Assembly: GCA_036004685.1 (NCBI GenBank)
Contig: DASYRE010000054.1
Coordinates: 124,001 to 188,000 of the forward strand
Length of the DNA: 64,000 bases
Direction of reading: 5' to 3'
Source: Candidatus Polarisedimenticolia bacterium
GTDB lineage: Bacteria; Acidobacteriota; Polarisedimenticolia; Gp22-AA2; AA152
In this document: one piece after another, positions 1 through 64,000 of the stretch
How the letters are laid out: each line of letters starts with the position of its first letter
Position numbering within the stretch: the first letter of the stretch is position 1
The notes under the pieces: model-generated
Database searches by the model: none
What the model was told of the DNA's origin: nothing
Seen by the model: only the letters and a program-made list of their open reading frames with translations
Program-made: the position numbers and the translations under genes

Positions 1-10
1 GAAGCAGGGG

Positions 11-451
11 ATGGGGGCGGCACCGGCGATCCGTCCGGCGCGCCGGGGGGAGGAGGAGCAGATAGCCCGGCTCGCGGGCCAGCTCGGGTATCCCGCCACG
101 GCCGAGGAGATTCGCCTCCGCCTGGAAGCGATCGGGAGCGATCCGCGTCACGCCGTCTACGTGGCGGAGGCGGCCGGCGGCCCGATGCTCGGATGGGTCC
201 ACGTCTTTCTCTACCGGGGAGTGGAGTCGGACGCCCGGGCGGAGATCGGCGGACTGGTCGTCGACGCGGCGCATCGCGGCCGCGGCGCCGGACGGCTGCT
301 GATGGAGGAGGCGGAGCGCTGGGCCCGCGGCAACGGCTGCCGGAGAGTGACGCTGCGATCGAACGTCATCCGGGAGGCGGCGCATCGCTTCTATCGGAAG
401 CTGGGATACGAGCTCCACAAGACGCAGCACGCCTTCCGCAAGGAGCTTTGA
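11..451 (+). CDS. GNAT family N-acetyltransferase
   Basis: A 146-residue GNAT-fold protein, expected to transfer an acyl group from acyl-CoA to an amine; the substrate cannot be read. The CoA pyrophosphate-binding motif A is clear (RGRGAG at residues 89-94, after the beta-strand GGLVVD), and the C-terminal part shows the usual HRFYRKLGY segment (about 125-133). Length is normal for a single-domain GNAT. The reading frame is open to the window edge, but the family fold begins right after the ATG used here (IRPARRGEEEQI), so this start is likely; an upstream start outside the window cannot be excluded. It is followed at 125 bp by pckG with no obvious functional link. Confidence 0.88.
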   Translation: MGAAPAIRPARRGEEEQIARLAGQLGYPATAEEIRLRLEAIGSDPRHAVYVAEAAGGPMLGWVHVFLYRGVESDARAEIGGLVVDAAHRGRGAGRLLMEEAERWARGNGCRRVTLRSNVIREAAHRFYRKLGYELHKTQHAFRKEL

Positions 452-484
452 AGGCCCGCCCGCCGCCGCGAGGGGCCGGGTTCC

Positions 485-510
485 GCCGATTGAGGTTGCC
501 GATTGAGGTT
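485..510 (+). repeat. Two tandem 13-bp repeats upstream of pckG
   Basis: The 13-mer GCCGATTGAGGTT occurs twice with no gap (485-497 and 498-510). It ends in a promoter-like stretch: TTGAGG at 490-495, then AATAAT at 513-518 with a 17-bp spacer, or TACAAT at 510-515. It lies in the only gap in front of pckG, so it could be a duplicated operator half or promoter slippage. Confidence 0.6.
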
Positions 511-575
511 ACAATAATGCGTTCCTGACGCGGCGCGTGAGGCGGCTTGCGAAGGGGACGGGAGAGACGCCTCAA

Positions 576-2327
576 GTGAATTCCTCTTTGAATGCGTGGG
601 TCGACGAATGTGCCCGGCTCTGCGCCCCGGATCGAGTGGTCTGGTGCGACGGCAGCGCCGAGGAGCGCGACCGCCTGACCCGCGAAGCGCTCGCCTCGGG
701 CGATCTCCTGGCCCTGAACCCGGCCCGGTTGCCCGGATGCACCCTCCACCGGAGCGACCCGCGCGACGTGGCGCGGACCGAGGGCCTCACCTTCGTCTGC
801 CGCCCGCGGAAGGACGACGCCGGTCCCAACAATAACTGGATGGAGCCCGCGGCGGCCTACGAGAAGCTTCGCCCGATCTTCCGCGACTCGATGCGGGGGC
901 GGACGCTCTACGTCGTCCCGTTCCTGATGGGGCCTCCCGGCTCGCCGTTCAGCAAGATCGGCGTCGAGATCACCGACAGCCTCTACGTGGTGCTGAACAT
1001 GGGGCTGATGACGCGCATGGGGCGCGTGGCGCTGGAGCAGCTCGGCGGCTCCGATCGCTTCACGCGCGGGCTGCATTCCAAGGCCGATCTGAATCCCGAC
1101 CGCCGGTACATCTGCCACTTTCCCGAGGACGACACGATCTGGAGCGTCGGGTCCGGCTACGGGGGCAACGCCCTGCTCTCCAAGAAGTGCCTGGCCCTCA
1201 GGCTCGCCAGCGTCGAGGGGGCGCGCGAGGGGTGGCTGGCGGAGCACATGCTGATCGTCGGGGTCCAAGACCCGGCGGGGAAGATCACCTACCTTTGCGG
1301 CGCCTTTCCGAGCGCCTGCGGCAAGACCAACCTGGCCATGCTGGTTCCGCCGCAGCGCTTCGAGGGGTGGCGGGTCTGGACCGTCGGCGACGACATCGCC
1401 TGGCTGCGCGTCGGCGACGACGGGCGCCTGTGGGCCGTGAATCCCGAGGCGGGCTTCTTCGGCGTCGCGCCCGGGACGAGCCTGGAGTCAAATCCGAACG
1501 CGGCGCGCGCTGTGACGCACGACACGATCTTCACCAACGTCGCCCTGAAGCCCGACGGCACGGTCTGGTGGGAAGGTCTCGAAGCGCCTCCGGAAGAGTG
1601 CCTCGACTGGCGCGGGGAGCGGTGGACTCCCCGGCGCTCCGAGACGGCGGCGCATCCCAACAGCCGCTTCACGGTGGCGATCCAGCAGTGCCCCAGCTAC
1701 TCGCCGGAATGGGAAAACCCCCGGGGCGTCCCGATCAGCGGCATCCTGTTCGGGTCCCGGCGCTCCGACGTGGTGCCGCTGGTGTACGAGGCGTTCGACT
1801 GGCCGCACGGCACTTTCCTGGGCGCCACCCTCGCTTCGGAAACGACCGCGGCGGCGACCGGGCGCGTCGGCGTGCTCCGGCGCGACCCCTTCGCCATGCT
1901 GCCGTTTTGCGGCTACAACATGGCCGATTACTTCGCCCACTGGCTCGCGGTGGGGGGCGCCCTCAAGCGCCCTCCGCGCATCTTCCGCGTCAACTGGTTC
2001 CGGCGCGGTCCGAACGGACGGTTTGTCTGGCCGGGATTCGGCGAGAACCTACGGGTCCTGCAGTGGATCCTGCAGCGATGCGAAGGAACCGGCGGCGCGA
2101 AGGAGACGCCGATTGGCCTGCTTCCCGCCGGCGGCTCCCTGGATCTGGAAGGTCTCGATCTCGATCCCGCCGCGGAGGCGATCCTGTTCGGCGTGGATCG
2201 CGAGGGTTGGGCGCAGGCGGTGGCGAGCCAGAAGGAATTCCTGGGGCGCTACGGCGATCGCATGCCCGAAGAGATCTGGAGGCAGCATCGGGGGCTCGAG
2301 CGGCGCCTGGCCCAGAACCCGGCCTGA
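576..2327 (+). CDS. pckG: Phosphoenolpyruvate carboxykinase (GTP)
   Basis: Converts oxaloacetate plus GTP to phosphoenolpyruvate, GDP and CO2, the entry step of gluconeogenesis, in the cytosol. The protein is 583 residues from the GTG at 576, close to the usual length of the GTP-dependent family. The P-loop with its reactive cysteine is intact (FPSACGKTN, about residues 244-252, Lys250), and the family N-terminal motif LNAWVDECARL-PDRVVWCDGS is present. The start at 576 is preferred over an in-frame GTG at 537 because GGGAGAG lies about 9 nt upstream and homology begins there. Tandem 13-bp repeats and a weak promoter lie upstream. With acetyl-CoA synthetase (26.4-28.4 kb) it would support growth on acetate or other C2/C4 acids; that link is inference. 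Confidence 0.97.
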   Translation: MNSSLNAWVDECARLCAPDRVVWCDGSAEERDRLTREALASGDLLALNPARLPGCTLHRSDPRDVARTEGLTFVCRPRKDDAGPNNNWMEPAAAYEKLRPIFRDSMRGRTLYVVPFLMGPPGSPFSKIGVEITDSLYVVLNMGLMTRMGRVALEQLGGSDRFTRGLHSKADLNPDRRYICHFPEDDTIWSVGSGYGGNALLSKKCLALRLASVEGAREGWLAEHMLIVGVQDPAGKITYLCGAFPSACGKTNLAMLVPPQRFEGWRVWTVGDDIAWLRVGDDGRLWAVNPEAGFFGVAPGTSLESNPNAARAVTHDTIFTNVALKPDGTVWWEGLEAPPEECLDWRGERWTPRRSETAAHPNSRFTVAIQQCPSYSPEWENPRGVPISGILFGSRRSDVVPLVYEAFDWPHGTFLGATLASETTAAATGRVGVLRRDPFAMLPFCGYNMADYFAHWLAVGGALKRPPRIFRVNWFRRGPNGRFVWPGFGENLRVLQWILQRCEGTGGAKETPIGLLPAGGSLDLEGLDLDPAAEAILFGVDREGWAQAVASQKEFLGRYGDRMPEEIWRQHRGLERRLAQNPA

Positions 2328-2346
2328 GCGGCCCCGGGAAGGCCGT

Positions 2347-2940
2347 TCAACGATAAGGACCTTCCCAGCGTCCCGCGTAAGCCCATTCCTCCACCGGCTT
2401 GCGCACGCGGGGGCCGAGCTCCCGAGTCCTGAGCTCTTCCGAAAGATCCTCCACCTTTCCCGGATGGCCGACCGCGATCATCGCCAGAGGGGTGTGTCCT
2501 TCCGGGATCCCGAAGAGGGCTCTCGCCTTCGCCGCGTCGTACCCCGCCATCGGATGGACCACGAGCCCCAGCTCCGTGGCCTGCAGGAGGAGGTTCTCGG
2601 TCGCCAGACCGACGTCGTGGAAGGCGTGACGGTTCGGCTTCCCGCCGCGGGCGAACACTTCGGACGCGACCGAGAGAAGCAGCACAGGCGCCTTCCGCGC
2701 CCAAGCGTTCCCTTCCGCCAGACAGGAGCGGGCCTGCTCGAGACTCGCGGCATCGCGTCCGTCGAAGATCAGGAAGCGCCAGGGCTGCTCGTTGTTGGAA
2801 GACGGGGCCCAGCGGGCCGCCTCCAGGAGGGCGGAGACCGTCTCGGCGGGCAGGGGCCGGCCGGGATCGATGGCTCGCGGACTCCAGCGCCGGGCGATGA
2901 GGGAATGGATCGGATGGCTCGTCGGGGCGGGTTTCTCCAC
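2347..2940 (-). CDS. Nitroreductase family protein
   Basis: A 197-residue FMN-dependent NAD(P)H oxidoreductase of the nitroreductase fold. The N-terminal RRWSPRAID phosphate-binding segment and the SSNNEQPWRF segment (about residues 47-56) are typical FMN contacts; the C-terminal half contains the HDVGLATENLLLQATELGL helix of the family. The natural substrate is unknown and may be a quinone, nitro compound or reactive aldehyde. The start is GTG with a CAGGAG ribosome-binding site about 8 nt upstream. It converges on pckG, with 19 bp between the stop codons, and is divergent from the MMPL exporter gene. Confidence 0.9.
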   Translation of the reverse strand: MEKPAPTSHPIHSLIARRWSPRAIDPGRPLPAETVSALLEAARWAPSSNNEQPWRFLIFDGRDAASLEQARSCLAEGNAWARKAPVLLLSVASEVFARGGKPNRHAFHDVGLATENLLLQATELGLVVHPMAGYDAAKARALFGIPEGHTPLAMIAVGHPGKVEDLSEELRTRELGPRVRKPVEEWAYAGRWEGPYR

Positions 2941-3141
2941 GCGCGACTCCTGCGATGAATTTGAAGACTAGCACAGTTCGCCGCCGGATCGCCGACTCCG
3001 GGAATCCCGGCGACACCGGCCCCGGAGTCGAGCGCCCCGACTTGCTCCGTCTCCGCTTTTGCTGGAGAATCGGGCCCCTTCACGCGGGCGCGGCCGAGGG
3101 CGCCGGCCGGCGCGCCGTCGGGATCGCGGAGGATGGAATCG

Positions 3142-5721
3142 GTGAGAGGCGGGCTGAAGTACGGACTGTTCCTGCGCATCGAGGAGTTCGCCCGTACGCA
3201 CTACCGGCGCGTCTTTCTCGTGACCCTGCTGCTGGTCCTCGGCTCGATCTACCTCGGCAGCAAGCTCTCCCTGGACGGCGACGTTCTCAGCCTCCTTCCC
3301 CGCGAGAACCGTGCCATCAACACCTTTCGCCAGGCGCTGACCGATTTCGGCGGATTGGACTATCTGCTCGTGGTCGTGGAGGCGCGCCCGGGCCAGAGCG
3401 AGGAGGATCTGCAGGAATATGCCGACCTGCTCTCCGAGCAGCTCCAGAAGATTCCTTCGATCCGGTACGTGGAGCACCGGCTCGACACGTCGGGTCCTTT
3501 CTTCGACTTCTTCCGGCGCAACGAGATCCTCTTCCTGCCTCCCGCCCGGCTGCCGGAGCTGGCGGAGAAATTCAGCGACGCCGCGATCCGCCAGCGGGTC
3601 CGGGAGAACGCCCGACAGCTTTCGGGACCCTCCTCCTTCCTGGTCAAGAAAGTCTTGGAGGAGGATCCCTTCTGGATCAGCCCGCTGCTGCTCCAGGAGA
3701 TGCTGCGGAGCAAGGGCCCTCTCAAGGTGGATTTGGAGAGCGGCTACTATTTCTCCAAGGACGGGACGGCGCTGCTGATCATCGCCAAGCCGACCCGGCC
3801 GGCGCAGGACGTCGACTTCACGAGAACCCTGCTCGATCAGGCCCAGAAAGCGGCGCACGACGCCGAGCGCGGGTTCTTCACCGAGCGGCGGCAGGAAGCC
3901 GGGGACGAGGCGACCGGAGAGGCGAAAGCGGCGGAAGCTCCGGAGGTCTATTTCGGCGGGGGCTACGTCATCGCGCTGGAGGACAGCCAGCTCATCCGGA
4001 AGGACATGGTGCGCAACGGAATCCTCTCCTTCCTGGTGATCGTCGGACTCTACGCCTTCTGCTATCGCCGCTTCGGGGCCATCCTCTATTCGTCCACCCC
4101 GCTGGTCGTCGGCCAGTTCCTGACGCTGGCGGTCGCCTATCTATTCCTGCGGCACCTGAACTCGGCGACTACCGGCTTCTGGGCGATGCTCATGGGGCTG
4201 GGGACCGACTTCACGATCGTCATGTACGCCCGGTACGTCGAGGAGCGGCAGGGCGGGCGCACGCTGCAGGAGGCGCTGGGCCTGATGATGGGGGCGACCG
4301 CGTTCGGCGTCTTCACGGGCGCCATCACCTCCGCCGGCACCTTCTACGCCATGTGCATCACGGAGTACAAGGGGCTGCGCGATTTCGGCTTCCTGGTCGG
4401 GACCGGCATCCTCCTGTGCCTGGTGGCGATCCTCTTCCTCCTCCCCGCGATGATCGCCTGGAACGAGGGCAGGCGGCGGAAGAAGGACGTCAGCGAAAAG
4501 CTCTACCTGCACTCCTTCGGAATCCAGAAGATGATGACGTGGAGCATCCGGCACCCCCGTCTCGTCGTGTCTCTGTCGGCGGCGATCACCCTCGCCGCCG
4601 GCTTCCTGGCGACCCGCGTCGAGTTCAGCGACAGCGTCCAGGAGCTGCGCTCTCCCTCGAACCGGGGGATCCAGGCCCAGGAGAGGATCTCCCGGAAGTT
4701 CGGAACGGCCTTCAACCCGATGATGGTGATCTGCCGCGGAGCCGACGCCGACGAGGTCCTGCGCAAGAACAGCGAAGTGAACCGGAAGCTGCAGCGCTTC
4801 GTCGCGGACGGCACACTGCTCGGATTCGAATCGGTCCTCACCTACCTGCCGCCCCGCCAGAACCAGGAGACGGTGATTCAGGCGCTGCGGAGCGGATCGC
4901 AGGGGGCCTTCAATCTCGGCCGCATCGAATCGACCTTCCGGGCGGCGCTCCAGGAGAGCGGCTTCCGCGAGGGTAGCTACGATTCCTACCTGAAGACGCT
5001 CCCGGCGACCCTCGGTCCTCAGTCGCCGATCGGGCTGACCGACTTGCAGCGGGCGGGGCTGGACCGTTTCGTGTCGCGCTACGTCAAAGCGGGCCCGGAA
5101 GGATTCCAGACGGTGACCTATCTCTTCCCTTCCTCGCCCAACGCCAAGCGGCACATCCCGCGGGCCCTGGTGAGCGCCGTGAATGATCCCGCGCACGGCG
5201 TCGAGCTGACGGGCGTCAACATCGCCAGCGCCGAGATGCGGCGGATATTCCGCCGGGACGCCTGGCGCGCCGTCCTGCTGGGGATCGGCCTGGTCGCGAT
5301 CCTCCTCTATCTTGACTTCCGGAGCCTGCGTCTCACGTTGCTGGCGAACGTCCAGCTCCTCTCGGGAGTGATCTGGATGCTGGCCGGGATGCAGATCCTG
5401 GGGATCAAGATGAATTTCATCAACGCCTTCGTGACGACGATGATTCTGGGCGTCGGAATCGATTACGGCATCCACATCATCCATCGCATTTCCCAGGAAG
5501 GGCTCGAGAACCCCGAGGGGCTCCTGGAGACGGGAAAAGCGGTGGTGATGGCGGCGCTGACGAACGTCGCGGGATTCGGGACGGTCGGCCTTTCCAGCTA
5601 TCCCGGGCTGAGCTCCATGGGGATGGTCTGCGTCATCGGATCGATCACCTGCCTGGTCACGGCGCTCACCACGCTGCCGGCGCTGCTCCTGCTCACCGGC
5701 TCTCCCCGCCCGCGCCGCTGA
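3142..5721 (+). CDS. MMPL/RND family transporter
   Basis: An 859-residue inner-membrane exporter of the RND superfamily, MMPL branch, likely moving lipids or other hydrophobic molecules with proton motive force. The layout is duplicated: one N-terminal helix (about residues 22-40), a large periplasmic loop, a five-helix bundle (about 285-440), then a second helix near 470, a second periplasmic loop and a second bundle to the C-terminus. The family GTDFTI/GVGIDYG helix motifs occur in each half. GTG at 3142 is chosen because GGAGG lies 9 nt upstream; the ATG at 3133 would sit directly on that site. No membrane-fusion or outer-membrane partner is adjacent. HpnN-like hopanoid transport is possible, but no hopanoid genes are nearby. 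Confidence 0.9.
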   Translation: MRGGLKYGLFLRIEEFARTHYRRVFLVTLLLVLGSIYLGSKLSLDGDVLSLLPRENRAINTFRQALTDFGGLDYLLVVVEARPGQSEEDLQEYADLLSEQLQKIPSIRYVEHRLDTSGPFFDFFRRNEILFLPPARLPELAEKFSDAAIRQRVRENARQLSGPSSFLVKKVLEEDPFWISPLLLQEMLRSKGPLKVDLESGYYFSKDGTALLIIAKPTRPAQDVDFTRTLLDQAQKAAHDAERGFFTERRQEAGDEATGEAKAAEAPEVYFGGGYVIALEDSQLIRKDMVRNGILSFLVIVGLYAFCYRRFGAILYSSTPLVVGQFLTLAVAYLFLRHLNSATTGFWAMLMGLGTDFTIVMYARYVEERQGGRTLQEALGLMMGATAFGVFTGAITSAGTFYAMCITEYKGLRDFGFLVGTGILLCLVAILFLLPAMIAWNEGRRRKKDVSEKLYLHSFGIQKMMTWSIRHPRLVVSLSAAITLAAGFLATRVEFSDSVQELRSPSNRGIQAQERISRKFGTAFNPMMVICRGADADEVLRKNSEVNRKLQRFVADGTLLGFESVLTYLPPRQNQETVIQALRSGSQGAFNLGRIESTFRAALQESGFREGSYDSYLKTLPATLGPQSPIGLTDLQRAGLDRFVSRYVKAGPEGFQTVTYLFPSSPNAKRHIPRALVSAVNDPAHGVELTGVNIASAEMRRIFRRDAWRAVLLGIGLVAILLYLDFRSLRLTLLANVQLLSGVIWMLAGMQILGIKMNFINAFVTTMILGVGIDYGIHIIHRISQEGLENPEGLLETGKAVVMAALTNVAGFGTVGLSSYPGLSSMGMVCVIGSITCLVTALTTLPALLLLTGSPRPRR

Positions 5722-5786
5722 TCCCCGCCGCGCTCGCCGGCGCGGCGCCCGGGAATTCCGCGCGCCCCTGTGCTAACGTCTCGGCC

Positions 5787-7337
5787 ATGCGAACCAGGAT
5801 CCTGGCCGCGGCGATGCTCGCGGCGACGCTCGCCGCCTGCCGCAGCCGGATGGCTCCGCCCGCCCCGGCGCCCGTCCCGCCCACCTCGCCCGCTCCACCG
5901 CGCGCCCCCCAACGGCCCGAGGCGGCGGTGCCCGAGGAAGGCGGGGAGGGGGCCTTCGCGCTGGAGGAGCCGTTCACCTCCGTCGCCGCCGCGAAACTGG
6001 CCACGACCAGCGACCGCATGCTGCGCGGTTTGGCGTTTCACGGGCTGTCGCGTCTCGCCCCGTCGGGAGCGGTGGAGCCCGAGCTGGCGGTGCGCTGGGA
6101 AAGCCTGCGTGGGGGAGCGGAATGGGTTTTCCACCTCCGTCCTGACACCGCCTTCGCCAACGGACGCTACGTCGAAGCCCGACATGTCGCGGCTTCGTGG
6201 GAGCGGCTCATCGCCGCTCCCGCGGCCCGCTACGCCTTCCTGCTCGAGGCGCTCAAGGGATTCGACGCGCTGGCCTCCGGAGAGTCGCCCCACGCCGCGG
6301 GCCTGATCTTGGAGGACGGTCTGACCTTGCGCGTCGTGCTCGAAAGGCCGGTGCCGGATCTCCCCCTGCGGCTCGCCCATCCCGCGCTCGGGGTCTCGGC
6401 GTTCGGGGAGGACGAGCAGGGGGTCGGGCCTTTCGAGATTTGGGGGACGCCGCAAGCCCAGCGGATCACGCTGCGCAGCAATCCCGAGTATTTCCGGGGG
6501 CTGCCGCACCTCGATGAGATCGCCTTTCTCCGCGGTGAGGCGGCGAAGGCGGGCCGGATCGCCGAAGGCAGCCTCGACCTCGCGGTGCTGCCGCGCTCCG
6601 AGGCGCCGCCCGGGGGGCCGGCGGTCCGGCTCTTCACGCACGCCGTGCCGCGCACCTACCTCCTGGGGCTGAACCGTTCCGCTCCGCCGTTCTCACGCTC
6701 CGACGCGGCGCGGGCCTTCCTCGCCTCGCTGGATCGCGAAGCGCTCCGGGGAGCGGCCGGGGCGGAGAAGAGCTTCATTCCGGCGACCCTGGTGACCGCG
6801 TTGTCGCCCGGGCCGCGGCGGGCCGCGGCGCCCCGGGGAGCCGCCGCCGGCCCGCTCGGCCGCCTCGATCTTCTCGTCCCCGAGTCGGACGCCGTCGCCG
6901 CGTCGCTGGCGGCGAAGCTCCAGGGGGAGATCCTGCGCGCGGGAGGGCGGGTCGCGCTGCATTCCGTGAAGCTTCCGGACATCTCCGGGGCCCTGGCCCG
7001 CGGCGAATACCACCTTTTCGTGCTGCCCTTCATTCCGTCCAGCCCCTCTTTCCTGATCGCCTATGAGGAGCTGATGCGCTGGAACCGCTCGATCCCCGGG
7101 AGCCTCGCCGACCAGGCGAGAACGCTCGCCCATGTAGAGGATGCGGGCCGCCTGGCCCTGGGGCTCAAGGGGCTCGACGCCTCCCTTCAGGAGGGGGGGT
7201 ACCTAGTACCGCTCGCCTCCCTGGAGAGGCGCTTTCTCGTCCGGGCCGGTCTGTGCGGGCTGCGTCACGATCCCGTCGGCATGGTGGATTGGACACAAGT
7301 ATGGGCGAGCCGGAGCCCTACGGAGCGCTGCGAGTGA
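5787..7337 (+). CDS. ABC transporter substrate-binding lipoprotein (family 5)
   Basis: A 516-residue exported lipoprotein resembling peptide/nickel-type extracellular solute-binding proteins (SBP_bac_5). The signal peptide ends in a lipobox Leu15-Ala16-Ala17-Cys18, followed by a Pro-rich linker of about 30 residues. The core carries family features such as ARHVAASWERL (corresponding to the usual T-A-x-D-V-x-x-S-x-x-R region) and GPFEIWG. No permease or ATPase genes adjoin it, so it is an orphan binding protein and its ligand is unknown. No Shine-Dalgarno site precedes the ATG; an extended -10-like TGCTAACGT ends 7 nt before it, which would give a leaderless mRNA. Confidence 0.8.
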   Translation: MRTRILAAAMLAATLAACRSRMAPPAPAPVPPTSPAPPRAPQRPEAAVPEEGGEGAFALEEPFTSVAAAKLATTSDRMLRGLAFHGLSRLAPSGAVEPELAVRWESLRGGAEWVFHLRPDTAFANGRYVEARHVAASWERLIAAPAARYAFLLEALKGFDALASGESPHAAGLILEDGLTLRVVLERPVPDLPLRLAHPALGVSAFGEDEQGVGPFEIWGTPQAQRITLRSNPEYFRGLPHLDEIAFLRGEAAKAGRIAEGSLDLAVLPRSEAPPGGPAVRLFTHAVPRTYLLGLNRSAPPFSRSDAARAFLASLDREALRGAAGAEKSFIPATLVTALSPGPRRAAAPRGAAAGPLGRLDLLVPESDAVAASLAAKLQGEILRAGGRVALHSVKLPDISGALARGEYHLFVLPFIPSSPSFLIAYEELMRWNRSIPGSLADQARTLAHVEDAGRLALGLKGLDASLQEGGYLVPLASLERRFLVRAGLCGLRHDPVGMVDWTQVWASRSPTERCE

Positions 7338-7450
7338 GGCGGAAGTCGCCGAAAGTGCGTGACTGCCTTCGGTTGGAAGGCGTCGCGGCCGATGACGATG
7401 GTGTGAGGCCCGGGAGCCGCCGCGCCGATACGATGACGGAAACGGGAAGT

Positions 7451-7479
7451 TTGCATTTTGCCGGGATTTACCTTAGATT
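7451..7479 (+). promoter_or_regulatory. Putative sigma-70 promoter before small membrane peptide
   Basis: TTGCAT (7451-7456) and TAGATT (7474-7479) are separated by 17 bp. It lies about 90 nt upstream of the 37-residue ORF at 7571. Confidence 0.45.
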
Positions 7480-7570
7480 ATGCCGCGCTGCAACGGATGG
7501 GGGGAACGCTCCGGAGTCAGTGGCGACGACGGCAGCCCACCCCCGAGCCAAGAAAGGACCCATCCCCTCC

Positions 7571-7684
7571 ATGGAAGTCTTCCTCCTTCTCGTGACCATC
7601 GTGCTGAGCATTGCTCTGAGCCTGGGTCTTGGCGCTGGGCTTCTCACCCTCCTGCTCCGGTTCATCCAGACGCACTCCAGCTGA
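7571..7684 (+). CDS. Small single-span membrane peptide (37 aa)
   Basis: A 37-codon ORF encoding almost only a membrane helix: Met-Glu-Val followed by about 26 hydrophobic residues (FLLLVTIVLSIALS, then a Gly/Leu-rich stretch) and a short polar tail RFIQTHSS. GAAAGGA lies about 13 nt before the ATG and a promoter-like sequence about 90 nt upstream. The same frame is open further upstream (to 7253), but that part overlaps the lipoprotein gene and reads as low-complexity non-coding sequence, so the short version is preferred. Function unknown. Uncertain, because a chance hydrophobic ORF of this size is possible. Confidence 0.45.
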   Translation: MEVFLLLVTIVLSIALSLGLGAGLLTLLLRFIQTHSS

Positions 7685-7810
7685 GCCCGCCGGTGGGGCC
7701 GCGCCGGCCCTTCGGGCACTTTTCCGGCTTTCCGCGAAGAGCGCGGCGTTGCGCCTCGCTTCGTCCGCCCGGGACTCGAGGGGGAGAGCTCCGGCGTCGC
7801 GTCTCCGCCC

Positions 7811-8767
7811 TTAGCGAGTGGTGCCCGCTGTGTACTTGAAGATCATCACGAGATTCATCGTGACCGCCACCGGCGTGCCGTTCTTCAGGGCGGGGCGGTA
7901 TCGGTAGGTCTTCGCGGCTTCCAGCGCCGCCGGCTCGAAAATCGGCGACGTGGAGACCAGGATTCTCGGCTCCGTGGCGCGTCCTTCCCGATCCACCGTC
8001 ACCTCGACGATCACCTGCCCGTCGAGCTTCTCCGATCGCGCCGCGTCGGGGTAGAGGGCGACCGAGCTCGTGACGAGCTCGGGAAGGGTGACGTCTCCGA
8101 CGCCGGGGAGGTAAGGCTCCCGGGCCCTCTGCTGGGGGGGCGGCGGCGCGAAATCCTGGCGGTCCTTTCTGGCTCGATCGAGGAAGTTCTGCAGCGGCAG
8201 ATCGGCGCCGGCGGGGAAGGCGGCGATCTCCAGCGTGATGACCGAAAGGATGGGGAGGCTCGCGTCCAGATGTCCCGCGAAGAGGAGCGCCTGCCCCGAC
8301 TTGAAGGGAATCGTCTGGCGCAAGGCTTCCCGGTGGCCGAAGGTGAAGACGAACTCGGACGAATAGGCCGACGCATCGGTTCGGGTCAAGGGCCCCACGC
8401 GGATCTGAATCTGCTCGCCGAATCCCATCCGCAGGACCACTTCCTTGCCCGCCTCGGGGCTGGCGGCGTCGCTGAACTGGAATCCGAGATCGGGCAGCGT
8501 GAACCCCGCCTTGAGCGATGCCAGCTGAGCCGGTCCATCCTGTCCGCCGGGCAGCGACCCGGAGTGGAGGAACGCCGTCAGCGCCGGGTGGCGATTCCCC
8601 ATCTGCCCGCTGGTTTTCAAGGGAAAGTAATAGACGCGCAGAAGAACGGCGTTCCGCTCGCCGGCCGCCGCCGGGGCGGACGGGCGCGACGAGGCCCCGC
8701 AGGCGCACAGCGCGAACCCAAGCAGCGCCGCGAGTCCGGCAAGACATCGGCCACGTTTCACCATCAT
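7811..8767 (-). CDS. Lipoprotein with C-terminal TonB-like domain
   Basis: A 318-residue predicted lipoprotein: signal peptide with lipobox Leu20-Cys21-Ala22-Cys23, a middle region with no recognised domain (residues about 40-210), and a C-terminal TonB_C-type domain from about 225 to the end. The latter shows the family pattern GQVIVEVTVDREGRATEPRI, then FEPAALEAAKTYRYRPA and a final beta strand. TonB-C domains bind TonB boxes or peptidoglycan, but there is no N-terminal membrane helix or proline-rich spacer as in energising TonB, so a periplasmic or outer-membrane role is more likely. The start has two adjacent ATGs behind a G-rich stretch. It lies 45 bp downstream of the arginase-family gene. 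Confidence 0.82.
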   Translation of the reverse strand: MMVKRGRCLAGLAALLGFALCACGASSRPSAPAAAGERNAVLLRVYYFPLKTSGQMGNRHPALTAFLHSGSLPGGQDGPAQLASLKAGFTLPDLGFQFSDAASPEAGKEVVLRMGFGEQIQIRVGPLTRTDASAYSSEFVFTFGHREALRQTIPFKSGQALLFAGHLDASLPILSVITLEIAAFPAGADLPLQNFLDRARKDRQDFAPPPPQQRAREPYLPGVGDVTLPELVTSSVALYPDAARSEKLDGQVIVEVTVDREGRATEPRILVSTSPIFEPAALEAAKTYRYRPALKNGTPVAVTMNLVMIFKYTAGTTR

Positions 8768-8812
8768 CCCCCGGGGTCCTCCACGAGCCCGTCCCGGCGC
8801 CTGGCGTGAGCC

Positions 8813-9712
8813 TCAGGCCGGCGGCGCGAAGCCGGCCGCGAGGAGATCGACGAGCTTCCGCGCCGCCACTCCGCTCGCGTCCCGGTCCGGATTGTAGTTG
8901 GTCACTTCCAGGCCGGCGAAACCGGGATCGCCGGAGAGGATCGACAGGAAGGCCGCGGCCTCCGACAGCGCCAGGCCGCCGGCAGCCGGCAGGTCGACGG
9001 CGGGAATCGCCTCCCCGTCCAGCACGTCGACGTCGAGATGGACGAAAAAGGCGCCGGAGCCCCCCAGCCGCTGCAGCGTCTCCTTCGCGGCCGCGGCCGA
9101 TCCCAGGCGGACGAGGTCGTCGGAGCGCATCCGCAGCGCCGGAAGGGCCTCGAAGATCGGGATCTCCTGCGGATCCAGCCGGCCGACGCCGAGCAGGGCG
9201 AGGCGTCCCGGGCGCAGCATCGGAGATTGCCCCGAAAGGCGGGAGAGCTCGGGGGCGCCGCGCCCGAGAAGGTGAGCGATCACCATCCCGTCCAGGATTC
9301 CCGACCGGGTCGTCTGGGGGGTGTTCAGCTCCGCGTCCCGATCGAGGTAGACCAATCCCGGGTCGGGGTGGAATCGGGACAAGCCGGCCACGCTTCCCAG
9401 CGCGATCGTGCAATCGCCCCCGAGGACCAGCGGGCGCCGCCCCTCGCGCAGCGCCGCTTCCACGCGCGCCGCGACGCCCCGGGCCGTTTTCGCCACTGCG
9501 GGAAGGTTCTGCTGCTTGGCGCGGGCGGGATCGACGTCGGGCCGGAAAACGACGAGCTCCTGGTCCTCCCGATCCGCCACGTCGTGTCCCGCGCTCCTGA
9601 GCTTCTCGAGGAGTCCCGCCCGCCGGAGGGCCGCGGGAGCTTTCTCGGACCCCGCATGGCGCGCGCCGATGCTGGAGGGAACGCCCAGGACGGCCAGATT
9701 CATGACGCTCAT
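8813..9712 (-). CDS. Arginase/agmatinase-family protein with altered metal ligands
   Basis: A 299-residue protein of the ureohydrolase fold, whose members hydrolyse arginine, agmatine or formiminoglutamate with two Mn ions. The three metal motifs can be located but two differ from the classic enzymes: GGDCT replaces GGDH(S/C), and the second motif reads DRDAELN instead of D-A-H-x-D-x-N, so a His ligand is replaced by Asp and an Asp by Glu. The third motif DVDVLD is intact. I recall an uncharacterised branch with a D-x-D-A-D form of motif two, so this may be a related variant, not a dead enzyme. The start is ATG at 9712 or the in-frame ATG at 9703; TAGAAT (9711-9716) would make the latter leaderless. 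Confidence 0.85.
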   Translation of the reverse strand: MSVMNLAVLGVPSSIGARHAGSEKAPAALRRAGLLEKLRSAGHDVADREDQELVVFRPDVDPARAKQQNLPAVAKTARGVAARVEAALREGRRPLVLGGDCTIALGSVAGLSRFHPDPGLVYLDRDAELNTPQTTRSGILDGMVIAHLLGRGAPELSRLSGQSPMLRPGRLALLGVGRLDPQEIPIFEALPALRMRSDDLVRLGSAAAAKETLQRLGGSGAFFVHLDVDVLDGEAIPAVDLPAAGGLALSEAAAFLSILSGDPGFAGLEVTNYNPDRDASGVAARKLVDLLAAGFAPPA

Positions 9713-9823
9713 TCTACCAGGAAGGCGCCGCGCCGAGTCGACGCCGGCCGACCCTCTTCCTTCGGCTCACGATTCGCCCCTCGTCGCGTGACGTCGAGGG
9801 AGTCGGCCGGCCGTGACGCGCCA

Positions 9824-10516
9824 CTAAGAAGAGATGCCGAGCCAGGGAAAGAGGATCCAGCCGAGGCCAACGAGCAGGGTGAGGCTGGAGGCGACGGCCA
9901 GGAGGCCGCGGTAGGCGCGCAGCCCGTCGGCGCTTCGACGCGGCGTGGCCCATCCCAGGATTCCCGCGAACAGCGTCATCGCCGCGATCGTCCCCCCGCC
10001 GAAGCCGGCCAGATACGACCAGGTCGCTTCAGGAGTCGGAAGCGCGAGGGCCGGAAGCAATCCGAATAGGTGCGAAGTCCCGGCGATCCCATGCAGCGTC
10101 CCCACGGCGAAGGCGGTGTGGCTGTGGAGGTGCGCTTGGGGCGATTCATGCGCGGCGGCGGGGCCATGGACGTGGAAATGGGCGTGCACGCGGCCGGCGT
10201 GATCGTGGGTGTGGCTGTGGAGGCGGTCGCGGAACAGGCGGCGGAATCCCCAGAGCCCGAGGGCGACGAGGACGATTCCCACGATGCGCTCGCCCCAGCC
10301 GGAGATCGAATCGAGGTCGACAGCGCCGCGCAGAAGGAACGCGGCGGCGCCCACGAGCAACACGCCCGAGGAATGCCCGAGCCCCCAGCGCAGGCCCGCG
10401 CGCCAGGCGCGCCGCCCCGCCTCGACCGACAAGGGCGCCAGGGCCGCCAGGTGATCGGCCCCGGAGAGGACGTGAACAGCTCCCGCCAGCCATCCTGCCA
10501 GTAAGGCGGTTTCCAT
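9824..10516 (-). CDS. NicO/UreH-type nickel-cobalt transporter-like membrane protein
   Basis: A 230-residue inner-membrane protein with about six helices. Helix 1 contains the nickel-permease signature H-x4-D-H (HVLSGADH), and a cytoplasmic or periplasmic loop near residues 100-135 is crowded with His (SHTHDHAG, HAHFHVHG), a metal-binding feature seen in RcnA- and UreH-type transporters. A second His-containing motif, GTLHGIAGTSHL, follows. It probably moves Ni or Co; direction cannot be read. ATG at 10516 is preferred over an upstream TTG at 10528 because TGGAG sits about 9 nt in front. No urease, hydrogenase or nickel-responsive regulator gene is in the window. Confidence 0.82.
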   Translation of the reverse strand: METALLAGWLAGAVHVLSGADHLAALAPLSVEAGRRAWRAGLRWGLGHSSGVLLVGAAAFLLRGAVDLDSISGWGERIVGIVLVALGLWGFRRLFRDRLHSHTHDHAGRVHAHFHVHGPAAAHESPQAHLHSHTAFAVGTLHGIAGTSHLFGLLPALALPTPEATWSYLAGFGGGTIAAMTLFAGILGWATPRRSADGLRAYRGLLAVASSLTLLVGLGWILFPWLGISS

Positions 10517-10634
10517 GGCGCGCTCCAATAACCCGCTACGGCCGCGGAAAGCTTATCCGATGTTGGAAGCAGGAATCCATCGAGGGAGGCCTCTCTCCGG
10601 CCGCCGCGCCGCGCGCCGTCCTCCAGGTTCCCGT

Positions 10635-10662
10635 TTGACAGAAGAAGCGGCTCGCATATAAT
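10635..10662 (+). promoter_or_regulatory. Consensus sigma-70 promoter
   Basis: TTGACA (10635-10640) and TATAAT (10657-10662) both match the consensus exactly, with a 16-bp spacer. The gene starts at 10778, which leaves an untranslated leader of about 109 nt in which I recognise no known riboswitch. Confidence 0.8.
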
Positions 10663-10777
10663 CACCCTCCTTCGATCGTGCATCTCCTGGTGACCGTTTC
10701 GCCGTGGCGCCCCAGCCGGGGAGACGGCATGGCATGTCCGGAACCGCGCCGCGGGCGCAGGGCCGCGTGGGGAGAAG

Positions 10778-11629
10778 ATGCCGGAAATCGATGAAGGCTT
10801 CCTGGAATCGCTGCAGCGCGATCTCGACCAACGGAAGAAACCGATCGAGACGCGCAAGCGCCTCCTCACAATCGCCGTCGTTGTCGGATTCCTGGTGGTG
10901 GCCGGCGCCTTCACCTTGTACCTGCTCACGGACACCAACGAAGGCAGGGTCCTCCCCCCGGAGCTTCCCCCCCCCTCCCCCCAGGCCTCCCTTCCCGTTT
11001 CGGAGAAGGCGAAGGAGACGGGCAAGAGCTATTACGAAGAGCACACGGAGATCCAGGGAGCTCTCGCCGAATACGCTCGTCGCATCCTGAAAGGGCAGCT
11101 CGACGTGGCGTCGCTCGGCCCTGCCTTCCAGCCGGTGGAAGGGTACACCTGGGACAAGTGGTATTACGACACCGTGGCAGTGCGCGAGGGGTTCAAGACC
11201 TTGAAGGAGCCTCAGCCGACCCCTCATCGATTCACCGAAGAGCACCCGATCATCACCTACACGGTCACCGACGACGACAAGTACGGCGCCTGGGGAGTGG
11301 GGATCAAGTACGGCGCGGCGCTGGGCGTCGACCTCACGAATCCCGCCGACAAGGAGATCGCCTCCCTGGTCGCGGCCTACGTGTGGCTGCAATCGCAGAA
11401 CCGGCTGCTGTACGAGAAGGCCAATTACTTCGACGCGGAAGGAAAATACGATCCGAAGCGGCCGAGGAAGGACATCAACCTTCTGCACGCGGGCGACCAG
11501 ATCAAGTTCCCCCATCTCTCCCCGGAGGCGCTGAAGGAGCTGGCGCAGAATCCCCAGAAGTATCTGGAGGGTACCGCACCGTCCGTGGCTCCAGTGATTC
11601 CTCCGGCCAAACCGGGATCTTCGTCGTAG
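10778..11629 (+). CDS. Membrane-anchored protein with LysM-like domain split by an insertion
   Basis: A 283-residue protein with a charged cytoplasmic N-terminus (1-28), one membrane helix (29-50), a Pro-rich stalk (about 58-75) and an external domain. Residues 160-179 (TYTVTDDDKYGAWGVGIKYG) closely resemble the first half of a LysM peptidoglycan-binding motif, and residues 233-245 (INLLHAGDQIKFP) resemble its closing half. About 50 residues separate them where a normal LysM has about 20. This suggests a LysM with an insertion, hence a cell-wall-associated role; it is inference from pattern, not a database match. A consensus promoter precedes the gene. GGGGAGAAG lies just before the ATG. Its 3' end overlaps the convergent gene by 128 bp. 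Confidence 0.75.
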   Translation: MPEIDEGFLESLQRDLDQRKKPIETRKRLLTIAVVVGFLVVAGAFTLYLLTDTNEGRVLPPELPPPSPQASLPVSEKAKETGKSYYEEHTEIQGALAEYARRILKGQLDVASLGPAFQPVEGYTWDKWYYDTVAVREGFKTLKEPQPTPHRFTEEHPIITYTVTDDDKYGAWGVGIKYGAALGVDLTNPADKEIASLVAAYVWLQSQNRLLYEKANYFDAEGKYDPKRPRKDINLLHAGDQIKFPHLSPEALKELAQNPQKYLEGTAPSVAPVIPPAKPGSSS

Positions 11630-13856
11630 CCATCTCCGAGACCATTCCCAGCCATCTCCCCAGCTCGACGCGCAGCGGACAGGGGGACTTGGCCCGCTGG
11701 GATCTGGCCCACTGGACCAGAAACGGCCGGACGGCGGGGTTCTCCCGCGCCAGGAGCCACAGCGCCCGGCGGCCCCGCGTCCTCATGGCGGCGTCGGCGC
11801 AATCCAGCGCCAGGCGCATCAGCTCCTCGCGTCCCGCCCCACCGGCCGCCAGGACACGCCGCCCCAGGGTCGCGGCGGTGGCTTCCTCCACCGCGGCCCT
11901 GAAGCGCGGCGAGGCGCCCTCCGGGACGGCGAGGAGGTTGAGGACCTGATCCGGAAGGTGCCGGCCGAGGGCGACGAGCAGCTCGAGGAGGGCGAGGCGA
12001 TCTTCTTCCGGCGCGGCGGCGAAGTAAGGCACGAGCAGCTCGAGGATTTCGCGGGGCCAGTAATCGGCGAGCGCCAGCATCTCGGAACGCATTCCGGGGG
12101 CGATCCGGGCCCCCGGAACCTGCAGGGAAGCCTTCCAGCGCTGCAGGATCCGATCGCGCTTCTCGGGCTTCAGCCGCGCGTATAGAGCGAAGATCTTCTC
12201 CTGGTCCGATTCCGGCAGGGTCTTTCCCGTCTGGCGCAGCGCGGTGGTCACCGGGCCCGGCCCCAGATCGAACAGCTCGCCGAGCCCCTCCCGGGCCGTC
12301 CGGCCAAGATCGTTCCCCTCCTCGCGCAGCGCCACGTCCGCCAGGAGGAGAGCGGGCCGGTAGAGATCCTTCCGGGCGAGATGGAGCAGCCCTCCCAGGG
12401 CGACGCGGCGTGCCGGAAGATCGGCGCGGCTCAGCAGCGCTCGCATCAGCTCGAAGACCCGCTCGTATTGATCGGCGGAGGCGACGAGATCGGCCGCGGC
12501 CCGGGCCGCTGCGCCCCGCACCGCCTCCTCCCCCCCGGCGTCCGACACCATGGGCAGAAGCGTCGCCAGCGCCGCTTCGCGATCGCCGGCGCCACACGCT
12601 CCGAGCGCCGCGGCCAGGGCTGCGGCCGCCTCCGGCGACTTCTCCCCGCGGAGCATCTCGCGAAGCACCGACGTTCCTTCGGTTTCGCCGGCGAGGAGCG
12701 CTCGGCAAAGCAGGGGAGGAACCAGCGCCCGCTCGGCGCTTCCCAACGACGGGTAGATTCTCTCGAGGTGGGGCAGCCACACGGCGTCGATGGCGCCCGG
12801 GCGGCGGGCGAGCCGCCGCACCACCTCCGACGGGTCGGCTCCCTCGTCGCGCAGGATTCGGAGAAGAGGATCGTCCTTCCCGGTGGGACGTCCGGGGGCG
12901 TCGGCGAGCGCCCAGAGCGCCTCCCGGCGCCGCTCGCCCGAGGCCGATCGGGCCTGCCGCAGAATCTCCTCGATCCCTCCAGCCTCCGCGAGCGCTGAAA
13001 AAAGCGCCGCCCGGGCCTCCGGATCCTTCTCGCGCGCCAGCGCCGCGGCCAGGAGCGGAATCGTCCCGGAGGGATCGGGCTCCGCCACGAGCAGCGCGGC
13101 CGCGGCCGCCGCCCGCGCCGCCGGGTCGCGTCCCGACAGCGCCTTTTCGATGCGTTCGGTGAGCTCCTTGGCCGCCAGCGAAGCGGGGCTGCCCGCCCGC
13201 AATCCCGCGGCCTCTTCGCCGGCCAGCAGAAGGACCCGCGGACGGAGCTCGCGGTGCCGCGCCTCGAGGGCGATCTGCACCGCTTCTCTCGCCAGAGCGG
13301 GGTGCGCCGAGATCAGCGATCCGAGAGGAGCGAGCGCCGACTCCGCCCGGGATCGATCGCGCGACGCCAGCGCCTTGGCCAGGGACGGCGCGACCGCCCC
13401 GGGGACGTTCCGGGCGGCCTGACGGAGCCAGAGCACCGACCGGGGATCCGGAAGGCCGGCCGCGAAGGCTTCGATCGCCGGCCCGACCTCCCCCTGATGA
13501 AGAAGCGCCTCGCCGCGCCAGGCGGGCGAAAGGATCTCAAGGAGGTCCGCTTCCCAGTCGAGAAGCGTTCTCTCGGCGCGCTGGACCTCGCAGCCAAAAC
13601 GGCCGCGGCCCCCGGCGAGCGACTGGCGATCGGAGGATTTCTCGACGGCGGAGACCGGATAGCCGGTATCGAAGATGACCGGCCGCGTCTCCCGCCCTTC
13701 TCCGAGCAAGGCGATGCGCGGCGGAGCGCCGGCGCCGGCCAGAATCCCCAGGACGCAGGCGCCGCCCCCGACCGCTTCCGCCGCGAGCGGCCGGGCCGGG
13801 AAGGCGGCGAGAGCGAGCGCCAAAGCGGGGGAGAGGGCGAGCAGCCGGTGCATCAT
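11502..13856 (-). CDS. Secreted HEAT-like alpha-repeat protein
   Basis: A 784-residue exported protein of unknown function. The N-terminus is a signal peptide (LLALSPALALALAAFPARPLAA). Residues from about 110 to 740 are Ala/Leu/Arg/Glu-rich with a repeating helix-pair pattern (for example LLAAALAREKDPEARAAL and LFSALAEAGGIEEIL), as in HEAT or armadillo-like solenoids; such proteins act as scaffolds. The last about 40 residues are Pro/Ser-rich. It starts 4 bp after the stop codon of the zinc-ribbon gene, so the two are probably one transcript. Its C-terminal 128 bp overlap, on the opposite strand, the end of the LysM-like gene. Confidence 0.8.
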   Translation of the reverse strand: MMHRLLALSPALALALAAFPARPLAAEAVGGGACVLGILAGAGAPPRIALLGEGRETRPVIFDTGYPVSAVEKSSDRQSLAGGRGRFGCEVQRAERTLLDWEADLLEILSPAWRGEALLHQGEVGPAIEAFAAGLPDPRSVLWLRQAARNVPGAVAPSLAKALASRDRSRAESALAPLGSLISAHPALAREAVQIALEARHRELRPRVLLLAGEEAAGLRAGSPASLAAKELTERIEKALSGRDPAARAAAAAALLVAEPDPSGTIPLLAAALAREKDPEARAALFSALAEAGGIEEILRQARSASGERRREALWALADAPGRPTGKDDPLLRILRDEGADPSEVVRRLARRPGAIDAVWLPHLERIYPSLGSAERALVPPLLCRALLAGETEGTSVLREMLRGEKSPEAAAALAAALGACGAGDREAALATLLPMVSDAGGEEAVRGAAARAAADLVASADQYERVFELMRALLSRADLPARRVALGGLLHLARKDLYRPALLLADVALREEGNDLGRTAREGLGELFDLGPGPVTTALRQTGKTLPESDQEKIFALYARLKPEKRDRILQRWKASLQVPGARIAPGMRSEMLALADYWPREILELLVPYFAAAPEEDRLALLELLVALGRHLPDQVLNLLAVPEGASPRFRAAVEEATAATLGRRVLAAGGAGREELMRLALDCADAAMRTRGRRALWLLARENPAVRPFLVQWARSQRAKSPCPLRVELGRWLGMVSEMATTKIPVWPEESLEPRTVRYPPDTSGDSAPAPSAPPGRDGGT

Positions 13857-13860
13857 CGCA

Positions 13861-14052
13861 TCAGAGGATCTTCGAGCGCAGGAACTCGAGGAAATAGAAG
13901 GTCAGATAGGCCAGAACGCCCAGGACTGCCAGCGTGAGGAGGCTGACGCCCCAGGGCATCTCGAAGATCAGGGAGCGGTGGCACGAGGAGCATTCGGTCG
14001 CGTAAACGCCGTTCGGCGCGCCGCAATAGGGACAATCCTTGGTCTTGGGCAT
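13861..14052 (-). CDS. Zinc-ribbon, single-span membrane protein (63 aa)
   Basis: A 63-residue protein with an N-terminal zinc ribbon (Cys7-x2-Cys10 and Cys21-x2-Cys24 in CPYCGAPN and CSSC) followed by one membrane helix (about 35-57) and a short basic tail. Such proteins are membrane-anchored zinc ribbons of unknown role. It lies between the 175-residue membrane protein gene (52 bp upstream) and the solenoid protein gene (4 bp downstream), all on the minus strand, which suggests co-transcription. Confidence 0.82.
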   Translation of the reverse strand: MPKTKDCPYCGAPNGVYATECSSCHRSLIFEMPWGVSLLTLAVLGVLAYLTFYFLEFLRSKIL

Positions 14053-14104
14053 CAGGCGGACGCCCCGCCCCGGAAGCGGGCCGGCCGGCGGGCGGCGGGA
14101 GCGC

Positions 14105-14632
14105 TCAAGGATTCTTCCCCCCCCGCGCCACGCCGCGCGGCGCCGGCGCCGCCGCGGCCGCTTCGGCCGCCAGCCGGAGCACGGGCGGGTAACGGCGATA
14201 GAAGGCGGTCACCAGAGCGACCAGCGACAGATCGAGCGCCAGGGAAACGACGCACAGAAGCTGATAGATCTGCGAGTTCACCCGGGATCCGCCGCGCAGC
14301 AGGAAGATCCCGAGATTCGCCGCCAGGACGAGCATCGCCGCCTTTTCCATCCACGGCTTCGTCCGGGAGGCGAAGAAGAGCGCGGCGAGGAACAGGCCGA
14401 AGAACAGCGCCTCCGGCGGGGCGCCGCCGCGCGCCAGCCGGAGAGTCGCCTGCCGGATCAGGTGGACATAGAGGTCGGAATAGAGCTTCGTCCCCAAGCC
14501 TCCGAAGATCAGCAGCGAAAGAATCACGCTCGACCGGCAATAGATGAGGATGCTGGCGAAGCGGAGCGGATCCGCGTCGAGCCCCGCGACGCGGGCGGAA
14601 GAGGAAGAGTGGGAACGGAACGTGGAAGCCAT
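14105..14632 (-). CDS. Hypothetical polytopic membrane protein
   Basis: A 175-residue protein with about four predicted membrane helices (roughly residues 35-50, 74-88, 95-111 and 122-145) and an Ala/Pro-rich C-terminus. I do not recognise a family. The -10 element TATAAT (14645-14650) sits only 12 nt before the ATG, so the mRNA would have almost no leader. A terminator for the upstream MFS gene lies immediately before it. It heads a probable operon with the zinc-ribbon and solenoid genes. Confidence 0.7.
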   Translation of the reverse strand: MASTFRSHSSSSARVAGLDADPLRFASILIYCRSSVILSLLIFGGLGTKLYSDLYVHLIRQATLRLARGGAPPEALFFGLFLAALFFASRTKPWMEKAAMLVLAANLGIFLLRGGSRVNSQIYQLLCVVSLALDLSLVALVTAFYRRYPPVLRLAAEAAAAAPAPRGVARGGKNP

Positions 14633-14654
14633 GTCAGGGCGCGCATTATAACGG

Positions 14655-14685
14655 AAAAAAAGGGCGGCGCCGAAGCTCGCACCCG
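14655..14685 (-). terminator. Intrinsic terminator after MFS gene
   Basis: On the minus strand an imperfect GC-rich hairpin with a TTCG loop is followed by seven T (plus-strand A run 14655-14661). It lies just past the MFS stop codon and just before the TATAAT of the next gene. Confidence 0.6.
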
Positions 14686-14690
14686 GGCGT

Positions 14691-16004
14691 CTAGGCTACC
14701 TTGCCGCGATCCAGGATCGATCCGGCCGAGCGGTCGGCGCGGCGCAGGAGCCAGGCGAAGATCAGGCCCACGATGCCGAGCGACGCGAACATAAGCATGC
14801 TCGCCGTGTAGGTGTGGGTGGTGTCCCTCAGCCGGCCGTTCAGCCAGGGAAACAGCGCCAGGCCGATGTTCTGGAGCATGGTCATCGTGCCGTAGGCGGT
14901 CCCTGTCCGCTCCTTCTCGACCAGCAGCGGCACCGCCGGCCAGAGCGCCGCCGGCACGAGCACAAAGGCGGCCCCCAGGATCATCATGGGGCCGTAGGGA
15001 GGGATTCGCGTGAACCCCAGGAGGAGGTAGCTGAGAACCAGGAGCAGGGAGCCGAGGATCATCAGCGCCGTCCTCTTGCCGATCCGGTCCACGAGCCCGC
15101 CGGCGAAGGGGGCGCAGATCATCGAGGCGAAGATGATGATCGAGGTGGTGCCGGGCGCCGTGGAGAACATGTGGAGGAAATTGCTGAAGACGCCCTGCAG
15201 GAAGCTTCCCGTCTCCTCCGCCGCGAGCGGCAGGCCCCACTTGTCGTGGAAGAAGTCGGTCGAGAGATCGGTGAACGGGAAGATGGCCGAGTAGAAGGTC
15301 ACGCAGAGGACGACCGTGTACCAGTAGGCGGGCCGGAAGCGGACGATGTCGCCCACCACGATCTTGTCGCCGCCCCCTTCGTCGTGGAGCCGGAGGACCC
15401 GCTCGCCGCGACGGTCGAGGAAGAAGTAGACGACGTTGCTCAGGAGGCTCGCCACACAGAGGCCGGCGGCGATCCAGAAGGCCAGCTTCCAGCCGCTGCG
15501 CACGGCGATGAGCGAGACGGTGTTGAAGCTGAAGAGGGTGCCGAGTCGGGCCAGGGAGAGCGTGATGCCGAAGGACAGCGCCAGCTCGCGGTCCCGGAAC
15601 CAGCGCGCCAGGATGGCGCTCTGGACGACGATCAGCGTCTCGGACCCGGCCCCGAAGATGGCGCGCCCCAGCGCCGCCATCCCGAAGCTGTCCGAGGCGG
15701 CCACGATCGCCGCCCCGATCACGACGAGCGCCGAGAAGAGGAGGCTGGAGCGCCGCGTCCCCATCCGATCGATCAGGAGGCCGCCGACGAGCAGCGACGG
15801 GATCGCCGCCAGGCTGTAAACGGTGTACAGCCACCCGATCGACTGGCGGTTGGTGTGCCACGCCTCGATCAACGTCGGGGCCATCGCCCCGATGGTGTCG
15901 TACGCGAAATAGCTGCCGAGCGGCAACAGCCCGACGAAGAAGAGGACGGTGAAACGGAATCCCGGTCGCGACGGATGGAAAAAGCCGGCGCCTTCGCTGC
16001 TCAT
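14691..16004 (-). CDS. Major facilitator superfamily transporter
   Basis: A 437-residue, about 12-helix secondary transporter of the inner membrane. The MFS loop 2-3 motif is recognisable as GGLLIDRMGTRRSS, and its second-half counterpart as GGLVDRIGKRTALM. The C-terminal region has the usual repeat architecture. Substrate is unknown; related sequences are often annotated as oxalate/formate or hexuronate-like carriers, but nothing here decides it. ATG at 16004 is preferred because GGGAGAT lies 8 nt upstream; an in-frame ATG at 16034 has no such site. The gene is followed by a terminator. Confidence 0.87.
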   Translation of the reverse strand: MSSEGAGFFHPSRPGFRFTVLFFVGLLPLGSYFAYDTIGAMAPTLIEAWHTNRQSIGWLYTVYSLAAIPSLLVGGLLIDRMGTRRSSLLFSALVVIGAAIVAASDSFGMAALGRAIFGAGSETLIVVQSAILARWFRDRELALSFGITLSLARLGTLFSFNTVSLIAVRSGWKLAFWIAAGLCVASLLSNVVYFFLDRRGERVLRLHDEGGGDKIVVGDIVRFRPAYWYTVVLCVTFYSAIFPFTDLSTDFFHDKWGLPLAAEETGSFLQGVFSNFLHMFSTAPGTTSIIIFASMICAPFAGGLVDRIGKRTALMILGSLLLVLSYLLLGFTRIPPYGPMMILGAAFVLVPAALWPAVPLLVEKERTGTAYGTMTMLQNIGLALFPWLNGRLRDTTHTYTASMLMFASLGIVGLIFAWLLRRADRSAGSILDRGKVA

Positions 16005-16154
16005 CGGCGATCTCCCGGGCGGCGAGGGCCGCACCGCTCCTCGGTGGGGCGGCGGCCCGGCGCGCGCGCCGCCGTCGCGTGCCGGGAGTTTCGCGGTGAG
16101 GGGATCCTGTGATTCCCGAGCCGAAGCGGCCCTATTCTCGTCGAGGGGACCGGC

Positions 16155-16230
16155 GAATTCAAGGCCGGTTTGGACCCGGCGGCTTGAACCCGCCGCGGGT
16201 GAACCCGTCCCGTGTAACGAGATTCTGGCG
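16155..16230. repeat. Dispersed hairpin repeat, copy A
   Basis: The 32-bp core at 16169-16200 matches 42764-42795 at 30 of 32 positions, with weaker similarity on both sides (gaattc at the left edge, GA-TTC-like sequence on the right). The core folds as a hairpin (ACCC-GGCGG...CCGCC-GC-GGGT). It lies between recR and the MFS gene, in otherwise gene-free sequence. Confidence 0.7.
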
Positions 16231-16245
16231 ACGCGACCCCGGACT

Positions 16246-16842
16246 CTAGATCTCGCGCCGACCCTCCAGCGCTTTGGACATCGTCACTTCGTCGGTGTAC
16301 TCGATCTCGGAGCCCACCGGAATGCCGATGGCGATGCGGCTGGTCCGGACGCCCAGCGGCTTGAGGAGGCGCGAGAGGTAGGCCGCCGTCTGCTCGCCCT
16401 CGACCGTCGGGTTCGTCGCCAGGATGATCTCCTGGATTCCGCCGGCGCCGATGCGCGCGAGCAGCGGCTCGATCTTGAGGTCTTCGGGCCCGACGCCGCG
16501 GAGGGGCGAGAGGGACCCGTGCAGGACGTGATACAGGCCCCGGTATTCGCGCGTCTTCTCGATCGCCAGCAGGTTGTTGGGCTCCTCGACGACGCAGATC
16601 GAGCTCCGATCGCGGCCTTCGTCGGCGCAGAAGCGGCAAGGGTCGACGTCGGTGATGTGACAGCACTGGGAGCAGAGCCGGATCTTGTCCTTCACCTCGG
16701 TGACGGCGGCGGCCAGGGCGAGCGCCTCCTCGCGGGGCTGGTGGAGAATTGCAAAAGCGAGCCGCTGGGCCGATTTCTGGCCGATGCCGGGCAGGCGCTT
16801 GAGCGCCTGCACGAGACGCTCGATCGGATCGGCGTAGTCCAT
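16246..16842 (-). CDS. recR: Recombination protein RecR
   Basis: A 198-residue RecFOR-pathway protein that, with RecO, loads RecA at single-strand gaps. It has the N-terminal helix-hairpin-helix ([14 protein letters not shown], residues 17-30), the zinc finger (Cys57-x2-Cys60-x8-Cys69-x2-Cys72), a Toprim domain (about 79-175) and the C-terminal Walker-B-like end; length is normal. It is the last gene of dnaX-ybaB-recR, 4 bp after ybaB, the classic order in many bacteria. Confidence 0.98.
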
Positions 16843-16846
16843 CGCC

Positions 16847-17149
16847 TCAGAAGAGTCCCGGAATCTTCATCCCGCCGGCCAGGCCTCCCAGCTCCTGCTG
16901 GACCGCTTCGTCCACCTTCTGGGTCGCCACGTTCACCGCCGCCAGGATGAGATCCTCGAGCATCTCGGCATCGCCCGAGGCGAAGATCTCCGGGGAGATC
17001 TTGACGGCGAGGACCTGCTTCGTCCCGCTCATCGTCACGGTGACCATGCCGCCGCCGGCGGCTCCGTCGACGCGCATCTCGGCGAGCTGCTTCTGGAGCC
17101 GCTCCTGCATCTTTTGGGCCTGTTTCATGATGGCGTTGATGTCGACCAT
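16847..17149 (-). CDS. YbaB/EbfC family nucleoid-associated protein
   Basis: A 100-residue DNA-binding protein of the YbaB/EbfC family, forming tweezer-like dimers on DNA. The N-terminal helix ([20 protein letters not shown]), the central beta sheet ([21 protein letters not shown]) and the C-terminal helix fit the family, and the length is typical. It lies 7 bp after dnaX and 4 bp before recR, which is the conserved operon order and supports the call. Confidence 0.96.
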
Positions 17150-17156
17150 GGGCTTG

Positions 17157-18854
17157 CTACACCTCCTCGATGTCGCTGATCTCCCCCTGGAAGAGATCCA
17201 GGAAGGACTTCACCACGGGGGAGCGATGCGCCTCCTCCAGGAGCTGCTTCCGCTTCGAGTCGCGGGCCTCGCCCGCGGCGGCGGGAGCCGCGATCTCCGG
17301 CGCGGGCGCCGGCCGCGCCAGCCGGATCTTCACTTCCAGACGCCTGCCGGTGACGGCCGCGATCGTGTCGCGCAGGAAGGAAAGGTATTCCTTCCGCTCG
17401 ATGCTCGCCCGGAAGACGGCCTTGTCCTCGGGCAGCGAGATCACGAAGGCGGAGTCCTCCAGATCGAAAAAAGCGGCATGGCTGAGGAAGCCGCCCAGGG
17501 TGCTGCGCTCGCGATCGACGCGCTCCAGGATCGCCTCGACCTGCCGGCGGACTTCGCCGGGATCGGCCGGCGGAGCGGGCGGCACCGCGCCCCCCGCCGG
17601 GGTCTCGCCGGCCGCGACCGGCTCCGCCACGGGCCGGGGCGAGGGCGGCTCGGACGGGGCGGCCGCGGAGGCCCCGCGCGGCGGATCGGCCGCGGGCGGC
17701 ATCCTCGGAGCGACGGGTTCGTCCTCCTCGGGGAAACGGGCCAGCAGGTCTTCCAGGGGCGTGAGGTCGGCGAGATGGCACAGGCGCACCGCCAGCGCCT
17801 CCAGGAGGTATCTCGGCTGCGCCGAGAAGCGGATCCTTCCCTCCTCGCGCGCCACGCCGTCCATGATCCGCAGGAGGTCTTCCTCGGAGAAGCGCGGGGC
17901 GAGCGGGGCCATCGCCGCCCGGTCCTCCTCGGCGAGCTCGAGCGTCTTCGGGGAGTCGGCTGCCACCTTGAGAAGGAGAAGGTCGCGCGCCTGCTCCATC
18001 AGGCTGTTCAGGAACAGCACCGGGTCGTGCCCCGTCTCCAGGACGCGGTCGATCAGCTCGAGGAGCGCCGCCGGGTCCTTCGCGGCGATCTTCTCCATGA
18101 AAGCGAGCAGGATCTCGCGATCCAGCACCCCGAGAATCGTGCGCACGTCCTCGTCCTTCACCGCGGATCCCGAGTAGGCGATCACCTGGTCGAGGGCGCT
18201 CTGGGCGTCCCGCAGCGATCCGTCGGCCAGGCGGGCGATCAGATCGAGAGCGTGCGGCGAGATGGAGACCGCCTCGGCGGCGCACACCCTGCCGAGGTGC
18301 GCGGCGATCTCGCGGCGGGCGATCTTGCGGAACTCGAAGTGCTGGCAGCGGGAGAGAATCGTCACCGGGATCTTGCGATGCTCGGTGGTCGCGAAGATGA
18401 AGACGACGCGGGGAGGGGGCTCCTCGAGGGTCTTCAGCAGCGCATTGAACGCCGAGCTCGAGAGCATGTGGACTTCGTCGATGATGAAGATCCGGTAGCG
18501 ATCCCGCGAGGGGGCGTAGCGCACCGTCTCGCGGAGGTCCCGCACATCGTCCACGCTGTTGTTGGAGGCGCCGTCGATCTCCAGGACGTCCAGCGACGAC
18601 GAGGCGGCGATTTCGACGCAGGAGGAGCAGACGTTGCACGGCCGCACCGTCGGGCCATTCACGCAGTTCAGCGCTTTGGCGAGCAGGCGGGCGACGCTGG
18701 TCTTGCCGACGCCGCGCACCCCCGAGAAGAGATAGGCGTGCGCGATGCGGCTCCCCTCGAGGGAGTTCTTGAGAGTCTGGACGACCGCCCGCTGCCCCAC
18801 GACCTCGTCGAAGGTCTGGGGCCGGTACTTGAGGGCCAGGACCTGATAGGGCAT
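17157..18854 (-). CDS. dnaX: DNA polymerase III subunit gamma/tau
   Basis: The clamp-loader ATPase, 565 residues from ATG 18854. Walker A is at residues 45-52 (GVRGVGKT), the zinc module uses Cys64, Cys73, Cys76 and Cys79, followed by IDEVH (Walker B) and the SRC sensor motif TILSRCQHFEF. After the AAA+ module (to about 350) comes an Ala/Pro-rich linker and a C-terminal tau-like domain. The frame stays open upstream to 19046, but that sequence is the SRP RNA gene and homology begins at MPYQVLALKYRP, so the start at 18854 is firm. The promoter at 19045-19074 probably serves SRP RNA and dnaX together. Confidence 0.98.
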   Translation of the reverse strand: MPYQVLALKYRPQTFDEVVGQRAVVQTLKNSLEGSRIAHAYLFSGVRGVGKTSVARLLAKALNCVNGPTVRPCNVCSSCVEIAASSSLDVLEIDGASNNSVDDVRDLRETVRYAPSRDRYRIFIIDEVHMLSSSAFNALLKTLEEPPPRVVFIFATTEHRKIPVTILSRCQHFEFRKIARREIAAHLGRVCAAEAVSISPHALDLIARLADGSLRDAQSALDQVIAYSGSAVKDEDVRTILGVLDREILLAFMEKIAAKDPAALLELIDRVLETGHDPVLFLNSLMEQARDLLLLKVAADSPKTLELAEEDRAAMAPLAPRFSEEDLLRIMDGVAREEGRIRFSAQPRYLLEALAVRLCHLADLTPLEDLLARFPEEDEPVAPRMPPAADPPRGASAAAPSEPPSPRPVAEPVAAGETPAGGAVPPAPPADPGEVRRQVEAILERVDRERSTLGGFLSHAAFFDLEDSAFVISLPEDKAVFRASIERKEYLSFLRDTIAAVTGRRLEVKIRLARPAPAPEIAAPAAAGEARDSKRKQLLEEAHRSPVVKSFLDLFQGEISDIEEV

Positions 18855-18893
18855 CGGGCTTTCCCGGTCGCGGGGAGAAAGCGCCGGCCCGAG

Positions 18894-19000
18894 AGCCGGT
18901 TCAAGGGATCCCGCGGCACCTGCGAACAAGTCCCTACCGTTGCTCCCTTCCGGGCCTGGCGGAATTCGGGGATTCGCATTGCGCGGGGCTCGAACCGGCC
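18894..19000 (-). ncRNA. ffs: Signal recognition particle RNA (small bacterial type)
   Basis: On the minus strand the universally conserved SRP loop is present: CCAGGCCCGGAAGGGAGCA, then the opposing side with GCAGGTG. The 5' arm begins GCCGGTTC and pairs exactly with GAACCGGC at the 3' end (plus-strand 18992-18999 and 18895-18902), closing a hairpin of about 107 nt, the size of the 4.5S type. It forms the targeting complex with Ffh. Position just before dnaX is seen in other bacteria. Confidence 0.93.
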
Positions 19001-19044
19001 GTCGCGCCGGCTCCTTTCCCCGCGGGAGTGATCGATTCGGGCGC

Positions 19045-19074
19045 ATCTTATCGCAGGCCCGCGGGGAGCGTCAA
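19045..19074 (-). promoter_or_regulatory. Sigma-70 promoter for SRP RNA (and dnaX)
   Basis: On the minus strand TTGACG (19069-19074) and TAAGAT (19045-19050) are 18 bp apart. The predicted start lies about 35-40 nt before the 5' end of the SRP RNA, so the primary transcript would need 5' processing. Confidence 0.7.
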
Positions 19075-19098
19075 CGAACGGTGCCGAGGCCGGCGGGT

Positions 19099-19875
19099 CT
19101 ATTTGGCCTTGATCTTGTAGCCGGCGGGCTCCTCGAAGAGGTGGTCGGGGAGCGGCGCCGTGGAGACCTGCGAGACGGTGGAGCCGCTCTTCATCTCGCC
19201 CATCTTGCTCATCATCTGGGCGAGCAGGCCGGTTCCCTGGAAGTCGACGCGGATGTCGCTGGCGTAGGGAACGCCGAGCTTCGCCAGCTCCTTGTAGAGC
19301 GCCGTCGTCCCTTTGGCGCGCCCCGGCTGGGCTTTCGCCGCCGCGGGATGGTTGAAGAACAGCCCCTTTTCGGCCGCCTTGAGGTAGAACGAGCGATAGT
19401 CGGACGCTCCGGGGGAGTCCTTGGCGATCCAGGCGGGTCCGCTGAGGATCGTGTCGACGCTCATGCCGGAGGGATCGGCGTAGGGGACGACGACGCGCAG
19501 GAGGAACTCCTGGCAGGTCCTTCCCAGGATGGAGCGGGTCTTTCCCGTCGGCTTGATCTCGACCTTCATGTCGCCGTCCGGGATGGCCTTGAGATCGGCG
19601 GCGATCTTGGCGAGATCGAACACTTCCGCCTTCTTCTTGGCGTGGTCCAGGACGATCATCCGCTGGTGATCCAGATCCAGGATCATGCTCTGCGACTTGG
19701 CGCCCTGGGTCCAGTCGCTTCGCATCCTGCCGCCCTTGATGTAGATCGCGGTCTCTCCGGAGGCCGACATGCCGAGGCCGCTGCCGCTCCCGCTGCCCTT
19801 CAGCGTGAGGTCGGCGAAGGCCAGGGCGGGAGACAGGGCCAGAGCGATCGAGACGAGAACGGCGGTCGATTTCAT
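19099..19875 (-). CDS. Secreted DUF4412-like protein
   Basis: A 258-residue exported protein. The signal peptide is clear (MKSTAVLVSIALALSPALAFA) and is preceded by AGGAGG 7 nt before the ATG, which fixes the start although the frame is open further up. The mature part is beta-rich, with a pattern resembling DUF4412 proteins: an early GETAIYIKGGRMRSD strand and a GRTCQEFLLRV segment. These are uncharacterised periplasmic or outer-membrane-associated proteins. The ATG overlaps the stop of the DUF3137 gene by 4 bp, so it is translated from the sigma-LemA-DUF3137 transcript. Confidence 0.8.
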   Translation of the reverse strand: MKSTAVLVSIALALSPALAFADLTLKGSGSGSGLGMSASGETAIYIKGGRMRSDWTQGAKSQSMILDLDHQRMIVLDHAKKKAEVFDLAKIAADLKAIPDGDMKVEIKPTGKTRSILGRTCQEFLLRVVVPYADPSGMSVDTILSGPAWIAKDSPGASDYRSFYLKAAEKGLFFNHPAAAKAQPGRAKGTTALYKELAKLGVPYASDIRVDFQGTGLLAQMMSKMGEMKSGSTVSQVSTAPLPDHLFEEPAGYKIKAK

Positions 19876-20912
19876 CGTGAATCCTCCTTGTCGGGACGCG
19901 ACCAGATGCGAACGTTCAAACGCAGCTCCTCCACGAGATCGCGGCCGAAGCGGAGATCCTGCGAGGTGGCCCCGAGGCGCCCGAGGATCGCTTTCCTGGC
20001 GTCCGGGCTCGCCAGCGCTTCCCGGACTTCGCGCGGCGGGATCGGCTTGCAGAGGTCCTGGGAGGTGAACAGGGCCAAGAACACCTTTCCCGCGGTGAGC
20101 GATAGGGCGAAGGGTTCCCGGCGGTCCCGCTGGAACTCCAAGAGCCGGCTCATCAGGCCGGGGGAGAGGAGGTAGCGCGCCTGCACCTGATCGTCCGCGA
20201 TCACCTCGAAGACCCGCCGGAATTCCGGATCCTCCAGCTCCACCGTCTCCCGCTTCCCGCGGCCTTCCCGGCGAATCGCCTTCACCACTTCCTCCCGCAG
20301 CGCTCCGGCGGCGCGCGGCAGGACGAGGGTCGTCCCCTCCATCCCCTTGCTGAAGTCCGCGACGAAGAAGAGTCCCCGGAAGAGCGGCACCCATGCCTCC
20401 CGGTCGATGCGCTTGAGCGGCGACCAGCGCTTGACGCAGTGCCGGGCGCGAATCTCCGAGAGCTCGAACCGCACCTCGCCGTCGGTGCCCGACATCCTAT
20501 CCTCCCCGCGATAATCGTCGGCCTGCAGCGGAAACAGGCGGGACGAGTGAAAGACCTCCGCCGCGACGAAGCCGTCCGGCTCGTAACGGACGCCGTCCTG
20601 GGAGGCGGCGACGAACGGCGCCAGGACCCGGCGCTTGAAGCGCCGCTTCCACCAGCCGTCGAAGCCCATCCGCGCGAACAGATGGCCGAAAAGGACGGCG
20701 CCGAGGGGAAGGACCCAGCGCTCCCCGTCGGGATGCCGGAGGTGGAGCCGCCAGGCGGCGAGGAGCGCCGGCGGGGCGGCCAGGATCGTCGCGGCGCTCA
20801 GAAAGGCGCTGAAGCGGCGCGCCTGGCGGTCCAGCTCCCGCAGCGCGGGAGAGAGGGCTTCCTCGTAAAGCGACGGGAGCGGCACCCGCGCGATCGTCGC
20901 CGGCGCTTCCAT
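19872..20912 (-). CDS. DUF3137 domain membrane protein
   Basis: A 346-residue protein of the DUF3137 family, two membrane helices (about 38-56 and 66-84) followed by a large soluble domain with the family pattern VFHSSRLFP and LFFVADFSKGMEGTTLVLP. Function is unknown, but DUF3137 genes commonly follow lemA, as here (8 bp apart). Its last codons overlap the next gene (ATGA). Membrane stress or envelope remodelling is a plausible shared role, by association only. Confidence 0.88.
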   Translation of the reverse strand: MEAPATIARVPLPSLYEEALSPALRELDRQARRFSAFLSAATILAAPPALLAAWRLHLRHPDGERWVLPLGAVLFGHLFARMGFDGWWKRRFKRRVLAPFVAASQDGVRYEPDGFVAAEVFHSSRLFPLQADDYRGEDRMSGTDGEVRFELSEIRARHCVKRWSPLKRIDREAWVPLFRGLFFVADFSKGMEGTTLVLPRAAGALREEVVKAIRREGRGKRETVELEDPEFRRVFEVIADDQVQARYLLSPGLMSRLLEFQRDRREPFALSLTAGKVFLALFTSQDLCKPIPPREVREALASPDARKAILGRLGATSQDLRFGRDLVEELRLNVRIWSRPDKEDSR

Positions 20913-20920
20913 CGCTCCCC

Positions 20921-21499
20921 CTAGCGGCCCAGGAGGCGGCCGACCTCGGGGACCTGACGCTCCGCCTCGGAGGCCTGGAACGGCGTTTCGGAGCGGTAGG
21001 CCAGCATCGAGGCGACCAGGTTGGAGGGGAAGGTCTGCAGCGCGACGTTGTATTCGGTGACGGCGCTGTTGTAGAAGCGCCGGGAGGCGGCGATCTGCTC
21101 TTCCGCCTCGTTGAGGGCCTGCTGGAGCTGCAGCACGTTCTCGTTGCTCCGCAGCTGGGGATAGTTCTCCACAGCCACGGTGAGCCCCGCGAGCTCGCGG
21201 GAGAGAGACTCTTCCAGCGCCAGCCTCTCCGGCGGCGGGAGCTTGCGGGCCAGGGCCGCGGCACGCAGCTCGGTGATGCGCGTGAAAATCTCCCGCTCGT
21301 GGCCCATGAAGCCCTGAACGGCGGCGACGAGGTTCGGGATCAGATCGTGGCGCTTCTTCAACATCGCGTCGACGCTCGCCAGGGCGTTCGCGACCTGGTT
21401 CTTGAGCCGCACCAGATGGTTCCGCAGGTGCACCAGCGAGGCCAGTCCGAGCAGGACGGCGGCGAAGAGGATGGCGGGAGCCCAGGCCGCGATCGTCAT
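20921..21499 (-). CDS. LemA family protein
   Basis: A 192-residue LemA protein: an N-terminal membrane helix (about 8-25, AILFAAVLLGLASLV) and a long helical domain with the family segments VKNQVANALASVDAMLKKRHDLIPNL-like and YNVALQTFPSNLVASML-like. LemA proteins are membrane-anchored helical bundles of uncertain role. The pair LemA-DUF3137 is a common gene neighbourhood. The gene lies 61 bp after the kinase-relic ORF and likely belongs to the same transcript as the ECF sigma factor. Confidence 0.93.
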   Translation of the reverse strand: MTIAAWAPAILFAAVLLGLASLVHLRNHLVRLKNQVANALASVDAMLKKRHDLIPNLVAAVQGFMGHEREIFTRITELRAAALARKLPPPERLALEESLSRELAGLTVAVENYPQLRSNENVLQLQQALNEAEEQIAASRRFYNSAVTEYNVALQTFPSNLVASMLAYRSETPFQASEAERQVPEVGRLLGR

Positions 21500-21560
21500 G
21501 CTTGCCCTCCCTTCGCCGGGCCCCTCCGAGAGGCCGCCGGCGCGCCCGCCGGGCGCCCGG

Positions 21561-21821
21561 TCATGATCGCTCCTCCTTCTCGGGGAGAACGGCGGCGCGC
21601 CGCGCCGCTTTTTCGCGGAGGCGGTTCAGGGCCTGTGACTCGAGGAAATCGCCGGCGCGATCGAGCGCCGCTAGCAGTGCCATCATCCGCTCCTTCAGGG
21701 CCGGCTCCCGCGCGCCGATCGCTTGGAGCCGGCAGGCTCGAAGATCCGCGGGAAGCTCCAGCATTTCGTCCAGCAATCCGCTGAGCCGGCGCCATTCTCG
21801 CGGGGTGATGTCGTCGTCCAT
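21561..21821 (-). CDS. Stand-alone N-terminal cap of an ECF-linked Ser/Thr kinase
   Basis: An 86-residue protein that matches, by eye, only the segment found in front of the kinase domain in large PknB-type kinases encoded next to this kind of ECF sigma factor: W-R-x-L near the N-terminus, a stretch of charged helices, LKERMMALL and then AGDFLE. In those kinases the protein continues into the glycine-rich loop of the catalytic domain; here it ends with a basic/acidic tail and a stop codon, and no kinase domain follows. It may be a degraded remnant or a retained small adaptor for the sigma factor. No clear evidence of frameshift is visible downstream. Confidence 0.65.
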   Translation of the reverse strand: MDDDITPREWRRLSGLLDEMLELPADLRACRLQAIGAREPALKERMMALLAALDRAGDFLESQALNRLREKAARRAAVLPEKEERS

Positions 21822-21866
21822 GACGGCGGCGGGGCCTCATCGGATGGGAGTGATTTCCACAGCCAT

Positions 21867-21921
21867 GCCCGGCCTCCGAGGGAATCCGGCTCATTCCGAT
21901 CCACGGAAACGGAGGCCGGGC
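21867..21921. repeat. 12-bp perfect inverted repeat between sigma factor and kinase relic
   Basis: GCCCGGCCTCCG (21867-21878) and its exact complement CGGAGGCCGGGC (21910-21921) flank a 31-nt spacer that contains an inner GGAAT/ATTCC pair. It would form a long RNA hairpin in the 170-bp gap between the ECF sigma gene and the next gene. No T run follows, so a processing or stability element is as likely as a terminator. Confidence 0.65.
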
Positions 21922-21991
21922 GGGGCCAGGAAGGCGCACCGATTCGCGGCAAGGCGCGATCAGGCGGTCCGGCAGGGGCCGGGGGGAGCCC

Positions 21992-22579
21992 TTAGGGGCC
22001 GCCCTGCCGGCCGAGCTCGTGATACAGGAAGGCTCGGGCCTTCTGCCAGTCGCGCTTGACGGTGCGGGGGGAGGTCTCGAGGATTTCGGCGCATTCCTCC
22101 ACGGAAAGTCCAGCGTAGAACCTCAATTCGACGAGCTTTCCCAGGCGGGGATCGAGCGCTTCGAGCTTCTTCAGCGCCTCGTCCACCCCCACCACCTCCT
22201 CGGCGACGGGGGAGGTGCCTCCGAGATTCTCGTCGAGGGGGGCGGGCGGGACGTTGCCGCCGCGCTTGGCCGCCGCTTTCGAGCGGGCATGGTCCACCAG
22301 GATCTGCCGCATGACGCGCGCGGCGAGGGCGAAGAAGTGGCCGCGGTCCCGTACGTTGACGCGGGAACCGTCGACCAGCTTGAGGTAGGCCTCGTGCACC
22401 AGGGCCGTGGTGTTGAGCGTCGACTCGCCCGCGGGGCGCCAGATCTGGCGCCGGGCGAGAGCGCGCAGCTCATGATAAAGGAGGGTGAACAGGGCCTCGG
22501 CGGCCCGCGAGTCCCCGTCGCGCCAGGATATCAGAAGGCGCGTGACCTCTCCCTGGCCGGTGTCGTTCTCGTCATGCAT
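21992..22579 (-). CDS. ECF-type RNA polymerase sigma factor (Ser/Thr-kinase-associated group)
   Basis: A 195-residue sigma factor with region 2 (about residues 25-95; LYHELRALARRQI, LVHEAYLKLVD, HFFALAARVMRQILVDHARSK) and region 4 (about 125-185; LVELRFYAGLSVEECAEIL plus SPRTVKRDWQKARAFL). The LVHEAYLKLV and ILVDHAR motifs mark the group common in Acidobacteriota and Planctomycetota, whose genes usually adjoin a Ser/Thr kinase. Here only the cap of such a kinase follows. No anti-sigma gene is present. It is divergent from the TonB-dependent receptor gene, which it might control. Confidence 0.93.
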   Translation of the reverse strand: MHDENDTGQGEVTRLLISWRDGDSRAAEALFTLLYHELRALARRQIWRPAGESTLNTTALVHEAYLKLVDGSRVNVRDRGHFFALAARVMRQILVDHARSKAAAKRGGNVPPAPLDENLGGTSPVAEEVVGVDEALKKLEALDPRLGKLVELRFYAGLSVEECAEILETSPRTVKRDWQKARAFLYHELGRQGGP

Positions 22580-22666
22580 CGCGATCCCGCAGCGTGGGTC
22601 GCCGGGCCCCCGATGCGCCGCATTCTATCCGGCGTCCGCCGCGACGATCAAGAGCCGAATCGTCTC

Positions 22667-22695
22667 TTGCGCGCCCCCGCGGATCGCCGTATCAT
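22667..22695 (+). promoter_or_regulatory. Putative promoter of the TonB-dependent receptor
   Basis: TTGCGC (22667-22672) and TATCAT (22690-22695) with 17-bp spacing, in the divergent gap between the ECF sigma gene and the receptor, about 90 nt before the proposed start. Confidence 0.5.
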
Positions 22696-22786
22696 TAAGT
22701 CAAGAAAACGTTTCGGGCTCGAAGCGTTCCAATCTGATCGGCGCGCACGCGGGAGAACGGTCCCTTTGGGCCGGGCAGGAAGTCGC

Positions 22787-25700
22787 TTGAGACAGGGTAA
22801 AGCTCGTTTCCGGGCCGCCAGCCTGACGCGCCGCGCCCTGATCCTCCTGGTGTGCCTCGGCGGGTCCTCGATCCTTTCGGGGCTGCGAGCCGCCACGACT
22901 TGCGAGATCCGTGGGACGGTCGTCGACGGCGACAGCCGGCCTCTCCCCGGGGTCGTCCTCGTCCTCCGCAACGACACGCTGGCCTCTCCGGAGCGCGGCA
23001 CCGTCACCGACGCCGGCGGAAAGTTCCGTTTTGCCCTGCTGACCCCGGGCCCGGGGTACCGGCTGCGCGCCTCCCTGGCCGGATTCTCGACGATCGAATT
23101 CCGGGACATCGAGCTGTCGGCCGGGGAGGTCCATGCCGCCGACATCGTCCTGCGTCCCGAAGCGGAGCTGCGGGAGACGATCCGCGTGCAGGCCCAGGGT
23201 GACGTCGTCGATACCGAGCGCCCGACCACCTCCACCGTCTTCTCCTCCGAGCTCATCGCCGGGCTGCCGGTGCTGGGCCGGGACTATCAGGATATCCTGA
23301 GCCTCGCGCCGGGGGTCACCGACGTGAACGACACGGGGAACCCCAACATTCACGGCGCCCGCGATACCGACATGGTCACCCTGGTGGACGGTGTGAGCAC
23401 GACCGATCCCTTCACCGGCTACTACGGGCAGCAGCTCAACATCGAGTCGATCCAGGAGATCGAGATCATCACCTCGGGGGCCTCGGCCGAATTCAGCCGG
23501 GCCCAGGGAGGCTTCGCCAACGTCGTGACCAAGTCGGGGGGCAACGAGTTCCAGGCGACCTTCAAGATGTTCGTCCGGAGCCACCGGCTGGACGGCGACG
23601 GCGCGGGAATCGATCCCCCCGACGTGCAGGGGGGGATCGGGGAGGCGAAGGGCTTCCGGGACCTGCGCTTCACCGATCTCTATCCCTTCCTCTCGCTGTC
23701 GGGGGCGATCCGCAAGGATCGACTCTGGTACTACTTGGCGAGCGAGTACATTCAGCAGGAGAACCCGGTCAACGCCGTGACCCAGGCGTTCGTCATCCCG
23801 ACGCGCGGCTACCGCCAGTTCGTCAAGGCGACGGCGCAGCTCGCCGCCAGCCACAAGCTGGTCTTCTCGCTCAGCCTCGACCACACCCGGGACGACAATC
23901 TAGGAATCGACAGCCTGGTGAACACGGAATCGGGATATTCCTTCGAGCGCGGCGGCCCGACCTACACCCTCAAGGGGGAGTCGATCTTCGGGCCCCAGAC
24001 GCTGCTGGAGTCGACCGTCTCCTGGTTCGACAACCGCTTCGCGCGGACGCCGACCCTGGATCCCGACACCAACCGCAACGGCATCCTGTACGTCGATCAG
24101 TTCCCCGAACTGGGAGGCAACCAGAACGGCCTCTTGGAGGTGTCCGAGCTGGACAGCGGCGAGGACTACGATCGCGACGCGGCCTACGATCTCTGGGAGG
24201 ATTTCAATCACGACACGCTCCTGGAACGCGAGGAGGATCTCGACGGCGACGGGAGGCTCACGGACGCGGTAGCCTGCGAAGGGAAAAGCCACGAGGACGT
24301 GAACTGCAACGGCAGAATCGATCGGGAAACGGATGCGAACCTGAACGGGAAGGCCGATCCCGAGGAGGACACGGGACTCGGGACCTTTTGCCAGGCATGG
24401 AACTGCCCTGAGAAGATCGTGCCGGGAACCGCCGGGAATGGCCGATTCGATTCCGAGGATCGGAACGGCAACGGCCTGCTCGACGTCGTGGGAGACTCCG
24501 GCTACACGCCGTACCCCTTCTGGAACGATCGCAACCACAACGGAATCCACGAGTATGGCGAATACCAGGCGCCGCTGCCTCCGGACCGGGGCTACCTGAT
24601 CGACGTGGAGGGAAGGCAGAGCGGGCCGAACCCCTACGAGTATGCCGATCACCGGACGCGGCTGACCTGGCGCGAGGACCTCTCGGTCTACGTCCCGGAA
24701 TTCTTCGGGACCCACGACTTCAAGCTCGGCGCCGTCTACGAGCGGGAGGGCTTCGATCGGGACACCTGGCTGCGTCCCAGCTCCCAGATCCAGGGCCGTT
24801 CCTTCGGATCCGGCGGCCTGGCGCGCGAAACCCTGCTCACGGCGTTCATGGGAGTGCCGATCTTCGTGAACAACACGGCTGCGGGGAGCAACCTCGGCCT
24901 CTACCTCCAGGACACCTACAAGCCTCTGCCGAACCTGACCTTCGGGCTGGGCCTCCGCTTCGACCGCGAGGATCTCACCTCCTTCGGTTTCACCTCGTTC
25001 GACCCTCACAAGGAACGCCGGATTTACAGCAACCTGATGGCCCTTACGGGCGTGGACTCCGACTTGTTCGACTCGATTAGCCCGAAGGGAATCGAGGTGG
25101 ATCCTTTATATGCGAGCGACGCGCAGGCCGCGCTCCAATTGTCGACCCTCCTGACCACCCTGAGAAGCCTCGCGCCCCGGCGGATGACGCGGCACAACGC
25201 CGACATCGAGGTCTTCGCCCCCGGGCTGGGCCCGGTGATCGGCAGAAGCGGGTCGCTGGCGAGCCTGCTGCAGCTCGGAGTCCGCCCCCGGACGCCGGAG
25301 GACATCCGCATCCAGAACAACAACCTGGCGCCCCGCCTGAGCGTCACTTGGGATCCGCGCTCCGACGGGAAATCGAAGCTCTTCGCCTCGTGGAACCGCT
25401 ATTACGACAAGCTCTTCCTGAACACCATGGTCCTCGAGGAGGGGCCGGACGAATTCACGCGGGTGTACACCTTCGACCCCGACGGCCTCACCATCCTGGG
25501 CGTCCCGAACGGGCAAGTGGGCCGCAGTGTCTCCCTATCCCCGCCGACCGCCTTCCAGATCGACCGCCGACTGCGGACCCCCTTCAGCGACGAGGTGACG
25601 GCCGGGTACCAGCGCGAGCTGGCGCCCGAGATCACTTTCTCGGTCACCTACGTGCGGCGGGACTACCGGGATCAGCTCCAGGACATCGACCTGAACCACC

Positions 25701-26452
25701 ACGCGGTGCGCGATCCGGAAACGGGGAGGTACCTCGACCGCAACGGGACGGTCTGCGGCACGGCGACCTGCGCGCTCGACGGACTCCCCGATCTCTACGT
25801 GGAGAACTTCTTTCTGAATCGGGTCTTCCGCCTGGGGAACTATAACCAGCAGACCTACCGCGGCTGGGAGCTGGAGATCGCCCGCCGGCTGAGCCGGAAA
25901 TGGCAGATGAATGCCAACTACACCTATTCGAAGAGCTGGGGAAACGCGGAGAGCTTCCTCTCGGACGTGGGCGACGATCCCACCCTGGCCGAGTTCGAGC
26001 CCGGGTTCCTGAGCTACGATCAACGCCACGTCATCAAGCTGAGCGCCAAGACGAACCTGCCGCGGGACTGGCAGCTCGGCGGGATCGCGACCTGGGCCTC
26101 CGGGCTGCCCTACTCGATGGTCCAGCTGCGGGACGCGTCCGACGACGTCGGGTACGTTCAGCAGAGGCTGCTCTACGGATCCATCGGCCCGAAGGGGCTG
26201 GAGAGTGAGCCGCGCAACAACCACCGCAACCACGCCACCTACGATTTCAACGCCCGGCTGCAGAAGAGCTTCGTGATGGGGAGCGCCGCCGCTTCCGGTT
26301 TCTTCGAGGTCTTCAACATTCTCAACAGCGACAGCCTGCGAGTGTTCGAGATCCAGCAGAGACAGGGGATCGCCGGCCGGGACATCAGGAAAATCATCGG
26401 GGAGCGGCGGTTCGGCCGCCGCTTCGAGTTCGGGGTGCAGCTCGACTTCTAG
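22787..26452 (+). CDS. TonB-dependent receptor with calcium-loop-like insert
   Basis: An outer-membrane beta-barrel importer of about 1221 residues. Order: signal peptide (to about residue 35), carboxypeptidase-regulatory-like beta domain (38-120), plug (about 135-260, VDTERPTTSTVFSSELI onward and VVTKSGGNEF) and barrel to the C-terminal strand RRFEFGVQLDF. Unusually, residues about 423-595 hold at least eight EF-hand/dockerin-type loops (DPDTNRNG, DLDGDG, DVNCNG, DANLNG, DRNGNG, DRNHNG and others). The frame is open to 22019, but that part lies opposite the sigma gene; TTG 22787 with AGGAAG 5-10 nt upstream is preferred, TTG 22766 being an alternative. SusC-like partners are absent; the substrate is unknown. 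Confidence 0.92.
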   Translation: MRQGKARFRAASLTRRALILLVCLGGSSILSGLRAATTCEIRGTVVDGDSRPLPGVVLVLRNDTLASPERGTVTDAGGKFRFALLTPGPGYRLRASLAGFSTIEFRDIELSAGEVHAADIVLRPEAELRETIRVQAQGDVVDTERPTTSTVFSSELIAGLPVLGRDYQDILSLAPGVTDVNDTGNPNIHGARDTDMVTLVDGVSTTDPFTGYYGQQLNIESIQEIEIITSGASAEFSRAQGGFANVVTKSGGNEFQATFKMFVRSHRLDGDGAGIDPPDVQGGIGEAKGFRDLRFTDLYPFLSLSGAIRKDRLWYYLASEYIQQENPVNAVTQAFVIPTRGYRQFVKATAQLAASHKLVFSLSLDHTRDDNLGIDSLVNTESGYSFERGGPTYTLKGESIFGPQTLLESTVSWFDNRFARTPTLDPDTNRNGILYVDQFPELGGNQNGLLEVSELDSGEDYDRDAAYDLWEDFNHDTLLEREEDLDGDGRLTDAVACEGKSHEDVNCNGRIDRETDANLNGKADPEEDTGLGTFCQAWNCPEKIVPGTAGNGRFDSEDRNGNGLLDVVGDSGYTPYPFWNDRNHNGIHEYGEYQAPLPPDRGYLIDVEGRQSGPNPYEYADHRTRLTWREDLSVYVPEFFGTHDFKLGAVYEREGFDRDTWLRPSSQIQGRSFGSGGLARETLLTAFMGVPIFVNNTAAGSNLGLYLQDTYKPLPNLTFGLGLRFDREDLTSFGFTSFDPHKERRIYSNLMALTGVDSDLFDSISPKGIEVDPLYASDAQAALQLSTLLTTLRSLAPRRMTRHNADIEVFAPGLGPVIGRSGSLASLLQLGVRPRTPEDIRIQNNNLAPRLSVTWDPRSDGKSKLFASWNRYYDKLFLNTMVLEEGPDEFTRVYTFDPDGLTILGVPNGQVGRSVSLSPPTAFQIDRRLRTPFSDEVTAGYQRELAPEITFSVTYVRRDYRDQLQDIDLNHHAVRDPETGRYLDRNGTVCGTATCALDGLPDLYVENFFLNRVFRLGNYNQQTYRGWELEIARRLSRKWQMNANYTYSKSWGNAESFLSDVGDDPTLAEFEPGFLSYDQRHVIKLSAKTNLPRDWQLGGIATWASGLPYSMVQLRDASDDVGYVQQRLLYGSIGPKGLESEPRNNHRNHATYDFNARLQKSFVMGSAAASGFFEVFNILNSDSLRVFEIQQRQGIAGRDIRKIIGERRFGRRFEFGVQLDF

Positions 26453-26455
26453 TGT

Positions 26456-28414
<1,959 letters not shown>

Positions 28415-28502
28415 AGGGTTCTCTCCGCTGAGCGTCCAAGGCGGGAAAGGCAGGATAGCCGCGCCGGCGGGGAGGGTCAAGAGGCGCCGGCAAAGCCTCG
28501 AG

Positions 28503-28531
28503 TTGCACCCGGCGGGACCGTCCCCTACGAT
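28503..28531 (+). promoter_or_regulatory. Promoter giving a near-leaderless thioesterase mRNA
   Basis: TTGCAC (28503-28508) and TACGAT (28526-28531) are 17 bp apart. A start 6-7 nt after the -10 box would fall at 28538-28540, at the ATG itself, and no Shine-Dalgarno sequence precedes it. Confidence 0.6.
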
Positions 28532-28539
28532 ACCGGGCC

Positions 28540-28938
28540 ATGAAAAAGCTTGCGGAGGCCACCACTCCGTTCAACGAAATGCTCGGAAGCCGCTGCACCC
28601 TGCGGGAGCCGGGACGGACCCGCTACGAGCTGGAAGTCGGGCCGGATCACCTCAACAGGAGGGGAGTGGCGCACGGCGGCGTCGTGGCATCCCTCCTCGA
28701 CACCGCGCTCGGCGCCGCGGTGGTCTCCGCCATCCGCCCCCGCGAGTGGACCGGCACGCTGGAGCTTTCGGTGCAGTTCCGGGAGCCCGTTTTCCCGGGC
28801 GTGATCGCCGCCGAGGGGAGAGTAGCCCGACGGGGCCGGAGCGTCGCCTTCGCGGAAGGAGAGATCCGTGATCCGCAGGGGAAGATCCTGGCGGTGGCCC
28901 ACGGCGTCTGGACGATCTGGCCGAAAAAGCCGCGATGA
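28540..28938 (+). CDS. PaaI-type hotdog-fold thioesterase
   Basis: A 132-residue single hotdog domain, expected to hydrolyse an acyl-CoA. The family motif [19 protein letters not shown] (residues about 46-64) holds the HGG active-site turn, and the Asp in LLDTA is the usual catalytic acid position. Substrate unknown; phenylacetyl- and benzoyl-type thioesters are typical for the family. It sits alone, convergent with the NTF2-like gene, with its own near-leaderless promoter. Confidence 0.9.
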
Positions 28939-28962
28939 CCCGAAAACGAATGCTTTAGTGCC

Positions 28963-29289
28963 TCAGGTGGGCGGAAGCGTCGTCTCGAGGACCCGGATCT
29001 TGTCGCCGTAGAAGACGAAGAGGTCGCGCCCGAGAGCCGCCCGGTCGGGGGGGCCGCCCTCCACGCGGAAGGCGGCCAAGACCGATTTCCCGTCGGAGAC
29101 CGCGGAGAGCAGTTCGAATTTCGTGGTCGGGGGGAAGAGCTCGAACATCCTGACCACGCCCGAGCTGTGGTGCTCGACCCCGTTGTAGTCGATGATCAGG
29201 CTGTCGTCGGTGAACAGCGCCTCCAGCTCCTTGAGCTTTCTCTCCCCGAACAGGGTGTAATACTCCTTGACGCGATCTTCCAGCGACAC
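28963..29289 (-). CDS. NTF2-like (SnoaL-type) small protein
   Basis: A 108-residue protein with the alpha+beta cone-fold pattern: helix LEDRVKEYYTLFGERKLKELEALF, then a DDSLIIDYNG strand and a C-terminal pair of strands. It resembles SnoaL/limonene-epoxide-hydrolase-like proteins, whose functions range from isomerases to ligand binding. The start is GTG with GGAGGAG 8 nt upstream. No operon partner; tRNA-Ser lies 37 bp further up on the same strand. Confidence 0.72.
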   Translation of the reverse strand: MSLEDRVKEYYTLFGERKLKELEALFTDDSLIIDYNGVEHHSSGVVRMFELFPPTTKFELLSAVSDGKSVLAAFRVEGGPPDRAALGRDLFVFYGDKIRVLETTLPPT

Positions 29290-29326
29290 GCTGCGCTCCT
29301 CCGGGCTCCGGTCTTCAGGGGGAAAA

Positions 29327-29416
29327 TGGCGGAGAGAGTGGGATTCGAACCCACGGTGAGGTTACCCCCACACACGCTTTCCAAGCGTGCTCCTTAAGCC
29401 ACTCGGACATCTCTCC
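29327..29416 (-). tRNA. tRNA-Ser (anticodon GGA)
   Basis: A 90-nt class II tRNA with a long variable arm. Acceptor GGAGAGA pairs with TCTCTCC; the anticodon stem CACGC/GCGTG encloses TTGGAAA (anticodon GGA); the T arm GGGTTCGAATCCC is perfect; CCA is encoded. It reads UCC and UCU codons. Confidence 0.97.
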
Positions 29417-29479
29417 GCGCGGCGCGCCGTTGCATCGTAGCCGAAGCCACGGCGCCGGTTCAATCGTCGTCGATCGGAT

Positions 29480-29992
29480 CTATTTCCGGCGCTGGAACTC
29501 GAAGACCTCCGGCTTGCCCCCGCCCGGCCCGGTCCAGGTCCAGGCTTCCGCCAGGTGGTTGGCGTCCTCGAACGTCAGCGTCAGGGCGGACATGTGCCCC
29601 TCGTCGGGCCCCGCGAGATTGGCGGCGTCGACGTAGGCGAAGGCCAGCTCCCGGGGGCTCGCGGAGGCCGCCTTGGCGCGCATCCGCGGCTGGTTGTTGG
29701 CCGCGCAGTAGTGCGTCATCAGGATGCTGTCGCCGTCGGCGTGGTAGACGGTGACCATGTTCATGTCGCCGGGGGCGTCGAGCGTCTCGACCACGGCCGA
29801 GCCGGAAGAGGCCACCTTGTAGGTCACCTTGACCGGCTTTCCATCGCTCGTCTTCCCTTCCCACTCGCCCGCCAGGGCCTTCAGGCGATCGAATCCCGCC
29901 GGATCTTTCTTGGCGGGACGGGCTTCCTCAGCTCCGGCGGCCGGGATCAGCGCCAGCGCCAAGACGGCGGCAAGCAGCAGGCTGGTCTTCAT
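29480..29992 (-). CDS. Secreted DUF1579-like protein, third gene of fluoride operon
   Basis: A 170-residue exported protein: signal peptide MKTSLLLAAVLALALIPAAGA, then a beta-barrel-like domain starting FDRLKALAGEWEGKTSDGKP and ending in a WTWTGPGGGKPEVFEF segment. The pattern resembles DUF1579/nitrobindin-like lipocalin-type domains; ligand unknown. ATG 29992 follows GGGAGGA by 8 nt. It lies 35 bp after the DUF190 gene on the same strand with no visible terminator, so it may be expressed from the fluoride-riboswitch transcript. A fluoride-related role is only suggested by position. Confidence 0.75.
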   Translation of the reverse strand: MKTSLLLAAVLALALIPAAGAEEARPAKKDPAGFDRLKALAGEWEGKTSDGKPVKVTYKVASSGSAVVETLDAPGDMNMVTVYHADGDSILMTHYCAANNQPRMRAKAASASPRELAFAYVDAANLAGPDEGHMSALTLTFEDANHLAEAWTWTGPGGGKPEVFEFQRRK

Positions 29993-30027
29993 CAAGATCG
30001 TCCTCCCTTGCACAAGGGTTCGGGTTC

Positions 30028-30363
30028 TCAAGAACCGCTGCGGTAAAAGCGAATCCGGACATTTTCCAGCGTCGCCAGCCCCTCGGGGATGGCCGCATCG
30101 ATCACCGGCAGGAAGCTCTCGATCTTTTCCTGCGTATCCACGATTTCGACGATGAGCGGAAGATCCTCGGAAAGCCGGAGAATCTTCGCGGTGTGCAGGC
30201 GGCTGTGCGCCCCGTAACCCTCGACGCCGCGAATCACGGTGGCGCCGGCCAATCCTTCCTGGCGCGCTCGGCGGACGATCCATTCGTAGAGCGGCATCCC
30301 GTCGTGCTTGTCACTCTCGCCGATGAAAATGCGCAGCAGCTGGCCTGCCTCGGGCAACATCAT
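30028..30363 (-). CDS. DUF190 domain protein linked to CrcB
   Basis: A 111-residue DUF190 protein, a PII-like ferredoxin-fold family often encoded beside crcB. The family pattern LLRIFIGESDKHDGMPLYE near the N-terminus and GLAGATVIRGVEGYG in the middle are clear. It lies 10 bp after crcB and is probably co-regulated by the fluoride riboswitch. Its molecular role is not established; regulation or gating of the channel is a guess from association. Two tandem ATGs begin the ORF and no strong ribosome-binding site is seen, so translation may be coupled to crcB. Confidence 0.92.
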   Translation of the reverse strand: MMLPEAGQLLRIFIGESDKHDGMPLYEWIVRRARQEGLAGATVIRGVEGYGAHSRLHTAKILRLSEDLPLIVEIVDTQEKIESFLPVIDAAIPEGLATLENVRIRFYRSGS

Positions 30364-30373
30364 CGCGGGTGCT

Positions 30374-30751
30374 CTAAAAGAGCCGGGAAAAGACGTGCCC
30401 GGCGAAGACCGCGCCGATTCCCAGGAAGACCTGCAGGGCCACGTTGATCATCCCCGCCAGGGCCTGTCCGTCGCGCAGGAGCTGAAACGTCTCGTACCCG
30501 AACGACGAGAACGTCGTGAAGCCTCCCAGGATTCCGACGAGGACGAACAGCCTCGCCTCCGGACCGAGAACTCCACGCGTCTCGATGAGGCCGGCGAGAA
30601 ATCCGATGGCGAGACATCCGGCCGCATTGATCGTCAGCGTCTCGTAGGGGAACAGCGCCCTCGCCGCCAGCCGGTTGAGCCATCCTCCCAGGAGGTAGCG
30701 CGCGGCGGACCCCAGGAATCCGCCGCATCCTACCCAGAGCAGCTTCAGCAT
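30374..30751 (-). CDS. crcB: Fluoride exporter CrcB/Fluc
   Basis: A 125-residue, four-helix fluoride channel that acts as a dual-topology dimer and lowers cytosolic fluoride. The signature GGFTTFSSFGYE (about residues 75-86), the Asn in the helix-2 motif TINAAGC and the N-terminal GGFLGSAARYLLG are intact. AAGGAG lies 6 nt before the ATG. A fluoride riboswitch immediately upstream confirms the function. It is first of three genes crcB-DUF190-secreted protein. Length is normal, and a single crcB copy is consistent with a dual-topology homodimer. Confidence 0.97.
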   Translation of the reverse strand: MLKLLWVGCGGFLGSAARYLLGGWLNRLAARALFPYETLTINAAGCLAIGFLAGLIETRGVLGPEARLFVLVGILGGFTTFSSFGYETFQLLRDGQALAGMINVALQVFLGIGAVFAGHVFSRLF

Positions 30752-30774
30752 GGAATCTCCTTGCCGAAAGGTTC

Positions 30775-30829
30775 CGAGTAGGAGTCATCAGCCGTCGTCC
30801 GGCGGTCATGGGCGGACTCCATCGCCGCG
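30775..30829 (-). promoter_or_regulatory. Fluoride riboswitch (crcB motif)
   Basis: The minus strand shows the crcB-motif consensus: GGCGATGGAGTCCGCC (30811-30826), a short hairpin GCCG-GACGA-CGGC, then TGATGACTCCTAC (30778-30790). The pseudoknot partners GGAGTC (30815-30820) and GACTCC (30781-30786) are exact complements. It ends about 25 nt before the crcB ATG. The 3' CTCCT is also complementary to AGGAG of the crcB ribosome-binding site, which suggests translational control. Confidence 0.93.
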
Positions 30830-30844
30830 TCACGCGGAATGGTA

Positions 30845-32686
30845 CTAAGGTGTCACAGCCGGAGCGAGCATCAGGCGCCGCGCGTCGCGCGGCGGGATCG
30901 TCCCGAAGCCGAGGAGCCGCTCGTTGAAGCTCTTCAGGGAGAACTTCTCTCCCTCGCGCGCCTTCACGTCGGTCAGCAGATCGTTGAGCTCGGTGAACCC
31001 CACGAAGTAGGTGGAGAGCTGGGTGGCGGTGATCTTGGCGCGCCGCAGCTTCCCCTTGGCTTCCACCTCCTCTTGGAACCCGAGCCGGGTCATCAGGTCC
31101 ATGGCCCAGCGGTCGGTCTCCTCCTCGGACATGCCGGCGGTGTGCATCTTCGAGTCGAGCAGGGCGTTCATCGGGACCCGGAGGTCGAATTTCTTGTGGA
31201 CCAGGTAGTTCGCCGGATCCCCCGCGGCGAAGCCGTTGGTGAACATTTCCTCTTCGGCGAGGACCGCCCATCCTTCGGCGAAGGTGCCGGAAGCGAAGAC
31301 TTTCTTGTAAATCGTCGCCATGGGGGATTTCAGCGCGTACCAGGCCTGCACGTAGTGCCCGGGAAAGGCCTCGTGGATGATGAGACTCTGCAACCCGTAG
31401 TCGTTGTACTCGCGGAAGAACGACTCCGCCACTCGGGCGTCCTCTTCGGGGCTGCCGCCGCGAGGGACGGAGGAGACCCAGAACGACTTCTTCAGATCGG
31501 GCTCGAAGGGGGGCGCCGAATTGAAGAAGGCGACGGCGACCCCGTCCATGAAGGCCGGCGTCGGCTCCACGACGAAGTTGTCGGTTTCCGGCGGCAGGCC
31601 GATGATGTCGCTCTTGCGGATGAAACCCTTGATCTTCGGGATCCACTTCTCCTTCACGTCGGCGAACAGGGTGTCGGGCTTCGAATGGCTCTCCGCGAGC
31701 TTCGCCAGCGTTTCCTTGACCACGACGTTGATGAGATCGTCGCCGGTTTCCTGGTGCTTGTGATCGGGATACATCTTGTCGTGCAGCGGCTGGGCGACCG
31801 CGAGCATCTCCTCCCGATCCTTCTTCAGCTTCTCCTCGGCCCGGCGGGTGATCTCCTCCGGAGTCAGATCGGAGGCGAGGGCATAGCGGAGCTTCCGGGT
31901 CCAGAGCTCCTTGCCCAGCCGCCAGTCGCCCTTGGAGCGCGGCAGGAGGTCGCTCTCCAGCCATTTCTGGTAGTCGCGCAGCGCCCCGATCACCTTGGCG
32001 CTCTCGCGATGCAGGTCCTCCCGCAGGGCGGGGACCTTCCCGGAGAGCGGCGGAAGGGTCTTCTCGAAGAACTCGATGTTCCCCGGGTTCAGGACCAGGC
32101 AGAACTTCGTCTGGATCTCCGCCGGGTTCTTGAGGTTCTTCTTGGCCTGCTCGAGGAAGGCGGGGATCTTCTTCATCCTTCCCATCAGGCTCGCCATCCG
32201 CTCGGGGAACTCCTTCGCGTCGGGCGCCACCTGAGTCACGAACAGCGTGCTGTTGCCGAGCACGTCGTTGTAGAAGAGGGGATCGCGATCGAAGGGGCGC
32301 AGCGTCGTCAGCGTGAAGAGGTTCGACTCGCAGTCCTGCACCAGGAGATCGCGGTCGACCTGGGCGCTGAGGCCGAGCTTCGATCGATCCACCGCCGCCA
32401 GATCCTTCTGCAGGCGCTTGAAGGTGTCGGTCATCCTCTTGATCCCGGCGGCGCTGAAATCCTCCAGGTCGGCGTCATAGCGATGGTAGCCGTTGACCGA
32501 GGCCTGGGCCGGGAACAGCCGCAGCGTCTCGTCGAGGTAGCGCTGCGCCACGGTGTAGAACTTCGCGTCGCCGGGGGCCGGCTCGGGCCCCGCCCCGAAG
32601 GTCAGGGCGTGGATCGCGGCGAGCGCGCCGGCGGCGAGGATGCCGGAGAGGACGACGGCCGGGAACGAGGGTAGGGGGCGCAACAC
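30845..32686 (-). CDS. DUF885 family zinc metallopeptidase-like protein
   Basis: A 613-residue exported protein of the DUF885 family. An N-terminal signal or anchor helix (about 8-25) is followed by a large helical domain; the zinc-site motif is HEAFPGH (in LIIHEAFPGHYVQ, about residues 437-443) with downstream Glu in FAEGWAVLAEE that could be the third ligand. Related proteins behave as M3/M32-like carboxypeptidases or dipeptidases, so a periplasmic peptidase is likely. The start is GTG with AGGAG 9 nt upstream. Its stop codon lies only about 15 bp before the fluoride riboswitch. Confidence 0.88.
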   Translation of the reverse strand: MLRPLPSFPAVVLSGILAAGALAAIHALTFGAGPEPAPGDAKFYTVAQRYLDETLRLFPAQASVNGYHRYDADLEDFSAAGIKRMTDTFKRLQKDLAAVDRSKLGLSAQVDRDLLVQDCESNLFTLTTLRPFDRDPLFYNDVLGNSTLFVTQVAPDAKEFPERMASLMGRMKKIPAFLEQAKKNLKNPAEIQTKFCLVLNPGNIEFFEKTLPPLSGKVPALREDLHRESAKVIGALRDYQKWLESDLLPRSKGDWRLGKELWTRKLRYALASDLTPEEITRRAEEKLKKDREEMLAVAQPLHDKMYPDHKHQETGDDLINVVVKETLAKLAESHSKPDTLFADVKEKWIPKIKGFIRKSDIIGLPPETDNFVVEPTPAFMDGVAVAFFNSAPPFEPDLKKSFWVSSVPRGGSPEEDARVAESFFREYNDYGLQSLIIHEAFPGHYVQAWYALKSPMATIYKKVFASGTFAEGWAVLAEEEMFTNGFAAGDPANYLVHKKFDLRVPMNALLDSKMHTAGMSEEETDRWAMDLMTRLGFQEEVEAKGKLRRAKITATQLSTYFVGFTELNDLLTDVKAREGEKFSLKSFNERLLGFGTIPPRDARRLMLAPAVTP

Positions 32687-32720
32687 GGCTCGGGACTCCT
32701 CAGAGGAAGGTTCGGAAGAA

Positions 32721-32814
32721 TGGCGGAGAGGGTGGGATTCGAACCCACGTGGCGCTGTTTAGGCGCCAACCCGCTTTCGAGGCGGGCCCGTTACGACCAC
32801 TTCGGTACCTCTCC
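32721..32814 (-). tRNA. tRNA-Ser (anticodon CGA)
   Basis: A 94-nt class II tRNA. Acceptor GGAGAGG pairs with CCTCTCC; the anticodon stem CCCGC/GCGGG encloses CTCGAAA (anticodon CGA); long variable arm TTGGCGCC..GGCGCCA type; T arm GGGTTCGAATCCC; encoded CCA. Reads UCG. Confidence 0.97.
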
Positions 32815-33118
32815 GCTCGGAAGGGCGGTATTCTAGCATGGCGTCTGTGAGCGCGTGGCAATTTGCCGACGCCGAGAACTCGGCTTGCGCAGTGCTATCG
32901 GAGGATGAGGAACATGATGCGACGAGGAGAGGGCATCTTCCAACTTCTTGGCCGGTCATGATATCATCAGGCCACGACGCGTCGAGAAACCTACTCGACG
33001 TGCCCGCCGGAATGGAGCGGTTTCACAGAAAGGCCGTTCAGAGTCGGCACATCTGCCTTGATCATAAGCCGATGAATATATAGCTTTTATTTCTCTGGCA
33101 AAAACCCTGGGAGTACTC
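32815..33118. other. Intergenic region before the KaiC cassette
   Basis: About 300 bp between tRNA-Ser(CGA) and the winged-helix gene. I see no convincing gene. Its last 70 bp are unusually AT-rich for this genome and contain TTGATC (33058-33063) and, 17 bp on, TAGCTT, a candidate promoter for the cassette. Confidence 0.5.
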
Positions 33119-33511
33119 GTGGTGTCGCGAATCCAGCAGCTACTCGGACAGGCCAGGGTGGTGCGCCGTCCATGCGATCTGGACCTGCTGACTTTCCTGC
33201 TTCGGCACCCTCGGGCGCTCCTCACCAGCAAAAGCATCGCGCGGTTTCTTGGGTACAGCGCCAAAGAGGTGGCGGCCTCCCTGGAGGCGCTCATCGAGGG
33301 CGGGTTCCTGGAGCGTTCTCCGACACCAGCCCATGCGGCGCGATTGTACGTCCTGGCGATGCCGGACCCGCACGGGAAATCGCTCCTCAGCCTGCTGAAA
33401 ATCGCTTCGACTTCCCACGGCCGCCAGCGGGTGATTCGAGCGCTCAAGAAACCGGCGGCCCCGGCGCGCGCCCTTCCAGAAGCGCGCGGCTCCCTCGGGA
33501 GCGTCCGGTGA
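33119..33511 (+). CDS. Winged-helix DNA-binding protein, KaiC cassette
   Basis: A 130-residue protein whose middle is a winged helix-turn-helix: LDLLTFLLRHP, then SKSIARFLGYSAKEVAASLEAL as helix-turn-helix and IEGGFLERSP as the first strand of the wing (about residues 22-75). The C-terminal third is basic. It has no sensor domain. It starts 22 bp before the KaiC-like gene and shares its transcript, so it is the likely DNA-binding output or autoregulator of the cassette. GTG start with GGGAG about 7 nt upstream. Confidence 0.78.
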   Translation: MVSRIQQLLGQARVVRRPCDLDLLTFLLRHPRALLTSKSIARFLGYSAKEVAASLEALIEGGFLERSPTPAHAARLYVLAMPDPHGKSLLSLLKIASTSHGRQRVIRALKKPAAPARALPEARGSLGSVR

Positions 33512-33533
33512 GCCTCCGACTCCAGGAGTTGCG

Positions 33534-35048
33534 ATGAAGGGACCCGGCCTGATTCGGACCGGAATCACCGGATTGGATGCCATCCTGGGAGGCGGCATTC
33601 CACGCGGCAACATCATCCTGCTCGAAGGCGCCATCGGAACCGGCAAGACGACGCTTGGCGTCGAGATGATCTATCGCGGCGCCAGCGAGTTCGACGAGCC
33701 CGGGATTATCGTTCTGTTCGAGATTTCTCCGGACAAGCTCACGCGCGACGCGGCCCGCCTGGGGTGGGACCTGCAGGAGCTCGAGCGGCGCGGGCGATTG
33801 AAGATCGTGTTCACGACGCGCGACGTCTTCCGGCAGGAAATGCAGCAGGCGGACAGCCTTCTCCTCGAGCAGGCCGCCTCCATCGGCGCGACGCGCATGT
33901 TCATCGACGGAGTGGCGCGCCTGAGAGACGACCGGCAGGATTCACGCGATCTGTTCCACGTGCTCGTCGAAGGCTTGCAGCGCGAGGGCTTGACCGCCGT
34001 GATGGCCGTGGAGGCCTCGATCCTCAACGGGGGGTTTCCTCCGGGGCTGGAGGAGGAGTCCATCGCGGATACCGTCATCCGCCTGCGGACCGAGGAGACA
34101 TACCGCGCCGTGTTCCGGTCCATCGAGATCGTGAAGTCGCGCGGCCAGCCGTTCCAGATGGGACTTCACAGCTTCCGCATCGTGGACGGGCAGGGGCTGC
34201 AGGTCTATCGCCGGGTGCAAGCGCCCCGGGCGCCGAGCCGCGAGAGCGAAGGGACCTTCGATCCCACGAAGCGAGTCACGACCGGGACTCCGGGCCTCGA
34301 TCCGGTGGTCAACGGCGGATTCATGCTCGGCAGCACCACGGTGGTCGCGGGCATCTCGGGCGTCGGTAAGAGCGTCATGGGATTGCAGTACATCGGGGAG
34401 GGGGCGCGCCGCGGCGAAAACAGCCTGATGGTGACGCTCGACGAGCAGTATGCGCAGGTTCTCCGAAACGCCAAGAGCATCGGGATCGATCTCGAGCCTG
34501 CCATCAAGAAAGGCATCGTCCGGGTCGTCTACGAGCCGCCTCAAGAAATAGAGATCGATCACCACTTTCACCAGATCGAGCAGTACGTCGAGCAGTTCAA
34601 GCCGACGCGCGTCCTGATCGACAGCCTCTCGACCTATGGCTCCGCGCTGGGCACCAGCGGCCGGATCTTTCGCGACTTCTTTCACGCCGTCGTCGCCCTG
34701 ATGAAAGAGCATCAGATCGCCGCGGTCTACAACCATGAAAACCCCGAAATGCTCGGGATGTCGTCCATGATGGGAGATTTCGCGATGAGCTCGCTGGTGG
34801 ACAACATCATCCTGATGAACTGGGTGGAGCTGGGGGATACGTTCCGCCTCGGCCTGACGGTGGCCAAGATGCGGGCGAATCCCGTCGTCCGCACGACCCA
34901 CGAGTGCGAAATCGTGGACCGGCGGGGACTGTCTGTGCTGCCGCGTGAGATGCACGTTCCTCCAAGCGCCTTCTCTTCGTATTACAGCCTTCTGTCCCGC
35001 AATCCGGAGCGCCGCCCCCGGCGTGACGATGCCGAAAAAGCGAGGTGA
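33534..35048 (+). CDS. KaiC-like double-domain RecA-type ATPase
   Basis: A 504-residue protein with two KaiC domains, like the cyanobacterial clock ATPase (519 residues). Walker A motifs are at 32-39 (GAIGTGKT) and 273-280 (GISGVGKS). The catalytic Glu pair of KaiC is reduced to Phe62-Glu63-Ile in the first domain and is Asp303-Glu304 in the second. The region equivalent to the KaiC phosphosites reads Ser419-Ser420 before VDNIILMNWVE, in place of Ser431-Thr432, while Thr426 corresponds to Gly. AGGAG precedes the ATG. No kaiA or kaiB is present; it lies between a winged-helix gene and a hybrid kinase, which suggests a signalling switch, not a full oscillator. Confidence 0.93.
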   Translation: MKGPGLIRTGITGLDAILGGGIPRGNIILLEGAIGTGKTTLGVEMIYRGASEFDEPGIIVLFEISPDKLTRDAARLGWDLQELERRGRLKIVFTTRDVFRQEMQQADSLLLEQAASIGATRMFIDGVARLRDDRQDSRDLFHVLVEGLQREGLTAVMAVEASILNGGFPPGLEEESIADTVIRLRTEETYRAVFRSIEIVKSRGQPFQMGLHSFRIVDGQGLQVYRRVQAPRAPSRESEGTFDPTKRVTTGTPGLDPVVNGGFMLGSTTVVAGISGVGKSVMGLQYIGEGARRGENSLMVTLDEQYAQVLRNAKSIGIDLEPAIKKGIVRVVYEPPQEIEIDHHFHQIEQYVEQFKPTRVLIDSLSTYGSALGTSGRIFRDFFHAVVALMKEHQIAAVYNHENPEMLGMSSMMGDFAMSSLVDNIILMNWVELGDTFRLGLTVAKMRANPVVRTTHECEIVDRRGLSVLPREMHVPPSAFSSYYSLLSRNPERRPRRDDAEKAR

Positions 35049-35052
35049 GTCC

Positions 35053-36705
35053 GTGTCGTCCGCACCGGATGAGCAACCCCTCGCATCCGGAGTGTGGCTC
35101 CCGGCGCTGGAAAAATTCGCCGCCGTCACCGGATTGACCGTCCAGCTCTACGATGCGGGCGGGAAGCTCGCCTTCGGTCCCATCGGCCCTAATCCCCTGT
35201 TTCAGTTGCTGAAGGGATACGAGCCCGGCATCTTCGAGGAATGCGCGCGGCGCTGTCTGGAACAGGACGTCGATCGCTCGCCCATCGCCCTCCGAACCGC
35301 CCAAGGATTAGGCGTCGTCGGAGTCTGTCTGAAGCGCGGGGAGAAACCCCGTGCCTCCATCGTCGGCGGGTACGTGCTCGTGGATTTCCTGAACCAGTTC
35401 GCGATCCAGGAATTGGCTCGGGAATCCGGAGTGGCTTTTGCGCGGGCCTGGGAGGTTTCACGCCGGGAACGGCCGGTGCCGGAGCGCCGCTTGGTGCTGG
35501 TCGGAGAGCTCTTGCGAATCCTCGGAGACGCGCTTCTGCGAGAGGACCATCGCATCAGTCTCGATGAAGAAACGATGAGGCTCAGCGAGAAGACGGCGGT
35601 CGCGAAAGACGACTTCCTGGCCGTGCTCTCCCATGAATTGCGCTCGCCGCTCACCCCGATCATCGCCTGGGCCCACATCCTGAAGGCCGGAGGGGATCCG
35701 CTTCGGGCGGCGGACGTGATCGAGCGCAACGCCCTGCTTCAGGCCCGCCTCGTCGAGGACCTCCTGGACGTGAACCAAGTCATGCGAGGCAAGACACCGT
35801 TGGACCTCCAGCCGCTCGATATCCGAGGAGCTCTGGGCTCCGCCGTGGCCGCGATCGCGCAGGCTGCGGAACAAAAGAGGATTCGGCTGGAGTTCTCCGG
35901 AGGGGAGAAACCCGTGCTCGTCCGCGCCGACGCGGGCAGGCTCCAGCAGATCCTCACGAACGTTCTCTCCAACGCTCTGAAATTCACTCCTCCGACCGGC
36001 AGCATCCACGTGCTCCTCGCCCGGGAAGCGGACCAGGCGGTCGTGACGATCACCGACACGGGCAAGGGAATCGCCGCCGAGTTCCTGCCGTTCGTTTTCG
36101 ATCTGTTTCGCCAACAGGAAGAAGGCACGCGGCGGCAATACTCGGGGCTCGGCGCCGGACTCGCCATCGTCCGGCGGCTGGTCGAGGCTCATCAAGGGAA
36201 GGTCGCCGTTTCGAGCCCCGGAATGGGACTGGGCACGAGCGTGCGGCTGGTACTGCCCCTCGCGGTGGGGACGGAGACGGCGAGCGCCATCATGCACGAC
36301 ACGGAGGTCTCCTCTTCGGCACGCTTGGACAACCTCAGTATCCTCCTGGTCGAGGATGCCGAGGACGTGCGGGAGGCGACGGAACTGGTCTTGAAGGGTC
36401 TCGGAGCCGCCGTCCGGAGCGCCCCCAACGGCCAGAAAGGCCTGGCTCTGGCGGCCAGCAGTTATTTCGACATCGTGCTGTGCGATTTGCGCATGCCCGA
36501 CATGGACGGATTCGAGTTCATCCGGAAGCTTCACCGGAGCTCGCGTCTAGTCTACTTGCCCGTCGTGGCCCTGACCGCGCTCGCCAGCCAAGCAGACCAT
36601 GAGCGGACCCGAGATGCAGGCTTCCTGGCTCACATCGACAAACCCTTCAACGCAGCTCGGATCGTGCAGGCCGTAACCGGCGCTCTGGCCGCGCAGACGC
36701 ACTAA
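35053..36705 (+). CDS. PocR-domain hybrid histidine kinase
   Basis: A 550-residue cytosolic sensor kinase. Order: PocR-type sensory domain (about 10-160, LPALEKFAAVTGLTVQLYD to RASIVGGYVL), HisKA with His194 in LSHELRSPLTPI, HATPase_c (about 295-415; NVLSNALKF, DTGKGI, SGLGAGLAIV) and a receiver domain (about 430-545) with phospho-acceptor Asp478 in LCDLRMPD. No membrane segment. GTG 35053 with GAGGTGA upstream is chosen; an ATG at 35029 would overlap the KaiC gene by 20 bp. The coding regions are 4 bp apart, so KaiC and kinase are translationally coupled. PocR domains sense small hydrophobic or hydroxylated molecules. Confidence 0.9.
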   Translation: MSSAPDEQPLASGVWLPALEKFAAVTGLTVQLYDAGGKLAFGPIGPNPLFQLLKGYEPGIFEECARRCLEQDVDRSPIALRTAQGLGVVGVCLKRGEKPRASIVGGYVLVDFLNQFAIQELARESGVAFARAWEVSRRERPVPERRLVLVGELLRILGDALLREDHRISLDEETMRLSEKTAVAKDDFLAVLSHELRSPLTPIIAWAHILKAGGDPLRAADVIERNALLQARLVEDLLDVNQVMRGKTPLDLQPLDIRGALGSAVAAIAQAAEQKRIRLEFSGGEKPVLVRADAGRLQQILTNVLSNALKFTPPTGSIHVLLAREADQAVVTITDTGKGIAAEFLPFVFDLFRQQEEGTRRQYSGLGAGLAIVRRLVEAHQGKVAVSSPGMGLGTSVRLVLPLAVGTETASAIMHDTEVSSSARLDNLSILLVEDAEDVREATELVLKGLGAAVRSAPNGQKGLALAASSYFDIVLCDLRMPDMDGFEFIRKLHRSSRLVYLPVVALTALASQADHERTRDAGFLAHIDKPFNAARIVQAVTGALAAQTH

Positions 36706-36740
36706 GTCTCTCCTCGCGGACGGATGCCGATGCAGGAGGC

Positions 36741-39700
36741 TCAGGGACACGGGGGGATCGCTGCATCCCGGCCGGCGCCGTAGGTGCCGATCCCACAGGA
36801 GTTGCGAGCCCGGGCGAGGTACCAGTAGGTGGTGCTCGCGGCAGGAGCGGCTCGCGAGTCGGGGAAGCTGTTTGGGCCGGAGGGCTGGAGACACGACGCG
36901 GCGGACAGACCCGTCGAGCCGGGAGGACTCGTGAACGTGCCCCCCACCAGATCATAAATGGTCTCGGATCCCGCGGGCGTGCTCTGGGAGGTCCACGTGA
37001 CGGTCGTCGGGTTTCCAGTGAGAACGGCCAAGCCTGAGACCTCCGACGGAACCCCCCAAACTTGTGGATCCGTGTCGAGGCAATCGCCGCCCACGGAGAC
37101 GAACCCCGGGAGTGGGATCGACTCGCAGGTGGTCTGCGCCGTCTGCGGGTCTCCGAAGTGATCCAGATCCCGATCAAGGTAGTAGATATAGTAAGTCCCG
37201 CATTGCCGGCAGTAACGCCCCCCCGTCCCGAGAGGACCCTGATTGAAGCCTCCCCAGACGAGCATTTCGGTGCCCGCCCAGACGGCCCTAGAATCGTATC
37301 GAGGGTACGGTAGGTTCGATCCCGTCCCGGTGGGCGTCCAAGTGTCGTTCGACGGATTGTAACGCCCGCCGGTGTTCAACGCATTGGGGCTGGAGTACCC
37401 TCCCCAGACAATCATCTCGCCGTTCCCCCATACCGCGGTGTGAGACAGTCGACCGGCCGGTACCCCAGTTCCCGTACCTGTAGGATTCCAAGTGTTCGAG
37501 GAGGGATTGTAGCGGCCCCCCGTGTTGCTCGCGGGCCCCGAGCTCCCCCAGACGATCACTTCGGAGCCGGTCCAGACCGCCGTGTGTCCATCGGGGCTGG
37601 AGGGAGCGCCGGACGTGCTGACGGCGGCCCATGAATCGGAGCCCGGATCGTACCGCCCGCCGGTCGTCTCCGGCGTTCCGCTTCCGCTCCCGCCCCAGAC
37701 GAACATCCTGTTTCCGGTCCAGGTCGCGGTGTGGCCGGAACGGGCGCTAGGAAGGTTTGCCCCGACGCCGGTCGGAACCCATCCGTCCGAGGCGGGACTG
37801 TAGCGGCCTCCGGAATTCACGGGCGATGGAGAAGAATTGGTCCCTCCCCAGACGATCATCTCCGTCCCGGTCCAGATGGCGGAGTGGCCGACGCGAGCCA
37901 CGGGAAGGTTCGTCCCGGCTCCCGTGGGGAACCACGAGTCGCTGGTCGGGTTGTAGCGCCCTCCCGAGCTCAGTCTCGTTCCGAAGGTGTCCATGCCGCC
38001 CCAGACGATCATCTCGGTGCCAGTCCACACCTCAGTCTGAAAGGTCCGGCCTTCCGGGACGGCGCCTGGCGCGCTGTTCGTGGCGCTCCACGCGTCGGTC
38101 GCCGGCACGTAGCGCCCGCCGGTGCTGACGTAGTTGCCACCGGTAGCTGCTCCTCCCCACACGATCATCTCGGACCCTGTCCAGATTGCGGAATGATTGA
38201 ACCGAGGCGTGGGAGAAGGAGCCCGGCTCGTCGGAACCCAGCTGTCGCTGGCCGGGTCGTACCGGCCGCCTGAATCGAATACGGTGGTGCCGCTGCCGCC
38301 CCAGACGATCATCTCGGTGCCGGTCCAGACCCCGGTGTGCTTATCCCGCGAGGCGGGCGCGCCCGTCAGGTTCGTCGTGACGTAGGTGTCGCTGGAAGGG
38401 TCGTACCGGAATCCGAGATTCGTGGGGCCTGGGTTGGGAGGGGAGCTCGAATAGCCGCCCCAGACGATCATCCTGGAACCGGTCCAGACGGCGGCGTGGC
38501 TCACGTCAGAATACAGGGGTGTGTTCAGGGTGCTCCAGGTGTCGGAGCCCGGGTTATAGCGGGCGCCGCCGATCGGGTCCCCCGCTTGGGCGGTTCCCCC
38601 GAAAATGATCATCTGGGTCCCCGTCCACACAGCCGTGTGATTGAATCGTGCCGAGGGCAGGTTGACCCCCGTGCTCGTGGTGCTCCAGGTGTTGGTGCTC
38701 GGGACGTAACGACCGCCCGTGTTGAGCTCGGTGATGTCGATCCCTCCCCAAACGATCATCTCGGAGCCCGTCCAGACAGCCGAATGGGAACGCCTCCGTC
38801 CGGGCGGTCCCGTACCGGCGAAAATGCCGATCCAAGTGTCGCTCGAGGGATCGTACCTCCCCCCATCATTCAGCCTGGCCCCACCATATCCTCCCCAGAC
38901 GATCATCTCGGAGCCGGTCCAGACGGCGGTGTGGTCCATTCGGACGGTCGGGGCGATGCCCGCTGTGCTATTCGTGGCGGTCCAGGTGTCGGTCGACGGA
39001 TCGTATCTTCCCCCGGTGTTCAGGAAGCTCGCGCCGGGGCCGGCGCCTCCCCAGACAATCATCCGCGTGCCCGTCCAGATCGCCGTGTGATCTATGCGCG
39101 CCGTGGGCGCATTGAGGGGATTCATCGGCGTCCAAGTGTCGGTCGCAGGGTTGTAACGGAGGCCGGAGTTCAGCAGCGCTGAATTGACGTCTTCCCCCCC
39201 CCATATCAGCATCTCACTGCCGGTCCAAACCGCAGCGTGCAGGAATCGGGCATTCGGCCCAAAGGCGATCGGCGTCCAGGTATCGTCCGCACAGGTCGGG
39301 GAATCCACCGCCACGGTTTGAACGTCTTCTTCCTCGGGCGAGAGATCCGCATCGAGACTGCGACGCTCCTGGCTCCACCAGGTTTCGAAGGGCGTCTTCC
39401 TCCAGCTGAGAGCCCCCACCCGCATCGAATCGGCGTCCTGCGCGATCACCGCCTTCGCAAAAAAGGAGTTCTCGTCCTCTTGAAGAGGGCCGAATCGTCC
39501 CTGCGGCAGTTCGGCGAGATTGGCTGGCCGCTGCTGAGCGGCCGGTGCCGGATCGAGGCCCATCTCGAGCCACGTGCTCTGGACCTGGGTCTCGTATTCC
39601 TCGGGATCCAACGAGATCTCCTTGCCTTTGGCGGTGAAGTCTCCAGGATCCCGGCCCGTGGGGCGCGACCGCCAGGTGACCTCATGATACCCGGCGCCGT

Positions 39701-40292
39701 CCGGCGGCTCCGCGCTCAGAGCACGATGCCGGGCCAGAGCCTGCTGGGCTTCTGCGCGCAGGGGACCATGCACGCGGTCATCGAAGGAGTACCAGTTCCT
39801 GAACAGCCGGTCCGCCAGGATCGGACGCGCGAGACATTCGGCGATGAGGAACGGGTCATTGCGCAGGGCCGCGAAAACTTCGCGCAGCACTTCCGGCTGC
39901 CGGCTGTTCTTGGCCATCCGCCCCATCTCGGAGTGCAGCTGCGTGGCGATCAGCGGGCGGCCCCAGAGCTTCTCGAGGGCGTTCGATTTCTTCAGGTATT
40001 CGGTGACTCTCTCACGAATCACCGAGTCGGGCAGGACCTCTTCGAGAGCCGGCTTCGGGCCCGGGTTCTCCTTGGGCCAGATCCGGTGGCGCCAAAAGAC
40101 TTCCTCGATCGCCTTCTGGGCGGCAACCCGCGCATCGAAGGAAAGGACGCGACGGCTCGCTTCTTCTTTCGGTGGATTGAGAGACGCTGCGCCGCTGCCC
40201 TCGAGGGCCGGGAGCGTAAGCAAGAGCGCCGTCAGCCAACCGATGAGCCAGCGGATGAGAGGGAAGAGAAGGGAGTGCCTCTCGAGCTGCAT
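36741..40292 (-). CDS. Large secreted protein with 14 kelch-type repeats
   Basis: A 1183-residue exported protein. After a signal/anchor helix (about 10-33) comes a helical N-terminal domain (45-340) of unknown type. From about 345 to 1020 there are 14 kelch-like repeats of 45-50 residues built on the pattern H-x-A-V-W-T-G-x-E-M-I-V-W-G-G followed by G-G-R-Y-x-P-x-S-D-T-W; 14 blades would fit two seven-bladed propellers. The C-terminus has a D-x-D-x-D-x-x-G metal-loop segment (YLDRDLDHFGD) and an Ig/FN3-like end. ATG 40292 follows GGAGG. The repeats are similar to one another but not identical at DNA level. Role unknown; carbohydrate or cell-surface binding is plausible. Confidence 0.87.
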   Translation of the reverse strand: MQLERHSLLFPLIRWLIGWLTALLLTLPALEGSGAASLNPPKEEASRRVLSFDARVAAQKAIEEVFWRHRIWPKENPGPKPALEEVLPDSVIRERVTEYLKKSNALEKLWGRPLIATQLHSEMGRMAKNSRQPEVLREVFAALRNDPFLIAECLARPILADRLFRNWYSFDDRVHGPLRAEAQQALARHRALSAEPPDGAGYHEVTWRSRPTGRDPGDFTAKGKEISLDPEEYETQVQSTWLEMGLDPAPAAQQRPANLAELPQGRFGPLQEDENSFFAKAVIAQDADSMRVGALSWRKTPFETWWSQERRSLDADLSPEEEDVQTVAVDSPTCADDTWTPIAFGPNARFLHAAVWTGSEMLIWGGEDVNSALLNSGLRYNPATDTWTPMNPLNAPTARIDHTAIWTGTRMIVWGGAGPGASFLNTGGRYDPSTDTWTATNSTAGIAPTVRMDHTAVWTGSEMIVWGGYGGARLNDGGRYDPSSDTWIGIFAGTGPPGRRRSHSAVWTGSEMIVWGGIDITELNTGGRYVPSTNTWSTTSTGVNLPSARFNHTAVWTGTQMIIFGGTAQAGDPIGGARYNPGSDTWSTLNTPLYSDVSHAAVWTGSRMIVWGGYSSSPPNPGPTNLGFRYDPSSDTYVTTNLTGAPASRDKHTGVWTGTEMIVWGGSGTTVFDSGGRYDPASDSWVPTSRAPSPTPRFNHSAIWTGSEMIVWGGAATGGNYVSTGGRYVPATDAWSATNSAPGAVPEGRTFQTEVWTGTEMIVWGGMDTFGTRLSSGGRYNPTSDSWFPTGAGTNLPVARVGHSAIWTGTEMIVWGGTNSSPSPVNSGGRYSPASDGWVPTGVGANLPSARSGHTATWTGNRMFVWGGSGSGTPETTGGRYDPGSDSWAAVSTSGAPSSPDGHTAVWTGSEVIVWGSSGPASNTGGRYNPSSNTWNPTGTGTGVPAGRLSHTAVWGNGEMIVWGGYSSPNALNTGGRYNPSNDTWTPTGTGSNLPYPRYDSRAVWAGTEMLVWGGFNQGPLGTGGRYCRQCGTYYIYYLDRDLDHFGDPQTAQTTCESIPLPGFVSVGGDCLDTDPQVWGVPSEVSGLAVLTGNPTTVTWTSQSTPAGSETIYDLVGGTFTSPPGSTGLSAASCLQPSGPNSFPDSRAAPAASTTYWYLARARNSCGIGTYGAGRDAAIPPCP

Positions 40293-40530
40293 TAGAACCT
40301 CCACTGACAGCCGGACGCCCGGGGCCGGGTTCCTCTTTGCATGGGGGGATTGAGCTGGTCCGAACCTACTCCTCGGCGACCGATCCTGTCAAGAGTTGGA
40401 AGCTGGAACGCCTGCTGCTTACCGTGCTCCAAGCGCCCGGCACTCAGGCGCGGATTGATCTGCACCGCACCGAACGCCCAGGAGAGTCGCCGGAGATCGC
40501 GGATCGCCGCGACGGCGCGCGGTGATTCCG

Positions 40531-40560
40531 TTGACAGTATTCGCGGCGCTGCGGTAGAGT
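40531..40560 (+). promoter_or_regulatory. Sigma-70 promoter of the OPT transporter
   Basis: TTGACA (40531-40536, exact consensus) and TAGAGT (40555-40560) are 18 bp apart; the ATG is 50 nt downstream. The rest of the 40293-40530 gap shows no gene or structure that I recognise. Confidence 0.65.
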
Positions 40561-40610
40561 TCGCCGGACCTATCCGTCTCATTCCACGCGTCTCGGAGGG
40601 ACCCGACTCC

Positions 40611-42668
40611 ATGGCGAAGCCAGAGAGCTCTCAGCCAGCCAGCGGCCGCCGATACCAGCCGTTCGTTCCCACGTCGATGGAGATGCCCGAGTTCACGCTG
40701 AGGGCGGTGCTCCTCGGGATCGCTATGACGCTCATCCTGGGGGCCGCCAACGCCTATCTTGGGCTGCGCGCCGGGATCACGATCGCCGCGACTTACCCCG
40801 CGGCGGTCATGAGCATGGCGATCCTCGGGCGGCTCGGGCGCGGGTCGATCCTGGAGGAGAACATCGCGCGGACCGCGGGGTCGATCGGCGAGTCGGTGGC
40901 GGCGGGGGCGATCTTCACGCTGCCGGCCTTCGTCCTCGCCGGCGTCTGGCCCTCCTTCAGCGCCAAGGACGCTTACTGGAAGTCGACCGCCCTCATGCTG
41001 GTCGGAGGAATCCTCGGCGTCCTGTTCGTGTCGCTGGTGCGCCGCGTGATGGTGGAGGATCCGGACCTGCCGTTCCCGGAGTCGGTCGCCGCCGGCGAGA
41101 TCCATAAGGCCGGGCAGCGTGGCGGGCAGGCCGCGAAGTACCTCTTCTACAACATGGGATTCGGCGCTTTGATCTTCTTCCTCGGCGCCGTTCGGCTGTT
41201 CGCGGCGGGGAAGGAGGTCTTCCTGAAGATCGGCAGGCTCGGGACGAGCACGCTGCGGCTCGGCCCCGCCGCCTCCAAGGACGTCCTGGCCACCGGGGGG
41301 GTGACCAAGTTTTCGGCGCCGAGCATCAGCCCCGCTTACGTCGGCGTCGGCTACATCATCGGACCGACTCTGGCGGCGCTCAACTTCTCGGGCGGCGTCC
41401 TCGCCTGGGGACTCCTGATTCCGCTGCTGCTCTACTTCCTCGGACCCCAGATCCAGACTTTCCTGCCGCCCGGGGCGGAGATGGAGGCCTGGGACGGACC
41501 GGCGACGGCCGTCTGGCGCTACATCGTCCGGCCGATCGCGGTGGGCGGGATGCTGGTCGGGGCGGCCAACACGATGTATCGAATGCGCAAGAACCTGTTC
41601 GGCGGACTGGCCCGCGCCTTCGGGGAGCTGCGCGGCGGGGCGCAGGAGCCCGCCGCGGTGGCCCGGACGGAGCGTTACATGAGCTCGAAGACGGTCTTCT
41701 CGCTCATCGGGGTGACCTTCATCCTGATGGTGGGACTGTACATCTATCTCTCGGGATTGGTCGGAGGGGGGATCGTCGCCGCCATCGTGATGATCGTCGC
41801 CGCCTTCTTCTTCGCCACCGTCTCGGGGTACCTGGTGGGGATGATCGGCTCGACCAACAACCCGATCTCCGGCCTCACGCTCTCGACGCTGATCATCGCC
41901 GCCCTGCTGATGACGTCGATGGGCGTCGCCGGCGCGAGCGGCGTGGTCGCCGTGCTCGGCGTGGCGGCCGTGGTCTGCGTCTCTTCCGCGGTGGCGGGCG
42001 AGCTGCTCCAGGACTTCAAGGTCGGCTACATCCTCGGCGGGACGCCGCGCACGATCCAGATCGTCGAGCTGATCGCGGTGGCGTGCGCCAGCCTGGTGAT
42101 GTTCTTCCCGGTGATGATCCTGCATTACGGCAACATCAGCGCCGGCGGGATAGGGTTCGGCGATCCGGCGCTGCCCGCCCCCCAGGCGGGGCTGATGGCG
42201 TCGCTGGCGCAGGGGATCGTCCAGGGACAAATGGCCTGGCCGCTGGTGGTCGTCGGCATCCTGATGGGAATCGTGATGATCATGCTCCAGGTTCGCAGCC
42301 CGATGCTGGTGGCGGTGGGGATGTACCTGCCGCTGGACACGACCTTCGCGATCTTCGTGGGCGGCGTGATCCGGTGGATCACTGACAGCCTGGCGACAAG
42401 GCGGGGCTACAATTCCGCCCAGCGAATCCGGGTGGAGAACGTCGGCATCCTGATCGCTTCCGGCCTGATCGCCGGCGAGGCGCTCGTCGGGTTGGTGACC
42501 GCGGGATACGCCTTCTTCATGAAAAAGCCGCTCCCCGGCTTCTTCGAGAATCCTTCCTACCTCGTGGGGCTGGGCGTCCTCGCGGTGATGGGCTGGACGA
42601 TGATCGGGATTCCGCTGCGCAACGCCGGGAGCCCCGACGAGCCGGCGCCTCCGGCCGCGATGATGTAG
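40611..42668 (+). CDS. OPT family oligopeptide transporter
   Basis: A 685-residue inner-membrane protein with about 14-16 helices, of the oligopeptide transporter family, which moves peptides or metal-chelator complexes with protons. The N-terminal family motif GAANAYLGLRAGITIAATYP and later NPISGLTLSTLI and RSPMLVAVGMYLPL are characteristic. ATG 40611 is about 10 nt after GGAGGG. It has its own promoter and no operon partner. The bacterial clade is close to the YSL/iron-siderophore-type transporters, but the substrate cannot be read. Confidence 0.94.
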   Translation: MAKPESSQPASGRRYQPFVPTSMEMPEFTLRAVLLGIAMTLILGAANAYLGLRAGITIAATYPAAVMSMAILGRLGRGSILEENIARTAGSIGESVAAGAIFTLPAFVLAGVWPSFSAKDAYWKSTALMLVGGILGVLFVSLVRRVMVEDPDLPFPESVAAGEIHKAGQRGGQAAKYLFYNMGFGALIFFLGAVRLFAAGKEVFLKIGRLGTSTLRLGPAASKDVLATGGVTKFSAPSISPAYVGVGYIIGPTLAALNFSGGVLAWGLLIPLLLYFLGPQIQTFLPPGAEMEAWDGPATAVWRYIVRPIAVGGMLVGAANTMYRMRKNLFGGLARAFGELRGGAQEPAAVARTERYMSSKTVFSLIGVTFILMVGLYIYLSGLVGGGIVAAIVMIVAAFFFATVSGYLVGMIGSTNNPISGLTLSTLIIAALLMTSMGVAGASGVVAVLGVAAVVCVSSAVAGELLQDFKVGYILGGTPRTIQIVELIAVACASLVMFFPVMILHYGNISAGGIGFGDPALPAPQAGLMASLAQGIVQGQMAWPLVVVGILMGIVMIMLQVRSPMLVAVGMYLPLDTTFAIFVGGVIRWITDSLATRRGYNSAQRIRVENVGILIASGLIAGEALVGLVTAGYAFFMKKPLPGFFENPSYLVGLGVLAVMGWTMIGIPLRNAGSPDEPAPPAAMM

Positions 42669-42750
42669 ATAGTAAGAAGGAAAGCGCTAGACTGCTCACG
42701 ATTCCGAGTGTCACGTCCCGGAAGTGACCTTAACCTCGCGGGCGGCGGCC

Positions 42751-42830
42751 GAATTCGGGGCAGTTTGGACCCGGCGGCTGAAACCCGCCGCGGGTCCACC
42801 TGCCTGGGATAGCGGGAATCCGGAGGCGCG
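42751..42830. repeat. Dispersed hairpin repeat, copy B
   Basis: Copy of the element at 16155-16230. The 32-bp core is 42764-42795, with 30 of 32 identities. It lies between the OPT gene and the 2-oxoglutarate dehydrogenase gene. A short hairpin GTCAC/GTGAC lies just upstream (42710-42726). Confidence 0.7.
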
Positions 42831-42862
42831 AGACGGGACGAACGATCGTGACGGTTTGAGCC

Positions 42863-45325
42863 ATGCCACCCTCCCGACTCCTCAATGCCTTCCGGCGATG
42901 GGGTTACCTGCAGGCCGATCTCGACCCGCTGGGGCGCCTGCCGCCGTTCGTCCATGCCGATCTGCGAGCCGCGTCCGGTCCCGAGGCGGCGCGGCTCAGG
43001 TCGATCTATTGCGGGGCGATCGGGGCGGAGTTCATGCACCTTCCCGAGGCGGAGCGCTGCCGCTGGATCGCCGGCCGGATGGAGTCGGAGGTCCCCGCGC
43101 CGGACCGCCGCCGCATCCTCCGTCGGCTGGCGGCGACGGAGCTCTTCGAGCGCTTCATGCACCAGCGCTTCGTGGGCACGAAGCGCTATTCGCTCGAGGG
43201 AGCCGCCGGCCTGGTTCCGCTGCTCGACGCCGTCCTGGAGGGGGCCGCGGCGCAGGGCGCCGGGATCGTCCTTCTCTCGATGAGCCACCGGGGGCGGCTG
43301 GCGGTGATGGTCCAGATCGTGGGGATCGCCGCCGCCCTGGTGTTCGCCGATTTCGAGGACGTCGATCCCCGCAGCGTGCTGGGCGGGGGCGACGTGCGCT
43401 ACCACCTCGGGGCGACCGGCGAGTTCCGGGCGGCGTCGGGCGATTCTCTGCAGCTCCACCTGGTCTCGAATCCCAGCCACCTCGAGGCGGTCGGCCCGGT
43501 GATGATGGGCCGGGCACGGGCCCGCCAGGCGCGCCTCGGCGAGGAGGGGACCCGCCGCGTCCTGCCGGTGAGCCTGCACGGCGATGCCGCCTTGGCCGGC
43601 CAGGGAATCGCTTCGGAGACCCTCAACCTCTCCGAGCTTCCCGGTTTTTCGGTGGGAGGGACGATCCACGTCGTGATCGACAACCTGATCGGCTTCACGA
43701 CCCCGCGCCCGCTGCTGCATACCGGCCGGTTCGCGTCGGACGCCGCGCGGCGGCTGGACGTGCCGATCTTCCACGTCAACGGCCAGGATCCGGAGGCGGC
43801 GGCGCGGGCCGGGGCGATGGCGCTGGAATACCGCGCCGCGTTCCACACCGACGTGGTCGTCGACCTGATCTGCTACCGGCGCTACGGTCACAGCGAAGTG
43901 GACGACCCGACCACGACCCAGCCGCAGCTCTACGAGAAGATCGCCACCCTGCCGATGCTCTGGCAGGCCTACGCCGATCGCCTCGAGGTCGCCCCGCCCG
44001 AGCGCGCCGGCCTCGAGGAAGAGATTCGCGCCGAGCTCGAGCGCGCGCTGCAGGAGGGGCGGGCGATGACCACGCGCTCGACCTTCCGCCAGCTGCCCGA
44101 TTATTGGAGTCCGTTCGCCGGGGGGCGCTACGAGCGGGGCTTCGAGGTGGAGACGGCGGTAAGCGCCCAGCGCCTGGCGGAGATCGGCCGCAAGATCGCC
44201 TCGGCGCCCGACGGGTTCAGCGTCCATCCGAAGGTGCAGAAAGGGCTCCAGGAGAGGCTCGCGATGAGCCGCGGGAAGCGCCGGGTCGACTGGGGCATGG
44301 CCGAGGCTCTGGCCTTCGGCGCGCTCCTCGAGGAGGGGATCCCGGTGCGGCTCTCCGGACAGGACAGCCGCCGCGGAACTTTCAACCAGCGCCACGCCGT
44401 GCTGTTCGACACGCGCGACGGCACGGAACACGTTCCTCTGGCGCGGCTGCGTCCGGGCCAGGGACGGTTCGAGATCATCGACTCGCCGCTGTCGGAGGCC
44501 TCGGTGCTGGGATTCGAATACGGCTACAGCCGCGACACTCCCGAGGCGCTGGTCTGCTGGGAGGCGCAGTTCGGCGATTTCGCCAACGGCGCGCAGGTGA
44601 TCCTCGATCAGTTCGTGGCGGCGGGGGAGGACAAGTGGGGCCTGCTCTCCGGGCTCGTTCTCCTGCTGCCGCACGGCTACGAGGGGCAGGGGGCCGAGCA
44701 TTCCAGCGCGCGCCTGGAGCGCTTCCTGGCTCTCGCCGCGGAGGACAACCTTCAGGTCGTCCAGCCGACGACCGCGGCGCAGTACTTTCACGTCCTGCGG
44801 CGCCAATGCCTTCGCCGGTGGCGCAAGCCGCTGGTGGTCCTCACGCCGAAAAGCCTGCTGCGCGCCCCGGCCGCCGCCTCGGCGCTCGAGGAGCTCGCCG
44901 CCGGCGCGTTCCGGCCGGTGCTCGGCGACCCGGAGTCGGCCGGCGCCGAGCGCGTCCTGATCTGCACAGGGCGGATCGCCCACGACCTCCTTGCCGAGCG
45001 CGCGCGCCGCGCAGAGCGTGTGGCCCTGTTGCGACTGGAGCAGATTTACCCGTTCCCGCAGGCGGAACTCTTGGAGGAGCTGGCTCGCCGTCCCGAAGCC
45101 CGGCGGATCGTCTGGGTCCAGGAGGAGCCCGGAAACATGGGCGCCCTGCGCTTCATCCGCCCGTACCTCCAGCGCCTCGCCGGAGATCGCCCGGTCACGG
45201 TCGTTCATCGCGCCGAAAGCGCCAGCCCGGCGACCGGGTCGCTCAAGGCCCATACCCTGGAGCAGAAGGCGCTGCTCGATCTCGCGTTCGCGACCCAGCC
45301 TCCCCCGGAGCGGGCTCCGCGGTAA
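42863..45325 (+). CDS. sucA: 2-oxoglutarate dehydrogenase E1 component, short N-terminus
   Basis: The thiamine-diphosphate decarboxylase of the 2-oxoglutarate dehydrogenase complex in the TCA cycle, 820 residues. Key segments are intact: SHRGRLAV, GGGDVRYHLG, NPSHLEAVGPV, LHGDAALAGQG, CYRRYGHSE, WEAQFGDFANGAQ and LLPHGYEGQGAEHSSAR. Compared with the E. coli enzyme (933 residues) it begins at the LINAFRxxGH-like helix, so about 95 N-terminal residues with the E2/E3-binding segment are missing. An in-frame TGA lies two codons before the ATG, so this is not a start-site error. No sucB or lpd is adjacent, so E2 and E3 must come from elsewhere or the enzyme works without the usual contact. Confidence 0.96.
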   Translation: MPPSRLLNAFRRWGYLQADLDPLGRLPPFVHADLRAASGPEAARLRSIYCGAIGAEFMHLPEAERCRWIAGRMESEVPAPDRRRILRRLAATELFERFMHQRFVGTKRYSLEGAAGLVPLLDAVLEGAAAQGAGIVLLSMSHRGRLAVMVQIVGIAAALVFADFEDVDPRSVLGGGDVRYHLGATGEFRAASGDSLQLHLVSNPSHLEAVGPVMMGRARARQARLGEEGTRRVLPVSLHGDAALAGQGIASETLNLSELPGFSVGGTIHVVIDNLIGFTTPRPLLHTGRFASDAARRLDVPIFHVNGQDPEAAARAGAMALEYRAAFHTDVVVDLICYRRYGHSEVDDPTTTQPQLYEKIATLPMLWQAYADRLEVAPPERAGLEEEIRAELERALQEGRAMTTRSTFRQLPDYWSPFAGGRYERGFEVETAVSAQRLAEIGRKIASAPDGFSVHPKVQKGLQERLAMSRGKRRVDWGMAEALAFGALLEEGIPVRLSGQDSRRGTFNQRHAVLFDTRDGTEHVPLARLRPGQGRFEIIDSPLSEASVLGFEYGYSRDTPEALVCWEAQFGDFANGAQVILDQFVAAGEDKWGLLSGLVLLLPHGYEGQGAEHSSARLERFLALAAEDNLQVVQPTTAAQYFHVLRRQCLRRWRKPLVVLTPKSLLRAPAAASALEELAAGAFRPVLGDPESAGAERVLICTGRIAHDLLAERARRAERVALLRLEQIYPFPQAELLEELARRPEARRIVWVQEEPGNMGALRFIRPYLQRLAGDRPVTVVHRAESASPATGSLKAHTLEQKALLDLAFATQPPPERAPR

Positions 45326-45381
45326 GGCAGGCCCCGTCGCGCCGCGAGTCGTCTTAGCAGCCCCGCAGCCTCGCCCGCCGG

Positions 45382-46080
45382 TCAGCGCAAGTCGAAGAGC
45401 AGGACCTCGGAGTCCTCCCGTCCCTCCAGGGTCAGGCGGGTCGCGTCGCTCGTCGATGCGCCGTCGCCTTGGTCGAGCGGGCTGCCGTTCAGCAGAACGC
45501 TGCCGCGCACCACCTGCAGCCAGGCGTGGCGTCCGGGCGCGAGGGGATGAGACAGTCTATCCCCGGCGGCGAACGAGCCGGCGTAGAGCGACGCGTCTTG
45601 GAAGATCCTCATGGATCCGTCCCGGCCGTCCGGAGTGGCCACGGGGGCCAGCCGGCCGCGCCGTGCGTTTTCGGGGAAGGCGCGCTGGTCGTACCGCGGC
45701 GTCAGCCCCCGGCGCTCGGGGACGATCCAGATCTGCAGGAAGTGCACCGGCGCGATCGTCGAGGCGTTGAACTCGCTGTGGGTGATGCCGGTCCCGGCGC
45801 TCATGACCTGGAACTCTCCCGCCCGGATCACCGAGCCGGTTCCGAGGCTGTCGCGATGGGAGAGGGCGCCCTCCAGAACGTAGGAGATGATCTCCATGTC
45901 GCGGTGGGGATGATTGCCGAATCCCTCACCCGGCAAGACCCGGTCTTCGTTGATCACCCGGAGATCCCGGAAGCCCAGGCGCTGCGGGTCGTGATACCCG
46001 CCGAAGGAAAAAGTGTGGAAGCTGTCGAGCCACCCGAGCCGGGTGCGCCCGCGGTCGGCCGATCGCAGCAGGTTCATCAT
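45382..46080 (-). CDS. Pirin family protein
   Basis: A 232-residue bicupin of the pirin family; bacterial members act as quercetin dioxygenase-like enzymes or redox sensors. The iron ligands of the N-terminal cupin are all present at matching positions: His57, His59, His101 and Glu103 (HPHRDME and THSEFN). It starts with two ATG codons behind GGGAG. The frame is open much further upstream, but that part is opposite the spermidine-synthase fusion gene. It lies 59 bp after that gene on the same strand. Confidence 0.94.
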   Translation of the reverse strand: MMNLLRSADRGRTRLGWLDSFHTFSFGGYHDPQRLGFRDLRVINEDRVLPGEGFGNHPHRDMEIISYVLEGALSHRDSLGTGSVIRAGEFQVMSAGTGITHSEFNASTIAPVHFLQIWIVPERRGLTPRYDQRAFPENARRGRLAPVATPDGRDGSMRIFQDASLYAGSFAAGDRLSHPLAPGRHAWLQVVRGSVLLNGSPLDQGDGASTSDATRLTLEGREDSEVLLFDLR

Positions 46081-46139
46081 CGTCGTCTCCCTTGGAAAGA
46101 TGGCGTGCTTTCGATGCCGGAAAAGCAGGGGAGATTCGG

Positions 46140-49100
46140 CTACTTCGGGGAGGGCCCCGGCCCCTTCGGGCCCGGCGGCGGCGGAAGCGACGAAAGGTAC
46201 TCGAGCGTGGACCGTACGCGCTCGTCCTGCGGCGCGATGCTCGCCCCTTGGCGAAGCTCCCGGAAGGCCGCGTCCCGCTCGCCAGCGTCGAAGAGGGCGA
46301 GGCCGAACAAGAGATAGGCGAGCGCCTCGCCGGGGTCGAGCGTCTTGGCCGCCAGGATATCGGCGGTGCCCTCGGCCCGGCGGCCGAGACGGAAGCGCGT
46401 CGCCCCGCGGGCGGCCAGCGATTGATAGTAGAAGCGCGAGACGGGGGTCGCCACCGCCTGATCGAAGTGCCTCTCGGCTTCGGCGTACCGACCCAGGTTG
46501 AGGAAGGCGAATCCGGCGCGGGAATGCTGCTCGGCGCCGGAGATTCCCAACGTCTCCGCCTGCTGCAGCGCCGCCAGCGCCGCCACGGCGTCCTTGGCTT
46601 CTCCCCGCTCGTCGGCCAGGAGCAGGAGGTTGTTGATCTGATTCGCGGCATCGAGCTTCCGGCGCAGCGCCACGGCGAGAGCCTGCATCTCGCCCGCCCT
46701 CCCTGCCTCGCCGGCCTGATCCAGCAACGAGGCGATCACCTCGAGCGTGGCCAGGGCGCCGCGCCGGCTGGCGGCCTTTCCCAGCTCGAACAGCGCGGCC
46801 CTCTCGTCGAGGTTCGGAAAGAAGAGGCGCTCGAGATCGGCGCTGGAGGTCTGGACCAGCGCCTTGTCGGGCTCGACGCCGCGCAACAACTCGAGCGGCG
46901 CGCGGTACTGGATCGGCGACGCGTCGTCGGTGTTCAGCGCCGCCCCGGGCAGCGGCGCGGGGATCGGCGCGGTATACAGGATCGCCAGATCGGAGATCTG
47001 GCTCACGCCGATGCGCGCGAAATCCTCCGCCACGCGGGGGCGATCGGGGAAGAGCTCCGCAGCCCCGGGCACCAGGGCCAGCGGACGATCCGACGCCAGC
47101 AGCACCATGTCCCCGCCAAGGTGGGAGGAGAACAAGTGGGTCTGGGGAAAAACCGAGGCCAGGGTGTCGAGAATGGAGCGCAGCGACGCGCTGGACAGCT
47201 CGTACGACTGGACCCATTGGCAGAAGACGCCTCCCGGCTTCAGGCGGCGGCGGACCAGCTGGTAGAACTCGCGGGTGAAAAGGTTGTTCACTCCGGCCAT
47301 CCAGGGATTCGAGGGCTCGGAGACGATCACGTCGTAGGTCGCCGGGCGGTAGGCGAGGGCGGTGCGCGCGTCGTCGACGATCAGCCGGCTCCGCGGATCG
47401 GCGAGGGGATCGAAATTGACTTCCCGGAAGAAGCGGGAAGCCTCCACGACCTGGCGCTCGATCTCGACGTTGTCGAGCCGTCGGATGGGATGAGTCAGCA
47501 CCGCGTGGGAGGTGACGCCCGAGCCGAATCCGATGACGCACGCGTCGGAGGGTTGCGCCGCGAAGAAGAAGGGGAGCTGCCCCAGCAGCACCTGGGTCAG
47601 CATGTCTTCGCCGGTGCTGCTGGCGTCGGTCTTCCCGTCCACTCGAAGCCAGGTGAGGCTCCATTCCCGGATTACCGTCACGGTGGAAGTCTTCCCCTCG
47701 CGATGAAAAACGACGCGGGCATCGGGAGCCTTCGAACCGGCGATCAGATCGGCCAGCGGGATCGACGGGCTCTTCTGTCGGAGAGTTCGCAGGATTTGCG
47801 TGACTCCGGAGGTCATCCGGTAGAGATCCCAGCGGGGAATCGCCAACGGGACGACGACGAGCAGCAGCGCCCCCGCCGAGCCCGTGGCGAGGCGGAACTT
47901 TCGTCCGCTGCACCCGGCCAGAGTCAGGAGGCCCAGCGCGGCGCTCGCCCCCGAGGCGAAGGCGAGCGTCGTCTCGCTGCCCAGCATCTCGACCAGGACG
48001 AAGCCCGCCGCCAGGGACCCGAGGATCGAACCGGCGGTGTTCCAGGCGTAGACGCGGCCGACGCCGGCGCCGGCACTCGGCTCGACCCGGGCCATGAGCC
48101 GGGCCGCGAACGGAAAAAGCGCCCCCAGGATCATCCCGGGAGTCAGGACGATGAAGCCGAAGAGCAGGAATTGCCAGAAGAAGAACCCCCCGGGGCGGGA
48201 GGCGTTGCGTGAAGCGGCGAAGAGCATGAGATCGGGCAGGGCCTTGAGCCCCCAGAGGGAGGCGAAGGAAGCGGCCGCCAACAGGATCTGCCCGACGGCG
48301 AATCCCCGGGCGGGATCGCTTCCGGCTGTCGTCCGCCCCGAGGAGAGGAGGAGGCTGCCAAGACCGATTCCCGCGAGGATCGCGGCCAGGATCAGGGTGA
48401 ATGAATAGACGGAGGTCCCGGCGATCGGCGCCAGGACGCGCGTCCAGGTGATCTCGTAGACCATCGCCACGAACCCGGAGGCGGCGTAGAGGGGCAGCAC
48501 CCAGGCGAATCGGCGATCGGCCGGCACGCTTGGCTTCCGGCTCGCGATGCCGCCCGGCGCCGGCTGATCGAGCAGCGAGTCGGAAAGCAGCCAGACCAGC
48601 GTCCCGACGCCCAGGCCGAGGCCCGCCCCGGCGAGCGTCGACTTGAACAGCCCCACCGCCGGAAGCAAAAGGAACCCGCCGGCCAGCGTTCCGAGGAAAG
48701 CCCCGAGCGTGTTGAGGCCATACAGCCTTCCACCGATCGAATCAGCCTCCTCTCCGGGCGACTCCTTGCCGCCCTGCCGCGACAAGGCGGCGGTCGCCAG
48801 CGGCAGGGTGCTGCCCATCCCGGCGCTCGCCGGAAGCAGCAGCAGGAAGACGAGCAGGAATCGGGCCCCCAGGAAGAAAGGTCCGGGCAGGGAGTAGAGG
48901 GGGGCGAGGAGGACAGGGACCAGCTTGAAGAGGAGCGGCGTCAGCGCCGCGTAGGCGCCCACGGCCATTTCCACCGTCCCATAGGCGCGCGGCAGATGCC
49001 GCAGGCGCGGCAGAGCCCGGGAGGCCGCGACGCTCCCGAGGCAGAGCCCGGTCATCATGGAAGCCACCACCGTCGCCACGGCCTGGTGGGAGTTGCCGAG

Positions 49101-49202
49101 GATCAGCGAGAGGTTCCTCGACCAGGCGATCTCCAGGATGAGCGCGGCGGCTCCCGAGAGAAGAAGGCACAGCTGCAGCAGGCGGCGGCCCGCGGGCTTC
49201 AT
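46140..49202 (-). CDS. Membrane / spermidine-synthase-like / TPR fusion protein
   Basis: A 1020-residue three-part protein. Residues 1 to about 450 form roughly 12 membrane helices of the kind fused to spermidine synthases; residues about 500-720 form the Rossmann methyltransferase-like domain (SAM-type glycine motif VIGFGSGVTSHAV, acidic DNVEIE, then VSEPSNPWMAGVNNLF); residues about 750-1010 are TPR repeats. The putrescine-binding catalytic Asp of true spermidine synthases is replaced in SEPSNPW, as in this fusion group, so polyamine synthesis is doubtful. Members are often annotated as spermidine synthase, but their reaction is unknown. GAGGATG precedes the ATG. A small-molecule transferase at the membrane with a TPR scaffold is an inference. 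Confidence 0.86.
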   Translation of the reverse strand: MKPAGRRLLQLCLLLSGAAALILEIAWSRNLSLILGNSHQAVATVVASMMTGLCLGSVAASRALPRLRHLPRAYGTVEMAVGAYAALTPLLFKLVPVLLAPLYSLPGPFFLGARFLLVFLLLLPASAGMGSTLPLATAALSRQGGKESPGEEADSIGGRLYGLNTLGAFLGTLAGGFLLLPAVGLFKSTLAGAGLGLGVGTLVWLLSDSLLDQPAPGGIASRKPSVPADRRFAWVLPLYAASGFVAMVYEITWTRVLAPIAGTSVYSFTLILAAILAGIGLGSLLLSSGRTTAGSDPARGFAVGQILLAAASFASLWGLKALPDLMLFAASRNASRPGGFFFWQFLLFGFIVLTPGMILGALFPFAARLMARVEPSAGAGVGRVYAWNTAGSILGSLAAGFVLVEMLGSETTLAFASGASAALGLLTLAGCSGRKFRLATGSAGALLLVVVPLAIPRWDLYRMTSGVTQILRTLRQKSPSIPLADLIAGSKAPDARVVFHREGKTSTVTVIREWSLTWLRVDGKTDASSTGEDMLTQVLLGQLPFFFAAQPSDACVIGFGSGVTSHAVLTHPIRRLDNVEIERQVVEASRFFREVNFDPLADPRSRLIVDDARTALAYRPATYDVIVSEPSNPWMAGVNNLFTREFYQLVRRRLKPGGVFCQWVQSYELSSASLRSILDTLASVFPQTHLFSSHLGGDMVLLASDRPLALVPGAAELFPDRPRVAEDFARIGVSQISDLAILYTAPIPAPLPGAALNTDDASPIQYRAPLELLRGVEPDKALVQTSSADLERLFFPNLDERAALFELGKAASRRGALATLEVIASLLDQAGEAGRAGEMQALAVALRRKLDAANQINNLLLLADERGEAKDAVAALAALQQAETLGISGAEQHSRAGFAFLNLGRYAEAERHFDQAVATPVSRFYYQSLAARGATRFRLGRRAEGTADILAAKTLDPGEALAYLLFGLALFDAGERDAAFRELRQGASIAPQDERVRSTLEYLSSLPPPPGPKGPGPSPK

Positions 49203-49234
49203 GCTTCATCCTCGGGGGTGAAGAAACGGCGCAT

Positions 49235-52111
49235 TCAGGGAGGCGTCGGGCAGGGGGAGGGATTGGGGATCGGATGGGCCGCGTCGGCATCCAGCGGCCC
49301 GTCGCCGCACCCTTCGCCACCGGACACGTAATAGAAGGCGGATCCGAGCGGCGGTGCCGCCGGATCGGAGGCGGTGAGATCGCCGTTGTGCTGCGCGTCG
49401 CCGCTCTCGAAGCAGACGTGATCGTAAACGCTGCCCGGGAGGCGCGTGCCGAGCGGCGCGGGAATCGTCCCTCGATAGGTATTGTGCAGCCTGGCGTTGG
49501 GCGCCGCGGTCCAGGTGAACGACGAGGCGCCGGTGAAGAGCAGTCCCGAGACGAGTCCCGGCGGGGGATTGGCCGCGCTCAGCGGGGCGCAGTCGGCCGC
49601 GTCGTGGATCCCGTCCAGGTCGTGATCCACGGCGATCGCGGGGGCGAATCGGATCCCCTGCTGGTTGAGACGCCCGAAGCTCGAGGCGATCGTTCCGGCA
49701 CCCGTGGCCTTGTTGACGGTCACGAGCGACCCATCGGACGCAAGGTTCTCTCGCAGCGTCACGCCCCACAACGTCCCGTCGGGCGCGAAGTCCATCCCCG
49801 CAAGCTGGTAGGCGCCGATCGTGCCGACGAGAGTCCTAGCCGCGGTCGCCAGATTGACCGTATAGAGATTGCCGTTGCCGCTCGCAAGAGGTCTTCCCGC
49901 CACGTAGAGGACCCCGGCGGAATCGAAAGCCATCGCGCGCGCGTTGCTCAAGCCGAGAGAGCCGATCACCGAGAGCGTGGCTCCGGTCGTCGGGTTGAGC
50001 GTGACCAGCCGGCTGACTCCGACGTCGTCGACCGCGATGCCGTAGAGGGTCCCGGAGGAGGGATGGAAGTCGATGGCGTTCATGGCCAGCCAGCCGGTGT
50101 CGCCGATCACGGATCCCCGCTGGGGCAGACCCTGGGCCGCCAGGTCGACCAGGAAGCCGTCGTAGCCGATGCTGATGGCCTCATTGAAGCCGGTGGACCC
50201 GAAGAGCTTGCCGCTCGCGTCGAAGGCGAGGTCGCCCAGCTCGTGGAACCCGGGATCGCCAATGTGCATCGGGATGCCGGTCACGATGCTCTCGAGCAGG
50301 AGCCGGGAGCGCTCGTCGGCGATCCAGACTATCTTGTCCAGCTCGATCTGGCAGGAGGCTGAGCAGCCGTCGCCCGCCGCGACGTTGCCATCGTCGCATT
50401 CCTCCTTGTTGGTGCGCTGGATGATCCCGTCGCCGCAGATCTCCAGGCGGCAGACCTGGGAACAGCCGTCGCCGCTGGCGACGCTGGCGTCGTCGCACTC
50501 CTCGTCCCCCTCCACGGTTCCGTTGCCGCACAGCGTCACGGCGCAGGCGCCCGAGCAGGAGTCGCCGTCCAGGACGTTGCCGTCGTCGCACTCCTCGAAG
50601 GGGTCGGGGACGGCGTTGCCGCAGGTGCCGGTCGGGATGTGCGCCGCGAACACGTCGATGTCATTGTTCCGGCCGTCCGCCCAGGCCGGATAGAATTCCG
50701 TTCCTTCGCTCGCGCAACCGATGTAGTCGCCGAAGTTGGGGGTCAGCGTCAGGACGACGAACCAGGAGGTCGGGCGGGTCGTCACCCGGAAGTTCGGAGA
50801 GAATGAGGCGCCGCCGTCGGCGGAGCGCGCCGCGTAGAGATCCACCGTATGCATCCCCCGCCAGTTCCGGTAATCGTACCAGGCGACCTCCACGGTGCCG
50901 GCGGCGTTCACCGAGAGCCAGGGCATCACCTGGTCGTTGCCGGCGGGGTCGTCGTTCACCTTGACCGGCGCCGACCAGCTCGCTCCCTGGTTCGTGGAGC
51001 TGGCGACGAAGACGTCGCGCGCCGTGCCGCCGCCGGCCTCCCGCTCCACCCAGACGGCGTAGAGGGCACCGCGGCGCGGGCCGGTCGATCGATCCACGTC
51101 GATCGTGCCGATTTCCAGGGTGTCCTCGCGGTTGTATCCCACGCTGGCCGGGAAGAAAGAGGGGACCATCGTGCGGATGACGACTTTCGGATCGAAGGAG
51201 AGGCCCAGATTGAACGAGCGGCGGAGTTCGAGCTTCGTATTGGCGGCGGCGATGTCGTCGATGCCCCGCTCCCACATCACGTAGACTTCGCTGTTGGGGC
51301 CGGTCGTGACGTAGGCGATCTGGATCGACTCGGTCGTGCTACTTTCCAGGACTAACGGAGGCGACCAGGTATTCCCGCCGTCCGTCGACTTGAGGAACTC
51401 GATGCGAATTTCGGTCGTGTCGCCCACGTTGCCATTGACGAATCGCGTATAGCTCATGTAGAGCGTGTTGGTCAGCCGGTCGCAGGTCAGCCATTCCTTG
51501 TCCAGGAAATCGGCGGTGGAGGAGAGCACCAGCTTCGGGTTCGTCCAGGTAAGGCTGGCTCCCGCGAAGGTTCCGACGTTGACGGCGAGCTGCGAGGACC
51601 CATTACCTGGGAGGAGGATGCTGGAGTAATAGAACTTGCCGTCCCCGCAGGCGGTCACCGAAGGATCTCCGAGAAGCGTGTTCGTTCCCCCGCCCGTGGG
51701 AAGCCCCCCGGTATCGGTGAAGGTCAGGCCACCGTTCGTGGAAAACGACACGCCGCTGCGACGGTTGCCGTTCACCTGGTTGTATCCCACCACGACGTTG
51801 TCTCCGAACACCGCGATGCTAGTCTCGCTCTGCGTGCCGCTGACGCCGCCGCTCACCTGGATCTCCGGCGAGAGGCTCCGGGGTCCGCCGCCGCCGCGGC
51901 GCGGCTGCCGCGGCTCGGTCGGCTTGCCCTCGCCGAGCCGCAGGCGTGTCGAGCGCGCCCGGACGCGCAGCCGGTCGAGCTGCTCCGCCGCCTCGTCCCG
52001 CCCGGAGGGGCGGGCTGCGGCGGCCGGCGGGAAGAGAGGGGCCAGGAGAAGCGCCATCAGAGGCAACAAGGCGCGGCGCGCCGGCCGGGCCGGCAGGCTG
52101 AAGACTGGCAA
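49235..52111 (-). CDS. Secreted Asp-box propeller with Myxococcus-type cysteine repeats
   Basis: About 958 residues. A signal peptide with an Arg-rich n-region and [20 protein letters not shown] core follows a TTG start (52111) that has GAGAGGGAG about 7 nt upstream; an in-frame ATG at 52057 would leave a poor signal. Residues about 70-470 contain Asp-box (BNR) turns such as [19 protein letters not shown] and [10 protein letters not shown], as in sialidase-type propellers. Then come three CGNG-x-x-E-E-CDDGN cysteine repeats (DUF4215 type), a second propeller-like region (about 590-860) and a C-terminal [13 protein letters not shown] calcium-loop. Catalytic sialidase residues were not identified, so it is better viewed as a surface binding protein. 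Confidence 0.85.
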
Positions 52112-52206
52112 GGATCGCTCCCTCTCGCAGGCGTGGCGAGCCGCGGAAGAGCGGCGCCACTCCGCGCGGTGCGGCCGCTGAAATGTACGAGGGCCGGGCG
52201 ATCCAG

Positions 52207-52704
52207 TCAAGACGGCGTCGCGGCCGGCCGGCCTTTCCGGCGGCGCTCGCGGAAGAAGGATTGGAGGACGGCGGCGCAGGATTCGGGCAGGACGGGGCCG
52301 TCGATCGACAGCCGGTGATTCAGCCCCCGGCGCAGCGCCGGGTGGCTCAACAATCCGGCGGCCCCCACCCGGGGGTCCGAAGCTCCGAAGACGCACCGCC
52401 CGATCCTCGCCTGGACCATCGCCCCCAGGCACATGATGCACGGCTCGAGCGTGACGTAGAGGATCGAGCCGGCGAGGCGGTGATTTCCCAGGCGTTTGGC
52501 GGCCTGGCGCAAGACGAGCACCTCGGCGTGGGCGGTGGGGTCTCGGCGCGTCACCGTGGCGTTCCCGGCACGGGCCAGGACTTGGTCTTTGACCACGAGC
52601 AGAGCGCCGATCGGAACCTCTCCCTTCCGCGCCGCGCGGCGGGCGAGGCGCAGAGCTTCGTGGATATAATTTTCGTCCAGTTCGGAATTTTTGACCAGAT
52701 TCAT
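52207..52704 (-). CDS. tadA: tRNA-specific adenosine deaminase TadA
   Basis: A 165-residue zinc deaminase that converts adenosine 34 of tRNA-Arg(ACG) to inosine. The zinc motif is complete: His59-Ala-Glu61 (TAHAEV) and Pro88-Cys89-x2-Cys92 ([10 protein letters not shown]), followed by the TadA-type [10 protein letters not shown]. Length is normal. ATG start with weak upstream GCGGG. Its expected substrate, tRNA-Arg(ACG), is encoded about 2.2 kb away at 54890-54966. It is divergent from the metallopeptidase gene. Confidence 0.96.
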
Positions 52705-52736
52705 TTTCCCGCGCCGCCTGACCGGCTTTTAATCCC

Positions 52737-52764
52737 TTGACAGGTCCTCAAAGCATCGTATATG
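52737..52764 (+). promoter_or_regulatory. Sigma-70 promoter of the secreted metallopeptidase
   Basis: TTGACA (52737-52742, consensus) and TATATG (52759-52764) with 16-bp spacing. The GTG start is 102 nt further on, so a leader of about 95 nt is expected. Confidence 0.65.
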
Positions 52765-52865
52765 GAAGTCGGCCGGTGACTTGGCCTCGGCAGCGCCCCG
52801 GTCGGTGCTGAACGTGAAACCGGAGCCAGGCTTCCCGCTCCCGCCCTCGGGGGCCGTGAGGAATT

Positions 52866-54497
52866 GTGTCCTCCAGAGCCCTGCGGTTCATCATGTTGCT
52901 GGCAGCCTGCGGGGCCTCCTGCGGCGAGACAGCTTTCGCCAACTGGATCGCTTCGGGCACTTTCAAATACCAGGACCGGGAGTTCAACGCCGCCGGCTTC
53001 ACCGGAGTCGAGCCGAGCCGTCCGATCCGCTTGGCGACGGTCGAGGTCCGGGACGCCAACAAGAGTGGCGGGCAGGCGATTCTGGCGACCACCTCCACCG
53101 ACATCGGCGGCAATTTCGCGGTCACCGTCGTCGATTCGAGCATCCGGACGATCGCCTTCCGGGTCCTCACCGACTCGTCGGCGGTGTCGGGGCTCTTCCT
53201 CGACGTGACCAACGTCAACGGGCAGCAGAACAATTACGCTGTCACGAGCCCCAACTTTCCCAACCACGGCCCGACGACGAACCTGAGCATGGGCACGGTG
53301 ACCGGCGTGATCGGCGCCGGAGGGGAGCCCTTCAATATCTATGACGTCGCCCTCAACAGCCTGATGTTCCTCAGGGATCTCAACGGCAGCTACCCCGACG
53401 CCGCCAACGCCCTTCTCCTGGAGTGGGAGCCGGTCAGCGGGGTCACCGCGACCAACTTTTTGAGCACCGGCATCATCCAGGTGGGCGATCCTTCCGCTTA
53501 CAACGACACGGTGATCCAGCACGAGTCGGGGCATTATGCACGGAAAGTCTACTCCGCGACCGACAGCCCGGGCGGCATCCATCATCTCACCAACTGCAAC
53601 CAGGATCTCCGGCTGGCGTGGGAGGAGGGCTGGGCCACCTTCTTCGGCCAGGCGGTGCGGCTTCACTTCGGCCTTCCCAATCCGCAGCTCTACGTCAAGA
53701 TGACGGGGCAGGCGGGACCCGGCCATCTCGACTTCTATTTCGACGTCGAGGCGGAGGCGCCCTACGCCTGCGACGGCTCCGCCAGCGAGGTGGTCGTCTA
53801 CGCCGCCCTCTGGGATCTCATCGATTCCGCCGCCACGCCCGACGCCTCGCCCGGGGAGGAAGACCCCAGCGACGGGATGGCGGCGCCCGAGTCGTGCGTC
53901 TGGGACGTCATGAAGAACTACATCCGCACGGCCACCAACCGCACGCTGGAGGACTTCTGGGACGGCTGGTTCACCTTGAACGAGGGATATTCCAGCCAGA
54001 TCCGGGACGTCTTCGCGAACCAGGTGGTCCAGCTCTACGAGGACGCGGACGAGCCGAACGAGACGCCCGCCCTGGCGAAAGACTTTCCGACGACGGGACT
54101 CCTGGTGCGCAAGACCTACTTCAAGAACGTCGGGAACGGGGCCGGCACGACCGACGCCGATTATTACGCCTTTTCGGGGCGCGCCGGAACGACTTATACG
54201 ATCGAGACCCAGAACCTGATCGGCGACGCCAACACCTCACTCATTCTCTACCGCTCCGACGGCGTGACGCAGATCGCCGCGAACGACGATCGAGCCCCGG
54301 GGATCAAGTCCTCGCTCATCAGCTTCGTCGCCCCGCAGGATGGGACCTACTACGTCAAGTCGTTCCACAGCACCGGCTACGGCATCTACGGCACCTACGA
54401 TCTGGCGATCTACGCGAACATCTACACGGTCGGCGGCGGCATCCTTCCCACCGTCACCCCCCTCCCGAAGCCGATCGCCACGCGCGAGCTCCACTAG
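52866..54497 (+). CDS. Secreted HEXXH metallopeptidase with PPC domain
   Basis: A 543-residue exported protein. A signal peptide covers about residues 1-27. A beta-rich N-terminal domain precedes the zinc site His219-Glu-Ser-Gly-His223 (QHESGHYARK); Glu253/Glu254 in EEGWATFF, 30-35 residues later, are candidate third ligands, a gluzincin-type spacing. Residues about 400-540 form a PPC (pre-peptidase C-terminal) domain (DEPNET, DADYYAFSGRAGTTYTI, GTYYVKSF), common at the end of secreted proteases. I do not assign a family. GTG start with GAGGAA upstream. Its stop codon TAG is inside the left end of the inverted-repeat element that follows. Confidence 0.83.
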   Translation: MSSRALRFIMLLAACGASCGETAFANWIASGTFKYQDREFNAAGFTGVEPSRPIRLATVEVRDANKSGGQAILATTSTDIGGNFAVTVVDSSIRTIAFRVLTDSSAVSGLFLDVTNVNGQQNNYAVTSPNFPNHGPTTNLSMGTVTGVIGAGGEPFNIYDVALNSLMFLRDLNGSYPDAANALLLEWEPVSGVTATNFLSTGIIQVGDPSAYNDTVIQHESGHYARKVYSATDSPGGIHHLTNCNQDLRLAWEEGWATFFGQAVRLHFGLPNPQLYVKMTGQAGPGHLDFYFDVEAEAPYACDGSASEVVVYAALWDLIDSAATPDASPGEEDPSDGMAAPESCVWDVMKNYIRTATNRTLEDFWDGWFTLNEGYSSQIRDVFANQVVQLYEDADEPNETPALAKDFPTTGLLVRKTYFKNVGNGAGTTDADYYAFSGRAGTTYTIETQNLIGDANTSLILYRSDGVTQIAANDDRAPGIKSSLISFVAPQDGTYYVKSFHSTGYGIYGTYDLAIYANIYTVGGGILPTVTPLPKPIATRELH

Positions 54498-54662
54498 TGT
54501 CGCGTCTCAAAAATCATGTTACATTCGGCCCCCGATCCATCCCGGCTCGCCGCGTTGCGCCTCGCTTGCGTACCGCCTTGGGTACGCGACGCTCTGCGCG
54601 CCTTGCGATCCGGGCGCCACGGCGACCTCGGTGTTAACATGATTTCCGAAACGCAACACTAG
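54494..54662. mobile_element. MITE-like inverted-repeat element
   Basis: A 169-bp element bounded by imperfect inverted repeats of about 28 bp (24 of 28 match): CTAGTGTCGCGTCTCAAAAA at the left and the complement of CTAGTGTTGCGTTTCGGAAA at the right, each going on into ATCATGTTA. The inside is itself partly palindromic around GCGTACC-GCCTT-GGGTACGC (about 54566-54584). CTAG is present at both ends. There is no ORF of note and no transposase here. The left end provides the stop codon of the metallopeptidase gene. Confidence 0.7.
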
Positions 54663-54889
54663 TCCATTTTTCCGAGATTCCCATCATTCGGCGAGTTGAC
54701 CAGCGGCGGGCTCTCGATCGAGCGCGGTCTGTTGCTCTCAAGATCGCAGGCTGGCCACGCCTTGCCATCCGGCGCCACGCGCGGGCCTCGACGGCGCCCG
54801 AGTCGCGCGCGCGACTGCCAGATCGCCGGGGGGAGGGCGGAGGGGAGACGCAAGCGCGCGCTCTCGGTCTTGGGGAAGAGCCATGAAGA
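54663..54889. other. Gene-free stretch after the inverted-repeat element
   Basis: About 230 bp between the element and tRNA-Arg in which I see no gene, promoter or repeat of note. Confidence 0.5.
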
Positions 54890-54966
54890 TGGTGCGCCCA
54901 GCAAGATTTGAACTTGCGACCTTCGGATTCGTAGTCCGACGCTCTATCCAATTGAGCTATGGGCGC
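54890..54966 (-). tRNA. tRNA-Arg (anticodon ACG)
   Basis: A 77-nt tRNA with encoded CCA. Acceptor GCGCCCA pairs with TGGGCGC; D arm GCTCAATTGGATAGAGC; anticodon stem TCGGA/TCCGA around CTACGAA (anticodon ACG); T arm GCAAGTTCAAATCTTGC. A34 is the target of TadA. Confidence 0.97.
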
Positions 54967-55101
54967 ACATGGGGGCGTGACAGGGGCATCAGTCTACCAC
55001 AGCCTCCCCGGCGCCGCGCCGGCCGCCGGAGATTGTGTCTCCTTGGGCTGCCGCCCGCTTCGCGGCCCAACCTTATATAATCTTCGGCCCGAGGAGGCCG
55101 G

Positions 55102-55893
55102 TTGAAGTCCCTGCGGTTCGACAACGTCACCAAGTCGTTCGGCGGCGGCGGACGGCGCGTGGAAGCCCTCTCCGGACTGTCGCTCGAGGTGGCGGCGTGC
55201 GGTTTCGTCTGCATCGTGGGGCCGAGCGGTTGCGGGAAGACGACGCTTCTCAGCCTCGCCGCGGGGCTCGAGCGGCCCGACTCGGGCAGCGTGACGGTCG
55301 ACGGCAAGATGGTCGAGGGGCCGGCGCCCGATCGGGTGCTCGTCTTCCAGGAGCCGGCCCTGTTTCCCTGGCTGAGCGTCCGCCGGAACGTGGAGTTCGG
55401 GCTCTGGGCCCAGGGAGCGCCCGCCGGCCGGCGCCACCGGACGTCGCACCGCTTCCTCAAGCTGATGCATCTCACCCGCTTCGCGCAGGCGCGGGTCCAC
55501 GAGCTCTCGGGCGGCATGAAGCAGCGGGCCGCTCTGGCGCGCAGCCTGGCCGCCGATCCCGACATCCTGCTGATGGACGAGCCGTTCGCGTCGCTCGACA
55601 GCCAGACGCGCGACCTGCTCATCGTCGAGCTGCAGGAGATCTGGATGAGGACCCAGAAGACGGTCCTGTTCGTGACCCATAACCTGAGGGAAGCGGCCTG
55701 CCTCGGGGATCGCGTCGTGGTCCTTTCGGCGCGACCGGGCCGGACGATCCGCGTCCTGGAGATCGACCTGCCGCGGCCGCGGCAGATCGAGAGCCCCGGG
55801 CTGATGGAGGCGATCCGGCCCGCCGTGCAGGATCTCCGGGCGGAAGTGGCGAAAGTGGCGGAGGAGGAGGCACGCCGTGCGCCGGCTGATTAG
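55102..55893 (+). CDS. ABC transporter ATP-binding protein (NitT/TauT type)
   Basis: A 263-residue ATPase of the nitrate/sulfonate/thiamine-precursor importer group. Walker A is GPSGCGKT (residues 40-47), the Q-loop FQEPALFPWLSV, signature LSGGMKQR, Walker B ILLMDEPFASLD and the H-loop TH in LFVTHNLREA. TTG start with GAGGAGG 6 nt upstream; TATATAAT lies at 55074-55081 but without a clear -35 box. The permease gene starts inside its last codons. No periplasmic binding protein is encoded in the window, so the substrate is open. Confidence 0.94.
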   Translation: MKSLRFDNVTKSFGGGGRRVEALSGLSLEVAACGFVCIVGPSGCGKTTLLSLAAGLERPDSGSVTVDGKMVEGPAPDRVLVFQEPALFPWLSVRRNVEFGLWAQGAPAGRRHRTSHRFLKLMHLTRFAQARVHELSGGMKQRAALARSLAADPDILLMDEPFASLDSQTRDLLIVELQEIWMRTQKTVLFVTHNLREAACLGDRVVVLSARPGRTIRVLEIDLPRPRQIESPGLMEAIRPAVQDLRAEVAKVAEEEARRAPAD

Positions 55894-56635
55894 GCTGATC
55901 CTCTTCCTCGTTCTGCTGGTGGGGGCCTGGCAGCTGATCTGCCATTTCGAGGTATGGCCCCCCTATCTTCTTCCCAAGCCGTCGGAGGTGGCCGGGTCGC
56001 TCCTCGATGGAATGCGCGATCGGAGCATCCCGATCGCCGTCCGCTCGAGCCTGGTGCGCCTCGGGATCGGATTCGGACTTTCCATCCTGGTCGGCGGTCC
56101 TTTGGGAATTCTCCTCGCCTTGTCGCGCCTCCTCCGCGATACTCTGGGGACGCTGGTGCTGGGGTTCCAGAGCCTGCCCAGCATCTGCTGGTTCCCCCTG
56201 GCGCTTCTCTGGTTCGGACTGTCGGAGAAGTCGGTCGTCTTCGTCGCCTTCATGGGGAGCGTGCTGTCGATCGCCGTCACCGTCGAAGCGGGGATCCGCA
56301 CGATCCCGCCGCAGTACCTGAGGGTGGCGAGGAACCTCGGCGCGAAAGGGCCGCGGCTCCTGGCGGGGGTCATCCTGCCCGCGGCGCTGCCCTCCTTCGT
56401 GGCCGGCACGAAGCTGGGATGGTCGTTCGCCTGGAGGTCGCTCCTGGCGGGTGAGCTGCTGTTCGCCGGGCCGGGGCTCGGCTTCCTGCTCACCATGGGA
56501 CGCGAGTTGAACGACATGGCCAGGGTCATCGGAATCATGCTGGTCGTCATGGTGATCGGCGTCGCGGTGGACCGGCTGGTGTTCGCTCCGCTGGAGCGGA
56601 AGCTGATGCGGGCGTGGGGGCTCGGCCGCGCCTGA
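55877..56635 (+). CDS. ABC transporter permease (NitT/TauT type)
   Basis: A 252-residue inner-membrane permease with about six helices and the BPD_transp_1 EAA loop (LGAKGPRLLAGVILPAALP, about residues 150-170) that docks the ATPase. The GTG start overlaps the ATPase gene by 17 bp, a translational-coupling arrangement. The pair resembles SsuBC/TauBC/ThiXY systems. With no binding-protein gene and no sulfur, nitrate or thiamine genes nearby, the cargo is unassigned. Confidence 0.93.
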   Translation: MRRLIRLILFLVLLVGAWQLICHFEVWPPYLLPKPSEVAGSLLDGMRDRSIPIAVRSSLVRLGIGFGLSILVGGPLGILLALSRLLRDTLGTLVLGFQSLPSICWFPLALLWFGLSEKSVVFVAFMGSVLSIAVTVEAGIRTIPPQYLRVARNLGAKGPRLLAGVILPAALPSFVAGTKLGWSFAWRSLLAGELLFAGPGLGFLLTMGRELNDMARVIGIMLVVMVIGVAVDRLVFAPLERKLMRAWGLGRA

Positions 56636-56653
56636 GCTGGGCGGGGATGGCGG

Positions 56654-57220
56654 ATGCACGTCACGGACGCGGAGATTCGCCGCATCGAAGGCCTCTATGG
56701 GAAGCCCGAGGAAGAGAACCTCGCTTTCGAGATGGGCCCGCGGGAGTGGGAAATCCTGCGGCGCAGCCAGTCCCACGGCCGGGTCCACGACGTCACCCTG
56801 TTCGTCATCCGGGACGGTCAGCTCGCGACGATCGCCAAGCATCCCTACCCTCCCGGGATCTTCCGCGCCCCCAGCGGAGGAGTCCTGCCCGGGGAGTCGA
56901 TGGAGGAGGGCATCGCCCGGGAGATGATGGAGGAGACCGGTCTCGAGGTCCGGCTCACGCGTTACGTCCTGCGGGTGAGGGTCGAGTTCCAGCATCGGGG
57001 AGCCAAGACCAACTGGATGACGCACGTCTTCGCCGCCGACTTCGTGTCGGGGGAGATCGCCCCGCTCGACCTCGAGGAGATTCGTGAAGCGCGCTGGTCG
57101 CCGCTCTCGGAGCTCGCCGGAACGGTTCGCCAGGCGCTGCTGGCCTCCGGCTCGGCAGGGCTGCGCTACCGGGCCTGGCTGCACGATCGGGTGATGGCCA
57201 TTCTGGAAAAGGGGTCCTGA
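56654..57220 (+). CDS. Nudix hydrolase
   Basis: A 188-residue Nudix protein; these hydrolyse nucleoside diphosphates linked to another moiety. The Nudix box G-x5-E-x7-R-E-x2-E-E-x-G is complete (GGVLPGES to REMMEETG, about residues 76-97). The about 40 residues before it are not conserved in a way I recognise. It begins 18 bp after the permease and is followed at 35 bp by an SDR gene, so it probably belongs to the same operon. Confidence 0.92.
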   Translation: MHVTDAEIRRIEGLYGKPEEENLAFEMGPREWEILRRSQSHGRVHDVTLFVIRDGQLATIAKHPYPPGIFRAPSGGVLPGESMEEGIAREMMEETGLEVRLTRYVLRVRVEFQHRGAKTNWMTHVFAADFVSGEIAPLDLEEIREARWSPLSELAGTVRQALLASGSAGLRYRAWLHDRVMAILEKGS

Positions 57221-57255
57221 CGCTCCGGCGCCACGCCGCGGAGAGGAGAAGCGCG

Positions 57256-58047
57256 ATGGATCTGGGTCTGCGAGGCAAGGTGGCGGTGGTCTGCGGCGCG
57301 AGCGCCGGGATGGGTAAGGCGACCGCGCTGAGCCTCGCGCGCGAAGGGGTCCGCCTGGCGCTGTGCGCGCGCCACGCGCCGGCGCTGGAGAAGGCGGCCG
57401 AGGAAATCCGCTCCACGACCGGGGCCGAGGTGCTCGTCCATCCGGCCGACGTCACCGACGAGGAGGCGATCGGAAGATTCCTGGAGGCGGCCTCCGCCAA
57501 GCTGGGCGAGGCCGACATTCTCGTCAACAACGCCGGGGGGCCGCCCGCCGGAAGCTTCGAGGACACGCCTGCCGAGGCCTGGGACCGGGCCCACCGGCTG
57601 ACCCTCCAGTCGGCCGTCTCCTTCTGCCGCCGCCTCGCGCCCGGGATGAAGAAGCGGCGCTGGGGGCGCATCGTCTCGATCACCTCCCTGACGGTGAAGC
57701 AGCCGGCGGAAAGCCTGATCCTCTCGAACGTCTACCGATCGGCCCTGACCGCGGTCTCGAAGACGCTGGCCGCCGACCTGGCCCCCTTCGGCGTCACGGT
57801 GAACTGCGTCTGCCCCGGCTACACCGACACGGAGCGGCTGGGCGAGCTGGCCGCGGCGCTGGCGGAGACGAGGAAGATCTCCGAGGCCGAGGTCCGCCGG
57901 GAGTGGGAGAAGAGCATTCCCGCCGGCCGGCTGGGACGCAGCGAGGAGGTCGCCGATCTCATCACGTTCCTGGCCTCGGACCGGGCCGGGTACCTCACCG
58001 GCGCCTCGATTCTCGTAGACGGCGGCCTCGTCCGGGCGATGGTATAA
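57256..58047 (+). CDS. SDR family protein lacking the usual catalytic Tyr and Lys
   Basis: A 263-residue Rossmann protein of the short-chain dehydrogenase family. The cofactor motif Gly14-x3-Gly18-x-Gly20 and NNAGG (91-95) are intact, and Ser144 aligns with the catalytic Ser. The Y-x3-K site is not: it reads Ser157-Asn-Val-Tyr-Arg161, so Ser replaces Tyr and Arg replaces Lys. A beta-ketoacyl-reductase-like SDR subgroup with this LSN-x-x-R feature is known and has no settled activity. GGAGAGGAGAAG precedes the ATG. Likely last gene of the ABC-Nudix-SDR operon. TATAAT occurs at 58043-58048, overlapping its stop codon. Confidence 0.88.
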   Translation: MDLGLRGKVAVVCGASAGMGKATALSLAREGVRLALCARHAPALEKAAEEIRSTTGAEVLVHPADVTDEEAIGRFLEAASAKLGEADILVNNAGGPPAGSFEDTPAEAWDRAHRLTLQSAVSFCRRLAPGMKKRRWGRIVSITSLTVKQPAESLILSNVYRSALTAVSKTLAADLAPFGVTVNCVCPGYTDTERLGELAAALAETRKISEAEVRREWEKSIPAGRLGRSEEVADLITFLASDRAGYLTGASILVDGGLVRAMV

Positions 58048-58090
58048 TCGCCCTCCCGAAACCCCTTATTCATTCGACAGGAGATCGGCG

Positions 58091-58321
58091 ATGGCCAAGG
58101 CCAAGCCCGGGACCTTGAAGGAGAGGATCGATCGGACGCGGAAGAAGCTGGCCGAAGGCAAGGACAAGCTGGACAAGGCGCGGCTCCGCGCCATGACCAA
58201 GAGACTCAAGCGGGCCCAGCGCGCCCGTCGCAAGCTCCTGGCGGCCGAGGCGCGGGCGAAAGCGAAGGCGGGACAAGGCAAGGAAGAGAAGAAGGAGGAG
58301 TCGGCGCCCGCTCCGGCGTGA
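58091..58321 (+). CDS. Small Lys/Arg-rich coiled protein (76 aa)
   Basis: A 76-residue, strongly basic helical protein: residues about 8-65 are Lys/Arg/Ala/Leu-rich with a charge pattern of an amphipathic or coiled helix, then an acidic/Pro-Ala tail (EEKKEESAPAPA). CAGGAGAT lies before the ATG. It could bind nucleic acid or ribosomes, as similar Lys/Ala-rich peptides do, but I do not recognise a family. It lies 43 bp after the SDR gene and ends 6 bp before the stop of the convergent gene. Confidence 0.65.
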   Translation: MAKAKPGTLKERIDRTRKKLAEGKDKLDKARLRAMTKRLKRAQRARRKLLAAEARAKAKAGQGKEEKKEESAPAPA

Positions 58322-58327
58322 GGCTTC

Positions 58328-59437
58328 TCAGAGAGGCAGAGGCGTCGCCGCGGCATCGGTCCGCGGCCCGGGCCTCGGCGCCGACCGCAGGGTCTTCTCG
58401 TAGAAGCGGACGGCCGATTCCAGCGGCACGGCGACCCGGTATCGGTCCTCCCCGACCGACTCGACCAATCCCTGGTCCAGGAACTTCTGCAAAGCGTACC
58501 TTACGTTCCCCCGCCCCGATTCGAGGCGCAGCCGATCCTCGCTGAAGCTCCGCGTCCCTTTCAGGAATCGCAACATCCCCCGCAAGCCGTAGGCGTCCTT
58601 GCCGGCCATCGCCCCCGCCAGATCGTAGAGCCCGCCCACCAGATCGGCGAGGCTGATGCGATAGCTCAGATCGTCGTTGTAGAGGATCTCGCACTTGCCG
58701 TCCGACCAGCGGCGCGAGCGGATCGTCACGCCCCGGCCCACCGCGTCCTCGTAAAGGTCGCGGAACAGCGGAATCATCCGCGCGTTGGCGTAGTACTTTC
58801 CTTGCAACGGATAGATCAGCAGGCGCCGCACGAGCTCGCGGGAGGCGTGGTGCCAAGGTTGTCCGAGTTCGCGGGTCAGCTCGAAATAGCTGTAAGGGCG
58901 GCGATCCAGGAGCCGCAGGACGCCGCCGAAGCGGTACGCGTCCCGCGTCCGGGTGGTCAGCGACGCGAGCTGGTAGGCGATGAACCCCAGGGGACGCTTG
59001 GTGATCTTGCGCCCGTGGACGCAATAGAGGGCCCACCCTCGCTTGCCGTCGATCCACACCTTGTTGACCTGCGAAGGGTGCATGAAGAGGCGGGAGGAGA
59101 GCAGCGTCGTGTCGCCGTACTTGCGGGCGAGGGAGTGGATCCTCAAGCGCGCTGCGGCGGGATCCCGCGCGACGCCGAGCAGAATCTCCGCCCGCTCCGC
59201 GGGCGTGGCCCGCCTCGACAAATGCCTCCAGGCGGCGGTAAGCGCCACGGGGAGCTGCGCCTCCGGAAGAAGGGCCGCCTCGTGGAGGAGATTGAAGATC
59301 CGCCGGTAGGGAGGCTCGGGGCGGAGCAGCAGCTTGCCGATTCGACGATGCAGCGCCACGCTGCGGGCCAGGACGAAGTAGCGATCGTCCCCCCAGAGAC
59401 GCTGGTAGACCTTGCGGATCATGATCGAGCGCTCCAT
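58328..59437 (-). CDS. Hypothetical protein, 369 aa, with winged-helix-like C-terminal part
   Basis: An unrecognised 369-residue soluble protein. The N-terminal half is helical and basic (many R/K, e.g. MIRKVYQRLWG), the middle contains an LSSRLFMHPSQVNKVWIDGK segment, and residues about 305-345 (RGNVRYALQKFLDQGLVES-type) resemble a winged helix. No signal peptide or membrane helix. A start at the ATG at 59422 (M6) is possible, because GGAG lies 9 nt before it. It is divergent from the GAF kinase gene, whose promoter lies in the shared 192-bp gap. Confidence 0.7.
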   Translation of the reverse strand: MERSIMIRKVYQRLWGDDRYFVLARSVALHRRIGKLLLRPEPPYRRIFNLLHEAALLPEAQLPVALTAAWRHLSRRATPAERAEILLGVARDPAAARLRIHSLARKYGDTTLLSSRLFMHPSQVNKVWIDGKRGWALYCVHGRKITKRPLGFIAYQLASLTTRTRDAYRFGGVLRLLDRRPYSYFELTRELGQPWHHASRELVRRLLIYPLQGKYYANARMIPLFRDLYEDAVGRGVTIRSRRWSDGKCEILYNDDLSYRISLADLVGGLYDLAGAMAGKDAYGLRGMLRFLKGTRSFSEDRLRLESGRGNVRYALQKFLDQGLVESVGEDRYRVAVPLESAVRFYEKTLRSAPRPGPRTDAAATPLPL

Positions 59438-59525
59438 GAAGGCCGGGAGCCTCCAACGTAACCCAAGGCCGGGACGGCGTCAATGGGCTGGAAACCGGTC
59501 CGGGGCGGCGAAACCGGGCGAATTC

Positions 59526-59554
59526 TTGACACCCCCCACCCCCAAACCTATATT
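59526..59554 (+). promoter_or_regulatory. Near-consensus sigma-70 promoter of the GAF kinase
   Basis: TTGACA (59526-59531) and TATATT (59549-59554) are 17 bp apart. A leader of about 70 nt precedes the ATG at 59630. Confidence 0.8.
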
Positions 59555-59629
59555 CCCCCCGGTTCTCGAAGTGTGGCCGCAGGTTACGTGGAGGAACAGG
59601 GTGATCGTGACCCGCCCTCGAGGGCGCGC

Positions 59630-61669
59630 ATGAAGGCGGAGAAGAACCCCTGCCGCCTTCTTGCTTCCGAGATCCTCCGGCTGGTGCCCTGCGATCGGAT
59701 CGCCATCGCCATTCCTCTTCCGGACGGCTCCGGCTTCCGCATCTGCGGCACGGAGCCCGACGGCGCCCTGTTCACCGATCTGCACATCCCGGCACGCGGC
59801 TCCTGCACCGCCCACGTCGCGGCGCAGCGCCACGGCAAGCTGCTCGCCGCCATCGGCGAGGAGACCCACTTCGCCGAGGAGGAGTCGCTCTATCGCGCCG
59901 GCATTCGCGACGCCGCGTTCATTCCGCTGTTTCTCGCCGGAGAGCTGCAGGGGGTGGCGATCGTGGGACGGACCGAGGTGAATTCGCTGGAGCCCAAATC
60001 GGTGCGCTGCCTGGAGAAGGTCTCCGGCCTCCTGGCCGCGGTCCTGGCGTCGTCGCTGGCGACGGCGGCTTCCCACGGCCCGGCGGCGGCCGTCGCCTTC
60101 GCCCGGAGGATCCCCCAGGAGGAGGAAGTCGAGCGCGTCTGCCGCGGATTGCTCGAGACGATTCTGGAGCAGACCGGAATCCGCCGCGCCGTGCTCACGC
60201 TCCTCGACCTGGAGATGAACAGCTATCAGTGGTTCTTCACCGGGCTGTCGGATGCGGAAATCGAGGAGTTCCACCGGCATCCTCCCGGCGAGGAGGAGCA
60301 GCGTCGCATCTTCCAGGCCGAGCGGCCGCCCGCCGGAGAGGGAGCGGCCTCGCCCCTCTACGTTCCGCTGTTCGGCACGCGCCAGCGTCCCCTCGGATAC
60401 CTGACGCTCGAGCCGGGGGGAGGCGGCGCCGCCGCCCTCGCCGCCGACTCCCTGCCGGCCGTGGAAACGATGGCGGGGATGGCCTCGCTGGCGCTGGAGC
60501 GCAACCAGCTGGTCGGCGAAATCAAGCGGGAGCGCGGCCGCATGCAGAAGATCCAGGAGCAGCTCCTGCATTCCGAGCGGCTCTCAGCGCTCGGCCAGCT
60601 GCTTTCCGGCTTGGCCCACGAGCTGAACAATCCGCTCGCGGGGGTCGTCGGATTCGCCGAGCTGGCGCTGCGGAACAACACCAACCCGCGCTGCGAGCGG
60701 GACCTGCAGCGCATCGTCAGCGAATCGCAGCGCTGCCGGAAGATCGTCACGAACGTGCTGGATTTCGCGCGCCGCACCAAGGCGGAGCGCCGCGTGATGG
60801 ATCTCAACGAGCTGGTGGAGAACGTCCTCGACCTGCGCGCCTATCAGCTCAAGCTCGACAACGTGAAGGTCCAGATCGATCTGGACAAGGTCCTGCCGAG
60901 CACGGTGGGGGACTACCATCAGATTCAGCAGGTCCTCCTGAACATTATCAACAACGCGCACCAAGCGATGCAGGAGGTGCCCGGGGAACGGACGCTGACG
61001 CTGCGCACCCGGGCGGCCGAGGAGAAGATCCGCATCGAGATCATCGACAGCGGGCCCGGCATCTCGCCGGCGCGCCTTTCCCGGGTGTTCGAGCCCTTCT
61101 TCACGACCAAGGCCCCGGGCAAGGGGACGGGATTAGGGCTGAGCCTCTCCCAGGGGATCGTCAAGCAGCACGGGGGACAGATCCGCGTCGAGAGCGTTCC
61201 GGGGAAGGGGACGGCGTTCACGGTGGAGCTTCCCATCCGGGAGATGGAGGAGGAACGGGAAGCGGCGCGCCCGAAAGAGAGCGAGAATTCCGCCGAGGCG
61301 CCCCACACCATCCTGGTGGTGGACGACGAGGAGGTGATCGTCGATCTGCTCCACGAGGTCCTGGCGGCGGTCGGACATAAAGTCGAGACGGCCCGCAGCG
61401 GCGAGCAGGCCCTGGACAAGATCCTCGCCACGGCCTACGACGCCGTGATCAGCGACTTGAAGATGCCGGGGCTGGACGGGGTGCGCCTCTACGAGCAGGT
61501 CTGCCGCGAGAAGCCCGAGATGGCCGGGCGCTTCGTGTTTTCCACCGGCGATCTCGGCAGCGCCGCGACGCAGGATTTCTTCCAGAAGACCGGCTGTCCC
61601 TTCCTGCTCAAGCCGTTCGACATGCAGGCGATTCAGACGACCCTCAGCCAGATCTTCTCCCGGACCTGA
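59630..61669 (+). CDS. GAF-domain hybrid histidine kinase
   Basis: A 679-residue soluble sensor kinase. Two GAF-like sensory domains (about residues 1-150 and 165-315) are followed by HisKA with His330 in GLAHELNNPLAG, HATPase_c (about 430-545; NIINNAHQAM, DSGPGI, GTGLGLSLS) and a C-terminal receiver (about 558-675) with phospho-acceptor Asp609 in ISDLKMPG. No membrane segments. ATG 59630 is chosen because homology begins there; GAGGG lies close upstream. It has its own strong promoter and no adjacent response regulator, so the receiver either returns the signal or passes it to a distant partner. Confidence 0.91.
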   Translation: MKAEKNPCRLLASEILRLVPCDRIAIAIPLPDGSGFRICGTEPDGALFTDLHIPARGSCTAHVAAQRHGKLLAAIGEETHFAEEESLYRAGIRDAAFIPLFLAGELQGVAIVGRTEVNSLEPKSVRCLEKVSGLLAAVLASSLATAASHGPAAAVAFARRIPQEEEVERVCRGLLETILEQTGIRRAVLTLLDLEMNSYQWFFTGLSDAEIEEFHRHPPGEEEQRRIFQAERPPAGEGAASPLYVPLFGTRQRPLGYLTLEPGGGGAAALAADSLPAVETMAGMASLALERNQLVGEIKRERGRMQKIQEQLLHSERLSALGQLLSGLAHELNNPLAGVVGFAELALRNNTNPRCERDLQRIVSESQRCRKIVTNVLDFARRTKAERRVMDLNELVENVLDLRAYQLKLDNVKVQIDLDKVLPSTVGDYHQIQQVLLNIINNAHQAMQEVPGERTLTLRTRAAEEKIRIEIIDSGPGISPARLSRVFEPFFTTKAPGKGTGLGLSLSQGIVKQHGGQIRVESVPGKGTAFTVELPIREMEEEREAARPKESENSAEAPHTILVVDDEEVIVDLLHEVLAAVGHKVETARSGEQALDKILATAYDAVISDLKMPGLDGVRLYEQVCREKPEMAGRFVFSTGDLGSAATQDFFQKTGCPFLLKPFDMQAIQTTLSQIFSRT

Positions 61670-61691
61670 CCCGATTCTCCCGGGCCTGGCC

Positions 61692-63569
61692 TCACCGGCG
61701 CGCCAAATGGTGGGGCACCGAAGTCACGATCACGCCGCTCTTGAAGAGGAGGGCCGCCTTGATCAGGAAGGCGGTCTGGTTGTGCATCAGATGGTGCCAC
61801 CAGCGCGTCGGGACGAACTCGGGAAGGATCACCGTGACCAGGTGGTTGGGATTCTTCTCCAGATAATCGTCGAGATAATCCAAGAACGGCCTCACGACCG
61901 ATCGGTAGTTGGACTTCAGGACGACCATCGGGATCCCGCCGGCCCACTGCTTCCAGCGCTCCCGGACCCGCTCGGTCACCGCCGGGTCGATCTCCACCGA
62001 CAGCGCGGTGACGTTGGACGAGAGCGATCGGGCGTAGCGGAGCGCCTCCAGCACGCCGCGATGGACGCCGGCGATCAGGACGACGACCAGGTGCCCGGCA
62101 GGCGCCGTGGGGACGTAGCCTTCCAGGGTCAGCTCCCGGGCGACCAGCGTGTAGTGCCGCCGGACCCCGCGGAACATCATCACCAGGAGCCAGATCAAGA
62201 CGACGACGATCCAGGCGCCGTGGATGAACTTGGTGCTCGCGATGACCACGGTGACGACCGCGGTGGTGATCCCGCCGACGAGGTTCACCAGCATCTTGCG
62301 CTGCCACCCGGGCTCCGGATTGTCGTACCAGTGGCGGACCATCCCGAACTGGGACAGGGTGAAGGAGAGGAAGACTCCCACGGCGTAAAGCGGAATGATG
62401 GCGTGGGTCTCGGCGTGGAAGATGACGAGCAGGACGGCGGAGAGCGCCCCCAGCGCGAGAATCCCGTTGGAGAAAACCAGCCGGTCGCCCCGGTTGGCGA
62501 GCTGGCGCGGCAGGAAGCGATCCTTGGCGAGCAGCGACGCGAGCCTGGGGAAATCGGCGAAGCTGGTGTTGGCGGCGAGGACCAGGATCATCGCCGTGGC
62601 GATCTGGACCATGTAGTAGAGCGCTCCCGACCCGAATACGGCGTGCGCGAGCTGCGAGAGGATCGTCTCCTCGGCGCGCGGCACCAGGGTGAGGCGGTGC
62701 GCCAGAAAGGTCGACCCGAGGAAGAGAAACCCCAGGATAGCGGCCATCCAGCCGAGCGTGATCGAGGCGTTGCGGGACTCCGGCTCGCGGAAGGCGGGGA
62801 CGGCGTTGCTGATGGCTTCGACTCCTGTCAGCGCCGCGCACCCGGAGGCGAAAGCGCGCAGGAGCAGGAGGATTCCGAGCTCCTCCGTCGCCTCGATCGG
62901 GGGGTGCGGCACGGGGGGGAGACCCAGAAACTCCGAACGGATCAATCCGGCCAGGAGCAGCGCTCCAAGGCTGATGATGAAGAAGTAGGTAGGCGGGGCG
63001 AACAGCGCCCCCGACTCCCGGATCCCCCGCAGATTGGCCAGCGTGATGAGCGCCACCAGCACGACTCCCAGCGCGACGCGGTGGCCGTAGAGCGCCGCGA
63101 AGGCGGAGGTGATTGCCGCGACGCCGGAGGCGATGCTCACCGCTACCGTCAGGAGGTAGTCGACGAGGAGGGCGGCCGCGGCGGTGAGGCCGGGCCCTTC
63201 GCCCAGGTTCTCCTTGGCCACGATGTAGGCCCCGCCGCCCGACGGATAGGCATGGATCGTCTGGCGGTAGGAGACGGCGACGATGAACAGGAGGATCGCG
63301 ACGCAGGCGGCCACCGGCAGGCCGTAGCTCAAGGCGGCGAGGCCTCCCGCCGAAAGGGCCAGAAGGATCTCTTCGGTCGCGTAGGCCACGGAGGAGAGGG
63401 CGTCCGACGAGAAGACCGCCAGCGCGACCGTCTTGGAGATGCGCTGGTGCGTGGTCTGCGAGGTGGCGAGGGGATCGCCCAGGAGGATGCGCTTCAGCGA
63501 GAACGGGCTTTCCGAAGCCCGCGATTTCCGGTATCGATCGACCACCTTGATCGGAACGTACTTGCCCAT
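61692..63569 (-). CDS. KimA-like potassium/APC-family permease
   Basis: A 625-residue APC-superfamily permease with about 12 helices and a C-terminal cytoplasmic domain. Segments match the Bacillus subtilis potassium transporter KimA closely as I recall it: SSDALSSVAYATEEILL, YRQTIHAYPSGGGAYIV, SGCAALTGVEAISNAVPAF, LAANTSFADFPRLASLLA and the C-terminal HHLMHNQTAFLIKAALLF. KimA imports K+ with protons and is inhibited by c-di-AMP in Firmicutes. Here the gene follows a short leader with a strong terminator hairpin, not the ydaO riboswitch. It is convergent with the GAF kinase (22 bp). Specificity for K+ is inferred. Confidence 0.87.
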   Translation of the reverse strand: MGKYVPIKVVDRYRKSRASESPFSLKRILLGDPLATSQTTHQRISKTVALAVFSSDALSSVAYATEEILLALSAGGLAALSYGLPVAACVAILLFIVAVSYRQTIHAYPSGGGAYIVAKENLGEGPGLTAAAALLVDYLLTVAVSIASGVAAITSAFAALYGHRVALGVVLVALITLANLRGIRESGALFAPPTYFFIISLGALLLAGLIRSEFLGLPPVPHPPIEATEELGILLLLRAFASGCAALTGVEAISNAVPAFREPESRNASITLGWMAAILGFLFLGSTFLAHRLTLVPRAEETILSQLAHAVFGSGALYYMVQIATAMILVLAANTSFADFPRLASLLAKDRFLPRQLANRGDRLVFSNGILALGALSAVLLVIFHAETHAIIPLYAVGVFLSFTLSQFGMVRHWYDNPEPGWQRKMLVNLVGGITTAVVTVVIASTKFIHGAWIVVVLIWLLVMMFRGVRRHYTLVARELTLEGYVPTAPAGHLVVVLIAGVHRGVLEALRYARSLSSNVTALSVEIDPAVTERVRERWKQWAGGIPMVVLKSNYRSVVRPFLDYLDDYLEKNPNHLVTVILPEFVPTRWWHHLMHNQTAFLIKAALLFKSGVIVTSVPHHLARR

Positions 63570-63586
63570 GCTCCGGCCGGTGCCTC

Positions 63587-63619
63587 AAAAAAAAGGGCCA
63601 CGGTACGAAGACCGTGGCC
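63587..63619 (-). terminator. Intrinsic terminator in the permease leader
   Basis: On the minus strand a perfect 9-bp stem GGCCACGGT/ACCGTGGCC with a 6-nt loop is followed by eight T. It lies between the promoter (63632-63661) and the ATG (63569). Confidence 0.85.
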
Positions 63620-63631
63620 GCGACAACGCGG

Positions 63632-63661
63632 ATTCTAGGCAACTTCAGCCCTCCGCGTCAA
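63632..63661 (-). promoter_or_regulatory. Sigma-70 promoter of the KimA-like gene
   Basis: TTGACG (63656-63661) and TAGAAT (63632-63637) on the minus strand, 18-bp spacing. Transcription would start only about 5-7 nt before the terminator stem region. Confidence 0.75.
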
Positions 63662-63672
63662 TGGGGCTCCGT

Positions 63673-63701
63673 TTGACCCTTCCCTCCGCGTCCGTTATCG
63701 T
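63673..63701 (+). promoter_or_regulatory. Putative promoter of the TPR protein
   Basis: TTGACC (63673-63678) and TATCGT (63696-63701), 17-bp spacing, on the plus strand. It is back-to-back with the permease promoter, only 11 bp between the two -35 boxes. Confidence 0.45.
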
Positions 63702-63741
63702 AACTTGCCTCTGAACTCAGCCTTTCTACGGAGCTTCCGCG

Positions 63742-64000
63742 GTGCGCGTGGTTCCTTATCTTCCCGCCCTGGCCCTGATCCTGTGCTCCGCCGGCGCCCA
63801 AGAGCCGCCCTCCCCGCCCCCGAATGCCGCCATCGTCTCCCTGATGCATCGCGCGGCGGAGGAGCGGCGCCAGGGGGCCTACCAGGAGGCCTCCGAAACC
63901 TACCGCCAGATCGTGCGGCTCGCGCCGCGGATGTTCGAGGCCCATCTCTTTCTCGCCGACACGCTGCGCAAGCGCCAGCTCGACGGCGAGGCGGAGCCGG
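63742..64000 (+). CDS. Secreted TPR-like protein, truncated by window end
   Basis: Only the first 86 codons are in the window. GTG start with GGAG about 9 nt upstream; a signal peptide of about 20 residues (LPALALILCSAGA) follows, then a short Pro-rich linker and a helix-pair pattern typical of TPR repeats (RRQGAYQEASETYRQIVRLA, then FEAHLFLADTLRKRQ). Periplasmic TPR protein of unknown partner. A divergent promoter is shared with the KimA-like gene. Confidence 0.7.
   Translation, partial: MRVVPYLPALALILCSAGAQEPPSPPPNAAIVSLMHRAAEERRQGAYQEASETYRQIVRLAPRMFEAHLFLADTLRKRQLDGEAEP

Follow-up and report, generated by a model that had tools for sequence, protein, structure and literature searches.

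The genes at positions 33,119 to 36,705 of the 64,000-nucleotide stretch of DNA that we analyzed (the window) form a three-gene cassette encoding a winged-helix protein (wHTH), a KaiC-like ATPase and a histidine kinase with a PocR-type N-terminal domain. What is new here is that the invariant parts of this cassette are the wHTH, KaiC and the PocR domain, while the kinase output varies behind PocR: wHTH and KaiC are a near-invariant core, to which the PocR domain adds a third constant part. We give roughly even chances to the reading that this is a dedicated KaiC module, independent of KaiA and KaiB, in which the wHTH would be the DNA-binding partner and PocR would couple KaiC, in that direction, to interchangeable kinases. 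Since the three-gene order recurs across phylum labels without KaiA or KaiB, it seems that KaiC has become part of a second type of switch; we claim no clock.

Gene order and inheritance of the cassette

The wHTH gene (33119..33511, + strand) encodes a predicted DNA-binding protein of 130 aa and of a cassette-specific family, with a predicted MarR/ArsR-like fold and two C-terminal helices. It is followed by the gene for the double-domain KaiC-like ATPase of the cassette subfamily (33534..35048, + strand; 504 aa, two KaiC domains) and by that for a soluble PocR-HisKA-HATPase_c-REC hybrid histidine kinase (+ strand, from ATG 35029 or GTG 35053 to 36705), identified by domain matches and motif boxes. 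All three open reading frames run in the same direction, confirming the cassette described by the first-pass annotation. Of the 22- and 4-bp gaps it reported, the first stands; the second holds only if the kinase starts at GTG 35053, versus a 20-bp overlap with KaiC if it starts at ATG 35029. Because in several of the closest relatives of the window locus the third gene begins at −17 or −20, ATG 35029 looks at least as likely on sequence grounds. Translation of the genes may be coupled, given starts that overlap or nearly touch. The spacing suggests the further claim of one transcript; promoter and terminator scans of the cassette strand gave no signal exceeding that of shuffles. A tRNA-Ser adjoins the cassette in the window. 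We rejected tRNA adjacency as an integration site, which is not a rule among the relatives (a tRNA was nearby only in the decayed locus L049).

A genome scan recovered 31 relatives of the cassette KaiC at 64-73% identity. Because the next-nearest KaiCs are only ~32% identical to it, the cassette KaiC is, as judged from sequence, a discrete subfamily. The wHTH lay directly upstream of KaiC in 27/28 judgeable loci and the PocR protein directly downstream in 23/28, and no other conserved neighbors were found among the 31 loci. Identical gene order occurred in loci of uncultured bacteria labeled as five or more phyla, which places the order far beyond chance. One such label was dropped: the "Cyanobacteria" locus L058 appears to be the same as genome G191 of Acidobacteriota, with the same match statistics. 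In L051, wHTH and KaiC are fused as a single ORF. The PocR kinase is not essential to the cassette, since 5 of the 28 loci judged, from four Rokubacteria and one Chloroflexi, lack it and carry wHTH-KaiC or KaiC alone; wHTH-KaiC is the tighter pair, persisting without the kinase in Rokubacteria and the one Chloroflexi.

Co-occurrence at the genome level was strict. Across 21 carrier genomes, the wHTH profile (A2) gave 25 matches, 24 beside cassette KaiC and one at a contig end, and the PocR profile gave 20, of which 19 were beside KaiC and one was at a contig start. Among 396 Acidobacteriota genomes, the cassette KaiC was present in three, the wHTH in the same three and PocR in two of those; in the third, the contig stops just past KaiC. 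Neither profile matched anything in the 393 Acidobacteriota genomes without cassette KaiC. The co-occurrence proposed by the first-pass annotation was thus borne out, KaiC being beside both partners in most loci and strictly paired with them across genomes. Pairwise distances were correlated (KaiC-PocR r = 0.63, KaiC-wHTH r = 0.71, wHTH-PocR r = 0.77; 0/5000 permutations each); correlated distances are also expected under joint transfer without interaction. Because the neighbors are conserved and co-occur strictly at the genome level, the genetics gives good support to the view that the three proteins make up one unit, their genes being inherited together as a compact set; interaction of the three proteins is what we infer.

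Conserved features of the three proteins

The KaiC protein matched PF06745 in two stretches (290.6 bits, E = 9.8e-87). Both Walker A motifs are intact (GAIGTGKT, residues 32-39; GISGVGKS, residues 273-280), with the key Gly and Lys invariant. Further residues include the CI glutamate E63, the CII pair D303-E304, and K201xR203 and K445xR447. The catalytic acidic pair D303-E304 and Ser419-Ser420, at the S431/T432 phosphosite, were each found in 32/32 sequences; the second phosphosite residue is Ser, not Thr. T426, which serves in KaiC dephosphorylation, is not conserved, and the KaiA-binding C-terminal tail is missing. Scores fell far short of the NCBI circadian-KaiC cut-offs (TIGR02655, 210.8 vs 546.25 bits; NF006799, 274 vs 408 bits). 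The cassette KaiC is a separate deep clade with ~30% identity to solved KaiCs and a stem branch of ~2 changes per site. A role in anti-phage defense was considered and rejected: the ATPase fold matched mad8 only in part and TRIP13 marginally, and the wHTH and the kinase gave no match.

The wHTH matched Pfam MarR_2 weakly (28.6 bits vs a cut-off of 27). Its AF2 model (pLDDT 85.6) had MarR/ArsR structures as best Foldseek matches at E ~3e-3, with none at E ≤ 0.001, and the protein is predicted to adopt a winged-helix fold resembling MarR/ArsR regulators and to bind DNA. Searches upstream of the wHTH gene for spaced palindromes and shared k-mers in 27 loci revealed nothing convincing in the non-coding part. 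With no shared operator motif there, autoregulation by the wHTH is unsupported. The most-shared upstream k-mers fall in coding sequence.

In the kinase, Pfam identified HisKA, HATPase_c and Response_reg, and the hybrid histidine kinase motifs are intact (H-box SHELRSPL; N and G boxes NVLSNALKF, DTGKGI and GLGAGLAI; DLRMPD and DKPF with the Asp and Lys of the receiver). The PocR-type N-terminal domain (35053..35532, + strand) is the sole kinase part conserved across cassettes. Behind it, kinase class (HisKA or HisKA_3), PAS/GAF inserts and REC all vary, requiring on the KaiC tree a minimum of two kinase-class, three REC and six insert changes. The hybrid kinase had been proposed as a partner of KaiC; its PocR domain is constant, but the transmitter behind it is exchanged. 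These natural domain swaps point to PocR as the likely contact to KaiC, and it could be a docking domain.

The match of this domain to Pfam PocR (PF10114) is marginal, at 24.0 bits vs a cut-off of 23.9 in the window and 18.0-39.9 bits in matching relatives. CHxGL is the conserved PocR Cys/His motif tied to a predicted sensing role. The cassette domain retains CxxxC, and CHxGL is absent in all aligned cassette members; CHVGL was found in L098, a higher-scoring PocR protein. Because CHxGL is missing from the cassette clade, PocR-type ligand sensing is unproven; the earlier description of a "ligand-gated" switch was drawn from the name PocR. The AF2 model of the domain (pLDDT 88.3) showed weak PAS/GAF/IclR-effector likeness by Foldseek, with none at E ≤ 0.001, and searching PDB sequences with the PocR profile gave no match at E < 0.09. 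Judging by this model, the domain lacks the KaiB thioredoxin fold and would not be an N-terminal domain of the SasA type. Thioredoxin matches of the PocR profile were at chance level and were rejected as a sign of KaiB kinship.

A proposed KaiC module and competing explanations

In the mechanism that we propose, KaiC would form an ATP-driven hexamer in which the state of CI and CII, together with Ser-Ser phosphorylation, acts as the switch. This state would be passed to the wHTH, which may bind DNA and whose targets would probably include its own promoter. The PocR domain would pass it on to the histidine kinase to which it is attached. PocR would be the docking or sensing interface, in the position held by the KaiB-like domain in SasA. 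The kinase would phosphorylate lineage-specific response regulators, and the transmitter could therefore be exchanged without disturbing KaiC-PocR-wHTH. The reverse direction is also conceivable, with a signal entering via PocR and resetting KaiC. A stronger version, that such cassettes are a distinct bacterial class in which an active KaiC hexamer works without KaiA and KaiB, signals to its own wHTH and controls exchangeable kinases via a PocR-derived docking domain that replaces KaiB/SasA, is offered tentatively, as we lean against it at present.

The PocR kinase may instead be the input, with a small-molecule signal resetting or gating KaiC and the wHTH as the only output; this is the ligand-gated switch of the first-pass annotation. 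PocR belongs to a sensory domain family, its invariance while PAS and GAF sensors are added behind it suits an input protein, and wHTH-KaiC is the tightest pair; however, KaiC and the wHTH both lack a receiver domain that could accept phosphate from a HisKA or HisKA_3 kinase, the same KaiC would need to be acted on by kinases of differing classes, and the cassette PocR clade has lost CHxGL. We consider this input role unlikely. Slightly further down we place a mobile cassette of convenience neighbors whose products work separately, for example with the wHTH only as operon repressor and the kinase acting elsewhere. Its patchy spread (3/396 Acidobacteriota genomes) and the nesting of loci labeled Nitrospira, Gemmatimonadota and Chloroflexi among Acidobacteriota in the KaiC tree fit this explanation, as do the correlated distances, which joint transfer alone would produce, but no further neighbor is kept, the wHTH and PocR subfamilies are never apart from KaiC except at contig ends, and both are KaiC-specific over deep divergence (43-54% mean identity).

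Very improbable, in our judgment, is a timer free of KaiA and KaiB, with an hourglass or diurnal rhythm built on KaiC Ser-Ser phosphorylation and the PocR protein replacing KaiB. The catalytic and both phosphosite residues are retained, and KaiC-KaiB timers lacking KaiA are reported from other bacteria (PMC4794148, PMC5520375), but the low circadian-KaiC scores, the missing T426 and KaiA-binding tail and a PocR model unlike the KaiB fold all speak against it.

Relation to other KaiC systems

Outside cyanobacteria KaiA is lacking, as KaiB often is, and the function of KaiC there is not settled (PMC6627678, PMC11832031). The cassette is a clean unit for addressing this, comprising three genes with strict pairing, retained active-site residues and natural domain swaps. 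With the cyanobacterial KaiC/SasA system it shares a double-domain KaiC, a kinase with a non-catalytic N-terminal domain and a separate DNA-binding output. Unlike KaiABC/SasA, it has no KaiA or KaiB, its kinase carries a PocR-type rather than a KaiB-like N-terminal domain, the wHTH that would serve as its DNA-binding protein has no receiver, and all three parts sit in one gene cluster. Cyanobacterial KaiC2 is reported to have Ser-Ser at the phosphosite (PMC5520375); KaiC2 (cyanobacteria, Legionella, Rhodopseudomonas) and KaiB-linked KaiCs resemble the cassette KaiC in this and in the absence of KaiA, but are tied to KaiB.

A part as hubs of signal transduction has been ascribed to archaeal KaiC-like ATPases (Makarova et al. 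2017, as cited in PMC5847659); there, too, a KaiC-family ATPase is linked to two-component parts. The cassette differs from these hubs in being bacterial, with a fixed three-gene order and a double-domain KaiC whose active sites are intact and which is strictly paired with a single wHTH subfamily and a single PocR subfamily. Our literature search found KaiC and PocR joined only in an archaeal two-component census, and nothing on the cassette. The cassette domain resembles PocR (PF10114) in a marginal Pfam match over most of its length and in its place N-terminal to HisKA, but forms a divergent, self-contained clade found only beside KaiC in the genomes searched.

No KaiB was found near any cassette. 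KaiA and KaiB are absent from the cassette, as the first-pass annotation states, but the absence of KaiB does not extend to the genome, in which a separate kaiC-kaiB cluster followed by a PAS-HisKA kinase lies on another contig (C43:13745-15776), its KaiC grouping apart from the cassette KaiC. Across carrier genomes, 7/22 have KaiB, always beside a different KaiC, and 15/22 do not. A second type of KaiC-kinase locus is present in the window genome (C31:164244-167343), where no wHTH gene was seen ahead of KaiC, and in four other genomes. This KaiC belongs to another clade, and the N-terminal domain of its kinase is unrelated to PocR by profile comparison. As in the cassette, the kinase directly follows KaiC, in 5/5 genomes, and its own conserved N-terminal domain tracks the KaiC subfamily. 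The cassette thus hints at a general rule by which a particular kinase N-terminal domain would be dedicated to each KaiC subfamily.

Cassette genes and their surroundings

The ORF check agreed with the positions given by the first-pass annotation for all three genes, which lie on the forward strand: a 130-aa winged-helix (wHTH) protein (33119-33511; Pfam MarR_2, 28.6 bits), a 504-aa KaiC-like protein with two KaiC domains (33534-35048; PF06745, E = 9.8e-87) and a PocR-HisKA-HATPase_c-receiver kinase with its catalytic motifs present (35029 or 35053 to 36705; Pfam, PocR 24.0 bits, cut-off 23.9). The 4-bp gap described there between the KaiC and kinase genes holds if GTG 35053 is the start and becomes a 20-bp overlap if ATG 35029 is; several close relatives start the third gene at -17 or -20 relative to the KaiC end. 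No 19-residue stretch in the three window proteins reached membrane-helix hydropathy. Flanking the cassette on the reverse strand are genes for a DUF885 protein (30845-32686), which adjoins tRNA-Ser, and, convergently, a Kelch-repeat protein (36741-40304; 1187 aa) that is hydrophobic over an N-terminal stretch. Two tRNA-Ser genes (GGA, CGA; 29327-29416 and 32721-32814, reverse strand) lie ~3.4 kb apart, the second directly preceding the cassette. The window genome comprises 3.84 Mb in 62 contigs. A carrier of the cassette, G406 (L050, Candidatus Sulfopaludibacter, Acidobacteriota), shares its match coordinates with G372, a genome grouped in the window's phylum, which makes the window genome very probably acidobacterial.

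Conserved gene order and co-inheritance

We scanned 84,980 species genomes with exact peptide patterns and found 31 loci with relatives of the window KaiC (64-73% identity), a lower bound restricted to close relatives because of these patterns. Upstream sequence sufficed at 28 loci, and at 27 of them the same wHTH gene directly precedes KaiC, the sole exception (L056) having a shortened KaiC; downstream sequence also sufficed at 28, of which 23 have a PocR protein directly after KaiC (one truncated, L049), so the co-occurrence that the first-pass annotation had proposed as a check is conserved. The five loci lacking the PocR protein are from four Rokubacteria (L054, L055, L059, L060) and one Chloroflexi (L057). 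Adjacent genes mostly overlap or are separated by no more than ~30 bp, and in one MAG (L051) wHTH and KaiC form a single 625-aa ORF. An all-against-all comparison of locus neighbours gave no further broadly shared gene, and no operator was found upstream of the wHTH gene at cassette loci.

Of 25 matches to the wHTH profile (A2) across 21 carrier genomes, 24 adjoin a cassette KaiC and the other lies where a contig ends; of 20 matches to the PocR profile (A1), 19 adjoin KaiC and the remaining one lies where a contig begins. Among 396 Acidobacteriota genomes, KaiC was found in three, wHTH in the same three and PocR in two of them, while in the third genome the contig stops 105 bp past the KaiC match; the remaining 393 had no match to any of the three. 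Pairwise distances among the three products correlate (r 0.63, 0.71 and 0.77; 0/5000 permutations each). Two Rokubacteria genomes (G408, G409) carry two KaiC copies each, one with the PocR kinase and the other apparently without, an assignment inferred from contig ends in G409.

We suggest that the module is a KaiC switch, in which the wHTH protein would be the core DNA-binding partner of KaiC and the PocR kinase a second, exchangeable branch. A KaiC hexamer, its phosphorylation, binding, the direction of signalling and a DNA target are features that we infer for it. We found no earlier description of the cassette in the open-access literature, though one elsewhere is possible.

Some loci depart from the common arrangement. 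A decayed KaiC and a PocR-HisKA_3 kinase, the remnant of a second cassette, lie directly upstream of an intact wHTH-KaiC (L048:3393-5129), a tandem duplication with decay. At L044:7532-9603 the kinase occupies two consecutive ORFs 11 bp apart (PocR-PAS and HATPase-REC), either a frameshift or a natural split. The Chloroflexi KaiC without PocR kinase is followed by genes for a complex I/hydrogenase-like 49-kDa subunit and an Fe-S protein (L057:1383-3303).

The KaiC subfamily

When placed in a tree together with paralogues and KaiCs of solved structure, the cassette KaiCs group as a single clade (SH-aLRT 100), whose stem measures ~2 changes per site as estimated by a quick method. The next-best KaiCs within carrier genomes fall to ~32% identity, and the nearest relatives of the window genome lack the cassette KaiC, having only ~32%-identity KaiCs or nothing comparable. 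The 31 loci are labelled Acidobacteria, Nitrospira, Gemmatimonadetes, Rokubacteria, Chloroflexi, Betaproteobacteria and 'Cyanobacteria'. In the KaiC tree, the copies from Nitrospira, Gemmatimonadota and Chloroflexi are nested among those of Acidobacteriota, a pattern compatible with horizontal transfer. The MAG labelled Cyanobacteria (L058, JAIEMQ010000034.1) is apparently G191, placed in Acidobacteriota, the phylum of the window, and its public label looks wrong; single-MAG labels are therefore weak ground.

Cassette KaiCs keep both P-loops, the first CI Glu (E63), D303-E304, K201/R203 and K445/R447, and Ser419-Ser420, aligned to S431/T432 of clock KaiC, is invariant (32/32); these residues make an active, phosphorylatable ATPase plausible. 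Ser-Ser is also found in cyanobacterial KaiC2 (PMC5520375). The second CI Glu is substituted, mostly by Val, T426 is not conserved, the protein ends before the KaiA-binding tail, and the window KaiC scores far below the circadian equivalog cut-offs; membership of the clock family is therefore not supported. KaiB occurs in 7 of 22 carrier genomes, including the window genome, each time beside another KaiC, and the other 15 have the cassette without any KaiB. The window genome has a separate kaiC-kaiB-PAS-HisKA kinase cluster (C43:13529-17125).

Kinase N-terminal domains and transmitters

By sequence, the cassette PocR domain is a divergent clade, with Pfam scores of 18 to 40 bits that straddle the cut-off. 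CxxxC is retained; CHxGL is missing from all aligned cassette members and present in the better-scoring PocR protein of genome G048 (L098). The AF2 model is confident (pLDDT 88) but gave only weak PAS/GAF/IclR-like matches and no KaiB-like match in a structure search.

According to Pfam, the PocR domain comes first in the third gene, followed by HisKA+HATPase+REC (window, L046, L053), HisKA+HATPase without REC (L042, L043, L056, L065), PAS-PAS-HisKA (L040), PAS-PAS-HisKA-REC (L062), GAF-HisKA (L038), PAS-HisKA_3 (L036), PAS-HisKA_3-REC (L045), PAS/GAF/PAS-HisKA_3 (L037) or HisKA_3 (L048). The KaiC tree requires at least two changes of kinase class, three of REC and six of inserts; it is therefore the PocR domain, not the transmitter, that travels with KaiC. 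The response regulators served by HisKA kinases usually belong to another class than those served by HisKA_3 kinases, so exchanging one kinase type for the other looks like a rewired output.

The window genome also holds a second KaiC type, overlapping by 11 bp a HisKA-HATPase-REC hybrid kinase (C31:164244-167343). In four other genomes (L106-L109), the gene after this KaiC type encodes a kinase that shares the ~150-aa N-terminal domain, which is unrelated to PocR by comparison and had no Pfam match or solved homologue. It is weakly similar to the end of a receiver domain, which hints at a pseudo-receiver. Different KaiC subfamilies appear to be paired with distinct kinase N-terminal domains, and this supports the view that it is these domains that face KaiC.
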